IMG/VR virus record: IMGVR_UViG_3300022874_000030
Location: 1-28,727 of that record
DNA length: 28,727 nt
Origin: a virus
Reading direction: 5' to 3' (one strand)
Shown: piece after piece, positions 1 through 28,727 of the stretch
How the letters are laid out: each line of letters opens with the position of its first letter
Position numbering within the stretch: the stretch's first letter is position 1
The notes under the pieces: model-generated
The model's database searches: none
What the model saw: only the letters and a program-made list of their open reading frames with translations
What the model was told of the DNA's origin: nothing
Translations under genes and position numbers: made by a program

Positions 1-48
1 TCACAGCAGTTAGATCCTGGTATGAATACACCGAGTCAGATTGGTTAG
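1..48 (+). CDS. C-terminal end of an upstream gene, cut by the window edge
   Basis: The first 48 bases read in frame as SQQLDPGMNTPSQIG followed by TAG. This is the last part of a gene that starts outside the window. In phages with this order (small head genes, scaffold, N4-gp56-type capsid), the gene in this place is often the portal protein, but 15 residues are too few to recognise a family. The portal suggestion rests on position only. Confidence 0.45.
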   Translation, partial: SQQLDPGMNTPSQIG

Positions 49-66
49 AGGTATTTTATTAAACCT

Positions 67-82
67 GGTGATGAGAATCACC
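67..82 (+). other. Small RNA hairpin with GAGA tetraloop
   Basis: GGTGAT (67-72) pairs perfectly with ATCACC (77-82) across a GAGA loop, a GNRA-type tetraloop. It lies between the stop at 48 and the start at 103 and has no T-run after it, so it is not an obvious terminator. It may stabilise or process the mRNA; this is inference. Confidence 0.4.
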
Positions 83-102
83 GTTTCCAAGAAAGGCCGA
101 AT

Positions 103-321
103 ATGGCAACAAAAAAGTTCTACGGCAAAACATTACAAAATTCTAGCATGCTACCAGGTGGTGGTTTTGCTGGTCTTCCAGAAAATGTTGTAATGAAGTC
201 TTATGCAGACAAAAGCCCATCACTTGATTTCACATTAAATGATTCGTTGTCTGGACTCGATGAACAAATCTTAAAAGATTCAAACGGAATTAAAGGACAA
301 CTTGCAAAAAACAAGTATTAA
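103..321 (+). CDS. Small conserved-looking head-region protein, function unknown (72 aa)
   Basis: A 72-residue soluble protein with no membrane segment. It opens with MATKKFYGKTLQNSSMLPGG and has a glycine-rich GGGFAGLPENVV stretch near residues 19-30. The Met at 103 is chosen because the MA- start matches the neighbouring genes and a purine-rich AAGAAAGG lies just upstream. Small soluble proteins of this kind are common between portal and scaffold genes in podovirus-like phages, but I do not recognise a named family. It is followed directly by a strong intrinsic terminator, so it may be the last gene of the upstream transcription unit. Confidence 0.75.
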   Translation: MATKKFYGKTLQNSSMLPGGGFAGLPENVVMKSYADKSPSLDFTLNDSLSGLDEQILKDSNGIKGQLAKNKY

Positions 322-328
322 TTGTTTA

Positions 329-355
329 GGGGCGGCTCACTCCGTCCCTTTTTTT
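329..355 (+). terminator. Rho-independent terminator
   Basis: GGGGCGG (329-335) pairs with CCGTCCC (342-348), giving seven pairs with one G-U, around the six-base loop CTCACT. Seven T residues follow (349-355). It lies directly after the 72-residue gene and ends or attenuates rightward transcription there. Confidence 0.9.
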
Positions 356-365
356 AAGGAATGAT

Positions 366-527
366 ATGCCAGCATCAGTAAGAAAAGATGATATTGCTAA
401 GAAAATAGCCATCGACATCCTTGGTGAACCAACCAACAGTAAAGTATTGAAGAAGAGAAAGAAAACGCCTAAAAAAAAGGAACCAGAACAAGCTGAACAG
501 TTCTCTCAGTTTGAAAATATTAAATAA
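366..527 (+). CDS. Small basic protein, function unknown (53 aa)
   Basis: This short gene starts at the second of two nearby ATGs. The first, at 361, stops after six codons, whereas 366 opens a 53-codon frame preceded by AAGGA (356-360). The protein starts MPASVRKDDIAKKIAIDILG and carries a lysine/arginine cluster (KKRKKTPKKKE) near residues 29-39, then an acidic, glutamine-rich tail. The basic patch suggests nucleic-acid or scaffold contact, but this is not specific. It sits between a terminator and the next small gene in the head cassette and its stop is followed by AAGGAG for that gene. Confidence 0.6.
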   Translation: MPASVRKDDIAKKIAIDILGEPTNSKVLKKRKKTPKKKEPEQAEQFSQFENIK

Positions 528-541
528 TAAAGGAGATTTGG

Positions 542-784
542 ATGGATAAAGTAGTAGAAAAGAAAAATGTTAAATGTTCTATGAAGCATCGTAAAGCTAA
601 AGTAAAAATTCCAAAATATGCTCATGGCCCCCATTTTAAAGAAAGGGTTCTTATGAAGTTTTTAAGTATTCTTAATTTATTAGTTCTTTATGTGCGAAGA
701 CTTAAAAATGTATTTCGCGATAATCGTTTGGTTAGTCAAATGAAACAAACTAATGAAAAGGATTCTGGAAAGCATGAAAAGTAA
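542..784 (+). CDS. Small basic protein with a hydrophobic stretch, function unknown (80 aa)
   Basis: An 80-residue, strongly basic protein. The start follows a clear AAGGAG (530-535) at suitable spacing. Residues about 38-50 (LMKFLSILNLLVLYV) are hydrophobic and could be a short membrane segment or an amphipathic helix; the rest is rich in Lys, Arg and His. Its stop overlaps the likely start of the next gene in the sequence ATGAAAAGTAA, which suggests translational coupling. I do not recognise a family. Confidence 0.65.
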   Translation: MDKVVEKKNVKCSMKHRKAKVKIPKYAHGPHFKERVLMKFLSILNLLVLYVRRLKNVFRDNRLVSQMKQTNEKDSGKHEK

Positions 785-1286
785 GTTCAAGGGGCAAAAT
801 AGGGATACTGTTGGTTCACTTGCACTTAAAATGCAAGAAGAAGAATTGTTAAATCCTTCACAGCATAGCGTTATCGATCAAGCTCGCGAGCAAACAAAAG
901 ATTTCGACAAAAATATACATCTCTGTATAAAAGAAAATAAGAACAAGCCAGAATTTAAAAACAAAGATTTTTATATTGTTGTACTTGTTAAAAAAGAAAA
1001 GCTTATGCAGAATGTTAATCGTGCTATGTTTTATGCTCGTCAAACATGTCCTACTCCACAATACGATCAAATATTATATAAATTCTATAAAGACGGGCGA
1101 ATAGATTTCCTATGGGTTGTTCCTACTAGGGATATAGCACGATTCATGATTAATAATAAAGCATTAGTACATCCAGAAGAATATAAACTTTTACAGTACG
1201 TTATAGATTATTATGCTGGTAAACTATTAGCTAAAGCAAAAGCATTAAATGGTGAAAAGAAGAATTCAAGTTTTTTAGAGCATTAA
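774..1286 (+). CDS. Head-region protein of unknown function (170 aa from this start)
   Basis: The frame is open from an ATG at 753, but the ATG at 774 gives the usual short overlap with the previous stop (784) and has AAGGA about twelve bases upstream, so I prefer 774. The protein has a charged N-terminal helix region, then a compact-looking domain with VNRAMFYARQTCPTPQYDQ, DGRIDFLWVVPTRDIARFM and a final helix YKLLQYVIDYYAGKLLAKAK. The order of motifs resembles small head-assembly proteins found beside scaffolds in podovirus-like genomes, but no named family is recognised. It lies immediately upstream of the scaffold candidate and is part of the same run of closely spaced genes. Confidence 0.7.
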   Translation: MKSKFKGQNRDTVGSLALKMQEEELLNPSQHSVIDQAREQTKDFDKNIHLCIKENKNKPEFKNKDFYIVVLVKKEKLMQNVNRAMFYARQTCPTPQYDQILYKFYKDGRIDFLWVVPTRDIARFMINNKALVHPEEYKLLQYVIDYYAGKLLAKAKALNGEKKNSSFLEH

Positions 1287-1295
1287 AAGGAAGAT

Positions 1296-2135
1296 ATGGC
1301 AAAAAAAATATGGGATAATGTTCCCGAAGAACCAACCACAACTATAGATCCATCAGCTTCAAACATGTTAGATGTTACTCTTGGTAGCGCTCCCCAACCA
1401 GTAGTGGCCACCGAAGAAGTTATAGCACCTAAAGTTGAAGAAGTTGTTTCTGAAGAAGTGGTTGAAGAAGAACAAGAAGTTGCAGAAGTAGTAGATGATA
1501 CTGATAGACAAAGCAGAAACTTTAAAGAAATGCGTATTGATAGAGCTAGACTAGAACGCGAGCTCGCAGAAACACGTGCTCAATTAGCACAACGTCAGCA
1601 GCCAGCTGCTCAACAGCCAGCTGCTCAACAGCCAGCTAATCAGCAAGATTCTGATAACAATACGTATGAAGATGATGATCTTATTGAGGGCAAACAGCTT
1701 AAGCGAGAAGTTGCTGCTATTAGAAAACAATTACAACAAGCAGAATACGCTCGCAAGATACAAAATGATGAAGCACGATTAAATTCTAGATATAGTGATT
1801 TTGGCAGTGTTGTTAATGCTGATACTATTGCTGTTTTGCGTGATGAAGATCCTGACTTTGCGGAATCTGTTGCAATGTCTAGCGCATCACTTTATTCACG
1901 TGGTGCTTCTACATATAAGAGAATAAAAGAGCTAGGGCTTTATGTAGAGCCATCAGTTAAGGTAGATATAAAGCGTACACAAAAAAATATTGCTAAGCCA
2001 CGTTCGGTTAATTCGATTGCGCCACAACATGGTGATAGTCCATTATCTCAAGCAAATCTTTTTGCAAATGGCTTAACAGAAGATGTTAAAGAAATATTGC
2101 GACAAAAAGTTGCTGCAGCAAAATCTAAATACTAG
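1296..2135 (+). CDS. Scaffolding-like capsid assembly protein (279 aa)
   Basis: Likely an internal scaffold that guides capsid assembly and is later removed. The N-terminal half is disordered and very acidic (VEEVVSEEVVEEEQEVAEVV, about residues 47-66). A charged helix follows (FKEMRIDRARLERELAETRA), then a tandem PAAQQ repeat (about residues 103-114), another acidic run and a coiled-coil stretch (LKREVAAIRKQLQQAEYARK). The C-terminal third is mixed and ends in a basic helix (VKEILRQKVAAAKSKY), typical of scaffolds that touch the inner capsid shell. Position directly before the major capsid gene supports the call. It starts ten bases after the preceding stop with GGAAG upstream. There is no sequence motif that proves the family. 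Confidence 0.7.
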   Translation: MAKKIWDNVPEEPTTTIDPSASNMLDVTLGSAPQPVVATEEVIAPKVEEVVSEEVVEEEQEVAEVVDDTDRQSRNFKEMRIDRARLERELAETRAQLAQRQQPAAQQPAAQQPANQQDSDNNTYEDDDLIEGKQLKREVAAIRKQLQQAEYARKIQNDEARLNSRYSDFGSVVNADTIAVLRDEDPDFAESVAMSSASLYSRGASTYKRIKELGLYVEPSVKVDIKRTQKNIAKPRSVNSIAPQHGDSPLSQANLFANGLTEDVKEILRQKVAAAKSKY

Positions 2136-2147
2136 AAATTCTATCCT

Positions 2148-2197
2148 GGTTGTAGCTCGGTAGTGATTTAGTACTGACTAACTATCGAGTTATAACT
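2148..2197 (+). other. Long RNA hairpin after the scaffold gene
   Basis: Bases 2148-2163 pair with 2182-2197 without interruption (16 pairs, four of them G-U). Inside, TTAGT (2168-2172) pairs with ACTAA (2177-2181) around ACTG, stacked directly on the 3' side and separated on the 5' side by a TGAT bulge. No T-run follows. It is too strong to be chance AT pairing and could be an mRNA-processing or stabilising element between scaffold and capsid messages. Confidence 0.65.
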
Positions 2198-2209
2198 TAT
2201 CTAAAATCT

Positions 2210-2239
2210 TTGCATTTATACTATATGAATATGTATACT
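2210..2239 (+). promoter_or_regulatory. Candidate sigma70-type promoter for the capsid gene
   Basis: TTGCAT (2210-2215) and TATACT (2234-2239) are separated by 18 bases, with the hairpin leader and capsid gene downstream. The region also forms an imperfect dyad (TATACTATAT then ATATGTATA), which could be an operator. Transcription would start near 2246, giving a leader of about 145 bases. Judged by eye only. Confidence 0.45.
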
Positions 2240-2253
2240 TAAATCGGCCGTAC

Positions 2254-2323
2254 GGAATTCGCCAATCCAAATCTGACTGAAGTGGGATTCGTCAACCCAG
2301 ACTGATTAGAGACTCGTCAACTC
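2254..2323 (+). promoter_or_regulatory. Three tandem bulged-A hairpins in the capsid leader
   Basis: Three copies of one structured motif lie at 2254-2268 (GGAATTCGCCAATCC), 2284-2298 (GGGATTCGTCAACCC) and 2309-2323 (GAGACTCGTCAACTC). Each folds as three closing pairs, one unpaired A on the 5' side, two further pairs and a four-base CGYC loop. The closing stems differ but stay paired (GGA/TCC, GGG/CCC, GAG/CTC), while the bulged A and the loop are kept. In the third copy one inner pair is a C-A mismatch. GACTGA follows the first two copies (2275-2280 and 2300-2305). Such covariation indicates selection at the RNA level. Bulged-A hairpins are known binding sites for phage coat proteins in RNA phages; a regulator-binding role here is inference. 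Confidence 0.6.
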
Positions 2324-2335
2324 ATTGAGTTGTTG

Positions 2336-2371
2336 TTACATCATTTATTTGATGTGATTTTTGTTGTTTTT
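2336..2371 (+). terminator. Terminator-like hairpin (possible attenuator) before the capsid gene
   Basis: TTACATCA (2336-2343) pairs with TGATGTGA (2350-2357), eight pairs with one G-U, around a TTTATT loop. A T-rich tract follows (2358-2371, only two G residues break it). It lies only about 20 bases before the capsid start, so it would stop transcription before the gene unless it is prevented from forming. The stem is AT-rich and so only moderately stable. Confidence 0.5.
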
Positions 2372-2390
2372 ATATCATATGGGAAAACAT

Positions 2391-3341
2391 ATGGCAATCG
2401 TAACAACGAGTACTTTATCTGCTCCAGTCCAACAATCATTTGATGGAAGACTGCTTAGCATTAAAGCACCCAATCTAATTCATACAGTTGCTGCTTCTTC
2501 AAGAACTATGCCTGCAAACGCTGGGAAAACCCTCAGAATGCGTCGCATGGATAAATTAGCAACAGCAACCGTTCCTCTCGGAAATACGGGGGATACACCT
2601 CCAAGTTCACCTTTATCTGCAATGGACATAGATGCAACTATTGGCTTCTATGGTGCATATATTCAAATTAACGAACAAGTAACATTGCAATCAGAAGACC
2701 CTGTCTTGAACTCAGCAGTGGAATTGCTTGGAATTTGTATGCGTGAAACTGAAGATGAACTAACTCGTGAAATGTTAAATTCAACTGCGACTGTAATTAA
2801 TTGTGTTGGTGGTGTCAACGGTGATTCTCCAACAGAAATTACAAAATCTGATGTTGATGTAATTGTAAGCAGTTTGCTTATGGCAGATGCTTATACTATT
2901 ACTGAAGGCATTCAAGGTGAAAATCGCTTTGGAACAGCTCCAATTCGTGACGCATACATAGCAATGGCACATTCAAAAATGTCGTCAGAGCTAGAAGGCG
3001 TAGATGACTTTCTTCACAAAAATCAATATCCATCTGGCATGAACGGTCTCCCTTCTGAATGGGGCGCAATTGGTAACATAAGATTCTTATTATCATCTAA
3101 AGGTTCTGTAACTGAAGCTGCTTCTATAAACGGAGAAGATGTTTATAATACCTTTATTTGTGGTAGAGAAGCTTATGCAGTTGTTGATCAAGCAGAATAC
3201 ACTTCACAATTTATTTACTTACCTCCTTCAATTGCTGGTGGCCCATTAGCACAAAATGCTACAGCTGGATTTAAAATGGCTACTGCACAAGCAATTTTGA
3301 ATGATGAATGGGTATTAAAACTTGAAGCGACACTATCGTAA
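2391..3341 (+). CDS. Major capsid protein, N4-gp56-like family (316 aa)
   Basis: Forms the capsid shell. The protein opens MAIVTTSTLSAPVQQSFDGR, has RTMPANAGKTLRMRRMDKLA near residues 38-57, a helix-rich core (EDELTREMLNSTATV) and a conserved-looking C-terminal part with SEWGAIGNIRFLLS (222-235) and a YLPPS segment near 276-280. This pattern and the length of about 320 residues match the N4-gp56 family of HK97-fold capsid proteins. The frame extends upstream to a TTG at 2361 and an ATG at 2379, but the ATG at 2391 gives the family-like MA- start and has GGGA (2381-2384) upstream. It follows the scaffold candidate and a structured leader that may regulate it. Confidence 0.8.
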   Translation: MAIVTTSTLSAPVQQSFDGRLLSIKAPNLIHTVAASSRTMPANAGKTLRMRRMDKLATATVPLGNTGDTPPSSPLSAMDIDATIGFYGAYIQINEQVTLQSEDPVLNSAVELLGICMRETEDELTREMLNSTATVINCVGGVNGDSPTEITKSDVDVIVSSLLMADAYTITEGIQGENRFGTAPIRDAYIAMAHSKMSSELEGVDDFLHKNQYPSGMNGLPSEWGAIGNIRFLLSSKGSVTEAASINGEDVYNTFICGREAYAVVDQAEYTSQFIYLPPSIAGGPLAQNATAGFKMATAQAILNDEWVLKLEATLS

Positions 3342-3350
3342 GGAATAATT

Positions 3351-4367
3351 ATGGACGGAACAAGAATTCAACAAGGTGAATTTACATCTACTGGGATTGA
3401 TATGATCATCCCATTAAGATGTGATGTTGACTGGGTTGAAGTAAGAAATCTGACTAATATTGCTGCATCTACACAATGGGCTGCAACAGAGTGGTATTGG
3501 CAGCGTGAAATGACTGCTGACGATGCAGTTCTGAAGTTTCATTCAACAGCATCTCAAATTGATTCAAGTTCAACATCAGCTATTGGTTTTAACGGAGTAA
3601 CCTATAGAGGGATTTCTCTTATAGATTCTTCTGATAAAACACCTGGTGCTGCAGTTGCAATTACAGCTGGAACAAACGCAACACAACCTGTTTACAGCAC
3701 AGCTGCAACAGGAAGATTAGTAGCTGGAAGTATTGTAAGAATACAAAATACAGATCAATCTAATCTTGGTGGTTTGGATTTCACTGTTGATGCAGTTACT
3801 GTTGATACAGAATTTAGACTTGCAAACACACTAGCAACAGCTCCTGGAATTGTTGCCGGAGCAGCTGGTACATGGAGACTTATTGCTCCAAGTGCAGCAG
3901 TTTATGACATGTTTAAACCAAGAAATCGTGTAATTGCAAACATAACAGCTGCATCTCCTGCTGTTGTTACTACATTAGTTGATCATCAATATACAACTGG
4001 CCAAAAAGTAAGAATGAGTGTTCCTACTGGATGCGGCATGGTTGAAATGAATGAACAATTAGTAACAGTAACATATCTAACAGCTTCGACTTTCTCTGTA
4101 GCTATTGATGCATCTGCTTTTACAGCTTTTGCGTTCCCACTTCCTGCAGCAATTCCTTTCTCACCGGCTCTTGTAACACCGGTTGGGATTGATACTGCTA
4201 GTAACACATCACTTGAAACTGCTTTTGAAAATGCTGGATTTATCGGCATGATTCTTGGCACTTCAGGTACTGCTGCTATTGCGCTTGGAAGTCCAGGCGG
4301 AACTACTGGCGATGTAATAAAGTGGCGTGCGGGCAAGTCATTTGCGACTGACGTACCTACTCTTTAG
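3351..4367 (+). CDS. Virion protein with FCCH-like beta modules (338 aa)
   Basis: Likely a head-decoration or head-fibre protein. The N-terminal part (residues 1-60) is a small beta domain (IIPLRCDVDWVEVRNLT). Two modules follow that have the pattern phage annotators label ubiquitin-activating-enzyme E1 FCCH-like. The first covers about residues 112-185 (GRLVAGSIVRIQNTD ... FTVDAVTVDTEFRLAN). The second, about 196-265, is clearer (VDHQYTTGQKVRMSV ... NEQLVTVTYLTASTFSVAID). The C-terminal 60 residues are small and glycine-rich. These modules are common in phage virion proteins and say nothing about ubiquitin. Its place directly after the capsid gene, with a ten-base gap, and a terminator directly after it suggest high-level expression with the capsid. 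Confidence 0.7.
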   Translation: MDGTRIQQGEFTSTGIDMIIPLRCDVDWVEVRNLTNIAASTQWAATEWYWQREMTADDAVLKFHSTASQIDSSSTSAIGFNGVTYRGISLIDSSDKTPGAAVAITAGTNATQPVYSTAATGRLVAGSIVRIQNTDQSNLGGLDFTVDAVTVDTEFRLANTLATAPGIVAGAAGTWRLIAPSAAVYDMFKPRNRVIANITAASPAVVTTLVDHQYTTGQKVRMSVPTGCGMVEMNEQLVTVTYLTASTFSVAIDASAFTAFAFPLPAAIPFSPALVTPVGIDTASNTSLETAFENAGFIGMILGTSGTAAIALGSPGGTTGDVIKWRAGKSFATDVPTL

Positions 4368-4375
4368 TATTATTT

Positions 4376-4408
4376 AGAGAGGGAGATTAAACCCTTCCTC
4401 TCTTTCTT
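4376..4408 (+). terminator. Rho-independent terminator after the capsid-decoration pair
   Basis: AGAGAGG (4376-4382) pairs perfectly with CCTCTCT (4397-4403), and TTCTT follows. An internal GGG/CCC alternative is also possible. The loop is 14 bases long and the T-tract is short, so termination may be partial. Confidence 0.6.
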
Positions 4409-4420
4409 AAAAGGATGAAT

Positions 4421-4816
4421 ATGATAGAAAAAACAAATATAAATAAAAAAGCTAAACCAAACCTTAAGTTTTTACGTGATAAAGATCGCCAAAAAGTAAC
4501 TGGCATTTTTGATTACAAAGAACGACCAGGTCAAACTTTAAAGTTCAGGCTACGAATCTGGAAAGAAGATCCAGTCGAATTTTGGGAATTTGTAGATGGT
4601 CAAACATATACAATACCATTAGGTGTTGCTAAACATTTAAACAAAAATGGTATAAAAACTGCTCATAAATTTGTTGCAGATAGAAGTGGTTTACCTCGAA
4701 CAAAAGTAAGTAAAAAAATAAGACGTTTTGGTTTCCAAAGTTTAGAGTTTATGGATCCAGCTGATTTTTCAACTGCAGACAGTGATCTTATTACTATCGA
4801 AAACGTTATAATTTAA
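4421..4816 (+). CDS. Virion-region protein of unknown function (131 aa)
   Basis: Two ATGs stand six bases apart. The one at 4415 directly follows AAGG with no spacing, while 4421 has AAGGA at five bases, so 4421 is preferred. The protein has a basic N-terminus, then a beta-rich domain (FDYKERPGQTLKFRLRIWKEDPVEFWEFVDGQTYTI), the segment PLGVAKHLNKNG and a C-terminal part with KVSKKIRRFGFQSLEF. The pattern recurs in phage structural cassettes near the adaptor, but I know no function for it. Placed between the capsid genes and the adaptor, a head or neck component is likely. Its stop is followed at once by the 5' arm of a long-range stem that encloses the next start. Confidence 0.7.
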   Translation: MIEKTNINKKAKPNLKFLRDKDRQKVTGIFDYKERPGQTLKFRLRIWKEDPVEFWEFVDGQTYTIPLGVAKHLNKNGIKTAHKFVADRSGLPRTKVSKKIRRFGFQSLEFMDPADFSTADSDLITIENVII

Positions 4817-4817
4817 G

Positions 4818-4914
4818 GTGTAAGCCTGCGTATAAATAGGAGTTCATATGGCAAGTCCCGATGCATCGCTTTCAAAATTAGAATCAATTAGAACTAAAAT
4901 ACGCAGGCTTACGC
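4818..4914 (+). promoter_or_regulatory. Long-range stem enclosing the adaptor ribosome binding site
   Basis: Bases 4818-4833 (GTGTAAGCCTGCGTAT) pair with 4899-4914 (ATACGCAGGCTTACGC): 16 consecutive pairs, one of them G-U. The 65-base loop holds AGGAG (4838-4842) and the ATG at 4848. The 3' arm lies in coding sequence for residues about 18-22 of the adaptor (IRRLT). A translation-control or start-presentation element is likely, by inference. Confidence 0.6.
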
Positions 4915-5840
4915 GTAGTCCTTCGTCTGCGCAAATAACTAATGCACAAATAGATGATTATATAAATACGTTTGTGCTTTATGATTTCCCTGAATATATA
5001 CAAAATACGACTTTAACATTTTATACATCAGCTAATGTTGATACGTATAAAACAAACACAGTAAATGAAGATAATCCATTATATAATTTTAAGAATATTT
5101 ATAATGAAATTTATTCGCCAATTTATGTTAATGGTACAAAATCATATCTAACGCTAAGTCGTAATGAATTTTATGATATGTATCCACAGACGCGATTTGC
5201 AGAGATTATTGCAACTGGAAATGCAGTATTAACTAATTTTACTGGAACATTAAATCATTCTCCAGTCTTACAAGGTTCTGTTTCTATTGATGCAATTTAT
5301 GATTCTACGTCAGATCAAATGAATTTTCATGACATTCCTACTGAAAATGCAACAAGTGGTTTAATTGGACGAACTGGAAATCTTTATCTTCTTAATAATG
5401 ATACAACTTCATACGGAACAATTAATTATGTTACCGGTGTGTATGATATTACATTTCCTAATGCACCAGATACGGCAACAAATATAAATGCACAATATTA
5501 TTCATATCAAGCTGGAAAACCAACCACTATATTTTTTGATAACAAGCAATTTGTTTTGCGACCTGTTCCAGACAAAGTATATAAAATAGATCTCAGTGTA
5601 CTTAAACGTCCAACTGCATTATTAACAGCTACGCAAACTCCTGATCTTTCACAATGGTGGCAGTATATCGCTTATGGTGCAGCTAAGAAAATATTTGAAG
5701 ATCGTATGGACATGGACAGTGTACAAGCAATATTTCCAGAGTTCGAAAAACAACGTCTTAATGTTATTGAAAGAAAAATATTAAAGAATTCAGCCAAGAG
5801 AGCAGCAACTATATATCGTAGTGGCGGCAACTTATTATAA
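4848..5840 (+). CDS. Head-tail adaptor/connector protein, SU10-adaptor-like (330 aa)
   Basis: Likely forms the ring that joins the portal to the tail. The N-terminal helices (LSKLESIRTKIRRLTRSPS, then ITNAQIDDYINTFVLYDFPEYI, about residues 8-51) have the pattern of phage adaptor proteins: an R-L-T-x-S-P-S turn followed by an aligned Q-I-D-D-Y-I-N helix. The central part (about 55-235) is a beta-rich insertion. The C-terminal region returns to helices (WWQYIAYGAAKKIFEDRMD, about 270-288, then a long basic helix FEKQRLNVIERKILKN). AGGAG precedes the ATG. The start lies inside the loop of a 16-bp RNA stem. The family call rests on the terminal helices and gene order. Confidence 0.65.
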   Translation: MASPDASLSKLESIRTKIRRLTRSPSSAQITNAQIDDYINTFVLYDFPEYIQNTTLTFYTSANVDTYKTNTVNEDNPLYNFKNIYNEIYSPIYVNGTKSYLTLSRNEFYDMYPQTRFAEIIATGNAVLTNFTGTLNHSPVLQGSVSIDAIYDSTSDQMNFHDIPTENATSGLIGRTGNLYLLNNDTTSYGTINYVTGVYDITFPNAPDTATNINAQYYSYQAGKPTTIFFDNKQFVLRPVPDKVYKIDLSVLKRPTALLTATQTPDLSQWWQYIAYGAAKKIFEDRMDMDSVQAIFPEFEKQRLNVIERKILKNSAKRAATIYRSGGNLL

Positions 5841-5853
5841 AGGAAATAAAGTA

Positions 5854-6429
5854 ATGGCGTATAAACCAGGAATTCCACTTTCGACCGATATACCATCTCA
5901 AAGTCAAGGCGATATATCTACTAATTTTGCAGGTTTAAAGACATTTATTGAAATAGATCATGTTGCAATTGATGATGTCAAACAAGGTAAACATAATAAG
6001 GTAACGTTGCCAATATTGGCAACAGCGGATCAACCAACTACCGGTGCTAGTGAAGTAGGAATTTTTTCACGTACCTCTACAGAAACTGCTAACAAAGAAT
6101 TAGTATTTTTACCAGAATCTACTGCACCTGCTGATGGAATTGAATTTACTGCAGCTCTTAAAAATGTAAATGGATGGACAAGATTACCTTCCGGTATTTT
6201 ATTAAAATGGGGAACTTCAGGCGTACTTGCAATAAATGCTGGTTCTTTTTCTTTTCCTGTTGCTGGAACTGTTCCTGTATTTGCAAATGTCTATTCTGGC
6301 CAACTTACAGTTGCTCAGACCGGAAGAGATAAAACTGTAGCAATTTCAGCTCTTTCAACTACTACTGTTACTACTTGGAATTCAAGTAGTTCTACAACTA
6401 GAGTACGTTATTTAGTAATTGGTGATTAA
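5854..6429 (+). CDS. Tail fibre or knob protein with gp53-like C-terminal domain (191 aa)
   Basis: The open frame begins at a GTG at 5821 inside the adaptor gene, but the ATG at 5854 has AAGGA (5840-5844) at the right distance and opens MAYKPGIPLSTDIPSQSQGD. This N-terminal segment (DIPSQSQGDISTNFAGLKTF) is a typical virion-anchoring start. The C-terminal half (about residues 115-191) has GWTRLPSGILLKWGTSG, a serine/threonine-rich run and ends RVRYLVIGD, matching the gp53-like tail-fibre tip domain (a beta-sandwich that binds the host surface). It lies between the adaptor and nozzle genes. The gene is short for a fibre, so it may be a small tail knob or an anchor for other fibres. Confidence 0.65.
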   Translation: MAYKPGIPLSTDIPSQSQGDISTNFAGLKTFIEIDHVAIDDVKQGKHNKVTLPILATADQPTTGASEVGIFSRTSTETANKELVFLPESTAPADGIEFTAALKNVNGWTRLPSGILLKWGTSGVLAINAGSFSFPVAGTVPVFANVYSGQLTVAQTGRDKTVAISALSTTTVTTWNSSSSTTRVRYLVIGD

Positions 6430-6439
6430 AAGGAGAGAT

Positions 6440-8731
6440 ATGGCAAGTTCATTTGATAAGTTTGTAATAGCTCCGCTTAATAGTGGTCTTACTGCAGACG
6501 CAAAACCGTGGCTTATTCCAGATGATGCATTTGAACGTTTAAACAACGCCTATGTCTTTCGTGGAATAGTAAAAAAACGTTTTGGAAGTAGATATACTGG
6601 TCATAATCCTCTTTCTGTTACTACAAAACAACTTAATTCACGTTTAAGGATTGCTTTATCTGGTATTATTACAGATGGAGCTGGAAAAGCTAATGGAAAT
6701 GTTAGCACTGATGGTGGTGGAATTAAGTGGGAAATAGGCCAAATCTTTTCTATAGGAACTGAAATATTTACAGTTGTTGAACTCGGTGTTGATAAAACAA
6801 TGCTTACAAGTGGTTCTGCAACAGTAATGAAATTTGACACTACAGATGGTGATTATGCATTCGAAGATGCGCCAGCTACTAAGCAAGTTTACTTTTATCC
6901 AACACAACCAGTTATGGGTTTAGAACAATATAGAGGAACTGAAAAGGCAGTTGCATTTGATACACAATTTGTATATCAATACAGTGGATCAGCATGGGAA
7001 AAACTTGGGCCAACTGTCGCATGGAAAGGTGATAATACTAAGTTTTTTAATGCAGCTAACTGGCGGAATTTAGCTCCATCAAAAGATTATTTATTTATTA
7101 GCAACTTTAACGCTACTATCGGTGCTCCTGGTGCAAATGATGATCCAATAAAGCACTATGATGAAACAACATGGGTTGATTTTACTCCGCTTACAATCGT
7201 AGGTGGTAATAAAGTCATGACTGCAAAGTTAATCATTCCATTTAAGGATAGATTGGTATTATTAAATACAATTGAACAAAATGGTGGTGTTAATTATGCG
7301 CATAAAAATCGTTGTCGTTTTGCTAGAAACGGTAGCCCTATGGATTCTAATATTTCATGGTTAGAGCAAAACCAAGTTGGTTCAAAAGGTGGTGGTTGGA
7401 TAGATGCTACGACAGATGAAGCAATTATTAGTGCCGAATTTATTAAAGATAGATTAATTGTTTATTTTGAGCGAAGTACATGGGAGCTAGCTCATACAGG
7501 AAACCAAGCGCAACCATTTTTATGGCAACAGTTAAATACCGAACTTGGTTCTCAAGCAATGAATTCAACAGTTTCCTTTGATAAGGTAGTCCTTACTATT
7601 GGTGAGCGTGGTATTCAAGCATGTAATGGAGCCAATGTTCAACGAGTTGATGAAAAGATTCCCGACGAAGTCTTTCAGATAAGAACAACAGATAATTCAT
7701 CTGATCGAATAGCTGGGATAAGAGATTTTAGATCCGAGATGGTTTATTGGGCTTTTCCAACAATTGAAGCAAATACTTTATCGTCTACTTATCCAAATAA
7801 AGTTTTAGTTTATAACTATAAAAATGGATCATGGGCTATGAATGATGACACGTTTACAGCTTTTGGCTATTTTCAACAACCCGAAGGTAAAACTTGGGCA
7901 GATCTTAACGATTTTACATGGGCTGAATGGAATACTCCATGGGATTCTGGAACGACACAATCTGCATATAAACAAATTATTGCTGGCAATCAGCACGGTT
8001 TTATTGTAATTATTGATTCAGATCTTTCATATAATGCTTCATCGTTACAAATAACAAACATTTCGTATGACGAAGCAACTGAGATTCCTACATTAACAAT
8101 TAATGATCACACATTAGAAGATGGTGATTTTATTAAACTTAAAAATGTTACTGTTAATGTTAAAACTGCTGGCGGAGTTGCAGTAGAAACGGTTTTACTT
8201 AGTGAAATCTATAAGATTTCTGTGATTACATCAGATACAATTACAATTAAAATTGAAAAAGATACATTCCAAAATGATTCAACATATAAATATAATTATA
8301 TTGGTGGTGGAACAGCAGAACGCGTATCAAAAATAGATATTCTTTCAAAACAATGGAACTTTTATTTAAAAGAAGCACGAGCAATTTACTTGGCTCATAT
8401 TGATTTTATTGTAAACCGAACTCCATCTGGTGAATTAACAATTGATTATTATCCATCTTCATCAAATATTGCAATGATTGATGCTGCAAAAGTATCTAAT
8501 TCACAATTAGGTGATAATAAATTAGAAACACATGTATATGATACAACAGATCTTTTCGAAGCATCATTAGATAGATTGAATCATAGAGTGTATTTTCAAG
8601 GTGAAGGTACATCAGTACAAATTAGAATATATTCAACTGATGAACAGATGTTAGATTCAGCAAAAGTGTTATGTGATTTTGAATTAGAAGGCATGATTGT
8701 ATCTGCAACTAAGACTGGTGGCTATGAATAA
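6440..8731 (+). CDS. Tail nozzle/tubular or stabilisation protein (763 aa)
   Basis: Likely the main component of the short tail tube, comparable to T7 gp12 or the P22 stabilisation protein. The N-terminus (FVIAPLNSGLTADAKPWLIP, then DAFERLNNAYVFRGIVKKRFGS) is characteristic: it says which elements are fixed in the tail ring. The middle (about 150-480) has propeller-like repeats with aromatic turns (WRNLAPSKDYLFISNF, DRLIVYFERSTWELA, GERGIQACNGANVQRV, RSEMVYWAFP). An inserted FCCH-like beta module is seen at about 534-610. The C-terminal 100 residues are beta-rich with a long helix (KEARAIYLAHIDFIV). AGGAGA lies before the ATG at 6440; the reading frame extends to 6419 without a better site. 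The length is typical for this family. Confidence 0.7.
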   Translation: MASSFDKFVIAPLNSGLTADAKPWLIPDDAFERLNNAYVFRGIVKKRFGSRYTGHNPLSVTTKQLNSRLRIALSGIITDGAGKANGNVSTDGGGIKWEIGQIFSIGTEIFTVVELGVDKTMLTSGSATVMKFDTTDGDYAFEDAPATKQVYFYPTQPVMGLEQYRGTEKAVAFDTQFVYQYSGSAWEKLGPTVAWKGDNTKFFNAANWRNLAPSKDYLFISNFNATIGAPGANDDPIKHYDETTWVDFTPLTIVGGNKVMTAKLIIPFKDRLVLLNTIEQNGGVNYAHKNRCRFARNGSPMDSNISWLEQNQVGSKGGGWIDATTDEAIISAEFIKDRLIVYFERSTWELAHTGNQAQPFLWQQLNTELGSQAMNSTVSFDKVVLTIGERGIQACNGANVQRVDEKIPDEVFQIRTTDNSSDRIAGIRDFRSEMVYWAFPTIEANTLSSTYPNKVLVYNYKNGSWAMNDDTFTAFGYFQQPEGKTWADLNDFTWAEWNTPWDSGTTQSAYKQIIAGNQHGFIVIIDSDLSYNASSLQITNISYDEATEIPTLTINDHTLEDGDFIKLKNVTVNVKTAGGVAVETVLLSEIYKISVITSDTITIKIEKDTFQNDSTYKYNYIGGGTAERVSKIDILSKQWNFYLKEARAIYLAHIDFIVNRTPSGELTIDYYPSSSNIAMIDAAKVSNSQLGDNKLETHVYDTTDLFEASLDRLNHRVYFQGEGTSVQIRIYSTDEQMLDSAKVLCDFELEGMIVSATKTGGYE

Positions 8732-8749
8732 TTTAAAGAAAGGTGCTAT

Positions 8750-8950
8750 ATGATAGTTAATTTAAGCATAATTATTAAGATCGCTGTCTTAATAGTAGCT
8801 GCAGCAGTTGGTTATGGCATACAACATATTACTCATAAAGCAGATACACCTATTGAACAATTTGCTGAAAGTGTAATTAAGCAACAAACAGGTTTGGATG
8901 TAGATTTTTCTGCCGAAGAAGTTCCACTCAGCACAGAAGATAAAAAATAA
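8750..8950 (+). CDS. Small membrane protein of the tail cassette (66 aa)
   Basis: A 66-residue protein with one clear membrane helix at residues about 5-23 (LSIIIKIAVLIVAAAVGYGI), followed by a soluble acidic tail with EQFAESVIKQQTGLDVDF. AAAGGTG precedes the start. Small phage proteins with an N-terminal helix and a VIK-QTG-D-D tail are frequent next to nozzle genes; their function is unknown to me. Alternatives are a pinholin or spanin-like lysis factor or a small ejection component. No lysozyme or holin pair is seen nearby. Confidence 0.65.
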   Translation: MIVNLSIIIKIAVLIVAAAVGYGIQHITHKADTPIEQFAESVIKQQTGLDVDFSAEEVPLSTEDKK

Positions 8951-8958
8951 GGATAGTT

Positions 8959-9492
8959 ATGTCATCTAATAGCTCTGGAGCATTTGTACCAACGACAAAC
9001 GTCTGGGATGTAGATGAAATTTATTCTACTGACGTTACAAGTGAAGAATTTAAAGAATTACTTGTTCGCTTAAATAGAAATTTAAACACCATGTCAATTG
9101 CGATTAATGTTCGTGATGCTGGTATTTATGACACTATCGAATTTATTTGTGGCAAGGTTTATTTTCCAGATCCTAGTTTGACATCTGCTAGTTCAACAAC
9201 ACCTACTCAACGACCTGTATATAGAAAAGTATTTAATTTTGGAGCTCTTCCAAATACAGCAAGTAAGAATCTTGCGCATGGCATAACCGTTACTGATACA
9301 TTAATTTTTACAGATATTTTTGGCACAGCTAAACGACAAACTCCATTTAGTTCAATTAAATTGCCTTGCCCAGGATCAACAGTTGCGGGAGAAGTTCAAT
9401 TAGAAGTAGTTGGAGAAAATATTTGTGTAACAACAGCGGGTAATTATAGTGCTTGGGCAACTACATACATAACATTGGAATATTTAAAATAG
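8959..9492 (+). CDS. Tail-region protein, jelly-roll-like C-terminus (177 aa)
   Basis: The N-terminal third (FVPTTNVWDVDEIYSTDVTSEEFKELLVRLNRNLN) contains a conserved-looking anchor helix that I associate with phage tail proteins near the nozzle gene. The rest is beta-rich, with KNLAHGITVTDTLIFTDIFG and a terminal strand ATTYITLEYLK typical of small virion beta-sandwiches. It has no signal peptide or membrane helix. GGATAG precedes the ATG by a few bases. Likely a tail accessory or fibre-attachment protein; the exact role is not known. Confidence 0.65.
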   Translation: MSSNSSGAFVPTTNVWDVDEIYSTDVTSEEFKELLVRLNRNLNTMSIAINVRDAGIYDTIEFICGKVYFPDPSLTSASSTTPTQRPVYRKVFNFGALPNTASKNLAHGITVTDTLIFTDIFGTAKRQTPFSSIKLPCPGSTVAGEVQLEVVGENICVTTAGNYSAWATTYITLEYLK

Positions 9493-9502
9493 AGGAATAA
9501 TT

Positions 9503-10120
9503 ATGGCCATGGATAAGAGTCAACTGTTTAAAATGCTTGGATCTGCTGGAGTTGGATCATTGCTTGGAGGAATAGGAAACCAGTTTGCCAATAGACAACA
9601 ATCACAACCAAATCAACAACAAGTTAATCAACTTGGTTATCAACCACAAGGTTATCAACCACAAGGTGGCCAGCCACAAGCAGGTCAACAAAGTGATGGA
9701 TTCATGCAAAGCTTACTTTTTGGAAAACAAGGACAACAAACTCAGCAATCTACTGTTACACCAGAACAAAAACAAATTTTAGACATGATGCTTCAACAAG
9801 GTGGTCAAAATACTGACTTTAGAAATATTGAACAACAAGCAAGAACAGGATTTGAGCAACAAACTATTCCTTCGTTAGCAGAACGCTTTACTTCAATGGG
9901 TGGTGGACAATCATCAAGTGCATTTACAAACGCTCTGGGTCAAGCTGGAGCTGGACTTGAAGGTCAACTTGCTGGATTAAAGTCTCAATATGGTATGCAA
10001 CAATTAGGTATTGGCATGCAGCCACAATTTCAACCGCAATATATGCAAGGTCAGCCTGGTATGGCACAGGGTTTAACGCAAGCAATCTCACAATTGTTAC
10101 CTCTTTTAATGTTTTTATAA
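9503..10120 (+). CDS. Q-rich internal virion/ejection protein candidate (205 aa)
   Basis: A glutamine-rich protein. The N-terminus has a small glycine-rich hydrophobic stretch (MLGSAGVGSLLGGIGNQFA), followed by a tandem GYQPQ repeat (about residues 45-56). The segment FEQQTIPSLAERFTSMGGGQSSSAFTNALGQAG (about 112-144) is the motif seen in phage proteins carried in the capsid and ejected with DNA. A hydrophobic C-terminus (AISQLLPLLMFL) could insert in a membrane. GAGGAAT precedes the ATG. It is followed after nine bases by another Q-rich protein, and the pair is likely to act together in DNA delivery. Confidence 0.55.
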   Translation: MAMDKSQLFKMLGSAGVGSLLGGIGNQFANRQQSQPNQQQVNQLGYQPQGYQPQGGQPQAGQQSDGFMQSLLFGKQGQQTQQSTVTPEQKQILDMMLQQGGQNTDFRNIEQQARTGFEQQTIPSLAERFTSMGGGQSSSAFTNALGQAGAGLEGQLAGLKSQYGMQQLGIGMQPQFQPQYMQGQPGMAQGLTQAISQLLPLLMFL

Positions 10121-10129
10121 GGTATAACC

Positions 10130-11692
10130 ATGGCACAAATGACAAAAAACTATCCAATTATAAATGATCCATATGCAAGTCTTGGTGGAGGCTTTGGAGC
10201 TTCTTTTTCGCAGGGACTTAATCAATCACTACAGCAATTAGTTGGTCAAAAAGTTCAACAAATGGTTGAGAGTAAAAAAACCAAAGAATATTCTGGCGCA
10301 TTAAAGAAGGCAGCTTTGCCTGAATGGATTTCACGCATGCCAGAAGCAGATAGAAAAATATACTTAGAAAGTGTGCTTAAAACCAATTGGGGAAGACTTA
10401 CTCCAGAACAACGACAAGAAATTGAAGATGCGAAAAACGCACCATCAACAGGATCAATTGAAAGTTTGCTTACTGGACAACCTGAACAAGGACCAGTAAT
10501 TGAATCACAAATTACTCCTCAACAAGCAATGGGCCAACAAGGTCAAGCGCAAGATCCAAGGCAATTATATTCAAATCTGCTTCAAAGTTTAAGTCCACAA
10601 GGAGCAGCAGAAAGTACAATGCAAGGATTTACAATGCCAGGCCAAGAAAGTCCACAGGGACAACAAGCATCATTAATGAATACATTGCAACAAATGGTGC
10701 CTCAACAACAACAACCTCAACAACAACAACAACAACAACAACAACCAATGACTCAAATGCCAGCTCCTCAAACTATGACTCCTCAAGCCATGGCTTCTCA
10801 AGATGCTGGACCAATTTACGTACCATCGGTACTTGAAACAACTACAAAAGGAAAACCTGTTTCAAATGCAAAGCAAGCCAAACAATTGGTTACTCAAGCA
10901 CAAGCTAAGAATACTTATGAAGATTTATATTCCAGACTTCCTCAAGACGAACAAAATAAAATTGATATGGAAAAAGCAAAGCTTTCTTTAGGTATATCTA
11001 ACCTTGATTTTAAGAAAAGAGATTCGGCAAATGTTGCTACATCAAAATATTATAATGAAACTTCAAGAGCTGGAGAAGCAGCTGATCAAATGAATGCTCA
11101 AATAGAAGCATTTAAATCAATTGAAGCACGTGGAAATTTACCACCTGCATCAAAAGCTGCAATTATGGATTCTATAACTAAGCATGGATTTAATGCAAAT
11201 TACTTTTTAGGCCCAGACGCTGAACAAGCAAATAAAATTGTTGCTGGATGGATGAGTGGTGTTGCAAATCTTGGATTAGGCGCAAAAATAACTGATAAAA
11301 TGATTGAATTATACATGAAGGGTCTTCCTAATTTGCTACAAACGCGAAAAGGTAGAGCAACTGTCATGAGAGATTTGCAATTAATGACACAGCTTAAGAG
11401 AAATAAATCTGAAGCTATGGAAAATATCATTAAAGAATATGATCCAGAAGGAAATCGTCCATTAAATTTACCATCTCGTGTTCATGATCGAGTAAAAGAA
11501 TCTTCAAATGCAATTCTTAGACAATATGCAAAAGCAGAACCTGTTGGTGTTCCAAAACGTACTATTGGGCAAAAAGCAGATGACTTAAAATGGGATCTTG
11601 CTGCAAAAGGAATAGCAACTATTACCGGAGTATCTCCAGTACTAAAAGAAATTGCTAAAATATACAGTTGGAAAGTAATCTTAGGACGCTAA
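10130..11692 (+). CDS. Large Q-rich internal virion protein candidate (520 aa)
   Basis: Likely an ejection protein. The N-terminus (YASLGGGFGASFSQGLNQSLQQLVGQKVQQMVESK) is a glycine-rich start followed by a helix, common in phage internal proteins. Residues about 95-215 are disordered and Q/P-rich, including a run of nine glutamines coded by perfect CAA repeats. The C-terminal half is helical (AKNTYEDLYSRLPQDEQNKIDMEKAKLSL, EAADQMNAQIEAFKSIEA, ITDKMIELYMKGLPNLLQTRKGRATVMRDLQLMTQLKR). No peptidoglycan hydrolase motif is visible. It follows another Q-rich protein and is the last gene before a leftward HNH gene. The function is inferred from composition and position. Confidence 0.6.
   Translation: MAQMTKNYPIINDPYASLGGGFGASFSQGLNQSLQQLVGQKVQQMVESKKTKEYSGALKKAALPEWISRMPEADRKIYLESVLKTNWGRLTPEQRQEIEDAKNAPSTGSIESLLTGQPEQGPVIESQITPQQAMGQQGQAQDPRQLYSNLLQSLSPQGAAESTMQGFTMPGQESPQGQQASLMNTLQQMVPQQQQPQQQQQQQQQPMTQMPAPQTMTPQAMASQDAGPIYVPSVLETTTKGKPVSNAKQAKQLVTQAQAKNTYEDLYSRLPQDEQNKIDMEKAKLSLGISNLDFKKRDSANVATSKYYNETSRAGEAADQMNAQIEAFKSIEARGNLPPASKAAIMDSITKHGFNANYFLGPDAEQANKIVAGWMSGVANLGLGAKITDKMIELYMKGLPNLLQTRKGRATVMRDLQLMTQLKRNKSEAMENIIKEYDPEGNRPLNLPSRVHDRVKESSNAILRQYAKAEPVGVPKRTIGQKADDLKWDLAAKGIATITGVSPVLKEIAKIYSWKVILGR
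10703..10744 (+). repeat. CAA trinucleotide repeat
   Basis: Four CAA units (10703-10714), then CCT, then nine perfect CAA units (10718-10744). They encode a polyglutamine tract in the internal protein. Slippage would change the length by whole codons and keep the frame. Confidence 0.9.
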
Positions 11693-11718
11693 TAATAGTT
11701 AACTAGCCAATCTCCTGG

Positions 11719-11775
11719 GGAGAGTTAGTGTGAAAATTAAGAGACATGCAAACTAGATTTTCATACTAGCTCTTC
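11719..11775 (+). other. 19-bp hairpin between convergent genes
   Basis: Bases 11719-11737 pair with 11757-11775 over 19 consecutive positions, three of them G-U, around a 19-base loop. It lies between the stop of the rightward internal protein (11692) and the stop of the leftward HNH gene (11783), so it could end transcription from both sides. Neither side has a real T-run directly after the stem, so a processing or stabilising role is equally possible. Confidence 0.65.
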
Positions 11776-11782
11776 ACAAAAA

Positions 11783-12250
11783 TCAGATATTATCGTCAAA
11801 TTGCCTTTCTCTAGCAATAACTCCAGTAATAATAATACTTATAAATCTAGTAACAGTCATGTTTCGCTTATGCGCCATCTTCTTAATTAAATTGATTTGA
11901 TTTACATGAAGATCTACACCTAGACGACGTCTAGATTCTCGATAACTCTTTAGTTCAGTAGGTTTAGTTTTTGGGCCTTTTAACAATGAAATAAATAGAT
12001 GCTTAATATTTGTACATGATCTATTACAACATGTACTTCTAACAAAATGAAACTTTGGAATTTTTCCATATTCTGCAATCCATGCTGCTCTATTTGCACC
12101 CTGACTTTTTCCTCTTACGGATATTCTTGGAGTTCCATTACTACATGTTGCACCTATCCACCCATAACAATCATCTTCGTTTTCACCTTTAATGCGAAAT
12201 GAATCAAGTCTTTCTAGTAAATCATCTTTACGTTGTTGTGTCATATTCAT
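11783..12250 (-). CDS. Free-standing HNH homing endonuclease-like protein (155 aa)
   Basis: Likely a mobile DNA-cutting enzyme. Residues about 27-88 show the HNH plan: CYGWIGA, then GTPRISVRGKSQGANRAAW, then YGKIPKFHFVRSTCCNRSCTNIKHL. In the usual H-x-C-D-N-x-x-C-x-N-x-x-H-L motif the first histidine is serine here (S72), while the zinc cysteines, N81 and H84 are kept, so activity may be altered. The C-terminus (about 110-145, VDLHVNQINLIKKMAHKRNMTVTRFISIII) looks like a small DNA-binding helical or ribbon-helix-helix domain. The gene is antisense to its neighbours and has its own TTGACA promoter at 12331-12359. AAAGG stands nine bases before the ATG. Confidence 0.75.
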   Translation of the reverse strand: MNMTQQRKDDLLERLDSFRIKGENEDDCYGWIGATCSNGTPRISVRGKSQGANRAAWIAEYGKIPKFHFVRSTCCNRSCTNIKHLFISLLKGPKTKPTELKSYRESRRRLGVDLHVNQINLIKKMAHKRNMTVTRFISIIITGVIARERQFDDNI

Positions 12251-12304
12251 TAAGTAAAACCTTTTTTTAAAATAAATTTATTTGTACGTCCCGCCCATAA
12301 TCCC

Positions 12305-12320
12305 ATTACATCAATGTAAT
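12305..12320. promoter_or_regulatory. Operator-like dyad ATTACAT-CA-ATGTAAT
   Basis: Seven-base perfect inverted arms separated by two bases. It lies just downstream of the leftward -10 box, roughly at +4 to +19 of the HNH transcript. The short spacer fits a DNA operator better than an RNA hairpin. No regulator is proven. Confidence 0.4.
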
Positions 12321-12330
12321 CTTTAGATTT

Positions 12331-12359
12331 AATGTAGCATTGATTATTGATCATGTCAA
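12331..12359 (-). promoter_or_regulatory. Sigma70-like promoter for the leftward HNH gene
   Basis: On the minus strand, TTGACA (12354-12359) and TACATT (12331-12336) are separated by exactly 17 bases. The -35 box is perfect and the -10 box matches four of six. The first codon of the HNH gene lies about 75 bases downstream of the likely start. Confidence 0.65.
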
Positions 12360-12396
12360 CTCAGATATTTAGATATTAGTATATTTTGATTATTAA

Positions 12397-12423
12397 TTGA
12401 TAGATTAGTAAAGATATTATAAC
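12397..12423 (+). promoter_or_regulatory. Possible promoter for the repetitive fibre gene
   Basis: TTGATA (12397-12402) and TATAAC (12418-12423) are each close to consensus, but the spacer is only 15 bases, shorter than optimal. The fibre gene downstream has a perfect AAGGAGG (12436-12442) five bases before its ATG, the best ribosome binding site of the window. Confidence 0.35.
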
Positions 12424-12447
12424 TCTATTAATTCTAAGGAGGACGCA

Positions 12448-14628
12448 ATGGCGGTCTATAAGAGAAAAAAATTAAAATACGATATATTTAATCCTGGGCA
12501 AATGTCTGGAATATATCCAGCTCCTATTGTTTCAGATACTGTTTCTCCTGGAACAACAGATCATGCTGATATCGGAACAATTTGGGTTAACAAAAGTACA
12601 AATGATGCATTTATTCTTACCGATATTACAGCAAATGTAGCTAGTTGGCAGGATATTTCAGGCATCTCAGCTGGTGCACTCGATGGTCAATTATGGATTG
12701 GTGCAACTGGCGCAGCTGGAGGATGGGCTAATTTAACATCTACTGGTTTATCGGTAACAATTACTAACACAGCAAATGGAATTAATCTTGAAGCAGCTGG
12801 CGTTGCAGCACTTACAACTCTTGATGGTGATGCTGGTACAGCAACTCCACTTGCAGGTGTTATTATAGTTGCTGGTGGAACAAATATCACAACAGCTGGT
12901 GCTGCTGGTACATTAACAGTTAATCTTGACGCAAGCCCTTCTGTTGCTGGATCTCTTACAGCTGCCACAAGTGTTACAGCTGGCGTTGATCTTACAATGT
13001 CTACAGGTGATTGCACAATTACTGCGGACACAGATGGTGCTGAAACAATTTATCTTCATGCAAACGGCGGAGTATCTGAAACAATACATTTACATTCAGA
13101 TCAAGGAACTGGAACAGACTCAATTGATATTACTTCCGATGTTGGTGGTATTACACTTGATTCTGGATTAGCAGCAGCTAATTCAATAATTATAGATGCA
13201 TCTGATGTAGACGGTGGTATTGATGTTGATGCAGGTACAGGTGGAATAAATGTAACAGCAACAAATGGTGCTATTAATTTAGTTTGTGGTACTGGTGCTA
13301 TTAATGTTGGTGCAGACGCAGCCGCCCATATTGTTACAGTGGGCTCTATTAACACAACCGCACAAACAATTATTCAATCTGGCCAGGGTGATGTTAACAT
13401 CACATCTACAGATGAAATTACAGCCGATGCAGTTGGTGTACTTGAACTTAATTCATCCGGTGCTGCTATTGGAATTGGTAATGATGCGGATGCATTTGCT
13501 ATAAACGTCGGTACAGGTGCCGCTGCCAGAACAATAACAATGGGTAATGTTACAGGCGCAACAGCGGTTGTTGTAGATTGTGGAACAGGAGATTTATCTC
13601 TTGGCGCAAGTGCAACCGCTCACTCAACAACGCTTGGCTCAACAAACGCAACATCTAATGTAATCGTTCAATCCGGTACAGGTGGAATACAAGTAACCTC
13701 TGGCGGCGTATATGCAATGGATGCTACTGACGCTGTAACAATTGAATCCTCAGCTGGAACAATTGGAATCGGTGTTGATGCTGTAGCTCAAAACATTAAT
13801 GTTGGAATTGGGGCAGCTGCACGTGTTATTACAATTGGTAATGTCACTGGAGTAACTGGAATAGCTCTTAATGCTGGAACTGGAGACATTGTAGCCGCAT
13901 CTCAAGATGCTGTAACTGTTGACGCAGTTGGCGTTCTTGAACTTAATTCTTCTGCAGGAATTATTAGTATTGGTAACGATGCTGATGCTTTCGGAGTAAA
14001 CATTGGTACAGGTGGAGCAGCCAGACCAGTTGTTGTTGGATCAGTAACTGGAGTATCTTCTACAACAGTCCAATCTGGTACAGGCGATGTAATTGTAACC
14101 AGTACAGATGCTATTACTGTTGACGCAGTTGGCGTTCTTGAGCTTAATTCATCTGGTGCAGCTATAAACATTGGAAACGATGCAACTGCTTTTGGCGTAA
14201 ATATTGGTACAGGTGCGGCAGAAAAACTAGTTGTCGTTGGGTCAGCAACTACTACTTCTTCAACAACTATAAATGGTGGTTCTGGTGGAATAGTTATTAC
14301 TCCTGCATTAGGAATAATGACAGCAGTACCATTAGAAACTTCTGATGCTGCCGTTGCAACCACAGCTTCTGGTCACTTATGTTCTTGTGTTTTCACAGGA
14401 CAAACAACTGCATCGTCAGCTGAACAGATCTTTACGATAACAAATACATTAGCTACAACCGCATCTGTTGTGTTTGCATCAGCAAGTAATCAGGGAGCGA
14501 ATGATGCTCAGATGTGTGTTACTCGTATTGAACCAAAAGCTGGTAGCATAGAAATCACTCTTACTAATTATGGAGCTGCTGCGCTTAATGGAAACGTTAC
14601 CATTAATTATTGGGTCATAAAAGTATAA
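12448..14628 (+). CDS. Repetitive tail fibre protein (726 aa)
   Basis: The N-terminal part (residues about 1-72) contains a virion-anchor-like segment (IGTIWVNKSTNDAFILTD ... ASWQDIS), similar to the small protein at 21364. Residues about 100-620 are glycine-, alanine-, threonine- and serine-rich imperfect repeats, predicted as beta-solenoid or triple beta-helix. A recurring block VGVLELNSSGAAIGIGNDAD, then F.(I/V)N(V/I)GTGAA, appears near residues 329, 494 and 561, with degenerate copies between. The last 90 residues (SGHLCSCVFTGQTT ... NVTINYWVIKV) form a non-repetitive tip domain. Very few charged basic residues occur after residue 30. It likely binds a cell-surface structure. It is strongly translated (AAGGAGG) and has a possible promoter of its own. 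Confidence 0.7.
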   Translation: MAVYKRKKLKYDIFNPGQMSGIYPAPIVSDTVSPGTTDHADIGTIWVNKSTNDAFILTDITANVASWQDISGISAGALDGQLWIGATGAAGGWANLTSTGLSVTITNTANGINLEAAGVAALTTLDGDAGTATPLAGVIIVAGGTNITTAGAAGTLTVNLDASPSVAGSLTAATSVTAGVDLTMSTGDCTITADTDGAETIYLHANGGVSETIHLHSDQGTGTDSIDITSDVGGITLDSGLAAANSIIIDASDVDGGIDVDAGTGGINVTATNGAINLVCGTGAINVGADAAAHIVTVGSINTTAQTIIQSGQGDVNITSTDEITADAVGVLELNSSGAAIGIGNDADAFAINVGTGAAARTITMGNVTGATAVVVDCGTGDLSLGASATAHSTTLGSTNATSNVIVQSGTGGIQVTSGGVYAMDATDAVTIESSAGTIGIGVDAVAQNINVGIGAAARVITIGNVTGVTGIALNAGTGDIVAASQDAVTVDAVGVLELNSSAGIISIGNDADAFGVNIGTGGAARPVVVGSVTGVSSTTVQSGTGDVIVTSTDAITVDAVGVLELNSSGAAINIGNDATAFGVNIGTGAAEKLVVVGSATTTSSTTINGGSGGIVITPALGIMTAVPLETSDAAVATTASGHLCSCVFTGQTTASSAEQIFTITNTLATTASVVFASASNQGANDAQMCVTRIEPKAGSIEITLTNYGAAALNGNVTINYWVIKV

Positions 14629-14642
14629 TAGACTATATTTAT

Positions 14643-14662
14643 GGGCCTCTTAACGGGGGCCC
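14643..14662 (+). other. GC-rich hairpin after the fibre gene
   Basis: GGGCCTC (14643-14649) pairs with GGGGCCC (14656-14662), seven pairs with one G-U, around TTAACG. A second weaker stem (14663-14668 with 14679-14684) follows. There is no T-run, so termination would have to be Rho-dependent or the element may protect the mRNA end. Confidence 0.5.
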
Positions 14663-14753
14663 TGTATTAAATACTGCAAATACATAGATTGATATATAAA
14701 AAAAATGATACAATTGTTTTTGAGTAGTTTTATTGTAACTTTAAGGGAAGATT

Positions 14754-15083
14754 ATGAGCATTAAGAATGCTGTTTTACCAGTACCTCTGACTTCTATTTT
14801 AAGTACGGCTGTTGGTGATGATTATTCTGCGATAAATCCTGATGGCTTACCGGAGTCATGTCATATTATTAGAATTATAAATGATGGATCATTTGCCGTA
14901 TCTGTAAGTTATAATGGCGTTACTGATCATGAATATGTTCCTGCTGGAGATTCGTTATTGATCTATGCAATGTTTGTAAAGGAAAGAGCTGCTTTTAGGA
15001 AGGGCACTGTTTTATACGTAAAAGGAACAACTGGTCAATCCGGAAGAATATATTTAAGTGGTTATTATCAAGCATATAATTAA
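14754..15083 (+). CDS. Small virion beta protein, family member 1 of 3 (109 aa)
   Basis: One of three related small proteins in this region. All share a core of a beta strand with an N residue, a turn 'S(Y/F)(N/D)GV.DHE(Y/F)VPA', and a final 'Y(V/A)(K/R)G...IY(L/V)SGY'-like strand. Here the core runs from CHIIRIINDGSFAVSVSYNG (about residue 36) to GRIYLSGYY. Likely a tail-fibre-associated or decorating beta-sandwich; no catalytic motif is visible. AAGGGAAG precedes the ATG. Confidence 0.65.
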   Translation: MSIKNAVLPVPLTSILSTAVGDDYSAINPDGLPESCHIIRIINDGSFAVSVSYNGVTDHEYVPAGDSLLIYAMFVKERAAFRKGTVLYVKGTTGQSGRIYLSGYYQAYN

Positions 15084-15092
15084 GAGATAGAT

Positions 15093-15410
15093 ATGCCTAA
15101 AACAAACGCATTATTACCAATCGAAATGTATCATTTTAGTGGGTGGGATTTAATTCCTGGAATATATCAGTCGGTTAGCGATCTTGGATTTGATTATAGT
15201 TGTAATTATATTAATATAAAAAATCGTTGTAAGAATGATATTTACATTAGTTTTGATGGTGTTAATGACCATGAATTTGTACGAGCTAATGATAGATTGG
15301 ATGTTTACACGTTGCCAAGATTTACCCATGGTGGATTTAGGAGGTATTCTAAAATATATGTTCGTGGTCCGATGAGTGTTGGGGTTATTTATGTAAGTGC
15401 TTATGGTTAG
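15093..15410 (+). CDS. Small virion beta protein, family member 2 of 3 (105 aa)
   Basis: Paralogue of the gene immediately upstream, starting nine bases after its stop. The shared core is CNYINIKNRCKNDIYISFDG, then VNDHEFVRANDRLDVYTL, then SKIYVRGPMSVGVIYVSAYG. The N-terminal part (LLPIEMYHFSGWDLIPGIYQ) differs from member 1. The tandem arrangement points to gene duplication within the tail cassette. Function as a virion beta-sandwich is inferred. Confidence 0.65.
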   Translation: MPKTNALLPIEMYHFSGWDLIPGIYQSVSDLGFDYSCNYINIKNRCKNDIYISFDGVNDHEFVRANDRLDVYTLPRFTHGGFRRYSKIYVRGPMSVGVIYVSAYG

Positions 15411-15448
15411 TCTGTTATTGTTTAATATTTTTATTGCAAAGGAAAGAA

Positions 15449-15727
15449 ATGACGAAAGATGTGAAGAAAGAAGAACCAAAGAACGTAGTAATGAAAGCAT
15501 CAACTTTAAATGAAATGGTTATTTCTATTGAAGGAAAAGAAGGCAGAACGTATAAATTTTCGATGCCTTTTTTTGCACCGCTTCCAGAGTGTTACGATGC
15601 AGGTGTTAATGTAATCAATGAAATTGCTCGTCTTTATAAAGAAGCAATTGAACTTGGTAAAAAGAAAGCTGAAGAAAAAGAAGCAGCTGAAACAAAAGAA
15701 GTATCTGAAGAAAAAAAAGATAACTAA
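15449..15727 (+). CDS. Small charged protein of the tail cassette, function unknown (92 aa)
   Basis: The ATG at 15449 has AAAGGAAAG just upstream; a TTG at 15434 in the same frame is less likely. The N-terminus is charged, the middle has a small domain (ISIEGKEGRTYKFSMPFFAPLPECYDAG), and the C-terminus is a charged coiled-coil-like helix (IARLYKEAIELGKKKAEEKE) ending in a Glu/Lys-rich disordered tail. No family is recognised. It lies between two members of the small beta family, so a role in fibre assembly (chaperone-like) is possible but unproven. Confidence 0.6.
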   Translation: MTKDVKKEEPKNVVMKASTLNEMVISIEGKEGRTYKFSMPFFAPLPECYDAGVNVINEIARLYKEAIELGKKKAEEKEAAETKEVSEEKKDN

Positions 15728-15733
15728 CTAATC

Positions 15734-15774
15734 TAATTTGGCTGTAGGTAATTGTAAAACTTGCAGCCAAATTA
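15734..15774 (+). other. 16-bp intergenic hairpin without T-run
   Basis: Bases 15734-15749 pair with 15759-15774 over 16 consecutive positions, two of them G-U, around the nine-base loop AATTGTAAA. A run of A follows instead of T, so it is not an intrinsic terminator for the plus strand. It ends seven bases before the GGAG of the next gene and may affect its translation or mark an RNA-cleavage site. Confidence 0.65.
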
Positions 15775-15790
15775 AAAAATGGAGTTTAAT

Positions 15791-16123
15791 ATGGCACGTT
15801 CAGTTACTGAAAGAATGGAATTCGAAGCAATCCGCGAACTTGGTTTTGCAGCTATAACTAATGTTTATAGCGGTGTTGGACTGCCACTTGAACATCCAGC
15901 CCGTGTTGTTGAGTTTCAAAATTTAACAAATGAAATTATTTATTTTTCTATTGGTGGTGTTGAAGACAATATATTGATTCCGCCAAATGGCTTTTTTTTA
16001 TTGGATGGAAAAACAAATAATTTCTATCTTGCAGAAGGCGATAGAATTTATGCAAGACGTTATGGCGATGCACCAACCGAAGGATTAGTTGTAGTTACTG
16101 TAATTTATGGAACAGCTGAATAA
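15791..16123 (+). CDS. Small virion beta protein, family member 3 of 3 (110 aa)
   Basis: Start chosen at the ATG at 15791, which has GGAG (15781-15784) six bases upstream; the in-frame ATG at 15779 overlaps that site. The core RVVEFQNLTNEIIYFSIGGV, then EDNILIPPNGFFLLDG, then GDRIYARRYGDAP ... VVVTVIYG follows the same pattern as the two genes at 14754 and 15093. The N-terminal 35 residues are helical (ERMEFEAIRELGFAAI). Likely a tail-associated beta-sandwich placed just before the large spike. Confidence 0.65.
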   Translation: MARSVTERMEFEAIRELGFAAITNVYSGVGLPLEHPARVVEFQNLTNEIIYFSIGGVEDNILIPPNGFFLLDGKTNNFYLAEGDRIYARRYGDAPTEGLVVVTVIYGTAE

Positions 16124-16138
16124 TTTTAGGAGCACGAT

Positions 16139-19100
16139 ATGAGTCAAGCTGGTCAATTTTACCAAAAAACACTGGTATCAACTTTAACTGGTGATATAGG
16201 CGGAGCGGTAGGGCCAGTTGCTGGCAATATCGATTTTATTGGTTCTTATGGAATAACAGTAGATGGTTTTCCTTTAGTAAATAGATTAATAATTAATTCT
16301 GAATTGGTATCAAGTTGGTTTACAACAGATGTCGGTACAGCTAGACCGGCTGCAGGAATTATAAATATTCTTGGTGGAATTAATATAAATTCAGAAGGTG
16401 CTGGAAATTCAGTTACCTTAAATCTAGACGATGTGATTACGCTTACAACTGTTAATGCAACAACTATAAATGCAACCGATGTTGTTGCAACCACATTTAC
16501 TACAGATAATTTAGCAGAAGGTATAACAATTAATGGTAATACTATTTCTGCAGATGGTACTGATCTAATTATAGATATTAATATTGATGCTAAGGGGACT
16601 GGAGATGTTGTCATCAACAGCCTTACGGCAACTATTTTCAATACTCCATATCTAGATACTATTACTGTTGCTAAATCTGGTGGAGATTACACAACGATTC
16701 AAGATGCTGTCACAGTTGCTGTAGATGGTGATACTATTCTTGTTTTTCCTGGAATTTATACTGAAACAGTTACACATGTTGAAAATAACGTAACTCTAAT
16801 CGCACAAGGTAAGCCTACAAATTGTATTATTACGCAGGCTGATGCAAATGTTATTGACTTTGCAACATTTAATGAAATTCAATACAAAGGTTTTGGTATT
16901 TCTTGTACTGCAGCAACAACAGCTATATGGACAGTTGAAGGCACTACTGGTTCATGCTCGTTCAAGGAATGTCAGTTATATATGACTACTGCTGCCGATA
17001 TAGCAGCTGTAGCGCAACCAGGTATTGGTAGAGTAGCTGGAGCTGGAAAGTTAATTGTTATTCTTGGAAAAGCAGGTTATTACCATACTGGTGATGGTGG
17101 CGCTACAGCTCAAAAGGCAGCATTTTCGGTTGCCGATGGTGGATTAGTAGATTTACAGTTTATTGATGACCTTGTGGTTAGTAATAGTGGAACTGCCCTA
17201 GGGAGTGCTGTTGGAATTGATACAGCGTCTACTGGTAACTTTCTTGTAAATGATTGTCATATTGAAATTACAGATCCAAATGCTACTATTGTAGTTGGAC
17301 TAGCGTATCTAGGTGGAACTGGTATTGAACATGAATATTTTAGAAATGAAATACATGTTAATGCGACTAACAACATAGGTTATGGATTTTTTAGTGCTGA
17401 CACAGCAACAACAACTAGATTTTTCTTTAATCATATCCATGTAGAAGACGTAGCAGGAACAAGTCATTCATATCATGTTGGAGCTGGGGCAACTGTTATT
17501 TCAAGTCTTAATGATATTGTTGCTGCGGATGGCCCTAATATTGATGCTGCTGGCTTATTATATCAAATAGATAAACCAATTCGTGGAGATTTCATTTGCA
17601 GTGGGCCTACGGCTGACGGAACAAGAAATTTAACTGTTGCTAATACGGATAATACAGCAACCGTGTCGAGCTCGGCTGTAAATATATCTGTTGGTGGAGC
17701 AACTTCAACTGGTGATCCATATACAAATTACTTAGTTACAGGCGCTGGAACATATTCTATTGGTATTGATAATTCAGACAGTGATAACTTTAAGATTACT
17801 ACTGGAGCAACTCCTTCAGCAGGAACAGACTTGTTCACCATGTCGGATATTGGTGTTATTACTTTAAATAATGATCTTGACGTAACAGAAGGTGGAACTG
17901 GAGTAGGTACTTTTACAGACCACGGAATCTTGATCGGTAACACAATAAATGACATAACAGCTACAGCCGAAGGTTCTACTGGAACAATTTTAACGGGCGT
18001 TACCGGAGATGAACCAGTATGGACAACGGCTACATATCCAGCAACAGCTGCAATGGGAACGATTCTAGTTGCTTCTGGGGCAAATGTAATTACTACGCTG
18101 GCTCCAGATACGGCTGGTTACGTTTTAATAGATGGTGGTGCTGGGGTAGCCCCTTCTTGGGGTACTGATATTAGTGGAATAACTAGTATTACAATGGCCG
18201 ATAACGGAAGCATTCAAACAACGACAACTGACACAGATACAATGCTTATACAGGGATACGACGTTGACGGAACAGCATATGTGCCTTTCATTACTATTAC
18301 CAATGCCGATGATCCTACTTGTGATTTAAACACCGGTGTAACTATCGGTACTAAGTATATATATAGAGCTGACGGCACAGACGTTCCAGTAGCAGATGGT
18401 GGTACAGGAGCAAGCTCTCTTACAGATCACGGTGTTCTTGTTGGTTCAGATACTGCAGCAATAGACGCATTAGCTGTTGGAACAGACGGACAGGTTTTAG
18501 TTGGTGATAGCGCAAATGACCCAGTATTTGCATCTATAGCGTCTACTGATGGATCTATTACAATTACTGGAGGCGCAGGTACATTAGACATTGAAGGAAC
18601 GGCAGCTGGTGAAGCTCAAGTTGGCGTTGTAGAACTTGCTACAGACGCTGAAGCTATTGCAGGAACAGCATCAACAGTAATAAACTGTACTAGCTTAAAA
18701 GCAAAGCTTGGAGCTCAAACCTCTCACGGTTTACCTTATGGTGCTGCTACAACTGGAGCTATAGCATGGACAGCAGAACCAACAGATGGACAATTATTAA
18801 TGGGTGATACTGGAGCTATACCTCAACTAGGAACTTTAACTGCAGGAACTGGAATTACAGTAACAAATGCAGCTCATTCAGTAACAGTTGCGTCAACTGG
18901 AACAACGGTTAAAAATGAAACTGGAACAACGTACACTTTTGTTCTAACTGATGCCGGGAAACATATTACTCTTACGAATGGAGCTGCTATAGCGGCAACT
19001 GTTCCAACGAATGCTTCTGTCGCATTCCCAATAGGTACTATCATAAGCTTTTCCCAGGGAGGAGCTGGCCAAGTAACATTATCTGGAGCTACTCCACCAA

Positions 19101-19210
19101 CATTACAATCTGCTGATTCTGCGTTAACCACTGTAAAAATTTATAGCGGTGGATGCATGATTAAAATCTTGACAGATACGTGGCGTATTTTCGGAGATAT
19201 GGAAGCCTAG
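16139..19210 (+). CDS. Large tail spike/fibre with pectin-lyase-like beta-helix (1023 aa)
   Basis: Likely the main receptor-binding or surface-degrading spike. Residues about 1-170 are a repetitive anchor and shaft. Residues about 175-460 open with ITVAKSGGDYTTIQDAVTVA, DGDTILVFPGIYTETV and NVTLIAQGKP, the hallmark start of pectin-lyase/pectinesterase-like right-handed beta-helices. Residues about 575-820 carry modules of the type 'VTEGGTG....TDHG(I/V)L(I/V)G', at least two copies. The C-terminus (TYTFVLTDAGKHITLTNG ... MIKILTDTWRIFGDMEA) resembles a common fibre tip. No catalytic residues can be assigned, so it may be a binding protein rather than a depolymerase. AGGAG lies before the ATG. 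Confidence 0.75.
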   Translation: MSQAGQFYQKTLVSTLTGDIGGAVGPVAGNIDFIGSYGITVDGFPLVNRLIINSELVSSWFTTDVGTARPAAGIINILGGININSEGAGNSVTLNLDDVITLTTVNATTINATDVVATTFTTDNLAEGITINGNTISADGTDLIIDINIDAKGTGDVVINSLTATIFNTPYLDTITVAKSGGDYTTIQDAVTVAVDGDTILVFPGIYTETVTHVENNVTLIAQGKPTNCIITQADANVIDFATFNEIQYKGFGISCTAATTAIWTVEGTTGSCSFKECQLYMTTAADIAAVAQPGIGRVAGAGKLIVILGKAGYYHTGDGGATAQKAAFSVADGGLVDLQFIDDLVVSNSGTALGSAVGIDTASTGNFLVNDCHIEITDPNATIVVGLAYLGGTGIEHEYFRNEIHVNATNNIGYGFFSADTATTTRFFFNHIHVEDVAGTSHSYHVGAGATVISSLNDIVAADGPNIDAAGLLYQIDKPIRGDFICSGPTADGTRNLTVANTDNTATVSSSAVNISVGGATSTGDPYTNYLVTGAGTYSIGIDNSDSDNFKITTGATPSAGTDLFTMSDIGVITLNNDLDVTEGGTGVGTFTDHGILIGNTINDITATAEGSTGTILTGVTGDEPVWTTATYPATAAMGTILVASGANVITTLAPDTAGYVLIDGGAGVAPSWGTDISGITSITMADNGSIQTTTTDTDTMLIQGYDVDGTAYVPFITITNADDPTCDLNTGVTIGTKYIYRADGTDVPVADGGTGASSLTDHGVLVGSDTAAIDALAVGTDGQVLVGDSANDPVFASIASTDGSITITGGAGTLDIEGTAAGEAQVGVVELATDAEAIAGTASTVINCTSLKAKLGAQTSHGLPYGAATTGAIAWTAEPTDGQLLMGDTGAIPQLGTLTAGTGITVTNAAHSVTVASTGTTVKNETGTTYTFVLTDAGKHITLTNGAAIAATVPTNASVAFPIGTIISFSQGGAGQVTLSGATPPTLQSADSALTTVKIYSGGCMIKILTDTWRIFGDMEA

Positions 19211-19240
19211 CGTAAATAGATGGATCTGTAACGATGGTTT

Positions 19241-19249
19241 TGTTATAAT
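19241..19249 (+). promoter_or_regulatory. Extended -10 promoter for the rightward HNH gene
   Basis: TGTTATAAT is a perfect extended -10 element (TGnTATAAT). No good -35 box lies upstream (TGGATC at 17 bases). The transcript would start near 19256, only about a dozen bases before the ATG at 19268, just enough for AAAGGA (19257-19262). Confidence 0.55.
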
Positions 19250-19267
19250 TACAATGAAAGGATCATT

Positions 19268-19921
19268 ATGAAAACATGCAAAGATTGTAAAATAACAAAA
19301 CCACTATGCGATTTTTATGTAAATGGAAGAAATAAGAAAACAGGTAAGCTGTGGTATCATTGTAGGTGTATTGAGTGTCATAATTTAAAATTTAGACCTA
19401 GAACTGGAGTAATAAGTTCAACTAGGTTTAAAAAAGGCCATATTCCTATGTCTAAAAAAATAGAAGGCGGAAGACATAGCTTAATGCATAAAGAATGGAT
19501 ATCGATGGTCTTTGAAAGAGATTTGTATATATGTCAAGAATGTTTTTCTACAGAGAATCTAGACGCTCATCATATTAAGTCATGGAATCATTATCCAGAT
19601 TTAAGATTTAAATTAAACAATGGTTTGACGTTGTGTAAGTCGTGTCATTCAAAACTTCATCTTAAAGATAAAAAATGCTTCCATAAAGGAAATATTCCTT
19701 GGAATAAGGGAACTGTTGGAATTATGGTTGCGTGGAACAAGGGTATAAGTGCAACGCTTGAAGCAAGAGCAAAAATGCGTGGGAAAAGGAAAAATTTTAT
19801 TCCATGGAACAAAGGACTAATAGGAATGGTGAAGATTAGTTTAGAAACAAAAAATAAAATGAGTAAAGCACATAAAGGTTTAAAATATAAAAAAAGAACT
19901 TTTAAAAGATTGGAAGCATAA
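19268..19921 (+). CDS. Free-standing HNH homing endonuclease with NUMOD3-like repeats (217 aa)
   Basis: A mobile DNA endonuclease. The N-terminus is a four-cysteine zinc module (C4, C7, C34, C37). Residues 84-131 form the HNH domain: RDLYICQEC, DAHHIKSWNHYPDL, then NNGLTLCKSCHSKLH, with paired cysteines at 89/92 and 123/126 and the histidine pair 101/102. The C-terminal third has repeated PWNKG/AWNKG motifs (144-182) and SLETKNKMSKAHKG, a NUMOD3-type DNA-binding repeat of homing endonucleases. It is inserted between two tail genes, has its own extended -10 promoter, and its stop overlaps the next ATG (TAATG), so it can be translated in tandem with the propeller gene. Confidence 0.9.
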   Translation: MKTCKDCKITKPLCDFYVNGRNKKTGKLWYHCRCIECHNLKFRPRTGVISSTRFKKGHIPMSKKIEGGRHSLMHKEWISMVFERDLYICQECFSTENLDAHHIKSWNHYPDLRFKLNNGLTLCKSCHSKLHLKDKKCFHKGNIPWNKGTVGIMVAWNKGISATLEARAKMRGKRKNFIPWNKGLIGMVKISLETKNKMSKAHKGLKYKKRTFKRLEA

Positions 19922-20877
19922 TGATAGGTTTAATGGGGTTAGTATGTAAAAGGACTCGGGGTCCTGATGGAGAACCTGTAACATGGACACAAAGATCTGC
20001 TGTTGCTAGTGGAAAAAATATTACAAAGATTGCAACAGATAGCAGCACATATTTTACACTATGTGGATCAGATGGATTATTAGGTACAGCAACTTCACCA
20101 GCAAGTGATTCTTGGACATCAAGAACAAGTGGATTTTCAACAGATGAAGTTTATGGTATTGCGTATGGTAATAGTACATGGGCCATTGGTGGATCATCTG
20201 GAAAAATTTCAAGCGCCACTGATCCAACTAGTACGTGGACGGCTAGAACTAGTGGTTTTGGGGCACATGTTGTTTATGATATTGCATCTGATAATGGTAG
20301 TTATTTTTGTGCTGCTGGAGATATTGGAAATATGTCAAGTACTACCGATGCAGCTAGTACGTGGACAGCCAGAACTAGTGGTTTTGGTACAAGTGATCAT
20401 TGGGCTGTTGTATATGGAAATAGTATATGGGTAGTAACTGGAGCAGATGGAAAACTGGCTACAGCTACTTCACCTAGTGGAACGTGGACTTTGAGAACAA
20501 GTTCTTTTACATCTATTATTATACGTGGAATGGGATATGGAAATAGTCTTTTTGTTGCTGGTGGAGCTACTGGAAAAATGGCAACGGCTAGTGATCCAAC
20601 TGGCACGTGGACTCAAAGAACAAGCGGATTAACATCATCACAATATTGTTTTGATGTTAATTATGGTGCTGGATCTTGGGTTTTATGTGGTGGACAATGG
20701 AATATTTCAGATCATTTAGCAACGTCTACAGATCCAACAACTGGTTCAGATGGTTGGACTACAAGAACATCTAATTTTACTGATGGTGGGGCGTGTTTAA
20801 ATGCGGCTTACGGATTTAGTTATTGGGTTCTTGTAGGCCAACGTGAAGATTTATCTTCTGCAGTACCTGGAATATAA
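19921..20877 (+). CDS. Beta-propeller-like tail or receptor-binding protein (318 aa)
   Basis: About six imperfect repeats of roughly 45 residues run through the protein. Each has a core 'GTWT.RTSGF' (for example SDSWTSRTSGF, STWTARTSGFG twice, GTWTLRTSSFT, GTWTQRTSGLT, GWTTRTSNFT) followed by 'v.YGn..wv..G..GK.atatdP'. This is the signature of a six-bladed beta-propeller of YCF48/kelch-like type and fits a host-contact protein. The ATG at 19921 overlaps the HNH stop, with GGAAG just inside the HNH gene; an ATG at 19933 with AGG upstream is an alternative. The 5' end may originally have lain closer to the spike gene before the HNH insertion. Confidence 0.65.
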   Translation: MIGLMGLVCKRTRGPDGEPVTWTQRSAVASGKNITKIATDSSTYFTLCGSDGLLGTATSPASDSWTSRTSGFSTDEVYGIAYGNSTWAIGGSSGKISSATDPTSTWTARTSGFGAHVVYDIASDNGSYFCAAGDIGNMSSTTDAASTWTARTSGFGTSDHWAVVYGNSIWVVTGADGKLATATSPSGTWTLRTSSFTSIIIRGMGYGNSLFVAGGATGKMATASDPTGTWTQRTSGLTSSQYCFDVNYGAGSWVLCGGQWNISDHLATSTDPTTGSDGWTTRTSNFTDGGACLNAAYGFSYWVLVGQREDLSSAVPGI

Positions 20878-20930
20878 AAATTAATAATAATTTTGGTGTA
20901 TAGGTAAAATAACAAAAAAAAGGAAAAAAG

Positions 20931-21353
20931 ATGGCTTTCAAGACAGAAAAAGCAACAGCACTTAAAGGCTCAATTGATATCTTTAAAGTAAATAAAAAAG
21001 TAAGCGATGATCAAGTAACAGCATTTGAACAAATGTTAAAAAATGATATTGGTGAATATCCATTTCATCTTATTACAGAACAAGGTGAAGCAGACGAAGC
21101 GGGATTGTGCTCATTCAAAGAATTATCATGGTTTTTCTTTCATGGCCCACTTCCAAAGGGCTATGAAGCTGGTTGGCATTTAGTAGTAAGAAGCTTTAAA
21201 TCTAAGTTAGAAGACTATGGAAATGAATCTTTATACACAGATGCAGTAGCAATTAAACTTTTACTAACGCCTATTATTACTCAAAACGCTGCAATTGCTA
21301 AGTTTGATGATTTCTTAGATGCATTTAAGGCAGTTGTAGATAAATCAATCTAA
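20931..21353 (+). CDS. Late-region protein of unknown function (140 aa)
   Basis: A soluble 140-residue protein preceded by an AAAAAAAGG site. It has an N-terminal helix (VSDDQVTAFEQMLKNDI), a central beta part with tryptophan and aromatic residues (FKELSWFFFHGPLPKGYEAGWHLVVRSFK) and a C-terminal helix (FDDFLDAFKAVVDKSI). I recognise no family. It is next to last in the rightward operon and follows a propeller protein, so a tail-associated or assembly role is possible. Confidence 0.6.
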   Translation: MAFKTEKATALKGSIDIFKVNKKVSDDQVTAFEQMLKNDIGEYPFHLITEQGEADEAGLCSFKELSWFFFHGPLPKGYEAGWHLVVRSFKSKLEDYGNESLYTDAVAIKLLLTPIITQNAAIAKFDDFLDAFKAVVDKSI

Positions 21354-21363
21354 AGGATAAATA

Positions 21364-21585
21364 ATGGCAACAGAAGTTAATGGTCGCTTTCCCCTAGCAT
21401 ACTTGGGTGTAAGCGCGCGTAATCCATCAAGTGTGTTTAAGCATACGGTTGCACCAACTTCAGCTGATTATAAGAATTTTCATGTAGGTGCAGTTTGGAT
21501 TTACAATGACAAAGAAGGAACTACAGAAGTTTACATGCTAGTTGATAAATCATTAGGTGTATCTACTTGGTTGAAACTGGGATAA
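21364..21585 (+). CDS. Small tail protein, last gene of the rightward operon (73 aa)
   Basis: A 73-residue beta-rich protein. Its C-terminal half (GAVWIYNDKEGTTEVYMLVD ... VSTWLKLG) has the pattern 'G.iW......(t)..y.l.....g.s.W..l' also found near the N-terminus of the fibre at 12448. This is common in phage fibre and decoration proteins. AAGGAT precedes the ATG. It is followed by two intrinsic terminators and is the end of the late transcription unit. Confidence 0.65.
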   Translation: MATEVNGRFPLAYLGVSARNPSSVFKHTVAPTSADYKNFHVGAVWIYNDKEGTTEVYMLVDKSLGVSTWLKLG

Positions 21586-21612
21586 AAACGTCTTCTTCAT
21601 ATCTCCTTTTGT

Positions 21613-21651
21613 GTCGCCCTGGTTACTACTACGCTGGGGCGACTTTTTTTT
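21613..21651 (+). terminator. Strong terminator ending the late operon
   Basis: GTCGCCC (21613-21619) pairs perfectly with GGGCGAC (21637-21643), and eight T residues follow directly (21644-21651). The loop is 17 bases. It lies 28 bases after the last rightward gene. Confidence 0.9.
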
Positions 21652-21731
21652 ATCTAAATTGTGTTATAAAATATAATTATATATGGTTAAAGAAATTCCT
21701 TTCTCCTGTGGGTTGCATTATTGTGTAGCTA

Positions 21732-21764
21732 GGCCGTATCGCTTTCCTCGATGCGGCCGTTTTT
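21732..21764 (+). terminator. Second rightward terminator
   Basis: GGCCGTATCG (21732-21741) pairs with CGATGCGGCC (21749-21758), ten pairs with one G-U, around CTTTCCT, followed by GTTTTT. It backs up the first terminator and protects the convergent terL gene from antisense transcription. Confidence 0.85.
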
Positions 21765-21772
21765 ATGAAGAA

Positions 21773-21802
21773 GTTTCTAAAGAAACAAGTTTCTTTAGAA
21801 AC
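21773..21802. terminator. 14-bp perfect inverted repeat after terL (possible leftward terminator)
   Basis: GTTTCTAAAGAAAC (21773-21786) and GTTTCTTTAGAAAC (21789-21802) are perfect inverted copies two bases apart; each arm is itself nearly palindromic. On the minus strand it is followed by TTCTTC, so it could be a leftward terminator for the terL operon, but the T-tract is poor. Confidence 0.5.
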
Positions 21803-21824
21803 CAGCTTTCTAGAAGCCAGCTTT
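21794..21824 (-). repeat. Tandem 15-bp repeat duplicating the terL end (KAGF-stop)
   Basis: Read on the minus strand, the last terL codons AAAGCTGGCTTCTAG are followed directly by AAAGCTGGTTTCTAA: the KAGF-stop block is present twice, in frame, with TAG and then TAA. Two bases differ. Confidence 0.8.
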
Positions 21825-24800
21825 ATATATATTATTCATAGAATTATTATTTCCATATTGAGCTTGTTCTCGTTTACGTTTAAGCTCTTCGGCCGTCATG
21901 CTTGGTTGCATATGATTAACAGAAACTGCTAAGTAGCGTAGGGCGTCACAGTTTGAGACTAAATATCCATTAATGTAATAACAGTTATCTTTTTCAACGG
22001 TTAAGTCGTATACCTCTTTTGGTGTATCTAGTTGAGAGATTTGCACATTCTTTACTGCATGTTTTTTTAAGAACATATTTGTTACAGACAAAAGTTTTAC
22101 CACAAATAATACAATTCCTTTTTTCATCATCAATACGAGAGAGAACTCTTGCTTTTGTTTTACATTTATTGCTGCAGAATTTTCCCCATGCACATCCTGC
22201 TTCGTATTTTTTTGAACACACTTCGCATGTTTTTTCGTATTTAATTCCTTTAATGCCTGGCAATGATGTTTTAGCATGGTTTCTGTGCCACTCTCTTCCT
22301 TTTTTGCTTCGATGCCATACCTTAGAGAGTTTATTTTGCGCAACAAGAACCTTTTTGCATGCTTCAGACTGGCACCAAGAATTTGGTTCGGTAGCATGCA
22401 GATACCCATGATCATGTTTAGTAAGCATTTCAAGATTTTCAATATTGTTATTTTTAGTATTCTTGTCTTTGTGATGTATAACATATCCTTCTGGGATTTT
22501 TCCGTTATGTTTTTCCCAGACATGTCTTTGGATTGTTGTGAACACACCCTTTCCTCTATAATATCCCTTGTCTCCCGTTCCCATGTAATATTTTGATGCA
22601 GTCCATCTATAAAGGTATCCATTAAACAAGATTTGTTTTTCATCTTCTGAGATAAGATAGTCTTCTTGAATCCTTTTGAATCTGACCCCTTTATATAATA
22701 TCCAAATATCTTTCTCCATAAATAAGTCCTTATTTTACTATATGGTTCTAATACATGCGAATATCTTAGTGCATCGGCAGAAACAAGTCCATCGTTAGTA
22801 AAAAATGTATGATCAGGAGTACATTTTATATTGTTATTTATGGTATAAAGTTTGTCTGTTGTTCTTTTGTGAACTTTAAGTACTTTTCTTGTTCCAAGCG
22901 GTGTTATAACGCTGTTACCAGGTTTAATATCTTGTATAGCAACTTCACCATTTGCGGTTAATACTTTCATGTCTCCTGTAAAACAAGCGTGACTATACTT
23001 ACTGTGAAGAGGTTTCCCCGTATAATCTTGTGTTTTTTCGTCCCACTTTTCTCTATAGTTTTCTATTGCTTTAATAAGCTTTGCGCATCGTTGTTCATCA
23101 ATCCATACTCTACCAAGAATAGAACGAACAGCTTCTATGCCATCACGTACTGTTAATTTTGGTGCCATTATAAAATTAATACCTAGTTGTTGTGCCTTTT
23201 GTATTCTTGACATACCAGACGTATATTCATTCACAAAAATATCATGTGGAGCAACATGCTTACCGTACAAATATGGTTTGCTTTTTAATACCTGTACATA
23301 ATGTTCTAAACCTTCTTTGTTCTTTTCATAGAAGTCTATAATTCGTATTGTATTGCCAATTAGCTGGTAGAAAATTATAGAATTAGAATCATGAATTCCC
23401 AAATCCCACGCTGTATGAACAGGAAAAGAAGATTCCCATGGAGAAAGACCAATTTGATGATTTAAATTCATCTTATCAATGTATTTTGCGTAGTAACTTC
23501 CCTCAACGCCCGCATCGAAACTGCAATTATGAACGGCTCTTCCATTTACGGTATAACTTTCATCGTATTGAACAGAAAGATTATAAACATTACCAGAATA
23601 TGGACAAGATTCTATAGATTTCACCCTTGCTGCTATACAATTTTTAGCGCGACGTAAATACTTACTTTGGCCTCTTAAAGATAAATAAGTTATCTGTATG
23701 GAAAAAGATTCTTTACACTTTACTTTTCTTCCTTGAATAATGTTTTCGCAAGGTTTTTTTACTGAAATTCCTGCTGCTAATCCCATGTTTAAACTATTAG
23801 CAAGAAGTTGTACTTGATAAGCAAGTGTTTTTGATATAGTTGAATAAGAAATTCTTTCTAATCCATTTTTATATTTATAAACACAACCATCTCCTTTAAT
23901 CAGCTCAAAAAAGAAATCTTTTTCATGTCCAGCTATAAGAGTAAATGGTATGCATTTTTTATATGAAATAGACCCACAATTTATCTTCATAAAATCTATA
24001 AGAGCAGTCGATCCAACCAGAATATTAGTTGCGGTCTCTGTAGGAGATAAAGAAAATTTTATACCTAAACTGTTCAATAAAAATGATACGCGATCAATAT
24101 CTTTTTGAGAACCAAGCGTAAGCTGAAGGCCATTTTTAAATGATGATCCTTCGGTTATATACCATGCCATTAGAAGAGCAAGTTCTTTTCTAATTATTTC
24201 ATGCTTGCCAAGTGTTGCTTTAGGAAAAACAACATAGTCTTCTGTTGTTAATTCTTGAGCTTGTTTCCATGAGTAGCTTTGAGTTTTATAGTCATATATC
24301 TCAATAGGGTGTTCAGGAGTACATCTAATATCTTCAGATGACCCAAAAGATTTTATAACAAAAATCTTTCCATCATATTGTCTTTTAAATGTTTTAAGAA
24401 CTTTTCTCCATCTTCCGGCATGTGATAAAACAAGATCATCTTTAATTATATCTTTAATTGGTTTTATATCAGATGAAGTTAAAACAGACTGAGATCCCTC
24501 AAAGCAATAATATTCTTGTTGAATCATATCTGGACTAAGATTTCCTTCTGCGATTTCACGATCTATTGCTTCTTGTGAAATATGTTGTGTTTCATTTAAT
24601 CCAAGCTTACACGACCACCAATATGGTGAATTTTCAGCAAGTTGATATAAATCCCATAATCCATTGTGTCCTCTAGGCGTACTTTGGAAGATCGCCCAAC
24701 CACCATTTGCTGCTAAAACAGGGGATAATAGAGCCCATATACGCGGGTTTTGTAATGCATATTCACTGAAAACAATACCTCTTGGATTTGTTCCCACAAT

Positions 24801-26228
24801 GGAATTACCAGACCACATTTCTTTTCCGTTTCTTCTTACTTTTATAACTCCAGATGGAACTGAAACGCAATAAATCATTCCTGTATAATTCTCTTTTGTA
24901 ATATATCTCTTTTTTGATGATGAAAAACGTTTGAATTTTGAAGTTCTAACAGAAAAGGCATAAAGTGTATTTTTATTTTTAATAAATCGATTGTCTCTAT
25001 TGATCCAGTGTTTATCGCCAATATTATTTTTTATTGAAACATTTCCACTATAACCAAGTTTGATTGCTATTTCCTGAACATCATCGACAAGTTTTTTTGA
25101 CGTAGAGTAATACGCAATGCCACCATTATTTTTATGTATACTTCCATCACCAAGAACAAGCCAATCAAATAAAATCTTAAGATACTTAACGGAAAGATTC
25201 TTTATATCTTTTGGTATAAATCTATTTGGTTGAAGTCCAAACTGACTAAAATATTCATAAAGTTGTCGATCTTCAATGCAATAGTTATTATTATAATTCG
25301 AATAATTTAATCTGCACTTATCTAATAACTCTTCTATTTTTAATCTTATGGGTTCTTTTTTTTGAGTGATAGTTGTGCGATATGTTTTTTCGCTTTTAAA
25401 TGTATTACCTTCAGATAGAAAAATACCAAGGAGAGCAACAAAGTTTTCCATTTTTAAGGTTCTGTCGTATAACTTTTTGCAGACTCTTCCTTTTCCTGTT
25501 ATCCATTCAGAATAAACAGTAGGAAAAGCAAAAGTGTCTTGTTCTTTCCCATTCCATAAACACGTAGACGGAATACTATCACCAGAAAGAGAAAGCTTTT
25601 CTACAGTCTTAAATTTATAGAACCCCTTATCTGATTTCACATAAAATCTATGCGTTGGGGTAACCAAAAAATCTAATGATGTATTTAATCCACGATACAT
25701 TTCTCCATTATATGGCTTTTCTACATATGCAATAGGCTTTTCATATACAAGATAACCATCTTTTAATGTTGCAACTGATTCTGTTTTATTAAGATCTTTA
25801 AATAATTTCCATCCATCTTCAGTTAATATTTCAGTTTCATGGTCAAAACAATCTGGATTATCTGATCCGATAATTTGTATTATTGAACTATTCATGAGAT
25901 TAATTCTTAGCTCTTGTGAGTTCATACTGGATATCATTTGCTTTGGAATATAATCTAGGAAGCGTTTTCCGTCATTCGTAACTGAGTTCCACAGAATCTT
26001 ACGACCTTGGTTATAGGTTGGATAGCAGACGAAATAGACTCCTGGCTTATTTATTGCTTCTCGTATTAGCATATTCCATGTCATTAGATCTTTTCCAGCT
26101 CTACGACAAATCACTAACACCATTCTTTTGAACTCATCACCAAAGAATGCTTGCATAATAGGACGTTGATAATCCCTAGGAACAAACTTATTAAGATGTA
26201 CTTCTATTTCAATTGGTTTTGTTTCCAT
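21810..26228 (-). CDS. terL: Terminase large subunit precursor carrying three inteins (1472 aa, 451 after splicing)
   Basis: The motor that cuts and packages phage DNA into the capsid. Four extein pieces (residues 1-126, 476-574, 902-1081, 1427-1472) join to a typical 451-residue TerL. ATPase: Walker A is CRRAGKD (41-47), Walker B lies at GIVFSEYA with E489, and the coupling motif is AIFQSTPRG (513-520). RNase-H-like nuclease: WDLG with D942, APHDI with D996, and the final CDALRY with D1428. Inteins sit before Walker B, before CSFDAG and before CDALRY. The ATG directly follows the stop of the ERF-like gene (TAA-ATG) without a clear ribosome site, so translation is probably coupled. The gene is opposite in direction to the virion genes. 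Function depends on three splicing events. Confidence 0.93.
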   Translation of the reverse strand: METKPIEIEVHLNKFVPRDYQRPIMQAFFGDEFKRMVLVICRRAGKDLMTWNMLIREAINKPGVYFVCYPTYNQGRKILWNSVTNDGKRFLDYIPKQMISSMNSQELRINLMNSSIIQIIGSDNPDCFDHETEILTEDGWKLFKDLNKTESVATLKDGYLVYEKPIAYVEKPYNGEMYRGLNTSLDFLVTPTHRFYVKSDKGFYKFKTVEKLSLSGDSIPSTCLWNGKEQDTFAFPTVYSEWITGKGRVCKKLYDRTLKMENFVALLGIFLSEGNTFKSEKTYRTTITQKKEPIRLKIEELLDKCRLNYSNYNNNYCIEDRQLYEYFSQFGLQPNRFIPKDIKNLSVKYLKILFDWLVLGDGSIHKNNGGIAYYSTSKKLVDDVQEIAIKLGYSGNVSIKNNIGDKHWINRDNRFIKNKNTLYAFSVRTSKFKRFSSSKKRYITKENYTGMIYCVSVPSGVIKVRRNGKEMWSGNSIVGTNPRGIVFSEYALQNPRIWALLSPVLAANGGWAIFQSTPRGHNGLWDLYQLAENSPYWWSCKLGLNETQHISQEAIDREIAEGNLSPDMIQQEYYCFEGSQSVLTSSDIKPIKDIIKDDLVLSHAGRWRKVLKTFKRQYDGKIFVIKSFGSSEDIRCTPEHPIEIYDYKTQSYSWKQAQELTTEDYVVFPKATLGKHEIIRKELALLMAWYITEGSSFKNGLQLTLGSQKDIDRVSFLLNSLGIKFSLSPTETATNILVGSTALIDFMKINCGSISYKKCIPFTLIAGHEKDFFFELIKGDGCVYKYKNGLERISYSTISKTLAYQVQLLANSLNMGLAAGISVKKPCENIIQGRKVKCKESFSIQITYLSLRGQSKYLRRAKNCIAARVKSIESCPYSGNVYNLSVQYDESYTVNGRAVHNCSFDAGVEGSYYAKYIDKMNLNHQIGLSPWESSFPVHTAWDLGIHDSNSIIFYQLIGNTIRIIDFYEKNKEGLEHYVQVLKSKPYLYGKHVAPHDIFVNEYTSGMSRIQKAQQLGINFIMAPKLTVRDGIEAVRSILGRVWIDEQRCAKLIKAIENYREKWDEKTQDYTGKPLHSKYSHACFTGDMKVLTANGEVAIQDIKPGNSVITPLGTRKVLKVHKRTTDKLYTINNNIKCTPDHTFFTNDGLVSADALRYSHVLEPYSKIRTYLWRKIFGYYIKGSDSKGFKKTILSQKMKNKSCLMDTFIDGLHQNITWERETRDIIEERVCSQQSKDMSGKNITEKSQKDMLYITKTRILKITILKILKCLLNMIMGICMLPNQILGASLKHAKRFLLRKINSLRYGIEAKKEESGTETMLKHHCQALKELNTKKHAKCVQKNTKQDVHGENSAAINVKQKQEFSLVLMMKKGIVLFVVKLLSVTNMFLKKHAVKNVQISQLDTPKEVYDLTVEKDNCYYINGYLVSNCDALRYLAVSVNHMQPSMTAEELKRKREQAQYGNNNSMNNIYKAGF
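21951..22985 (-). mobile_element. Intein 3 of TerL containing an out-of-frame HNH gene (345 aa)
   Basis: Starts at C1082 (CFTGDMKVLTANGEVAIQDI) with block B KCTPDHTFF and ends EVYDLTVEKDNCYYINGYLVSN before C1427. Intein residues 1-88 and about 318-345 are recognisable splicing domain. Residues 89-331 are not an endonuclease in this frame: they are Lys/Leu/Ile/Met-rich and look like the by-product of the HNH gene read in the other frame (21994-22719). The frame nevertheless stays open for 242 codons. The penultimate residue is Ser instead of His. It interrupts the last nuclease motif (HA/CDALRY). Confidence 0.88.
21994..22719 (-). CDS. HNH homing endonuclease nested out of frame inside intein 3 (241 aa)
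   Basis: A complete endonuclease gene inside terL. It begins at an ATG on the third base of intein codon 89, with AAGGA seven bases upstream and an in-frame TAA six codons before the ATG, so it is not fused to the intein. The HNH domain is RHVWEKHNGKIPEGYVIHHKDKN with NLEML and HDHGYLH (residues 65-108; H82/H83, N95, H104). The C-terminal half has two four-cysteine zinc modules (C165, C168, C182, C186 and C203, C206, C221, C225) for DNA binding. It ends with TGA shared with intein codons 330-331 in block F. Translation independent of terL is likely. The protein would cut intein-less terL alleles; this is inferred from the family. Confidence 0.9.
   Translation of the reverse strand: MEKDIWILYKGVRFKRIQEDYLISEDEKQILFNGYLYRWTASKYYMGTGDKGYYRGKGVFTTIQRHVWEKHNGKIPEGYVIHHKDKNTKNNNIENLEMLTKHDHGYLHATEPNSWCQSEACKKVLVAQNKLSKVWHRSKKGREWHRNHAKTSLPGIKGIKYEKTCEVCSKKYEAGCAWGKFCSNKCKTKARVLSRIDDEKRNCIICGKTFVCNKYVLKKTCSKECANLSTRYTKRGIRLNR
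23526..24506 (-). mobile_element. Intein 2 of TerL with LAGLIDADG endonuclease (327 aa)
   Basis: Starts at C575 (CFEGSQSVLTSSDIKPI) and ends ...YTVNGRAVHN before C902. Block B is RCTPEHPIEI. Endonuclease motifs are LLMAWYITEG (E119 of the intein) and FFELIKGDGC (D206). Block F is VYNLSVQYDESY. All standard splicing residues are present: Cys1, T-x-x-H, terminal His-Asn and Cys+1. It interrupts the extein sequence EYY/CSFDAG between ATPase and nuclease. Confidence 0.93.
24804..25850 (-). mobile_element. Intein 1 of TerL with LAGLIDADG endonuclease (349 aa)
   Basis: Starts at C127 (CFDHETEILTEDGWKLFKDL), ends ...MWSGN before S476. Splicing block B is VTPTHRF (T-x-x-H). The homing endonuclease has both LAGLIDADG motifs: LLGIFLSEG (acidic E147 of the intein) and FDWLVLGDGS (D235). 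The insertion is inside the very conserved extein motif GSDNPD/SIVGTNPRG just before Walker B. The penultimate residue is Gly instead of the usual His; +1 is Ser. Confidence 0.92.
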
Positions 26229-27017
26229 TTATAGCCATGAATTTTCACTAGAGTTTTTCTTTCCACCTCTACCCTCACGCCGTGCAATAATTTTAAGCGC
26301 TTGCTCTTTAGAATCTTCGAACTTGCTTTTTGGCATATCGGCAAGATTTTCTATTTTTAAACTTTCAAGCATCTTCTCAGCAAGATCAGGATAATTTGCC
26401 AAGATAATTTGTAGCTGCTCTGTTTGGTCGTTATTAATAAGCATAAACGACTCTTGTTTTGCATTGTAACGAGCGTTTACTCCTGTTGCCTTAGCTTTCT
26501 CTACTCGAATAGATCTCATGTCTTGTTCGCCATCGTCGTCGTCTAAGTCTTCTTTAATAGTAAGGTTAAGAATATTCATAAACGAGTTACGCTTTTTAGC
26601 CTTCATATGAGAATTAAATGTTTGGATATCATTTTTTGCTGGAACTAGTCTGGTTCTTGTTTCCATGAACTGAGCAGAGTCATGCAATAGAATGGCTGAA
26701 AGTATAACTTTATCGTCTTCTAGCATTTCTCTGAAAGTAACAGACAACCCATTCTGGGAGAGTGCGGCTCTAACTGCTAATACCATGACATCAAGGTCAG
26801 CGTATTGGCGAAACATCGAGAAGTTATTATCTCTGTTAGTAGCAATAACGGGAAATTCGCCTTGAGCTTTAGAGAGAGCCGCACAAAGGAGATCTATTTC
26901 TTCAGATTGATATTTGTCTACGTATTTTTCTTTTAATCGTTCTTCAACCTTTTGGTTAATGAACTTGTCTAATGCTTCTAAATTTTTTAAATCTGCTTTT
27001 AAGTTGTCAATCTCCAT
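26229..27017 (-). CDS. ERF-like single-strand annealing protein, divergent copy (262 aa)
   Basis: Likely a recombinase of the ERF superfamily that anneals complementary DNA strands. The N-terminal half has an ERF-like pattern: EIDLLCAALSKAQGEFPVI, then FRQYADLDVMVLAVRAALSQ, then ILLHDSAQFMETRTRLVP, then IQTFNSHMKAKKRNSFMNIL and an acidic DLDDDDGE. The last part matches the place of the family's Q-x-x-G-S-x-x-T-Y-x-R-R-Y motif but lacks the Gly, the Tyr and the Arg-Arg pair. The C-terminal 90 residues are basic and variable. GGGAG precedes the ATG. It directly adjoins terL and follows the second ERF-like gene. Confidence 0.65.
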   Translation of the reverse strand: MEIDNLKADLKNLEALDKFINQKVEERLKEKYVDKYQSEEIDLLCAALSKAQGEFPVIATNRDNNFSMFRQYADLDVMVLAVRAALSQNGLSVTFREMLEDDKVILSAILLHDSAQFMETRTRLVPAKNDIQTFNSHMKAKKRNSFMNILNLTIKEDLDDDDGEQDMRSIRVEKAKATGVNARYNAKQESFMLINNDQTEQLQIILANYPDLAEKMLESLKIENLADMPKSKFEDSKEQALKIIARREGRGGKKNSSENSWL

Positions 27018-27042
27018 AGTCTCCCTTTTTAGTTATATAATT

Positions 27043-27576
27043 TTATCTTCCATCATAATCATCATCTACTTCAATGCCTAATAACGATTTTAAAGCATAT
27101 CGCTTCATATAAGTCTGAGATCCACCATGTGCCTGGCAATCATGATCTATAAGAACTGCCTTTCCAGACTTCTGATATGTTCTTGGTAACATTGAAACAG
27201 AGCGAACGTATTGTTTGCTGGTGACGTGTCTAATTATGGTGACTATATACGTTGTTTGATCAATTGTGTGAACATGCTGGTAGAGCTTACATTTTTGATT
27301 ATACAGCCCGGTTGTTATGTAACTTAACATAGAACCAAATGATTGATACTTGTGTGTATTACTTTGCTTGTCTGTACAAAGCGCAGGATTTTCATGTAAA
27401 AATTCCATTAATGCCATATCAATTTCTTCTGTTTCAAATGACTGTATGTCTAGAAAGAAATCTTGCTTGTTTTTATACGTAGTGTATCTATCAAGTAGGA
27501 TTACATCTTTAAGAAACTTTCCAACCAAACCATCTTCTTTTTTAAGTTCTTTTTTTGGTTCTTCTGAATTATTCAT
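27043..27576 (-). CDS. ERF-like single-strand annealing protein, canonical motif copy (177 aa)
   Basis: Member of the ERF recombinase superfamily. The ATG at 27576 gives the eight-base overlap ATGAATAA with the previous stop and is preferred over the upstream ATG at 27600. Core elements: MALMEFLHENPALCTDK, KYQSFGSMLSYITTGLYNQ, VTIIRHVTSKQYVRSVSMLP, and the diagnostic CQAHGGSQTYMKRYALKSLLGIE followed by DDDYDG (residues 147-176). It is short, ending soon after this motif without the C-terminal tail of most ERF proteins. It pairs with the divergent ERF-like gene downstream, suggesting a duplicated or two-part annealing system in the leftward operon. Confidence 0.75.
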   Translation of the reverse strand: MNNSEEPKKELKKEDGLVGKFLKDVILLDRYTTYKNKQDFFLDIQSFETEEIDMALMEFLHENPALCTDKQSNTHKYQSFGSMLSYITTGLYNQKCKLYQHVHTIDQTTYIVTIIRHVTSKQYVRSVSMLPRTYQKSGKAVLIDHDCQAHGGSQTYMKRYALKSLLGIEVDDDYDGR

Positions 27577-27844
27577 ATCTTCTCTTTTTGGTATCGTCAC
27601 GCTCTAAAGGTTTTTTATTTATAAAACCTTCATATATTAATATTTTTTCTTGCTCAAGTTGTTGCTTCGATAGCTTGTCTAAATGCTCAATATTATATTT
27701 TTCATATATTGCCTTGAGACGTTTAGTTCCATAAAACATAGGGACTGGCTTTCTTACAGTCGGATTAGCAAACCTCTTTGAATCCATTATCATTAAGATA
27801 TCTATCAGGTCACCCAACACCATGTCCTTAGTTTCTTTATACAT
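27569..27844 (-). CDS. Small leftward-operon protein, function unknown (91 aa)
   Basis: The ATG at 27844 follows GAAGG at five bases and lies just after the upstream stop (27846-27848), so it is preferred to the ATG at 27877 inside the previous gene. The protein opens MYKETKDMVLGDLIDILMIM and is helical and charged, with KRLKAIYEKYNIEHLDKLSKQQLEQEK in the middle and a basic tail. No catalytic motif or family is recognised. It overlaps the downstream ERF-like gene by eight bases, so the operon is translationally coupled. Confidence 0.7.
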   Translation of the reverse strand: MYKETKDMVLGDLIDILMIMDSKRFANPTVRKPVPMFYGTKRLKAIYEKYNIEHLDKLSKQQLEQEKILIYEGFINKKPLERDDTKKRRYE

Positions 27845-27845
27845 A

Positions 27846-28034
27846 TCAACCTTCGTACATATCGTTCTTTGCTTCAATTGCTTGAGATACTGTAAGTTCT
27901 TCTAGAAAAGATACTCCGTATTTTTCAGTGATCGCTTGTTCTAATTTGTATCCGCTGCCTGGACTGCGTTTGTCTATTGCTGTTACGAATCTTTCGATTA
28001 CTTCTAGCGCTCTGTTTTTGATTTCGTTTGTCAT
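27846..28034 (-). CDS. First gene of the leftward operon, function unknown (62 aa)
   Basis: A 62-residue helical protein (MTNEIKNRALEVIERFVTAI, then GYKLEQAITEKYGVSFLEEL). GGGAG lies seven bases before the ATG. It is the first gene after the TTGACA promoter at 28077-28105 and precedes the small gene and ERF-like pair. Such small first genes of early operons are often regulators or host-takeover factors, but no family is recognised. Confidence 0.7.
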   Translation of the reverse strand: MTNEIKNRALEVIERFVTAIDKRSPGSGYKLEQAITEKYGVSFLEELTVSQAIEAKNDMYEG

Positions 28035-28076
28035 GTCATCTCCCGATAAATTAAACCTATGCTGCTAACTAAATAC

Positions 28077-28105
28077 AGTATGACTTACTTACGAGAGTAT
28101 GTCAA
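28077..28105 (-). promoter_or_regulatory. Leftward operon promoter
   Basis: On the minus strand, TTGACA (28100-28105) and CATACT (28077-28082) are separated by exactly 17 bases. The GTTGACAT context is shared with the HNH promoter at 12331-12359. It drives the small genes, both ERF-like genes and terL. The transcript starts about 35 bases before the first ATG. Confidence 0.7.
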
Positions 28106-28198
28106 CTCATTATTTAACATAAATAATTATTAACACTTTACAGATATGTTTTGGACTTATAGAATGAATCTAGTGGCTAGAGTAAGCAGCTAAACGAA

Positions 28199-28228
28199 AA
28201 AGCGGAAGCCATTTAAAACTTCCGCTTT
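28199..28228 (-). terminator. Intrinsic terminator in the divergent intergenic region
   Basis: AAAGCGGAAG (28199-28208) pairs perfectly with CTTCCGCTTT (28219-28228) around a ten-base loop. On the minus strand it is followed by TTCGTTT after the CTTT run (better U-tract), on the plus strand by ATGCATTT. No leftward gene upstream of it is visible in the window, so the orientation is a puzzle. Confidence 0.75.
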
Positions 28229-28243
28229 ATGCATTTGCTGCAA

Positions 28244-28272
28244 TTAACTTATAATTAATTACAACGTATAAT
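28244..28272 (+). promoter_or_regulatory. Candidate promoter for the rightward winged-helix gene
   Basis: TTAACT (28244-28249) and a perfect TATAAT (28267-28272) are separated by 17 bases. The transcript would begin near 28279, about 23 bases before the ATG at 28302. Confidence 0.6.
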
Positions 28273-28301
28273 TAGAACACAATACCATTTGGGATTTAAT
28301 T

Positions 28302-28727
28302 ATGAACTCAGATTACAACATACACAGACGAAGTCAAGAAAAACAAAAAAAACAAAAAACTTTTATCGCTCGAAAAAGACAGACTGAAAAGATTTGGTGG
28401 TATGACCCCTGTCCAGCTGTTAAGTTTTTCAAGAAGCCGCGTCGATTTATTGCTGAATTATCAAGCATTTCTATTAAAGTGTTAGATTACATCATAGCGT
28501 TTGGTTATTCCAATGAAAAGATATTTATTTCACAGAAAACAATTGCAGTTAGAATAGGAGTGAGCAGAGAGAGCGTAAACAGGGCTCTTAGGCCGTTGGA
28601 GGAAATGGGATTAATATTCAATAATTACAGGCACTTTAAGACCAGCTTTTACCGTATAGCAAAATGCTTTAAAACGAAGCGAATGATCAAAAAGTTATCA
28701 AGTCTATTACCCGCTCTGCTACTAGGG
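28302..28727 (+). CDS. Winged-helix DNA-binding protein, partial at the window end
   Basis: The frame is open from the ATG to the last base (142 codons) and continues outside. The N-terminus is very basic (RRSQEKQKKQKTFIARKRQ). Residues about 55-106 form a helix-turn-helix or winged-helix domain: SISIKVLDYIIAFGYSNEK, then ISQKTIAVRIGVSRESVNRA, then LRPLEEMGLIFN. This type is common in phage or plasmid replication-initiation proteins and in regulators. GGGA lies upstream. It is transcribed away from the recombination operon. Replication initiator and regulator are both possible. Confidence 0.65.
   Translation, partial: MNSDYNIHRRSQEKQKKQKTFIARKRQTEKIWWYDPCPAVKFFKKPRRFIAELSSISIKVLDYIIAFGYSNEKIFISQKTIAVRIGVSRESVNRALRPLEEMGLIFNNYRHFKTSFYRIAKCFKTKRMIKKLSSLLPALLLG

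Follow-up and report, generated by a model that had tools for sequence, protein, structure and literature searches.

An HNH endonuclease gene overprinted out of frame on a terminase intein and the recurrence of this layout in phages

The gene for the terminase large subunit (terL) on the minus strand of a 28,727-base virus record in IMG/VR, here called the window, is interrupted by three inteins. This raises the question whether the number of inteins, which the first-pass annotation considered remarkable, or the make-up of one of them sets the locus apart. The intein borders were set by the standard border rules, giving inteins of 349 + 327 + 345 residues and four exteins that sum to 451 residues. 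The reading frame is composed as follows, with a slash at each splice junction.

21810..26228, minus strand: terL ORF with three inteins, 1472 aa, ATG to TAG; spliced product 451 aa
25851..26228, minus strand: extein 1, 126 aa, carries CRRAGKD
24804..25850, minus strand: intein 1, 349 aa, LAGLIDADG; IIGSDNPD/CFDHE...MWSGN/SIVGTN; +1 Ser
24507..24803, minus strand: extein 2, 99 aa
23526..24506, minus strand: intein 2, 327 aa, LAGLIDADG; EYY/CFEGS...RAVHN/CSFDAG; +1 Cys
22986..23525, minus strand: extein 3, 180 aa, nuclease domain
21951..22985, minus strand: intein 3, 345 aa in the terL frame; YSHA/CFTGD...YLVSN/CDALRY
21813..21950, minus strand: extein 4, 46 aa, nuclease motif CDALRY

We take CRRAGKD to be a Walker A-like motif, and GIVFSEY, located shortly downstream of the insertion of intein 1, to be a Walker B-like motif. 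Intein 3 is inserted within the last nuclease motif. The spliced sequence of 451 residues matched phrog_2472 (8.8e-46), a PHROG family without a named function, and phrog_2, the terminase large subunit (4.2e-26), with weak Pfam matches. It matched 1454 phage records by tblastn, and intein-less TerLs were at most 67% identical to it. The empty sites were analysed in 80 IMG/VR TerL relatives kept from a search with the spliced sequence. Sites 126, 225 and 405 were spanned by a single alignment segment in 73, 80 and 78 of these loci, and the junctions were ungapped for about 6 residues on each side in 69, 80 and 77. Since the junctions are ungapped in most of these relatives, the presumed boundaries match the family, and the initial reading of three inteins at conserved motifs of one TerL was confirmed. 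At the positions of the window's +1 Ser, Cys and Cys the nearest intein-less relatives (L002, L003 and L005) have Arg, Val and Ala.

Inteins 1 and 2 each contain a LAGLIDADG endonuclease in frame (LAGLIDADG_3, 5.8e-10 and 2.1e-9), as had been proposed. Pfam Intein_splicing was matched in inteins 2 and 3, and the intein_Nterm model (TIGR01445) scored 23.9, 17.0 and 21.0 bits on inteins 1, 2 and 3, below its curated cut-off of 24.5. Relatives of intein 1 at the same site were found at 46-48% identity in L033, L034, L035 and L053, and at 76% and 67% in L230 and L231, whose TerLs are 52% and 56% identical in the main segment. For intein 2, the same-site relative in L225/L226 is 56% identical and the TerL 38-44%. 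That both inteins are more alike than their host TerLs suggests a separate horizontal arrival, and they are conventional LAGLIDADG inteins with nothing notable apart from the site. When each intein was sought separately in related phages, all three sites were found to be occupied independently of one another elsewhere, and second insertions occur in other TerLs (L225, L230 and L084). The number of inteins therefore lost its claim to be the remarkable feature, and the three together are probably a coincidence of independent elements. The suggestion that packaging could depend on the rate of splicing gained no support in the analysis. What is unusual is that the HNH of intein 3 lies out of frame with the intein.

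The splicing domain of intein 3 consists of residues 1-85 and about 314-345, with an overprinted linker in between. Intein 3 has Cys1, the block B motif CTPDH (TxxH), a terminal Asn and a +1 Cys. The penultimate residue is a Ser instead of the usual His, as in 24 of 66 relatives checked. Cys1 and a block-B motif of the TxxH type, with T, S or G in the first position, are present in every one of these 66; the +1 residue is C in 55 and S in 11. A Hint fold was recognised by Pfam Intein_splicing (7.8e-11, above the cut-off) and by Foldseek, where the model of intein 3 gave the gp41-1 intein 6qaz as the top match (E 6.9e-6) and also resembled DnaB inteins. In the AlphaFold2 model the pLDDT was about 74-95 for residues 1-90, 69 at 311-320 and 88-93 for residues 321-345, and mostly below 58 in the linker between the halves. 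No endonuclease domain was found in frame between the splicing blocks, so that intein 3 is not a canonical endonuclease-bearing intein. Nor is it a split intein, since the ORF of the window continues through both halves. A search with the sequence of intein 3 itself matched only L082/L083; the same intein type is present in L082, L084, L085 and L114.

The HNH, described at first as nested in this intein, was found in a separate ORF in another frame and is not a domain of intein 3.

21994..22719, minus strand: predicted HNH homing-endonuclease ORF, 241 aa, ATG start, TGA stop
22727..22731, minus strand: Shine-Dalgarno-like AAGGA, 7 nt upstream of the HNH ATG

The ORF overlaps residues 89-331 of intein 3, is in frame +2 with respect to terL, and has both its start and its stop inside the intein. 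Beneath it, the terL register has 0 stops in 242 codons and the third frame has 29. HNH_3 was matched only in this ORF (22719..21994; 7.1e-18), and the PHROG search gave phrog_15471 (1.4e-33). A profile of 20 HNH members matched the homing endonuclease I-HmuI (E 8.9e-5), to which the predicted structure, with a mean AlphaFold2 pLDDT of 88, showed a weak Foldseek similarity (E 0.032).

The recurrence of the layout was followed in HNH relatives gathered from viral contigs, genome contigs and phage records (8 of the 30 matching phage records were taken). The window and L082-L224, 144 loci with an HNH match in all, were classed, and a locus was called overprinted when the N- and C-intein signatures were in one stop-free frame and the HNH in another. 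The first classing gave 77 overprinted loci and 22 that were split or had their halves on different ORFs, while 13 showed a single signature and 32 showed none. After inspection there were 85 overprinted, 23 split, 32 without an intein signature, 1 cut by the contig end and 3 left unclassed; L089 and L090, with a broken HNH, were not assigned to a class. Clustering at 90% identity yielded 127 clusters, with 75 overprinted, 20 split, 29 without an intein signature, 1 cut by the contig end and 2 left unclassed. As the search for loci relied on HNH similarity to seeds of which most were overprinted, the share of 75 in 127 should not be read as a population frequency. L200, classed as split, is open under the HNH and resembles an overprinted locus with one upstream frameshift.

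The overprinted clusters include Acinetobacter phage Highwayman, Tetrasphaera phage TJE1 and Rhodobacteraceae phage LS06-2018-MD07, and 13 of them are from genome contigs, one in a Thermoplasmatales MAG (L191). Terminase families were matched by 9 of 10 hand-picked host N-exteins. In 51 of 66 cases the insertion preceded the Arg of the RY motif by 4 or 5 residues; in L215 it was at a different TerL motif, apparently Walker B as we read it. Among the 80 relatives chosen by TerL, where the HNH was disregarded, 2 had an overprinted intein (L020 and L021), inserted three codons further upstream than in the window, and 2 had an HNH of the same type as a separate gene just after terL (L011 and L033).

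Single-base sequencing errors at both ends could displace an in-frame HNH domain and create the appearance of two frames. This explanation is exceedingly improbable. The HNH was in frame with the intein in none of the 144 loci, and the +2 register was found in 76 of the 77 loci first classed as overprinted (L152 uses the other register), which come from unrelated assemblies and the three named isolates. The ORF of the window has its own start and stop inside the intein, and errors would not yield an avoidance of stops in the second frame.

Such an avoidance was observed. In 69 overprinted clusters the intein register had 0 stops where 171 were expected, and the third frame had 1437 (1475 expected); the zero is circular, because the class was defined by its open frame. 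The fair test set was therefore all 92 clusters with both intein halves flanking a well-scoring HNH. In this set 74 clusters were open in the intein register, where permutation of synonymous codons gave an expectation of 9.9 and a maximum of 19 in 2000 draws. In the comparison with controls, 72 of 73 overprinted HNHs were open in that register and L152 was open in its own. The controls showed no such effect: free-standing HNHs were open in 0 of 10 cases (74 stops, 70.8 expected) and split ones in 1 of 18 (105 stops, 101.7 expected), and the additional split locus L145 had 7 stops (6.9 expected). L126 contains unread bases and was excluded from the stop counts. For residue and codon choices, the overprinted and free HNHs gave 2.40 versus 3.43, and 1.07 versus 3.64 stops per 100 codons in that register.

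Both frames were then compared with respect to their conservation. Between the window and L114, L084 and L085, the identity was 64-65% in the HNH frame, 44% in the terL frame and 41-44% in the third frame. The linker was also considered as a conserved protein in the terL frame and rejected, as its identity is no higher than in the unused frame. Selection therefore seems to act on the HNH protein and on the lack of stops, and not on the linker sequence. One could argue from L082/L083, which kept the intein after the HNH was deleted, that the HNH copies have lost their activity and are carried along as passengers, with only the open intein frame under selection. We consider this highly unlikely, because the identity in the HNH frame is far above that in the other two frames, 25 positions do not vary among the 20 members, with HNH-type and zinc-ligand-like His and Cys residues among them, and the fold is predicted with confidence.

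How the HNH would be translated was approached from the sequence around its start. Shine-Dalgarno-like matches across the 69 overprinted clusters numbered 33 in the HNH frame, 18 in the third frame and 11 in the terL frame; in 36 of the 69 no match of at least 4 bases was found in the HNH frame. Alternatively, -1 ribosomal frameshifting from terL would generate a fusion of N-extein, N-intein and HNH. The HNH is in the -1 frame and some loci have correctly phased slippery heptamers, but these showed no clear enrichment of phase (the frameshift phase had 22, the other two 20 and 8). A Shine-Dalgarno-like site and an ATG are present at the HNH start in the window and in others, and the fixed register is explained by the roughly 20 stops per gene in the third frame. 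Frameshifting is therefore improbable, and an independent start of the HNH is favoured.

Besides the overprinted layout, other states were found in this HNH family. In Vibrio phages 1.245.O and 1.238.A and in Brochothrix phage BL3 the HNH covers the end of the terL ORF, and the C-intein and C-extein are in a small separate ORF. This is the layout of split inteins, and N and C intein halves in separate ORFs are seen in L108, L109 and L113. An HNH adjoins an intein-less terL, or terS, in L111, L112, L126, L149, L160, L184 and others. L082/L083 have lost the HNH core and retain an open intein frame. These observations suggest that the free, overprinted, split and HNH-deleted states form a cycle. 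The HNH tree has weak deep support, as only 12 of its 99 inner branches are starred. It requires a minimum of 5 changes between overprinted and split and gives no direction for them. HNH distances correlated with the TerL extein distances (partial Spearman 0.37) and with the intein distances (0.26). We do not claim a joint inheritance of intein and HNH as a cassette, since the HNH tracks the exteins more than the inteins and the correlations are weak.

HNH genes near terminase genes are known to take part in packaging (HK97 gp74 type). In this connection Kala 2014 is cited in a phage genome announcement (PMC12613952). The HNH of intein 3 might accordingly be a packaging cofactor domesticated in terL instead of a homing enzyme, and its free-standing relatives do adjoin terL or terS. 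Its occurrence is sporadic, however, with this HNH in 4 of the 80 TerL relatives, and it lies at intein sites in a narrow stretch of TerL. It belongs to the HNH_3 family with the I-HmuI similarity (profile E 8.9e-5, Foldseek E 0.03), and in one case, L082/L083, the HNH core was lost with the intein frame open. A role as a packaging cofactor is therefore unlikely.

Intein 3 is very probably a mobile intein, with its homing endonuclease encoded by a gene of its own that is overprinted on the linker in another frame. An HNH homing gene would have been inserted out of frame into a TerL intein. Ribosomes on terL would traverse the HNH region in the terL frame and produce the splicing domain, whose linker is poorly conserved and has little predicted order. 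Self-excision of the intein would then leave TerL ligated at HA/CDALRY, and a start within the intein on the same mRNA would give rise to the HNH protein. This protein presumably cuts intein-less terL near the conserved motif, and repair would copy the insertion in. Selection would maintain the HNH sequence and the stop-free terL frame, the latter because TerL is needed and would be translated through the HNH region.

More broadly, the loci may represent a phage-wide and undescribed class of mobile inteins with the endonuclease gene overprinted in a fixed out-of-frame register, linking free terL-adjacent HNHs with contiguous and split inteins and offering a route to split inteins; we regard the case for this as evenly balanced. 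If it is true, stops arising in the intein frame under the HNH would cause the halves to be translated apart, and trans-splicing would mark the origin of a split intein. The layout suggests that inteins and their homing endonucleases do not have to be parts of a single protein and that the endonuclease can have an independent gene. One long DNA segment then accommodates two frames, and the second product apparently needs no conserved sequence. Because the free, overprinted and split arrangements occur in one HNH family at one gene, the acquisition of an intein endonuclease and the origin of split inteins become testable. Annotation misses half of the arrangement, as in the Highwayman record, where a terminase is annotated at this place and the HNH gene is absent.

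Among the known systems, split inteins with the endonuclease as its own gene between the halves were reportedly described by Dassa in 2009 as 'fractured genes'. The split class, with Vibrio phages 1.238.A and 1.245.O and Brochothrix phage BL3, resembles them, whereas the overprinted class differs in that the intein is unsplit. Mycobacteriophage terminases are described as rich in inteins at several insertion sites, with the terminase inteins in the ATPase domain (Kelley 2016, PMC5050341). Intein 3, in contrast, interrupts the C-terminal nuclease motif and carries an out-of-frame HNH. Our literature search returned a single close precedent, the ShiLan domain (Arsenault, Gosselin, Gogarten 2025, PMC11855218). 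According to that paper, it is an insertion in a phage DNA methylase with an out-of-frame HNH gene and a stop-free host frame. It lacks splicing domains, is classed there as neither an intein nor an intron, and is considered to be tolerated unspliced; upstream of a related methylase, a similar HNH has its own gene. The genome announcement of phage Applejack repeats the finding (PMC12613952). The ShiLan paper (PMC11855218) also cites a preprint on actinobacteriophage inteins of 'non-canonical architecture' (bioRxiv 10.1101/2025.01.02.630785), which may already contain the overprinted layout. Intein 3 shares with ShiLan the out-of-frame HNH and the stop-free host frame. It differs in that its HNH lies within a recognisable intein with a splicing domain and intact splicing residues, in that the host is a terminase, and in that the HNH family has split and free-standing relatives.

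The register of the overprinted HNH reading frame, usually +2 relative to the stop-free intein frame, was examined at L152:3760-4776, a relative locus from the HNH survey. Overprinting here is in the other out-of-frame register, which contains no stops, whereas 8 were found in the usual one. At L200, another HNH locus of the survey, the intein register is open and the N and C halves lie in different frames, which is put down to either one frameshift or faulty assembly. A frame change also breaks the ORF of the TerL relative L045:6001-7286, which has no intein; this was taken as a sequencing error or a pseudogene.

Two further HNH ORFs were found in the window, the first of them on the strand opposite to its adjoining genes.

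Further HNH ORFs in the window
11783-12250, (-) strand, second HNH_3 ORF, HNH_3 match, 155 aa
19268-19921, (+) strand, third HNH ORF, weak NUMOD3 match, 217 aa

Additional intein-like insertions were observed in the TerL ORFs of L082:1624-4701, at the Walker A-like PRR/CLAVDTD, and of L084:1266-4913, near TerL residue 165. An intein of the same kind as intein 3 of the window was found in L215:2031-3035 at RAW/CDEVAAW rather than at the nuclease motif, and this site resembles a Walker B motif.

What the first reader, a model, noticed from the sequence alone, without database searches (positions are those of the whole stretch)
21994..22719. Complete HNH endonuclease gene nested in an alternative frame inside a TerL intein
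The HNH gene has its own AAGGA site, ATG, full HNH core and two zinc modules, and a TGA stop, yet it lies wholly within the coding sequence of intein 3. The intein frame through the same bases is open for 242 codons; random sequence would give about 11 stops (3/64 each), more in AT-rich DNA. The simplest reading is that an HNH gene invaded a mini-intein and both frames are now kept: one for the endonuclease, one as linker so the terminase still reads through and can splice. Split inteins with a free-standing endonuclease between the halves are known; an unsplit intein with a dual-coding nested endonuclease is not an arrangement I know to be described.
Basis: partly seen in the sequence, partly recalled or inferred. 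Interest (0 to 1): 0.92.

Follow-up and report, generated by a model that had tools for sequence, protein, structure and literature searches.

The report
Endonuclease gene hidden inside an intein
In this phage, and in about 100 other viral and prophage sequences, a DNA-cutting homing gene sits inside a self-splicing protein segment but is read in a different frame, so the same DNA codes for two proteins; this had been noted only in passing and turns out to be widespread and kept by selection.

Summary
A complete HNH gene (21994-22719, minus strand, 241 aa) lies out of frame inside the third intein of a terminase large subunit (TerL), and the intein frame is open throughout. Given the HNH protein, 3-7 stops are expected in the intein frame rather than 11 (P of none 0.0004-0.013).

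Searches by HNH similarity found 91 loci in which intein halves flank the HNH and share one frame (HNH+1) that is open through it. Five more are open in the other frame (HNH+2). Stops observed/expected under synonymous permutation are 0/167 (nested +1), 0/49 (nested +2), 157/157 (free-standing homologues) and 99/89 (loci where the intein is split around the HNH).

The HNH protein is conserved. The intein frame opposite it is not, apart from having no stops. One related allele lost the HNH core but kept the intein frame open.

Best reading: a self-standing homing endonuclease in a mini-intein's endonuclease site, translated from its own start, its DNA doubling as an excisable linker. An out-of-frame intein HNH was mentioned for brucellaphage TerL in 2015, and a non-intein case was published in 2025. 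This is therefore a new, widespread variant of a known kind.

The parts
21810..26228 (-). terL: terminase large subunit precursor, 1472 aa, three inteins; spliced product 451 aa
   Evidence: Exteins joined give 451 aa, 53% identical over 448 aa to the TerL of L009 with its own intein removed; PHROGs terminase large subunit hits
21951..22985 (-). intein 3, 345 aa (TerL residues 1082-1426), at the TerL nuclease motif (SHA|C...SN|CDALRY)
   Evidence: Pfam Intein_splicing 7.8e-11 on the intein alone; Cys1, block B T56/H59 and terminal Asn345 invariant in 71 inteins
22720..22985 (-). N-terminal intein half (blocks A and B), intein frame only
   Evidence: AlphaFold pLDDT 95-98 for residues 1-80; mean information 1.72 bits per column
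21994..22719 (-). nested HNH endonuclease gene, 241 aa; the same bases read in the intein frame are an open linker
   Evidence: ORF and HNH_3; AlphaFold pLDDT 91.6; intein-frame pLDDT mostly 36-83 in the same stretch
22727..22731 (-). AAGGA, Shine-Dalgarno-like, 7 nt before the HNH ATG
   Evidence: Sequence; SD-like sites are enriched at candidate starts of nested HNHs, 37% against 15% background
21951..22016 (-). C-terminal intein blocks F and G (VYDLTVEKDNCYYINGYLVSN); 21994-22016 is coding in both frames
   Evidence: AlphaFold pLDDT 91-98 for residues 311-345; low third-position divergence at the HNH 3' end among four relatives, 0.19 against about 0.5 in the middle
24804..25850 (-). intein 1 of TerL, 349 aa, in-frame LAGLIDADG endonuclease
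   Evidence: Pfam LAGLIDADG_3 5.8e-10; boundaries from alignment with L009
23526..24506 (-). intein 2 of TerL, 327 aa, in-frame LAGLIDADG endonuclease
   Evidence: Pfam Intein_splicing 1e-11, LAGLIDADG_3 2e-9; boundaries

Best explanation
A dual-coding mobile intein. The terL message is read two ways. Ribosomes on the terL frame make TerL with the intein in it; the intein's two halves (blocks A and B, then F and G) fold into a Hint domain and splice themselves out, taking with them about 240 residues of meaningless linker encoded opposite the HNH gene. Ribosomes that start at the internal AAGGA/ATG make a free HNH endonuclease with two zinc modules, which by analogy cuts intein-less terL genes so that repair copies the whole intein with its nested gene into them. 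Shown by sequence: the two open frames, the intact splicing residues, the conserved HNH, selection against stops in the intein frame, a start codon at the expected place, and sporadic presence at one site. Inferred: splicing, translation from the internal start, and cleavage and homing.
For: (1) Intein-half profiles placed without regard to stops: 91 loci have both halves in frame HNH+1, open through the HNH; 5 are open in HNH+2. (2) Stops observed/expected: nested+1 0/167, nested+2 0/49, free-standing 157/157, split 99/89. (3) HNH identity is 52-76% between paired nested relatives, against 30-59% for the host frame over the same bases; HNH third positions take 44-57% of substitutions. (4) The only conserved intein-frame residues in the overlap, Gly157, Gly224 and Gly233, lie at the positions of the HNH Trp68, Trp135 and Trp144 codons. 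(5) Intein Cys1, T56, H59 and Asn345 are invariant in 71 inteins, and HNH and zinc residues are invariant or nearly so in 53 HNHs. (6) An in-frame ATG lies between the upstream HNH-frame stop and the HNH core in 78 of 90 loci, 29.7 expected. (7) L016: 408 nt of HNH core deleted and two stops in the HNH frame, but the intein frame is open. (8) Of 75 related TerL genes I count 70 empty at this site and 5 occupied, all five with a nested HNH. (9) Folds: intein like gp41-1, HNH like I-HmuI.
Against: No splicing, expression or cleavage data exist for any of these. About half of the nested HNHs lack a recognisable Shine-Dalgarno site. The residue before the terminal Asn is Ser rather than His in the window's intein. 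The AlphaFold model of the intein has a low overall pTM (0.49) because of the linker.
Confidence: 0.85

Rival explanations
1. The HNH is not started internally but reached by programmed -1 ribosomal frameshifting from the intein frame, giving an extein-IntN-HNH fusion.
For: The HNH frame is -1 to the intein frame, the direction of common bacterial frameshifting. 17 of 83 loci have a slippery heptamer near the junction against 7.6 expected.
Against: The window has no such heptamer, and sites are scattered in position and absent from 66 of 83 loci. HNH-frame stops lie a median of 15 codons upstream of the HNH match, and ATG and SD-like sites are enriched there. Five loci use the opposite relative frame.
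Confidence: 0.07
2. Chance or relic: the HNH is an inserted gene, and the intein frame happens to be open or is about to decay, so TerL is not made through it.
For: For the window alone the chance of no stop is 0.0004-0.013, not negligible.
Against: 0 stops against 167 expected over 86 loci, with free-standing homologues exactly at expectation. Both intein ends and splicing residues are conserved. Alleles that lost the HNH keep the intein frame.
Confidence: 0.02
3. Assembly or sequencing indels put an in-frame HNH intein out of frame.
For: Canonical inteins carry the endonuclease in frame.
Against: The same offset is seen in independent assemblies, including isolated phages Highwayman (OZ038341) and TJE1 (HQ225832) and bacterial and archaeal genome contigs. 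Two compensating indels would be needed in each. The HNH has its own start and stop.
Confidence: 0.01
4. The intein is functionally split: the terL precursor is cleaved or its halves are made separately and trans-spliced, so continuity of the frame is incidental.
For: About 13 related loci really are split around the same HNH, for example Vibrio phage 1.245.O, and the closest solved intein fold is gp41-1, a natural split intein.
Against: In nested loci no stop occurs in the intein frame (0/167), whereas split loci show the full expected number (99/89), so continuity is selected where it exists.
Confidence: 0.05

Closest known systems
Brucellaphage TerL with an out-of-frame, putatively intein-encoded HNH gene (PMC4422536, 2015)
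   Different: One passage in a genome comparison of one phage group; intein halves, frames, selection and distribution were not analysed there. I could not obtain that sequence here
ShiLan domain and Pacc40 insertion in phage DNA methylases (PMC11855218, 2025; Applejack, PMC12613952)
   Same: HNH gene out of frame, host frame kept open, sporadic distribution
   Different: No splicing domain was found: the linker stays in the methylase. Here the linker lies between intein blocks and can be removed with the intein
Split inteins in fractured genes with a free-standing endonuclease between the halves (known from memory: Dassa and colleagues 2009)
   Same: Free-standing endonuclease gene in the endonuclease position of an intein
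   Different: There the intein is two genes; here it is one continuous frame through the endonuclease gene
Canonical bifunctional inteins with an in-frame endonuclease (LAGLIDADG, rarely HNH)
   Same: Same position of the endonuclease between blocks B and F; same host gene type
   Different: The endonuclease is a separate, out-of-frame product
I-HmuI (HNH homing endonuclease, PDB 1u3e)
   Same: HNH_3-type catalytic core; best fold and profile hit
   Different: I-HmuI is intron-encoded; no intron or other Rfam RNA family matches in the window

Membership tests
Intein (class 1 Hint domain) | N-terminal Cys/Ser, block B TxxH, C-terminal Asn followed by Cys/Ser/Thr | tested here: met
   C1, T56, H59 and N345 invariant in 71 inteins; next residue Cys (or Ser in a few relatives)
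Intein (class 1 Hint domain) | Hint fold formed by the two ends | tested here: met
   pLDDT above 90 for residues 1-80 and 311-345; Foldseek best hit gp41-1 intein 6qaz, E 3.4e-6
Intein (class 1 Hint domain) | Exteins join to a complete host protein | tested here: met
   451 aa spliced TerL collinear with the relative at 53% identity; near relatives have the uninterrupted site
Intein (class 1 Hint domain) | Histidine before the terminal Asn | tested here: not met
   Ser in the window (VSN); most relatives have His. A tolerated variation, not a bar
Intein (class 1 Hint domain) | Splicing activity | not testable with these tools
   Needs expression
HNH_3 homing endonuclease (I-HmuI-like) | HNH core and metal/zinc residues | tested here: met
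   Pfam HNH_3 7e-18; H82, H83, D85, N90, N91, N95, H104 and zinc cysteines invariant or nearly so in 53 sequences
HNH_3 homing endonuclease (I-HmuI-like) | Cuts the element-free allele and promotes homing | not testable with these tools
   Only indirect: 5 of 75 related TerL genes occupied, the rest read as empty
Canonical bifunctional intein with in-frame endonuclease | Endonuclease domain in the intein reading frame | tested here: not met
   HNH is out of frame with its own start and stop
Split intein of a fractured gene | Two separate genes, each with half of the intein | tested here: not met
   One open frame from TerL start to stop in the window and in the nested relatives
ShiLan-type out-of-frame HNH insertion | HNH out of frame in an open host frame | tested here: met
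ShiLan-type out-of-frame HNH insertion | No splicing domain around the HNH | tested here: not met
   Intein halves flank the HNH

The most novel reading that the evidence does not exclude
Dual-coding inteins are a large, ancient and so far unrecognised class, spread over phages and prophages of bacteria and archaea, in which the only selection on about 200 codons of the host frame is the absence of stops. They would also be the direct evolutionary neighbours of split inteins: when the no-stop constraint is lost the gene becomes a fractured gene, or the reverse when halves fuse.
Probability: 0.45. Interest if true: 0.85.

Novelty: new variant of a known kind. Interest (0 to 1): 0.74.

Why it matters
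It shows a common way in which a homing endonuclease can be encoded by an intein without being part of it: same place, other frame. The case is an unusually clean natural example of dual coding in which one frame is fully constrained and the other only has to avoid stops, so it is a good test bed for overlapping-gene methods. It offers a tractable route to the origin of split inteins, because continuous, HNH-deleted and fractured forms occur with homologous endonucleases in the same host gene. In practice it means that many terL genes hide an unannotated endonuclease: the isolated phages Highwayman and TJE1 are annotated with terL only, and naive gene callers will miss or misplace it.

Tried and rejected
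Group I or other intron inside the intein: no Rfam match in the window at gathering thresholds.

Programmed frameshift: no conserved slippery site, none in the window.

Chance openness: rejected by joint counts.

Alternative genetic code: not needed for the window. In L013/L014 the apparent stops are all TGA, and both frames open when TGA is read as sense.

In-frame HNH inteins (L157, L159, L161 and others) turned up only as distant, partial matches and are not the same arrangement.

L027 is a methylase with a nested HNH but no intein ends (ShiLan-like), left out of the intein counts. L036 looks nested, but no intein halves were found and it is compatible with chance (1.3 stops expected).

A profile search with the intein alignment could not be run because it has no conserved stretch. 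Brucellaphage records could not be fetched from the collections, and one accession I guessed was another phage. The bioRxiv survey of actinobacteriophage inteins (10.1101/2025.01.02.630785, 'non-canonical architecture') could not be read, so overlap with it is not excluded.

The HNH tree cannot be rooted, so nested-to-split or split-to-nested is undecided.

Full report
WHAT IS THERE. The window is an IMG/VR virus record of 28,727 bases. TerL is encoded at 21810-26228 (minus strand) as a 1472-residue precursor with three inteins: residues 127-475, 575-901 and 1082-1426. Removing them gives a 451-residue terminase, collinear and 53% identical to the TerL of a relative, L009. Inteins 1 and 2 carry ordinary in-frame LAGLIDADG endonucleases. 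Intein 3 has intact splicing blocks at both ends but no endonuclease in its own frame. Instead an HNH gene of 241 codons (21994-22719) runs through it in another frame: HNH codons begin at the third base of intein codons, so the intein frame is HNH+1. The HNH has AAGGA 7 nt before its ATG, a complete HNH_3 core and two four-cysteine zinc modules. Its stop lies inside block F of the intein, so 21994-22016 is conserved coding sequence in both frames.

IS IT MORE THAN CHANCE, ALONE. With the HNH protein held fixed, the intein frame is expected to hold 3.3 to 6.9 stops, and the chance of none is 0.0004 to 0.013 depending on the codon model. Taken alone this is suggestive only.

RELATIVES. Searches with the HNH and then with an alignment of nested HNHs (A1) in IMG/VR, GTDB genomes and isolated phages gave about 170 loci. 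The selection was by HNH similarity, not by open frames. Profiles of the N- and C-terminal intein halves were then sought in all three frames around each HNH. In 91 loci both halves were found in frame HNH+1 with no stop between them (a few are near-duplicates). Five loci (L082, L083, L089, L098, L102) are nested in frame HNH+2 instead (in L098 only the N half passed the profile), and they form one clade of the HNH tree. About 13 loci have both halves around the HNH but with stops or frame changes between them, as in split inteins of fractured genes; Vibrio phage 1.245.O is an example, with the C half annotated as a separate hint-domain gene. The rest are free-standing HNH genes, often next to terL, or distant in-frame cases. 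Nested loci range from 31 to 69% GC, include two where both frames open only if TGA is read as sense (L013, L014), and include contigs assigned to Actinomycetes, Bacteroidota, Clostridia, Nitrospirota, Patescibacteria and two archaea (L110, L113). Of 55 nested hosts scanned, 51 match Pfam Intein_splicing, 46 match PHROG 2 and 43 PHROG 30251, both terminase large subunit.

SELECTION AGAINST STOPS. Synonymous codons were permuted within each HNH gene and stops in the host frame counted. Observed against expected: nested+1 0 against 167 (86 loci); nested+2 0 against 49 in their host frame and 46 against 38 in the other; split loci 99 against 89; free-standing HNHs 157 against 157. Openness is thus kept exactly where the intein must be read through, in whichever frame that is, and lost where it need not be. 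A caution: the label 'nested' itself requires an open frame, so the fair statement is that loci with flanking intein halves fall into two groups, fully open or fully at expectation, with almost nothing between.

WHICH PRODUCT IS CONSERVED. In pairs of nested relatives the HNH protein is 52-76% identical and the host frame over the same bases 30-59%; HNH third positions, which are second positions of the intein codon, take 44-57% of substitutions. In 71 aligned inteins the overlap holds only three conserved residues, Gly157, Gly224 and Gly233. By position these are the frame-shifted reading of the TGG codons of HNH Trp68, Trp135 and Trp144. Outside the overlap the splicing residues are invariant. 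AlphaFold agrees: intein residues 1-80 and 311-345 are predicted at pLDDT above 90 and the stretch between mostly at 36-83, and Foldseek finds the gp41-1 intein. The HNH is predicted at mean pLDDT 91.6 and its best match is I-HmuI (also by sequence profile). Only the two ends of the HNH gene show low third-position divergence among the four closest relatives, 0.19-0.28 against about 0.5 in the middle, as expected where both frames matter.

HOW THE HNH IS MADE. A stop in the HNH frame lies a median of 15 codons upstream of the HNH match. In 78 of 90 loci an in-frame ATG lies between that stop and the HNH core, against 29.7 expected from composition. Shine-Dalgarno-like sites precede 37% of candidate starts against 15% background. 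Slippery heptamers for -1 frameshifting occur in only 17 of 83 loci, at scattered positions, and not in the window. Internal initiation is therefore the best-supported route, though about half of the loci have no recognisable Shine-Dalgarno site.

MOBILITY. Among 75 terL genes related to the window's by the extein between inteins 2 and 3, five have an insert at the intein 3 site, and all five inserts carry a nested HNH in frame HNH+1. On reading the junctions the other 70 are uninterrupted; the script's own count was 46 empty and 29 insert because its junction pattern missed variants such as ADCLRY and SDAMRL. L016 and L017 are alleles of the same intein that lost 408 nt of the HNH core and gained two stops in the HNH frame, yet the intein frame is open and both ends intact. 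This shows directly that the intein frame, not the HNH, is the indispensable one.

MECHANISM. Two readings of one message. The terL reading makes a precursor whose third intein splices itself out together with a meaningless linker of about 240 residues. The internal reading makes a free HNH endonuclease, presumed to cut empty terL sites and so spread the intein. The dual frame, the constraint pattern and the anatomy are shown here; splicing, translation and homing are inferred from the families involved.

WHAT WAS KNOWN. [quoted passage not shown] The 2025 ShiLan paper describes out-of-frame HNH genes in phage methylases and argues that they are neither inteins nor introns (PMC11855218); a 2025 announcement reports another such methylase (PMC12613952). 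Split inteins with a free-standing endonuclease between the halves are known. No paper I could read analyses continuous inteins with a nested out-of-frame endonuclease as a class, their frames, or the selection on them. One relevant preprint could not be read. I file this as a new variant of a known kind, widespread rather than rare.

Noticed in passing
window 21810-26228 (-): One terL gene carries three inteins with two kinds of endonuclease arrangement: two in-frame LAGLIDADG and one out-of-frame HNH.
   Followed up: partly
window 19268-19921 (+) and 11783-12250 (-): Two further free-standing HNH genes lie in the same genome (Pfam HNH with a NUMOD3-like motif; HNH_3).
   Followed up: no
L027:3045-4496: A DNA methylase gene with an HNH nested in frame HNH+1 and no intein ends, as in the ShiLan domain but in another contig; the host frame is open throughout.
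   Followed up: partly
L013 and L014: Phage contigs in which all apparent stops of both overlapping frames are TGA, so that both frames open if TGA is read as tryptophan; the dual coding is kept under that code.
   Followed up: partly
L031, L040, L046, L051, L060, L068, L112, L119, L123, L124, L129 and L003: Split (fractured) forms: intein halves around a homologous HNH with stops or frame changes between. Eleven loci labelled split fall in one supported HNH clade, largely of Firmicutes-like contigs.
   Followed up: partly
window 22600-22719 (-), first 40 codons of the HNH: Third-position divergence is low here (0.23-0.28) in four relatives, and the N-terminal extension is special to this subclade; either the intein frame is constrained too or the DNA has another role.
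   Followed up: no
L073, L087, L101, L138, L154: Nested HNH inteins at other sites of TerL, e.g. L138 GIDFGYE|CDPTA and L101 FTDDI|C, so the cassette is not confined to the C-terminal nuclease motif.
   Followed up: no
window 26229-27017 and 27043-27600 (-): Two adjacent ERF-family recombination genes next to terL.
   Followed up: no
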